DNA of 9,329 nucleotides from Chloroflexota bacterium (lineage in GTDB: Bacteria > Chloroflexota > Anaerolineae > Anaerolineales > Anaerolineaceae): NCBI GenBank assembly GCA_029265085.1, contig JAJUJY010000159.1, positions 1-9,329 on the forward strand. Direction: 5' to 3'. The notes under the pieces are model-generated. The model did not search any database. It worked only from the letters and a program-made list of their open reading frames with translations, and was not told the origin of the DNA. Both the position numbers and the translations under genes were made by a program. Shown here in pieces: positions 1 through 9,329 of this stretch (position 1 is its first letter; each line of letters starts with the position of its first letter).

Positions 1-125
1 AATATTTTGTTTGAGGGCATGGAGTTATTTTACCTAAGATCAGCCAATCTGAGGTGATAATCATAAGGTAAAACGGGGAAAGAAAAAAATTGTTTTGGCT
101 TTGTTATTAAACGAAATTGTTTTTA
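1..125. other. Non-coding tail downstream of the glycosyltransferase gene
   Basis: No gene is supported here. The stretch is AT-rich and lies downstream of the minus-strand glycosyltransferase gene. The only structure I see is an 8-bp inverted repeat, TTTTACCT at 28-35 against AGGTAAAA at 66-73, with a small inner stem TCAG/CTGA at 40-43 and 49-52. No U-tract follows the repeat on either strand, so it is a weak terminator candidate at best. Confidence 0.3.
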
Positions 126-1646
126 TTACGGGCATATATTTTGAGAATTAAAATCAAAATAATACACGCCTGATCCTTCAGTTTCAAACACTTTTATCAA
201 TGGCGCTTGTTGTGATAGTTCAAAAACCATGTCTTTCGATTGAGAGAAACGATGTGAAAATAGTACCCATGTTTTGCCAAAATGTTTATTTTGGCATAGG
301 GTGTTAGTGAAACTTTGAGTCTCAAACGCTTTTGATATATTTTCTGTGAATAATATCCCTCCCAAATCATATTTGCTTTGGTAGAACTCAAATGCAGGCA
401 AACTCCATTCGCTGATCGCCAATTGATCATTGGGCTGTTTATGCTGACTAATATAGGATAAACAACTTTTAATATCTGACCATGGCTTTGGGGTAAAAAA
501 ATTCGGTATAGATTTTTGGGAGCAGACAATGATAGCTAATGTGATGATGGCTAATCCAAGCCCATTTATCCATAATCTTGAGGTGGCTATAGACCAATCC
601 ACTAAATTGCATAACCAAAAAATGGTTATGGGGATTAAATAAATAATTGGACGAGAACGAAAAGGATAAAGATGAAATCCAGAGACGGCGAGATTGATAC
701 CTATATCCAGTGCACTGATCCAGAAAAATTGAGGATTGTTTTTATATAACAGCAATAAACCGGCAATAGTGCCAAATGTGATCAAAACGTGTTGAAAAGA
801 ATACATTTGTGGATAGAGGCTTGCTGCCAGGGGGGTGATTCCTGCATAAATATTAAAAACCAATGCCAGCACACTATCCAGGTACCAGTTTTTTCCAACG
901 TTATTGATTGGTAATGGCGCAAAGGCGTTTCCCCAATAATTAACCAATAATCTATCCGCTGTGGCAAATCGGGTTGATAAATAATACATTCCCGCAAAAA
1001 CGAAGAGCCATACCAGGCCAATTGATATCAACCGAAAGACTGTTATGGATTGTTTTTGTACCCAATGAACAAGAACTTCATATATTCCAATAGCGGCTAG
1101 AACAAAAACACTCGGTTGTGAAAAAAGAATCGAGACTATTCCGCTGATTCCTAATATTAAATAACCAAATTTCCATTTTTGGTAATTCATCGCGATCCAT
1201 AGTAGAAAGGTCGCAAAGAAGATGTCAAAAATGTATTGCTTAACCTCTGAGCTGTAATAAATCAAGATGGGTGAAAATGAGATCAAGGCTAAAAATCCGT
1301 AACGAGCAAGCGTTTTTTTTAGCGACCTGCTTAATCTCTCGCATACCAGTAAAAATAATAAACTGGCAATAAATGGCACCAGCCTGAAAACATAATCATG
1401 ATAACCAAAAATCTTTCCAAATAATTTCAAAGAAAAGAGAAATCCCCAGGGGGCGGCTTGTTGGTTATCTAGGGGTTGGGTTAACAGGAATTTTAATGAG
1501 TGGGTAACGATATTGTTGGCTAACAGAGCTTCATCTAACCAGAGCGAGCGGTTGAGAAGCAATTGGCGAATTCGAAAAATTGCGCCAATTGCGATGATGA
1601 TGAAAGGAATCCAGCGTTGCAGCCTAATTGATATTTTGGACGACAT
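126..1646 (-). CDS. Polytopic membrane glycosyltransferase, GT-C fold (GT39/ArnT-like, PMT_2 type)
   Basis: A 506-residue integral membrane protein. It has about ten to twelve hydrophobic segments between residues 13 and 375, then a mostly soluble C-terminal domain (about 376-506). After the first membrane segment comes R-S-L-W-L-D-E-A with D38-E39, followed by a QAAPWGFL stretch at 63-70. This matches the first extracytoplasmic loop of GT-C enzymes of the ArnT/PMT_2 group, where an acidic residue is needed for catalysis and the following Pro-rich segment is typical. Such enzymes move a sugar from a polyprenyl-phosphate donor to a lipid, glycan or protein outside the cytoplasmic membrane. The acceptor cannot be read from the sequence. 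The ATG is 3 bp after the stop of the upstream small membrane gene and has no clear ribosome binding site of its own, which suggests translational coupling. The fold assignment is fairly secure and the substrate unknown. Confidence 0.75.
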   Translation of the reverse strand: MSSKISIRLQRWIPFIIIAIGAIFRIRQLLLNRSLWLDEALLANNIVTHSLKFLLTQPLDNQQAAPWGFLFSLKLFGKIFGYHDYVFRLVPFIASLLFLLVCERLSRSLKKTLARYGFLALISFSPILIYYSSEVKQYIFDIFFATFLLWIAMNYQKWKFGYLILGISGIVSILFSQPSVFVLAAIGIYEVLVHWVQKQSITVFRLISIGLVWLFVFAGMYYLSTRFATADRLLVNYWGNAFAPLPINNVGKNWYLDSVLALVFNIYAGITPLAASLYPQMYSFQHVLITFGTIAGLLLLYKNNPQFFWISALDIGINLAVSGFHLYPFRSRPIIYLIPITIFWLCNLVDWSIATSRLWINGLGLAIITLAIIVCSQKSIPNFFTPKPWSDIKSCLSYISQHKQPNDQLAISEWSLPAFEFYQSKYDLGGILFTENISKAFETQSFTNTLCQNKHFGKTWVLFSHRFSQSKDMVFELSQQAPLIKVFETEGSGVYYFDFNSQNICP

Positions 1647-1649
1647 GGA

Positions 1650-2003
1650 CTATTTGTTTTTTAATAACTCTAGTTCTTCTTCCAACCTTGTTACCCGGTC
1701 TGCCAATGTGCGGTTGCGGTTTAGCAACAGCCCAGCAGTGAATAGTAAAGCGCTAAGCACGAATAGCATTAAGGCAGCAGCGCCGCCTATTGTTACAACC
1801 AACGAGCGAAGCGGGTTGATGACCAGCCCGGCCAATTGTCCTAACCCAACCATTCCCATGATCAGTCCAACCTGGCTTTCAATTGCTCCACTCGAACTCA
1901 GGGCACTAATGAGACTGATCATGCTGAGCACCAGGGTGATTCCGGAGAATATAAACAAAAGGATACTGAAAACGTTGGTTGGTTTTCGGGTGGTTTTTTC
2001 CAT
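1650..2003 (-). CDS. Small membrane protein with C-terminal coiled coil, family unknown
   Basis: A 117-residue protein that I do not recognise. It has a short basic N-terminus, a strong membrane segment at about residues 12-36, a moderately hydrophobic middle (about 42-66), and a second strong segment at about 68-94. A charged tail (about 96-117, ending R-L-E-E-E-L-E-L-L-K-N-K) has the heptad look of a short coiled coil. The start is well supported: AGGAG sits 8 bases before the ATG. The gene ends 3 bp before the glycosyltransferase ATG, so the two are almost certainly co-transcribed and probably translationally coupled. A partner or assembly role for the glycosyltransferase is a guess from position only. 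Its reading frame is preferred over the 172-codon antisense ORF because of the ribosome binding site, the membrane topology and the coupling. Confidence 0.65.
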   Translation of the reverse strand: MEKTTRKPTNVFSILLFIFSGITLVLSMISLISALSSSGAIESQVGLIMGMVGLGQLAGLVINPLRSLVVTIGGAAALMLFVLSALLFTAGLLLNRNRTLADRVTRLEEELELLKNK

Positions 2004-2069
2004 GAAAATTACTCCTAAAAATATCTCTTAGTTTGTTAACTACAGTCTGAATATATAGTATCCAGTATA

Positions 2070-2489
2070 TTATTCACCGATGATTTTGATTAATATCCGC
2101 TTTCGGCGGCCGCCATCAAATTCGCCGTAAAAAATCTGTTCCCAGGGGCCAAAATCAAGTTTGCCATTTGTAATTGCTACGACTACTTCTCTTCCCATTA
2201 CTTGCCGTTTCATATGTGCGTCAGCGTTATCTTCTCCGGTGCGATTGTGAAGATATTTGCTCAGGGGGAGATGGGGAGCTAATCCTTCCAGCCATTTTTC
2301 AAAATCATTATGCAGACCAGGTTCATCGTCGTTGATGAATACCGATGCTGTGATATGCATGGCATTGACCAATACCAGACCTTCTTTGATCCCAGATTCC
2401 AGGAGGGCTTCTTCAACATGTGGTGTGATATTGAGAAAAGCCCTGCGTCCGGGCACGCTCATCCAGAGTTCTTTGCGGTAACTTTTCAT
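2070..2489 (-). CDS. yjbQ: YjbQ-family protein (UPF0047; secondary thiamine-phosphate synthase-like)
   Basis: This 139-residue protein has the full length of the YjbQ/UPF0047 family (PF01894) and its conserved blocks: [16 protein letters not shown] at 41-56 with H45 and the NDDE cluster, [15 protein letters not shown] at 85-99 with H92, and [16 protein letters not shown] at 111-126. These His and acidic residues form the presumed metal/active site. Family members show weak thiamine-phosphate synthase activity in E. coli, but their physiological role is unsettled. I chose the ATG at 2489. A TTG one codon upstream (2490-2492) is also possible, because the nearest AGGA-like ribosome binding site lies about 10 bases from the TTG and 13 from the ATG. 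The gene seems to have its own promoter at 2545-2572 and is 66 bp from the next gene downstream. Confidence 0.9.
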
Positions 2490-2520
2490 CAAAAATTGAT
2501 TTTCCTGTTGATTTACATTT

Positions 2521-2538
2521 TTTAATAAGGTTATTAAA
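2521..2538. promoter_or_regulatory. 18-bp palindrome in the yjbQ promoter/leader
   Basis: TTTAATAA at 2521-2528 and TTATTAAA at 2531-2538 are perfect inverted copies around a 2-bp centre. The palindrome begins 6 bases downstream of the predicted -10 box and covers the expected transcription start, where a repressor would block initiation. The half-sites are pure A/T, so chance is a real alternative. Confidence 0.35.
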
Positions 2539-2544
2539 CCATAA

Positions 2545-2572
2545 AATCTAAGGTTAGGGTGATTTGTGTCAA
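2545..2572 (-). promoter_or_regulatory. Predicted sigma70-type promoter of yjbQ
   Basis: On the minus strand a perfect -35 box TTGACA (2572-2567) is followed after 16 bases by TAGATT (2550-2545), which matches 4 of 6 positions of the -10 consensus. The start of transcription would fall near 2538, giving an untranslated leader of about 50 bases before the yjbQ ATG. Confidence 0.5.
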
Positions 2573-2580
2573 TAAATTTT

Positions 2581-3048
2581 TTAAATGCGGATTATTTTTA
2601 TTTGTCCCTGATTAGCACGTTGAATTTCTTTGGGGGTAATGCGAATCAGTAATGTTTCACTGCCCCCTCCGCCATATACTTCAGCACGTTCCATAACCCG
2701 CGGATCTATTAAGAAAATTGCCGGGAAGCCGAAAGGCGGTGTACCACCGCAGGGATACCCCGTTCGTTCCAGAATTTCATCAGGGGTGGCAAGTCGGGGT
2801 TTGCGAATGTTCAGAGCAGCAGCAACAGCCGTTGGGCTAGCACGATCTTCGCCTTTGATCACCGCTACAATCAGTCCCCTATCGGAATCAATGAAACAAA
2901 TGGATTTGATAAAGTCTTCTGCCGCTGCGTGAACTGCTTCAGCTGCCTCTGCCACGGAGTGACAGGATTGATCAAAAGTTAAATGCTCGGCCTGAATATG
3001 GTGTTCGGCAATGTAGGTGCGTATTTTATCTTCGTAGGATGTTTGCAT
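2581..3048 (-). CDS. YbaK/ProX-type aminoacyl-tRNA deacylase homologue
   Basis: A 155-residue single-domain protein of the YbaK/aminoacyl-tRNA synthetase-associated family (PF04073). These cytoplasmic enzymes hydrolyse mischarged tRNA in trans, such as Cys- or Ala-tRNA(Pro). Visible hallmarks are K48 in the F-I-K-S-I strand (the catalytic lysine position of the family), the strand-loop [12 protein letters not shown] at 58-69, A-T-P-D-E-I at 87-92, the loop [11 protein letters not shown] at 97-107 and the C-terminal glycine loop YGGGGSE at 125-131. The start is the ATG at 3048. Its ribosome binding site is poor. Which amino acid and tRNA it edits cannot be told from the sequence. It follows the acnA terminator, so it is probably its own transcription unit, with a palindrome at 3063-3079 as a possible operator. 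Confidence 0.87.
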
Positions 3049-3062
3049 GTGTCTTAATGTAT

Positions 3063-3079
3063 CACAAAACGATTTTGTG
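3063..3079. promoter_or_regulatory. 17-bp palindrome upstream of the YbaK-type gene
   Basis: CACAAAA at 3063-3069 and TTTTGTG at 3073-3079 are perfect 7-bp inverted copies around CGA. The site lies 15-31 bp before the ATG and beyond the acnA terminator, so it is in the promoter zone of the YbaK-type gene. It could be an operator. No convincing -35/-10 pair was found around it. Confidence 0.4.
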
Positions 3080-3094
3080 CGGAATTGTTGGAAG

Positions 3095-3143
3095 AAAAAA
3101 ACACCCCGGAATCTGAATTAAACAGAACCCGGGGTGTTTTTTT
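3095..3143 (-). terminator. Intrinsic terminator of the icd-acnA operon, possibly bidirectional
   Basis: AAAAAAACACCCCGG at 3095-3109 and CCGGGGTGTTTTTTT at 3129-3143 are perfect 15-bp inverted copies. The GC core is CACCCCGG/CCGGGGTG and the loop holds a further TCTG/CAGA stem (3112-3115/3123-3126). The run of A on the left becomes the U-tract of the minus-strand acnA transcript, which stops just before it. The T-run on the right would serve plus-strand transcription. Confidence 0.92.
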
Positions 3144-3155
3144 CAACAGGTGCTG

Positions 3156-5846
3156 CTATTGAAAATTCGCCAATAATGTTTTTAATATTCCGCCTTCTTT
3201 GTAGTAGCGAATATCGTTTTTACTGTCCAGACGCAGCAAAACGGAGAAGCTAATCCGGCTGCCATCTTCCCGCAGTGCTGTGACAACAAGTTCTGCACCG
3301 GGGTACAGGTGCTCTTCAACTCCTGGTATGGTGTATGCTTCTTTTCCAGTCAATCCCAATGAAACAGCACTTTCTCCAGGTTTAAACTGAAGCGGTAAGA
3401 CGCCCATGCCAGCCAGGTTAGAGCGGTGAATCCGCTCAAAGGATTCAGCGATCACTGCTTTTACGCCTAAAAGAAGGACGCCTTTGGCTGCCCAATCACG
3501 GGAAGAACCTGTCCCATATTCTTTTCCGGCGATTACAATAAGCGGCGTACCCTCGGCTTGATACCGGATAGATGCATCATAGATCGGAAGTTGTTCTCCA
3601 GAAGGCAGGTGAACGGTATATGGTCCTTCAATGCCATCCAGCAGCAGATTTTTGATGCGAATATTGGCAAAAGTTCCACGCGTCATAACTCGATCATTGC
3701 CGCGTCTTGATCCATATGAATTGAAATCCGCGGGTTGGTTGCCATGTTCCAGTAAATATTGACCGGCCGGGCTGTTGGCAGCGATGGAGCCTGCCGGAGA
3801 GATATGGTCGGTGGTGACTGAATTGCCTAAATAGGCTAACACGCGTGCCGCGCTGATGTCGCTGGTTGTTTGCCGTGATTTTTCTGAAAAGAATGGGGGT
3901 TCCTGTAAATATGTGGATGATTCCGACCAGCGGTAAAGGCTGCCTTCGCCGGAAGAAACAGCGTTCCAATCTTGATTACCGGTATAGATTTGCGCATAGC
4001 TATCAGTGAACATTGACGGTTGAATGGATTGGCGCATGGCTATTTCAATCTCTTCGGACTCTGGCCATAGATCACGCAGATAAACCAGCTTTCCGTTTTG
4101 TGCGGTACCAATTGGTTCTTGTGTTAGATCAATGTTCAACGTACCTGCCAGGGCATACGCTACAACCAGTGGAGGGGAGGCAAGATAATTTGCGCGAGTG
4201 AGTGGACTCACCCGTCCCTCAAAGTTTCGATTTCCGGACAAAACGGCTCCAACGACCAGGTTGTTTTCTTTAATCCCTTTGGATAATTCTTCAGACAATG
4301 GTCCAGAATTACCAATGCAGGTGGTGCAGCCGTAGCCAACCAGATGAAAGCCTAATTGTTCCAACGGTTCAACCAAACCGGCGGCCTGGAGATATTCCAT
4401 TACAACGCGCGAGCCTGGGGCAAGGCTGGTTTTGACATATGGTTTGACTTGCAACCCCAGTTGAACGGCTTTTTTTGCAACCAATCCAGCTGCAAGCATT
4501 ACATATGGATTTGAAGTGTTGGTGCAGGATGTAATGGCTGCAATCACAACGGAACCGTGAGAAAGTTCAAATGACTTTCCGTTTTTAAAAACCGCGGTCC
4601 GATTTGTTTCTTCCAGGAGGACACCAAAACCATTTTCTGCCCGCGGGGTGGTGAGTGCTTTTTGGAAATTGTCTTTCACTGCAGATAATGCAACCCGGTC
4701 TTGTGGTCGTTTGGGACCTGCCAGACTGGGTTCAATGCTGGATAAGTCCAGTTCAACCAGGATGGTGTATTCCGGGTCAGGCGCATCTGTTTCGCGAAAT
4801 AGATGCTGCGCTTTGCAATACGCCTCAACCAATGCCACCTGTTCCATGGAACGACCGGTGAATCGTAAGTAGTCCAGGGTGCGTTCATCTACGGGGAAGT
4901 AAAGCATAGTTGCGCCGCATTCTGGGGTCATATTTGCAATCATCGCCCGATCAGCCAGCGATAATGAATCCAATCCTGGCCCAAAGAATTCAACAAATTT
5001 ATCCACAACGCCCATTTTGCGCAGTTTTTGAATGATTGTCAGGGTTAAATCGGTTGGGGTTGTCCCTTCTGGGAGGTGACCCGTCAGCCGAAAACCAATC
5101 ACATCCGGCGTTAGAACTTCAACCGGTTCGCCTAGCATGGCTGCTACCGCTTCGATTCCGCCTACGCCCCAGCCAGCTACACCCAGTCCATTAATCATGG
5201 TGGTATGCGAATCTGTACCGACCAATGTGTCAGGAAAGGCTACTTGTTGGCCATCTTGGGAGCGGGTTAATACAACTCCGGCGAGGTATTCCAGGTTTAC
5301 CTGGTGAATAATTCCTGAGGCAGGCGGAACGATTCTTAAGTTTTTAAATGCAGTCTGGCACCAATGCAAAAATTCATATCGCTCACGATTGCGTTCAAAT
5401 TCCACTTTGGCGTTCCGGTTATAAGCATCCGGACTGGCGAAATAATCCACCTGCACAGAATGGTCAATGACCAGATCCACAGGAACGACTGGATTGATCT
5501 TTTGTGGATCGCCGCCCCTGCGAGCCAGTGCCGAACGCATCGCTGCTAAATCATTTAATACCGGAACACCTGTAAAATCTTGCAGCACAACCCGCCCAGC
5601 AAAAAAAGGCATTGGGCTGCGCATGGAACTCTGGGCAGACCAATGTGCAAGATTTTCTACATCCTGCCATTCTGCCTTACCGTGTTGAAAATTTCGCGCA
5701 ACCCCTTCCAATAAAATGCGAATGGCATAAGGTAACTTTTGGATTTGCGCAGTCGTCAGACCTGGAATATTATCCAACCTGTACACCTGGTAATTTCCGT
5801 TCGATGTTGATAATGTGGAGCGGATATCAAATTCCTGTGGCGCCAT
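3156..5846 (-). CDS. acnA: Aconitate hydratase, AcnA/IRP type
   Basis: This 896-residue protein has the normal length of AcnA-type aconitase. It converts citrate to isocitrate through cis-aconitate with a [4Fe-4S] cluster in the cytoplasm. The cluster ligands are visible as C441 (S-C-T-N-T-S-N) and C507/C510 (G-C-T-T-C-I-G-N-S-G-P-L). Other hallmarks are LQDFTGVPVLNDLAAMR at 88-104, V-G-T-D-S-H-T-T-M at 209-217, VTTDHISPAG at 677-686 and YGTGSSRDWAAKG at 777-789, which begins the swivelling C-terminal domain. Where family members usually have G-D-S before VTTDH, this one has G-N-S (N675). The catalytic-type D680 is kept, so no loss of activity is implied. GGAG lies 7 bases before the ATG. The gene begins 16 bp after the icd stop, so the two form an operon ended by the hairpin at 3095-3143. 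Confidence 0.97.
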   Translation of the reverse strand: MAPQEFDIRSTLSTSNGNYQVYRLDNIPGLTTAQIQKLPYAIRILLEGVARNFQHGKAEWQDVENLAHWSAQSSMRSPMPFFAGRVVLQDFTGVPVLNDLAAMRSALARRGGDPQKINPVVPVDLVIDHSVQVDYFASPDAYNRNAKVEFERNRERYEFLHWCQTAFKNLRIVPPASGIIHQVNLEYLAGVVLTRSQDGQQVAFPDTLVGTDSHTTMINGLGVAGWGVGGIEAVAAMLGEPVEVLTPDVIGFRLTGHLPEGTTPTDLTLTIIQKLRKMGVVDKFVEFFGPGLDSLSLADRAMIANMTPECGATMLYFPVDERTLDYLRFTGRSMEQVALVEAYCKAQHLFRETDAPDPEYTILVELDLSSIEPSLAGPKRPQDRVALSAVKDNFQKALTTPRAENGFGVLLEETNRTAVFKNGKSFELSHGSVVIAAITSCTNTSNPYVMLAAGLVAKKAVQLGLQVKPYVKTSLAPGSRVVMEYLQAAGLVEPLEQLGFHLVGYGCTTCIGNSGPLSEELSKGIKENNLVVGAVLSGNRNFEGRVSPLTRANYLASPPLVVAYALAGTLNIDLTQEPIGTAQNGKLVYLRDLWPESEEIEIAMRQSIQPSMFTDSYAQIYTGNQDWNAVSSGEGSLYRWSESSTYLQEPPFFSEKSRQTTSDISAARVLAYLGNSVTTDHISPAGSIAANSPAGQYLLEHGNQPADFNSYGSRRGNDRVMTRGTFANIRIKNLLLDGIEGPYTVHLPSGEQLPIYDASIRYQAEGTPLIVIAGKEYGTGSSRDWAAKGVLLLGVKAVIAESFERIHRSNLAGMGVLPLQFKPGESAVSLGLTGKEAYTIPGVEEHLYPGAELVVTALREDGSRISFSVLLRLDSKNDIRYYKEGGILKTLLANFQ

Positions 5847-5862
5847 AACTTTTCTCCCAATG

Positions 5863-7170
5863 CTAAGCTTTCTTCATTTCTGCGATCAATGCATCACCAA
5901 ATTGGGATGTTTTTAATAAAGTTGCCCCTTCTGCATGCCGATAAAGATCATTGGTAAATTTTTTGGCAGCAATAACTTTTTCCATCGCATGAATGATCTG
6001 ATCGGCTGCTTCAGACCATCCCAGATAGCGCAGCATCATTTCCCCGGATAGGATCACAGAACTCGGATTAACGATGTCTTTTCCTGCATAGATAGGAGCT
6101 GTCCCATGGGTTGCTTCAAAGACTGCGGCTCCGGTTTCATAATTAATATTTGCCCCTGGAGCAATGCCTATTCCGCCAACCAGAGCAGCTAACGCATCCG
6201 AGAGATAATCCCCGTTAAGGTTTGGGGTAGCCAGCACATCGAAATCTTGTGGGCGCGTGATCGCAGCTTGAAACATGAAATCAGTGATGACATCTTTGAT
6301 CAATAGTTTACCTGAATCCAGGGCTGATTTTTGCTCTAGATTGGCTGCTTCCTCACCTTTAACGTTTTTCGTTCGTTCCCATTGAAGCCAGGTATATACC
6401 TGATCCTTAAATTCGCTTTCAGCCAGCTCATAACCCCAATTGCGAAATGCGCCTTCAGTGAACTTCATGATATTGCCCTTGTGGACCAGTGTAACACTGC
6501 GGCGCTGATTCGCGAGAGCCCAACGGATGGCTGCACGTACGAGTCTATGGGTTCCTTCTCTTGACACCGGTTTGATGCTGATGCCTGCGGATTGTGGGAA
6601 CCGAATGCGTTTGTAATCTTCCGGAAAATTGGTTTTCAGGAATTCAAGAAATTGTTTATTTTCCTCAGAGAAAGCAGCCATTTCAATACCGGCATAGATG
6701 TCCTCGGTATTTTCGCGGAATACAACCATATTAACTTTCTCAGGATGATGAATGGGTGATGGAACTCCTTCAAACCAACGGGATGGACGTTGGCATACAT
6801 ATAGGTCAAGGGCTTTTCGCATCGCAACATTGAGTGACCGGATGCCTTCGCCAACCGGTGTAGTTAATGGGCCTTTAATTCCAACTTTATACTTTTCAAA
6901 GGCGGCTAAGGTTTCATCTGGCAGCCAGGTTCCAAAGAGGTCAAAGGCTTTTTGCCCTGCATAAACCTCATGCCAAACGATTTTTCTTTTTTCTCCGTAA
7001 ACTGAAGCAATCGCAGCCTCAAAAACTCGCTGAGATGCTTTCCAAATATCTGTTCCGGAACCATCCCCTTCAATGTACGGAATGATGGGATAATCCGGTA
7101 CAGATAATACACCGTTTGCGATAGTTATCGCTGCGCCATCAACTTGGGGGAGTGGGGTATTCTTTTCCAT
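5863..7170 (-). CDS. icd: Isocitrate dehydrogenase, NADP-type (E. coli Icd family)
   Basis: Converts isocitrate to 2-oxoglutarate and CO2 while reducing NAD(P). From the ATG at 7170 the protein has 435 residues, compared with 416 in E. coli. Substrate-site blocks are present: [15 protein letters not shown] with S112 (equivalent to E. coli S113), [17 protein letters not shown] with K231, and the metal-binding N-L-N-G-D-Y-L-S-D with D321 and D325. About 14 extra residues before I-K-D-V-I-T-D (E-E-A-A-N-L-E region) recall cyanobacterial Icd. Of the E. coli residues that hold the NADP 2'-phosphate, Tyr345, Arg395 and Arg292' are kept, but Lys344 is Ile360 and Tyr391 is Asn407, so the cofactor preference is open. 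An upstream TTG (7218) would add 16 residues but lies inside the promoter. No ribosome binding site precedes the ATG, consistent with a leaderless mRNA. Confidence 0.95.
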
Positions 7171-7176
7171 ATTTAA

Positions 7177-7205
7177 ATTATAGTACGAAACTCGGAGAAC
7201 GTCAG
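7177..7205 (-). promoter_or_regulatory. icd-acnA promoter, predicted leaderless start
   Basis: On the minus strand CTGACG (7205-7200, 4 of 6 matches to the -35 consensus) is followed after exactly 17 bases by a perfect TATAAT (7182-7177). Only 6 bases separate the -10 box from the icd ATG at 7170, so transcription should begin at or within a base or two of the A of the ATG. There is no Shine-Dalgarno sequence. Confidence 0.7.
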
Positions 7206-7220
7206 TCCGATATGTCAAGA

Positions 7221-7248
7221 TACAAAAGAGATTCTTAAGATTTTTGTA
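7221..7248. promoter_or_regulatory. Inverted repeat between the divergent promoters
   Basis: TACAAAA at 7221-7227 and TTTTGTA at 7242-7248 are perfect inverted copies with 14 bp between them. An off-centre 8-bp palindrome, TCTTAAGA, lies at 7233-7240. The site sits between the two -35 boxes (7200-7205 minus, 7255-7260 plus), where one regulator could act on both directions. The core ACAAAA/TTTTGT also occurs at 3063-3079 with a different spacing. Confidence 0.35.
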
Positions 7249-7254
7249 AAGTGA

Positions 7255-7283
7255 TTGACAAACGTTTTTTCGCGTGCTATAAA
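7255..7283 (+). promoter_or_regulatory. Strong sigma70-type promoter of the small RNA/leader unit
   Basis: A perfect -35 box TTGACA (7255-7260) and TATAAA (7278-7283, 5 of 6 matches) are separated by exactly 17 bp. Transcription should start near 7289-7291, at an ATG at 7290. This is the best promoter in the window and drives the structured RNA ending at 7430. It may also drive the transporter genes by read-through. Confidence 0.82.
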
Positions 7284-7289
7284 ATTACC

Positions 7290-7367
7290 ATGTTGTTCAC
7301 CCAATTCGTTAAGCGTAACCCAAAGCATCAAAGCCTTCTCCTGGAAGGACGGGTTTCGTTTACCTGA
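7290..7367 (+). CDS. Putative 25-residue leaderless leader peptide or small protein
   Basis: An ATG at the predicted transcription start opens 25 sense codons ending in TGA at 7365-7367. The peptide begins MLFTQFVKRNP and ends S-L-L-L-E-G-R-V-S-F-T. It is basic, with no membrane segment. Codons 16-18 (7335-7343) are three consecutive leucine codons, CTT CTC CTG, which could be regulatory codons. The spacing from -10 box to ATG is 6 bases, the same as at the divergent icd start, which favours leaderless translation. Against it, an open frame of this length is not rare by chance, and the same bases form a strong RNA stem. It could be an attenuator peptide for the amino-acid transporter downstream, a stand-alone small protein, or nothing. 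Confidence 0.4.
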   Translation: MLFTQFVKRNPKHQSLLLEGRVSFT

Positions 7368-7404
7368 ATCTGGATCATAAGATTTAGTTGGTAATAGACA
7401 AGAT

Positions 7405-7430
7405 AGCCCTTCCTTCCGGAAGGGCTTTTT
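7405..7430 (+). terminator. Intrinsic terminator of the small RNA/leader unit
   Basis: AGCCCTTCC (7405-7413) and GGAAGGGCT (7418-7426) form a perfect 9-bp stem with a TTCC tetraloop (7414-7417), followed at once by a T-run broken by one G. This is a textbook Rho-independent terminator. It lies 183 bp before the transporter gene, so it either ends a separate RNA or attenuates the transporter transcript. Confidence 0.92.
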
Positions 7431-7486
7431 GTTTATGCGGTGAGATTTGGAGGTGTCTTATTGGTTGATGGAATGGGTGTAGTCAG

Positions 7487-7512
7487 GGGCAGGCCGCACA
7501 CACGGCCTGCCC
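7487..7512. repeat. GC-rich REP-like palindrome
   Basis: GGGCAGGCCG (7487-7496) and CGGCCTGCCC (7503-7512) form a perfect 10-bp stem around CACACA. It is far richer in GC than its surroundings. The preceding TGTAGTCAGGGGC resembles the GTAGGGGC start of dispersed palindromes that I recall from Chloroflexota and cyanobacterial genomes; that likeness is from memory. A T-run (7530-7537) follows too far away for a good terminator, though weak termination is possible. Confidence 0.5.
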
Positions 7513-7548
7513 AACCGGAATTTTCTTGATTTTTTTATCTTTTCTCTT

Positions 7549-7578
7549 TGTCCTTTTCTTTGACGATGCAAAAGGACA
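7549..7578 (+). promoter_or_regulatory. Inverted repeat upstream of the transporter gene
   Basis: TGTCCTTTT (7549-7557) and AAAAGGACA (7570-7578) are perfect 9-bp inverted copies with 12 bp between them. They flank a TTGACG (7560-7565) that resembles a -35 box, but only a poor -10 candidate follows (TCTTAC, 7583-7588). The repeat ends 19 bases before the AAGGAG ribosome binding site at 7598-7603. It could be an operator or an mRNA hairpin in the transporter leader. Confidence 0.4.
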
Positions 7579-7612
7579 GCAATCTTACAAATGGTTTAAG
7601 GAGTGAGACGAA

Positions 7613-8521
7613 ATGAAATTTACCAGGTTTTTCTTAATTAGTAGTGTGTTGGTGATGTTGCTGCTGGCCGCATGTGGTGGAGCTCCATCTGCTGCGGAGG
7701 TGAATGACGGCGTGACTCCAGCAGCAGAATCGCTGGCTGTAGAAAATACGGCAGCCGCTCAGCCTGAAGGCTGCCTGGGCAGTGCAGAAACTGCAATTGT
7801 AGATCTTGGCTGCCGCGAAGTGACCATTGCTGTGGAAAATGCATACCTGCCCTTTAACTATATTTCCTTAGAAACAGGCGAACCAGGCGGATGGGATTAC
7901 GAAGCCTGGGCAGAAATATGTACTCGCCTGCACTGCCAACCGGTTTTTGTCGAGGCAGCCTGGGATGGCATGATCCAGGCGGTTTCGGATGGGCAATACG
8001 ATCTTGCGGGTGATGGCATTACGATTACGGACGAGCGCAAAGAGATTGTTGATTTTTCGATTGGGTATATCCAAATCCAGCAGCGCTTGCTGGTGCGCAA
8101 AGGAGAAACACGATTTGCCAGTATCGAAGAATTTGTTGCCAATCCCGAATTAGCTATGGGAACTCAGGTGAGTACGACTAATTATGAGACGGCAGTCCAA
8201 TATCTTTCTGAAGATCGAATCCAGGCTTTTGAGCAATTCCCCTTTGCTGTACAGGCGCTAATTGCTGGAGACGTAGATGCAGTGATTATTGATGAAGTGG
8301 TCGGTATGGGGTATATGGGGCAGAATGCGGAAGATTTGGAATTAATTGGCCCGTCCATTTCTTCAGATGCGTTAGGTTTTGCCTTCCCGAAAGGCAGCGA
8401 TCTTGTTGATCCGGTTAATCAAGCAATTAAAGCCATGATGGCGGATGGTGCACTGGCGGCATTAAATGTCAAGTTCTTTGGACCTGAATTTGATATCACC
8501 TACGATGATATTCAGAATTAA
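7613..8521 (+). CDS. Amino-acid ABC transporter substrate-binding lipoprotein (SBP_bac_3)
   Basis: A 302-residue extracytoplasmic solute-binding protein. It opens with K2/R5, a hydrophobic segment and the lipobox L18-A19-A20-C21, so it is cleaved by signal peptidase II and tethered by lipid at C21. Residues 22-52 are an Ala/Glu/Pro-rich spacer. The family-3 fold (PF00497) follows: V-T-I-A-V-E at 70-75, the ligand-carboxylate arginine R142 in I-T-I-T-D-E-R-K-E-I-V-D-F-S, G-T at 183-184 and the V-D-A-V-I-I-D motif at 221-227. C103 and C108 sit where E. coli HisJ has its disulfide pair. C54 and C67 may form a second. The ligand is not predictable beyond a polar amino acid. AAGGAG lies 9 bases before the ATG. 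The permease gene follows after 43 bp, so they form an operon. Confidence 0.93.
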   Translation: MKFTRFFLISSVLVMLLLAACGGAPSAAEVNDGVTPAAESLAVENTAAAQPEGCLGSAETAIVDLGCREVTIAVENAYLPFNYISLETGEPGGWDYEAWAEICTRLHCQPVFVEAAWDGMIQAVSDGQYDLAGDGITITDERKEIVDFSIGYIQIQQRLLVRKGETRFASIEEFVANPELAMGTQVSTTNYETAVQYLSEDRIQAFEQFPFAVQALIAGDVDAVIIDEVVGMGYMGQNAEDLELIGPSISSDALGFAFPKGSDLVDPVNQAIKAMMADGALAALNVKFFGPEFDITYDDIQN

Positions 8522-8564
8522 GTTTTGAATTTATCCGTAACAGGTACGATGAAAGAGAAATGTC

Positions 8565-9329
8565 ATGATTGGAAAACAAGCTTTGAAATGGTCCGAGGGT
8601 GCGGCGGTGACCGATAAACTCCGCATGCGGTTACGTAGCCGCTTAGCAGCATTTCCGTGGTGGCTCGCGGCGATCTTTTTGATCGCCGCAATTGCCGCGA
8701 TTACGATCAGTACAAACCAGGATTACCGTGAAGCATTTAATTTTATCAAGGCAGGTATTGGTGTTACTTTATCGACAACCTTAATTGCTTTTGTGATTGC
8801 CCTTTTGTTGGGGTTGTTGGCCGGATTAGGACGCATCTCTAACTCCGTTTTCTTTAAAAACACAGCCACTTTATATATAGAGTTGATCCGCGGTGTGCCC
8901 ATGTTAGTTTTGATTTTCTTTATTGCGTTTGTGGGCATGCCTGCGATTGTTGATGGATTAAATCGTCTGGGAGAATTATTTATTTCCATGCAGCTTGTCG
9001 GGGTAGGAGAGGTGTTAACTAGCTTAAAAAATAATGCGATATCGATGAATGTGCGGGCAATTGCTGCGCTTTCTATTACGTACGGCGCATTTCTGGCTGA
9101 GATATTTCGGGCTGGGATTGAATCAATTGGGCGTGGTCAAATGGAGGCAGCTCGTTCGCAGGGTATGACCTATGCTCAAGCGATGCGGTATGTGATTTTG
9201 CCACAAGCGATTCGAAATGTACTGCCTGCGTTGAGCAACGATTTTGTATCCATGTTAAAAGACTCATCGCTGGTTTCTGTATTGGCGGTGCGTGACATTA
9301 CCCAAATTGCCCGTTTATACGCCGGACAT
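8565..9329 (+). CDS. Amino-acid ABC transporter permease, HisM/GlnP family (3' end cut by window)
   Basis: An open frame of 255 codons runs off the window end. The product is the membrane-spanning subunit of a polar amino-acid importer. Visible parts are a basic cytoplasmic N-terminus, a first membrane helix at about 32-49, the helix G-I-G-V-T-L-S-T-T-L-I at 64-74 typical of the His/Glu/Gln/Arg/opine permease subfamily, and E-L-I-R-G-V-P at 106-112. The EAA loop lies at 194-213 (E194-A-A-R-S-Q-G200 ... I211-L-P213), the docking site for the ATPase. The loop between the third and fourth segments (about 125-162) is longer than in enterobacterial permeases. The start is ATG 8565. Only a weak purine stretch (GAAAGAGAAA) precedes it, and ATG 8625 is a less likely alternative. 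The partner binding protein is upstream, and the ATPase gene is expected downstream. Confidence 0.93.
   Translation, partial: MIGKQALKWSEGAAVTDKLRMRLRSRLAAFPWWLAAIFLIAAIAAITISTNQDYREAFNFIKAGIGVTLSTTLIAFVIALLLGLLAGLGRISNSVFFKNTATLYIELIRGVPMLVLIFFIAFVGMPAIVDGLNRLGELFISMQLVGVGEVLTSLKNNAISMNVRAIAALSITYGAFLAEIFRAGIESIGRGQMEAARSQGMTYAQAMRYVILPQAIRNVLPALSNDFVSMLKDSSLVSVLAVRDITQIARLYAGH

Follow-up and report, generated by a model that had tools for sequence, protein, structure and literature searches.

A predicted leaderless leader-peptide attenuator ahead of an amino acid transporter in Anaerolineae, with related leaders before other amino acid genes

The 9,329-nt stretch of Chloroflexota DNA analysed here (the window) carries at 7255–7430 what we read, with a probability of roughly 0.9, as a ribosome-mediated transcription attenuator of the trp/his type with a leaderless leader peptide. 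The mechanism itself is known; what would be new is its presence in Chloroflexota, the predicted leaderless start and a sensor that appears to respond to three amino acids. The original prediction described this region as a self-contained RNA unit without a gene. Its promoter, three hairpins and terminator are real and conserved, and the hairpins recur at the same positions when 7289–7433 is folded. The prediction overlooked the open reading frame (ORF) listed in Table 1, and because about half of the unit is this short leader ORF, the unit is not a stand-alone structured RNA.

Table 1. Features of the proposed attenuator and of the genes around it.
Feature	Position	Strand	Details	Basis
Promoter	7255–7283	+	TTGACA 7255–7260, 17-nt spacer, TATAAA 7278–7283, TG 7275–7276	sequence
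Leader ORF	7290–7367	+	25 codons, MLFTQFVKRNPKHQSLLLEGRVSFT, stop TGA 7365–7367	open in 46/46 leaders
First hairpin	7310–7362	+	5' arm over first control codons; inner hairpin 7334–7348	fold
Putative control codons	7311–7328	+	AAG CGT (Lys-Arg) 7311–7316, AAG CAT (Lys-His) 7323–7328	aligned relatives
Antiterminator 5' strand	7343–7354	+	GGAAGGA 7343–7349, GGGU 7351–7354; inside ORF	duplex prediction
Second hairpin	7364–7387	+		fold
Intrinsic terminator	7405–7430	+	stem 7405–7426, 9 pairs, T5 7426–7430	fold, terminator scan
Antiterminator 3' strand	7406–7417	+	terminator 5' arm and loop	duplex prediction
Amino acid ABC transporter substrate-binding lipoprotein	7613–8521	+	family 3; gene proposed to be under control	Pfam PF00497
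ABC transporter permease	8565–9329	+	truncated at window end	PF00528
Isocitrate dehydrogenase (icd)		−		PF00180
Aconitase		−		PF00330

The permease and the binding protein likely form one operon, whose first gene starts 182 nt past the terminator. Orthologs of the binding protein were found in 46 of the 147 genomes of one family (59–78% identity over the matched part, E ≤ 1e-100), a family in the same class as an Anaerolineales MAG (L065 = G005). Upstream of 45 of the 46 orthologs, the same parts occur in the same order: a TTGAC-type −35 box, 16–17 nt, a TATAAA-like −10 box, an ATG 6–10 nt further on, a Lys/Arg/His-rich ORF of 20–33 codons, a terminator hairpin with a U-run, and the gene. For the 46th (G479, L166) the contig end falls inside the leader, and this sequence was left out, so that the set of 46 leaders used below comprises 45 relatives and the window. 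Seven of the 46 starts (L130, L133, L134, L136, L145, L156 and L173) were set by hand after reading, since an earlier ATG lay 1 nt past the −10 box in four and the −10 box read TAAAGT in three; L135, L141, L143 and L147 were exchanged for the longer sequences L172–L175. When aligned as nucleotides, with rows cut on the ATG, the leaders have a mean column identity of 40%, and past the ATG the near-invariant columns lie in the terminator, in the purine segment GAAGG and at the AA of a Lys codon. Four orthologs from outside the family (L099, L100, L102 and L103) lack, by eye, a unit of this kind upstream. A DNA search of a class sample matched 9 of 396 genomes at E ≤ 0.01, and the two matches followed, G206 and G275, were real; blastn with 201 bases against 80 icd loci and in five genomes gave matches at chance level only, and a search of viral contigs for relatives of the binding protein found none.

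On the other strand, the closest icd found is that of a Chloroflexota MAG (73%). We note within 7168–7205 a promoter-like CTGACG-17-TATAAT (minus strand, 7205–7177) and an ATG at 7170 in the frame of icd. As the promoter-like site ends 6 nt before this in-frame ATG, icd itself may be leaderless.

The TTGACA-N17-TATAAA promoter is present as originally predicted. TTGAC and TAnA are invariant across the 46 sequences of the alignment (A2), an invariance that is partly one of choice because the same motifs served to locate the promoters. A consensus promoter scan of the window misses this promoter, since the scan accepts only T as the last −10 base. The ATG at 7290 stands 6 nt past the −10 box, which leaves no space for a Shine-Dalgarno site; the window therefore lacks this usual, non-defining trait of attenuator leader peptides. 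In all 46 leaders an ATG lies within the stretch after the −10 box (next commonest triplet, 30/46), where the script required one. From this arrangement, transcription is predicted to start at, or a few bases from, the ATG, and leaderless initiation is predicted for the ORF.

By three tests of its sequence, of frame, composition and spacing, the leader ORF is real. Codons 2–19 hold no stop in any of the 46 leaders, as against 31 and 40 leaders with stops in the other two frames; without the seven hand-set starts the counts are 0, 27 and 35 of 39. Lys, Arg and His together account for 29% of residues in the ORF frame and for 16% and 14% in the others. The ATG and the aligned Lys column are 21–39 nt apart, a distance divisible by three in 41 of the 46 leaders; the five exceptions (26 nt) are probably the L154-type clade, which MAFFT seems to have misplaced by one base. 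At the first aligned control position Lys is found in 39 leaders and Arg in five, and the following position is Arg or His in 37. Lys occurs in the ORF of all 46 leaders, Arg in 43 and His in 38; all three occur in 35, and one is missing from the other 11. Among 15 close pairs, the first 14 codons differ 15, 21 and 41 times at codon positions 1, 2 and 3, and of the differing codons 21 are synonymous and 43 non-synonymous. Counted across the complete ORF (18 pairs), the position differences are 59, 64 and 83, and 33 synonymous against 118 non-synonymous codons mean that the peptide sequence is kept only loosely. In the window itself the Lys/Arg/His codons are clear, and the top NCBIfam match of the binding protein is TIGR01096 (Lys/Arg/Orn-binding) at 108.6 bits, below the cut-off of 256.35. 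Lys, Arg and His are the putative signals sensed and may also be the cargo of the transporter.

The fold of 7289–7433 has a free energy of −47 kcal/mol (z −3.62), and 1 of 200 shuffles was as stable. The terminator, at the place originally described, has nine pairs and T5. The interchangeable arms described at the outset are real and extend further than claimed: GGAAGGA at 7343–7349 pairs with UCCUUCC at 7411–7417, and GGGU at 7351–7354 with GCCC at 7406–7409. This duplex is predicted at −18.4 kcal/mol and was equalled by none of 200 shuffles, and the purine segment can pair either inside the first hairpin or with the terminator 5' arm and loop. On consensus scans alone the promoter and terminator of the window are no better than chance; the terminator scan returned two sites against 1.7 expected, both being one palindrome read on two strands. 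The unit stands above chance because the order of its parts is kept before the binding-protein genes of 45 of the 46 relatives. A terminator-like hairpin was detected by script between ORF and gene in all 46 leaders. In 35 of the 46 leaders, pairing with the terminator 5' arm and loop is stronger than in dinucleotide shuffles at p ≤ 0.05, and 22 leaders reach p ≤ 0.01 (median −16.4 against −10.5 kcal/mol for shuffles); the other 11 are no better than shuffles at 0.05. A leader's own terminator has a mean rank of 0.21 among swapped terminators where 0.5 is expected. As the leaders are related and not independent, these values are not strict probabilities. Sequence comparison establishes the alternative pairing and the terminator, as it does the ORF and the conservation of its codons.

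We modelled the choice between the two pairings with partition functions for RNA in which the 3' arm of the terminator does not yet exist, representing the ribosome by assumed masks. The stall mask covers everything between the 5' end and a point 14 nt beyond the first base of the codon that follows Lys. The stop mask begins 17 nt ahead of the first base of the stop codon and ends 13 nt behind it. The antiterminator probability exceeds 0.5 in 44 of the 46 leaders with a ribosome at the Lys-Arg/His codons, in 15 as free RNA and in 14 with a ribosome at the stop. The window gives 0.83 when stalled, 0.00 at the stop and 0.80 as free RNA; since its free RNA already favours the antiterminator, it is the ribosome at the stop codon that would have to exert control. 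In L173 the antiterminator has a probability of 0.00 with a stalled ribosome. Computationally, and with exceptions, a stalled ribosome is predicted to free a mutually exclusive antiterminator.

In the mechanism that we propose, the RNA would begin at or near the ATG and a ribosome would load on its bare 5' end. If the tRNA for Lys, Arg or His were uncharged, the ribosome would stall at AAG CGT ... AAG CAT and block the first hairpin, whereupon the purine segment GGAAGGA-C-GGGU would seize the terminator 5' arm and loop. With the terminator blocked, RNA polymerase would continue into the transporter genes. When basic amino acids are abundant, the ribosome would get to the stop at 7365 and hide the purine segment, the terminator would fold, and the transcript would end after ∼140 nt.

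The leader peptide might instead act on translation, or the upstream ORF might be constitutive and its terminator an ordinary one, with a second promoter ahead of 7613. The gap between terminator and gene in the window would give room for this, as would the GGAGG[TA] that 36 of the 46 leaders have no more than 160 nt past the terminator. The conservation of the terminator with its U-run, and of the pairing into its loop, speaks against it, as does one relative (L101) whose gene begins ∼30 nt past the terminator, and we consider such an arrangement improbable.

The stretch past the terminator (7449–7512 in the window) matches no Rfam family. It contains GGAGGTGT at 7449–7456 and a strong hairpin at 7487–7512, and by eye several relatives share GGAGGTG...AARAAGAC past the terminator. 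GCC[AG]AAG occurs within 330 nt in the downstream stretch of 10 of the 46 leaders. The stretch and its counterparts are possibly a second control element. The stretch bears some likeness to the lysine riboswitch consensus, which Rfam did not support at E ≤ 5 in 12 relatives. Four relatives (L164, L165, L169 and L171) have a second tiny ORF between the terminator and the binding-protein gene that starts MKK (MKKYKI in three) and follows a Shine-Dalgarno-like GGAGG.

A covariance model built from the 46 leaders (R1) matched 106 of the 147 family genomes at E ≤ 0.01, many of them more than once, with weak and 3'-end-only matches included. Among the more than 100 matches listed, we hand-picked 40 further loci, mostly full-length, that do not precede the ortholog. 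In a class sample, R1 matched 16 of 249 genomes (20 loci) at E ≤ 1e-4, of which 14 loci were used; the match of G206 itself and five confined to the 3' part were left out. In a phylum sample, matches at E ≤ 1e-5 came from 11 of 251 genomes, each already part of the earlier class sample and none newly drawn. The resulting second set of 54 loci brings the total to 100 leaders; eight of its starts were set by hand (L211, L212, L240, L245, L248, L250, L255 and L257), L250 starts with TTG and L242 with GTG. In these 54 ORFs, which the script selected at 12–45 codons, no in-frame stop occurs in codons 2–16, whereas 23 and 29 of them have one in the other two frames. Where promoters were read, the ATG mostly lies 10 nt past the −10 box; the two leuA leaders are not leaderless by this reading because their starts lie further away. 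In this wider set, 31 of 53 leaders have antiterminator pairing better than shuffles at 0.05 and 22 do not, and for L208 the script found no terminator.

In all 54 picked loci, the downstream gene serves amino acid synthesis, activation or transport or, in L206, encodes a family-5 peptide-type binding protein, as assigned by BLAST to 12 representatives taken from the same 54. Pfam places L206 in SBP_bac_5 and L210 in SBP_bac_3. An NCBIfam scan of ten representatives put argG, carA, lysX, hisD, hisG and hisS above curated cut-offs and leuA and aspartate kinase above those of subfamily-level models (PRK03739.1; TIGR00657); a homocitrate/isopropylmalate-synthase-like representative fell just below the cut-offs of both kinds, and the binding protein of L208 is closest to TIGR01096, below its cut-off. 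The leader peptides contain RRRARR (argG), HHHH (hisD, hisG), HPHH (hisS), LLNLLSTLL (leuA), and MTTTTT and MMYMSMRTMTT (aspartate kinase). In a label-permutation test over the 100 leaders, which are related sequences and not independent, Arg codons mark the argG/carA leaders (p<1/20000, n=25), His codons those of his genes (p=0.0003, n=3), Leu codons those of leuA (p=0.0002, n=2) and Thr/Met codons those of aspartate kinase (p=0.0003, n=2), and the class of the window (n=46) is enriched in His (p<1/20000) and in Lys+Arg+His (p=0.0017). Enrichment is not significant for Lys before homocitrate-synthase-like genes (p=0.11, n=6) or for Lys+Arg before lysX (p=0.72, n=6). The trpE model scored above its cut-off in 11 of 61 genomes, and a limited promoter-ATG scan of the regions upstream of these genes detected no leader, which leaves Trp control by such leaders unsupported. 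As side observations, the Lys-codon leaders of L239 and other synthase-like genes, whose enrichment is the non-significant one just given, hint at homocitrate synthase (lysine) and not leucine synthesis, and the two aspartate kinase leaders, L243 and L262, differ in that one is Met- and Thr-rich and the other has five consecutive Thr codons, which suggests different control amino acids.

A riboswitch or T-box, in which binding of an amino acid or uncharged tRNA by the RNA itself would switch the terminator and the ORF would be incidental, would share the general plan of a terminator and alternative pairing before an amino acid transporter. It would not need an open frame or codons that follow the pathway. 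In agreement with the lack of a known family reported at first, no Rfam family reached its gathering score for the window, the best relaxed match being an unrelated sRNA model (E 0.029, far under its gathering score), and 12 relatives had no T-box or amino acid riboswitch match at E ≤ 5. We give such a reading very little weight. Least credible is the trans-acting small RNA also proposed at the start, with its own promoter and terminator, which the strong fold and the expected terminated product of ∼140 nt would suit, because the unit precedes the ortholog in 46 family genomes (by its remaining end in one), amino acid or peptide genes follow it in 45 of 46 orthologs and all 54 hand-picked loci, and the frame of its ORF is kept open. 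The suggestion of a switch or attenuator holds, and that of control over the downstream amino acid transporter probably does.

Coupling between transcription and translation has its textbook example in leader-peptide attenuation, and the thr and ilv leaders, too, are classical attenuators of amino acid operons. The trp and his operon attenuators, as described in the available text of PMC9413887 and PMC3896937, share with the window a leader peptide with control codons, an antiterminator that competes with an intrinsic terminator, and amino acid genes. Unlike them, the window combines a predicted leaderless start, a transporter, mixed Lys/Arg/His codons and a Chloroflexota host. It also differs in that no Rfam amino acid leader family reaches its gathering threshold, Phe_leader matching weakly, through the terminator (21 bits against 55). 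For Corynebacterium glutamicum, formation of an attenuator leader peptide that lacks a ribosome-binding site has been recorded (PMC4046766, where formation of the ilvBNC leader in this way is cited as a title). As far as its accessible text goes, that paper accepts leaderless small mRNAs in four of eight cases; the likeness lies in the leader peptide without a ribosome-binding site, and the differences are the phylum (Actinobacteria) and the genes (ilvBNC, trpE, leuA, aroF). Histidine leader peptides of Firmicutes have His codons, a terminator and an antiterminator outside Proteobacteria; they belong to another phylum, and the word 'leaderless' is absent from the available text of PMC2965389 and PMC9413887. 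In Bacillus subtilis, ribosome-mediated attenuation precedes an ABC transporter, bmrCD, as in the window, whereas that transporter is a multidrug one that answers antibiotics and does not serve nutrient uptake, according to the part of PMC4191407 at hand. To the knowledge of the authors of a 2010 survey, no leader-peptide system had been demonstrated outside Proteobacteria and Actinobacteria until they added cases from Firmicutes, and the main text of that survey does not contain 'Chloroflex' (PMC2965389). Of 12 Chloroflexi genomes, 4 were predicted to have leaderless genes (PMC3160421, available text), and the accessible part of PMC4833913 mentions Chloroflexi solely as having too few genomes for a judgement. 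Within the accessible portions of the open-access literature, to which subscription papers and preprints do not belong, we found no report of such attenuators in Chloroflexota; two texts with both 'Anaerolineae' and 'leader peptide' meant, in those portions, export and antibiotic-peptide leaders.

We think it likely that Anaerolineae possess a modular regulon of mostly leaderless attenuators built on one frame (a promoter, an ATG at the first bases of the transcript, control codons in the arm of the first hairpin and a purine segment that seizes the terminator arm and loop) with codons reset to follow the supply of Arg, Lys, His, Leu or Thr/Met, the version in the window pooling three basic amino acids to gate uptake. 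Attenuators across a Chloroflexota class, with predicted loading of ribosomes on bare 5' ends, would form a natural set for testing leaderless pacing of RNA polymerase. Their control codons may also provide substrate hints for transporters and enzymes beyond what can be assigned from sequence alone.
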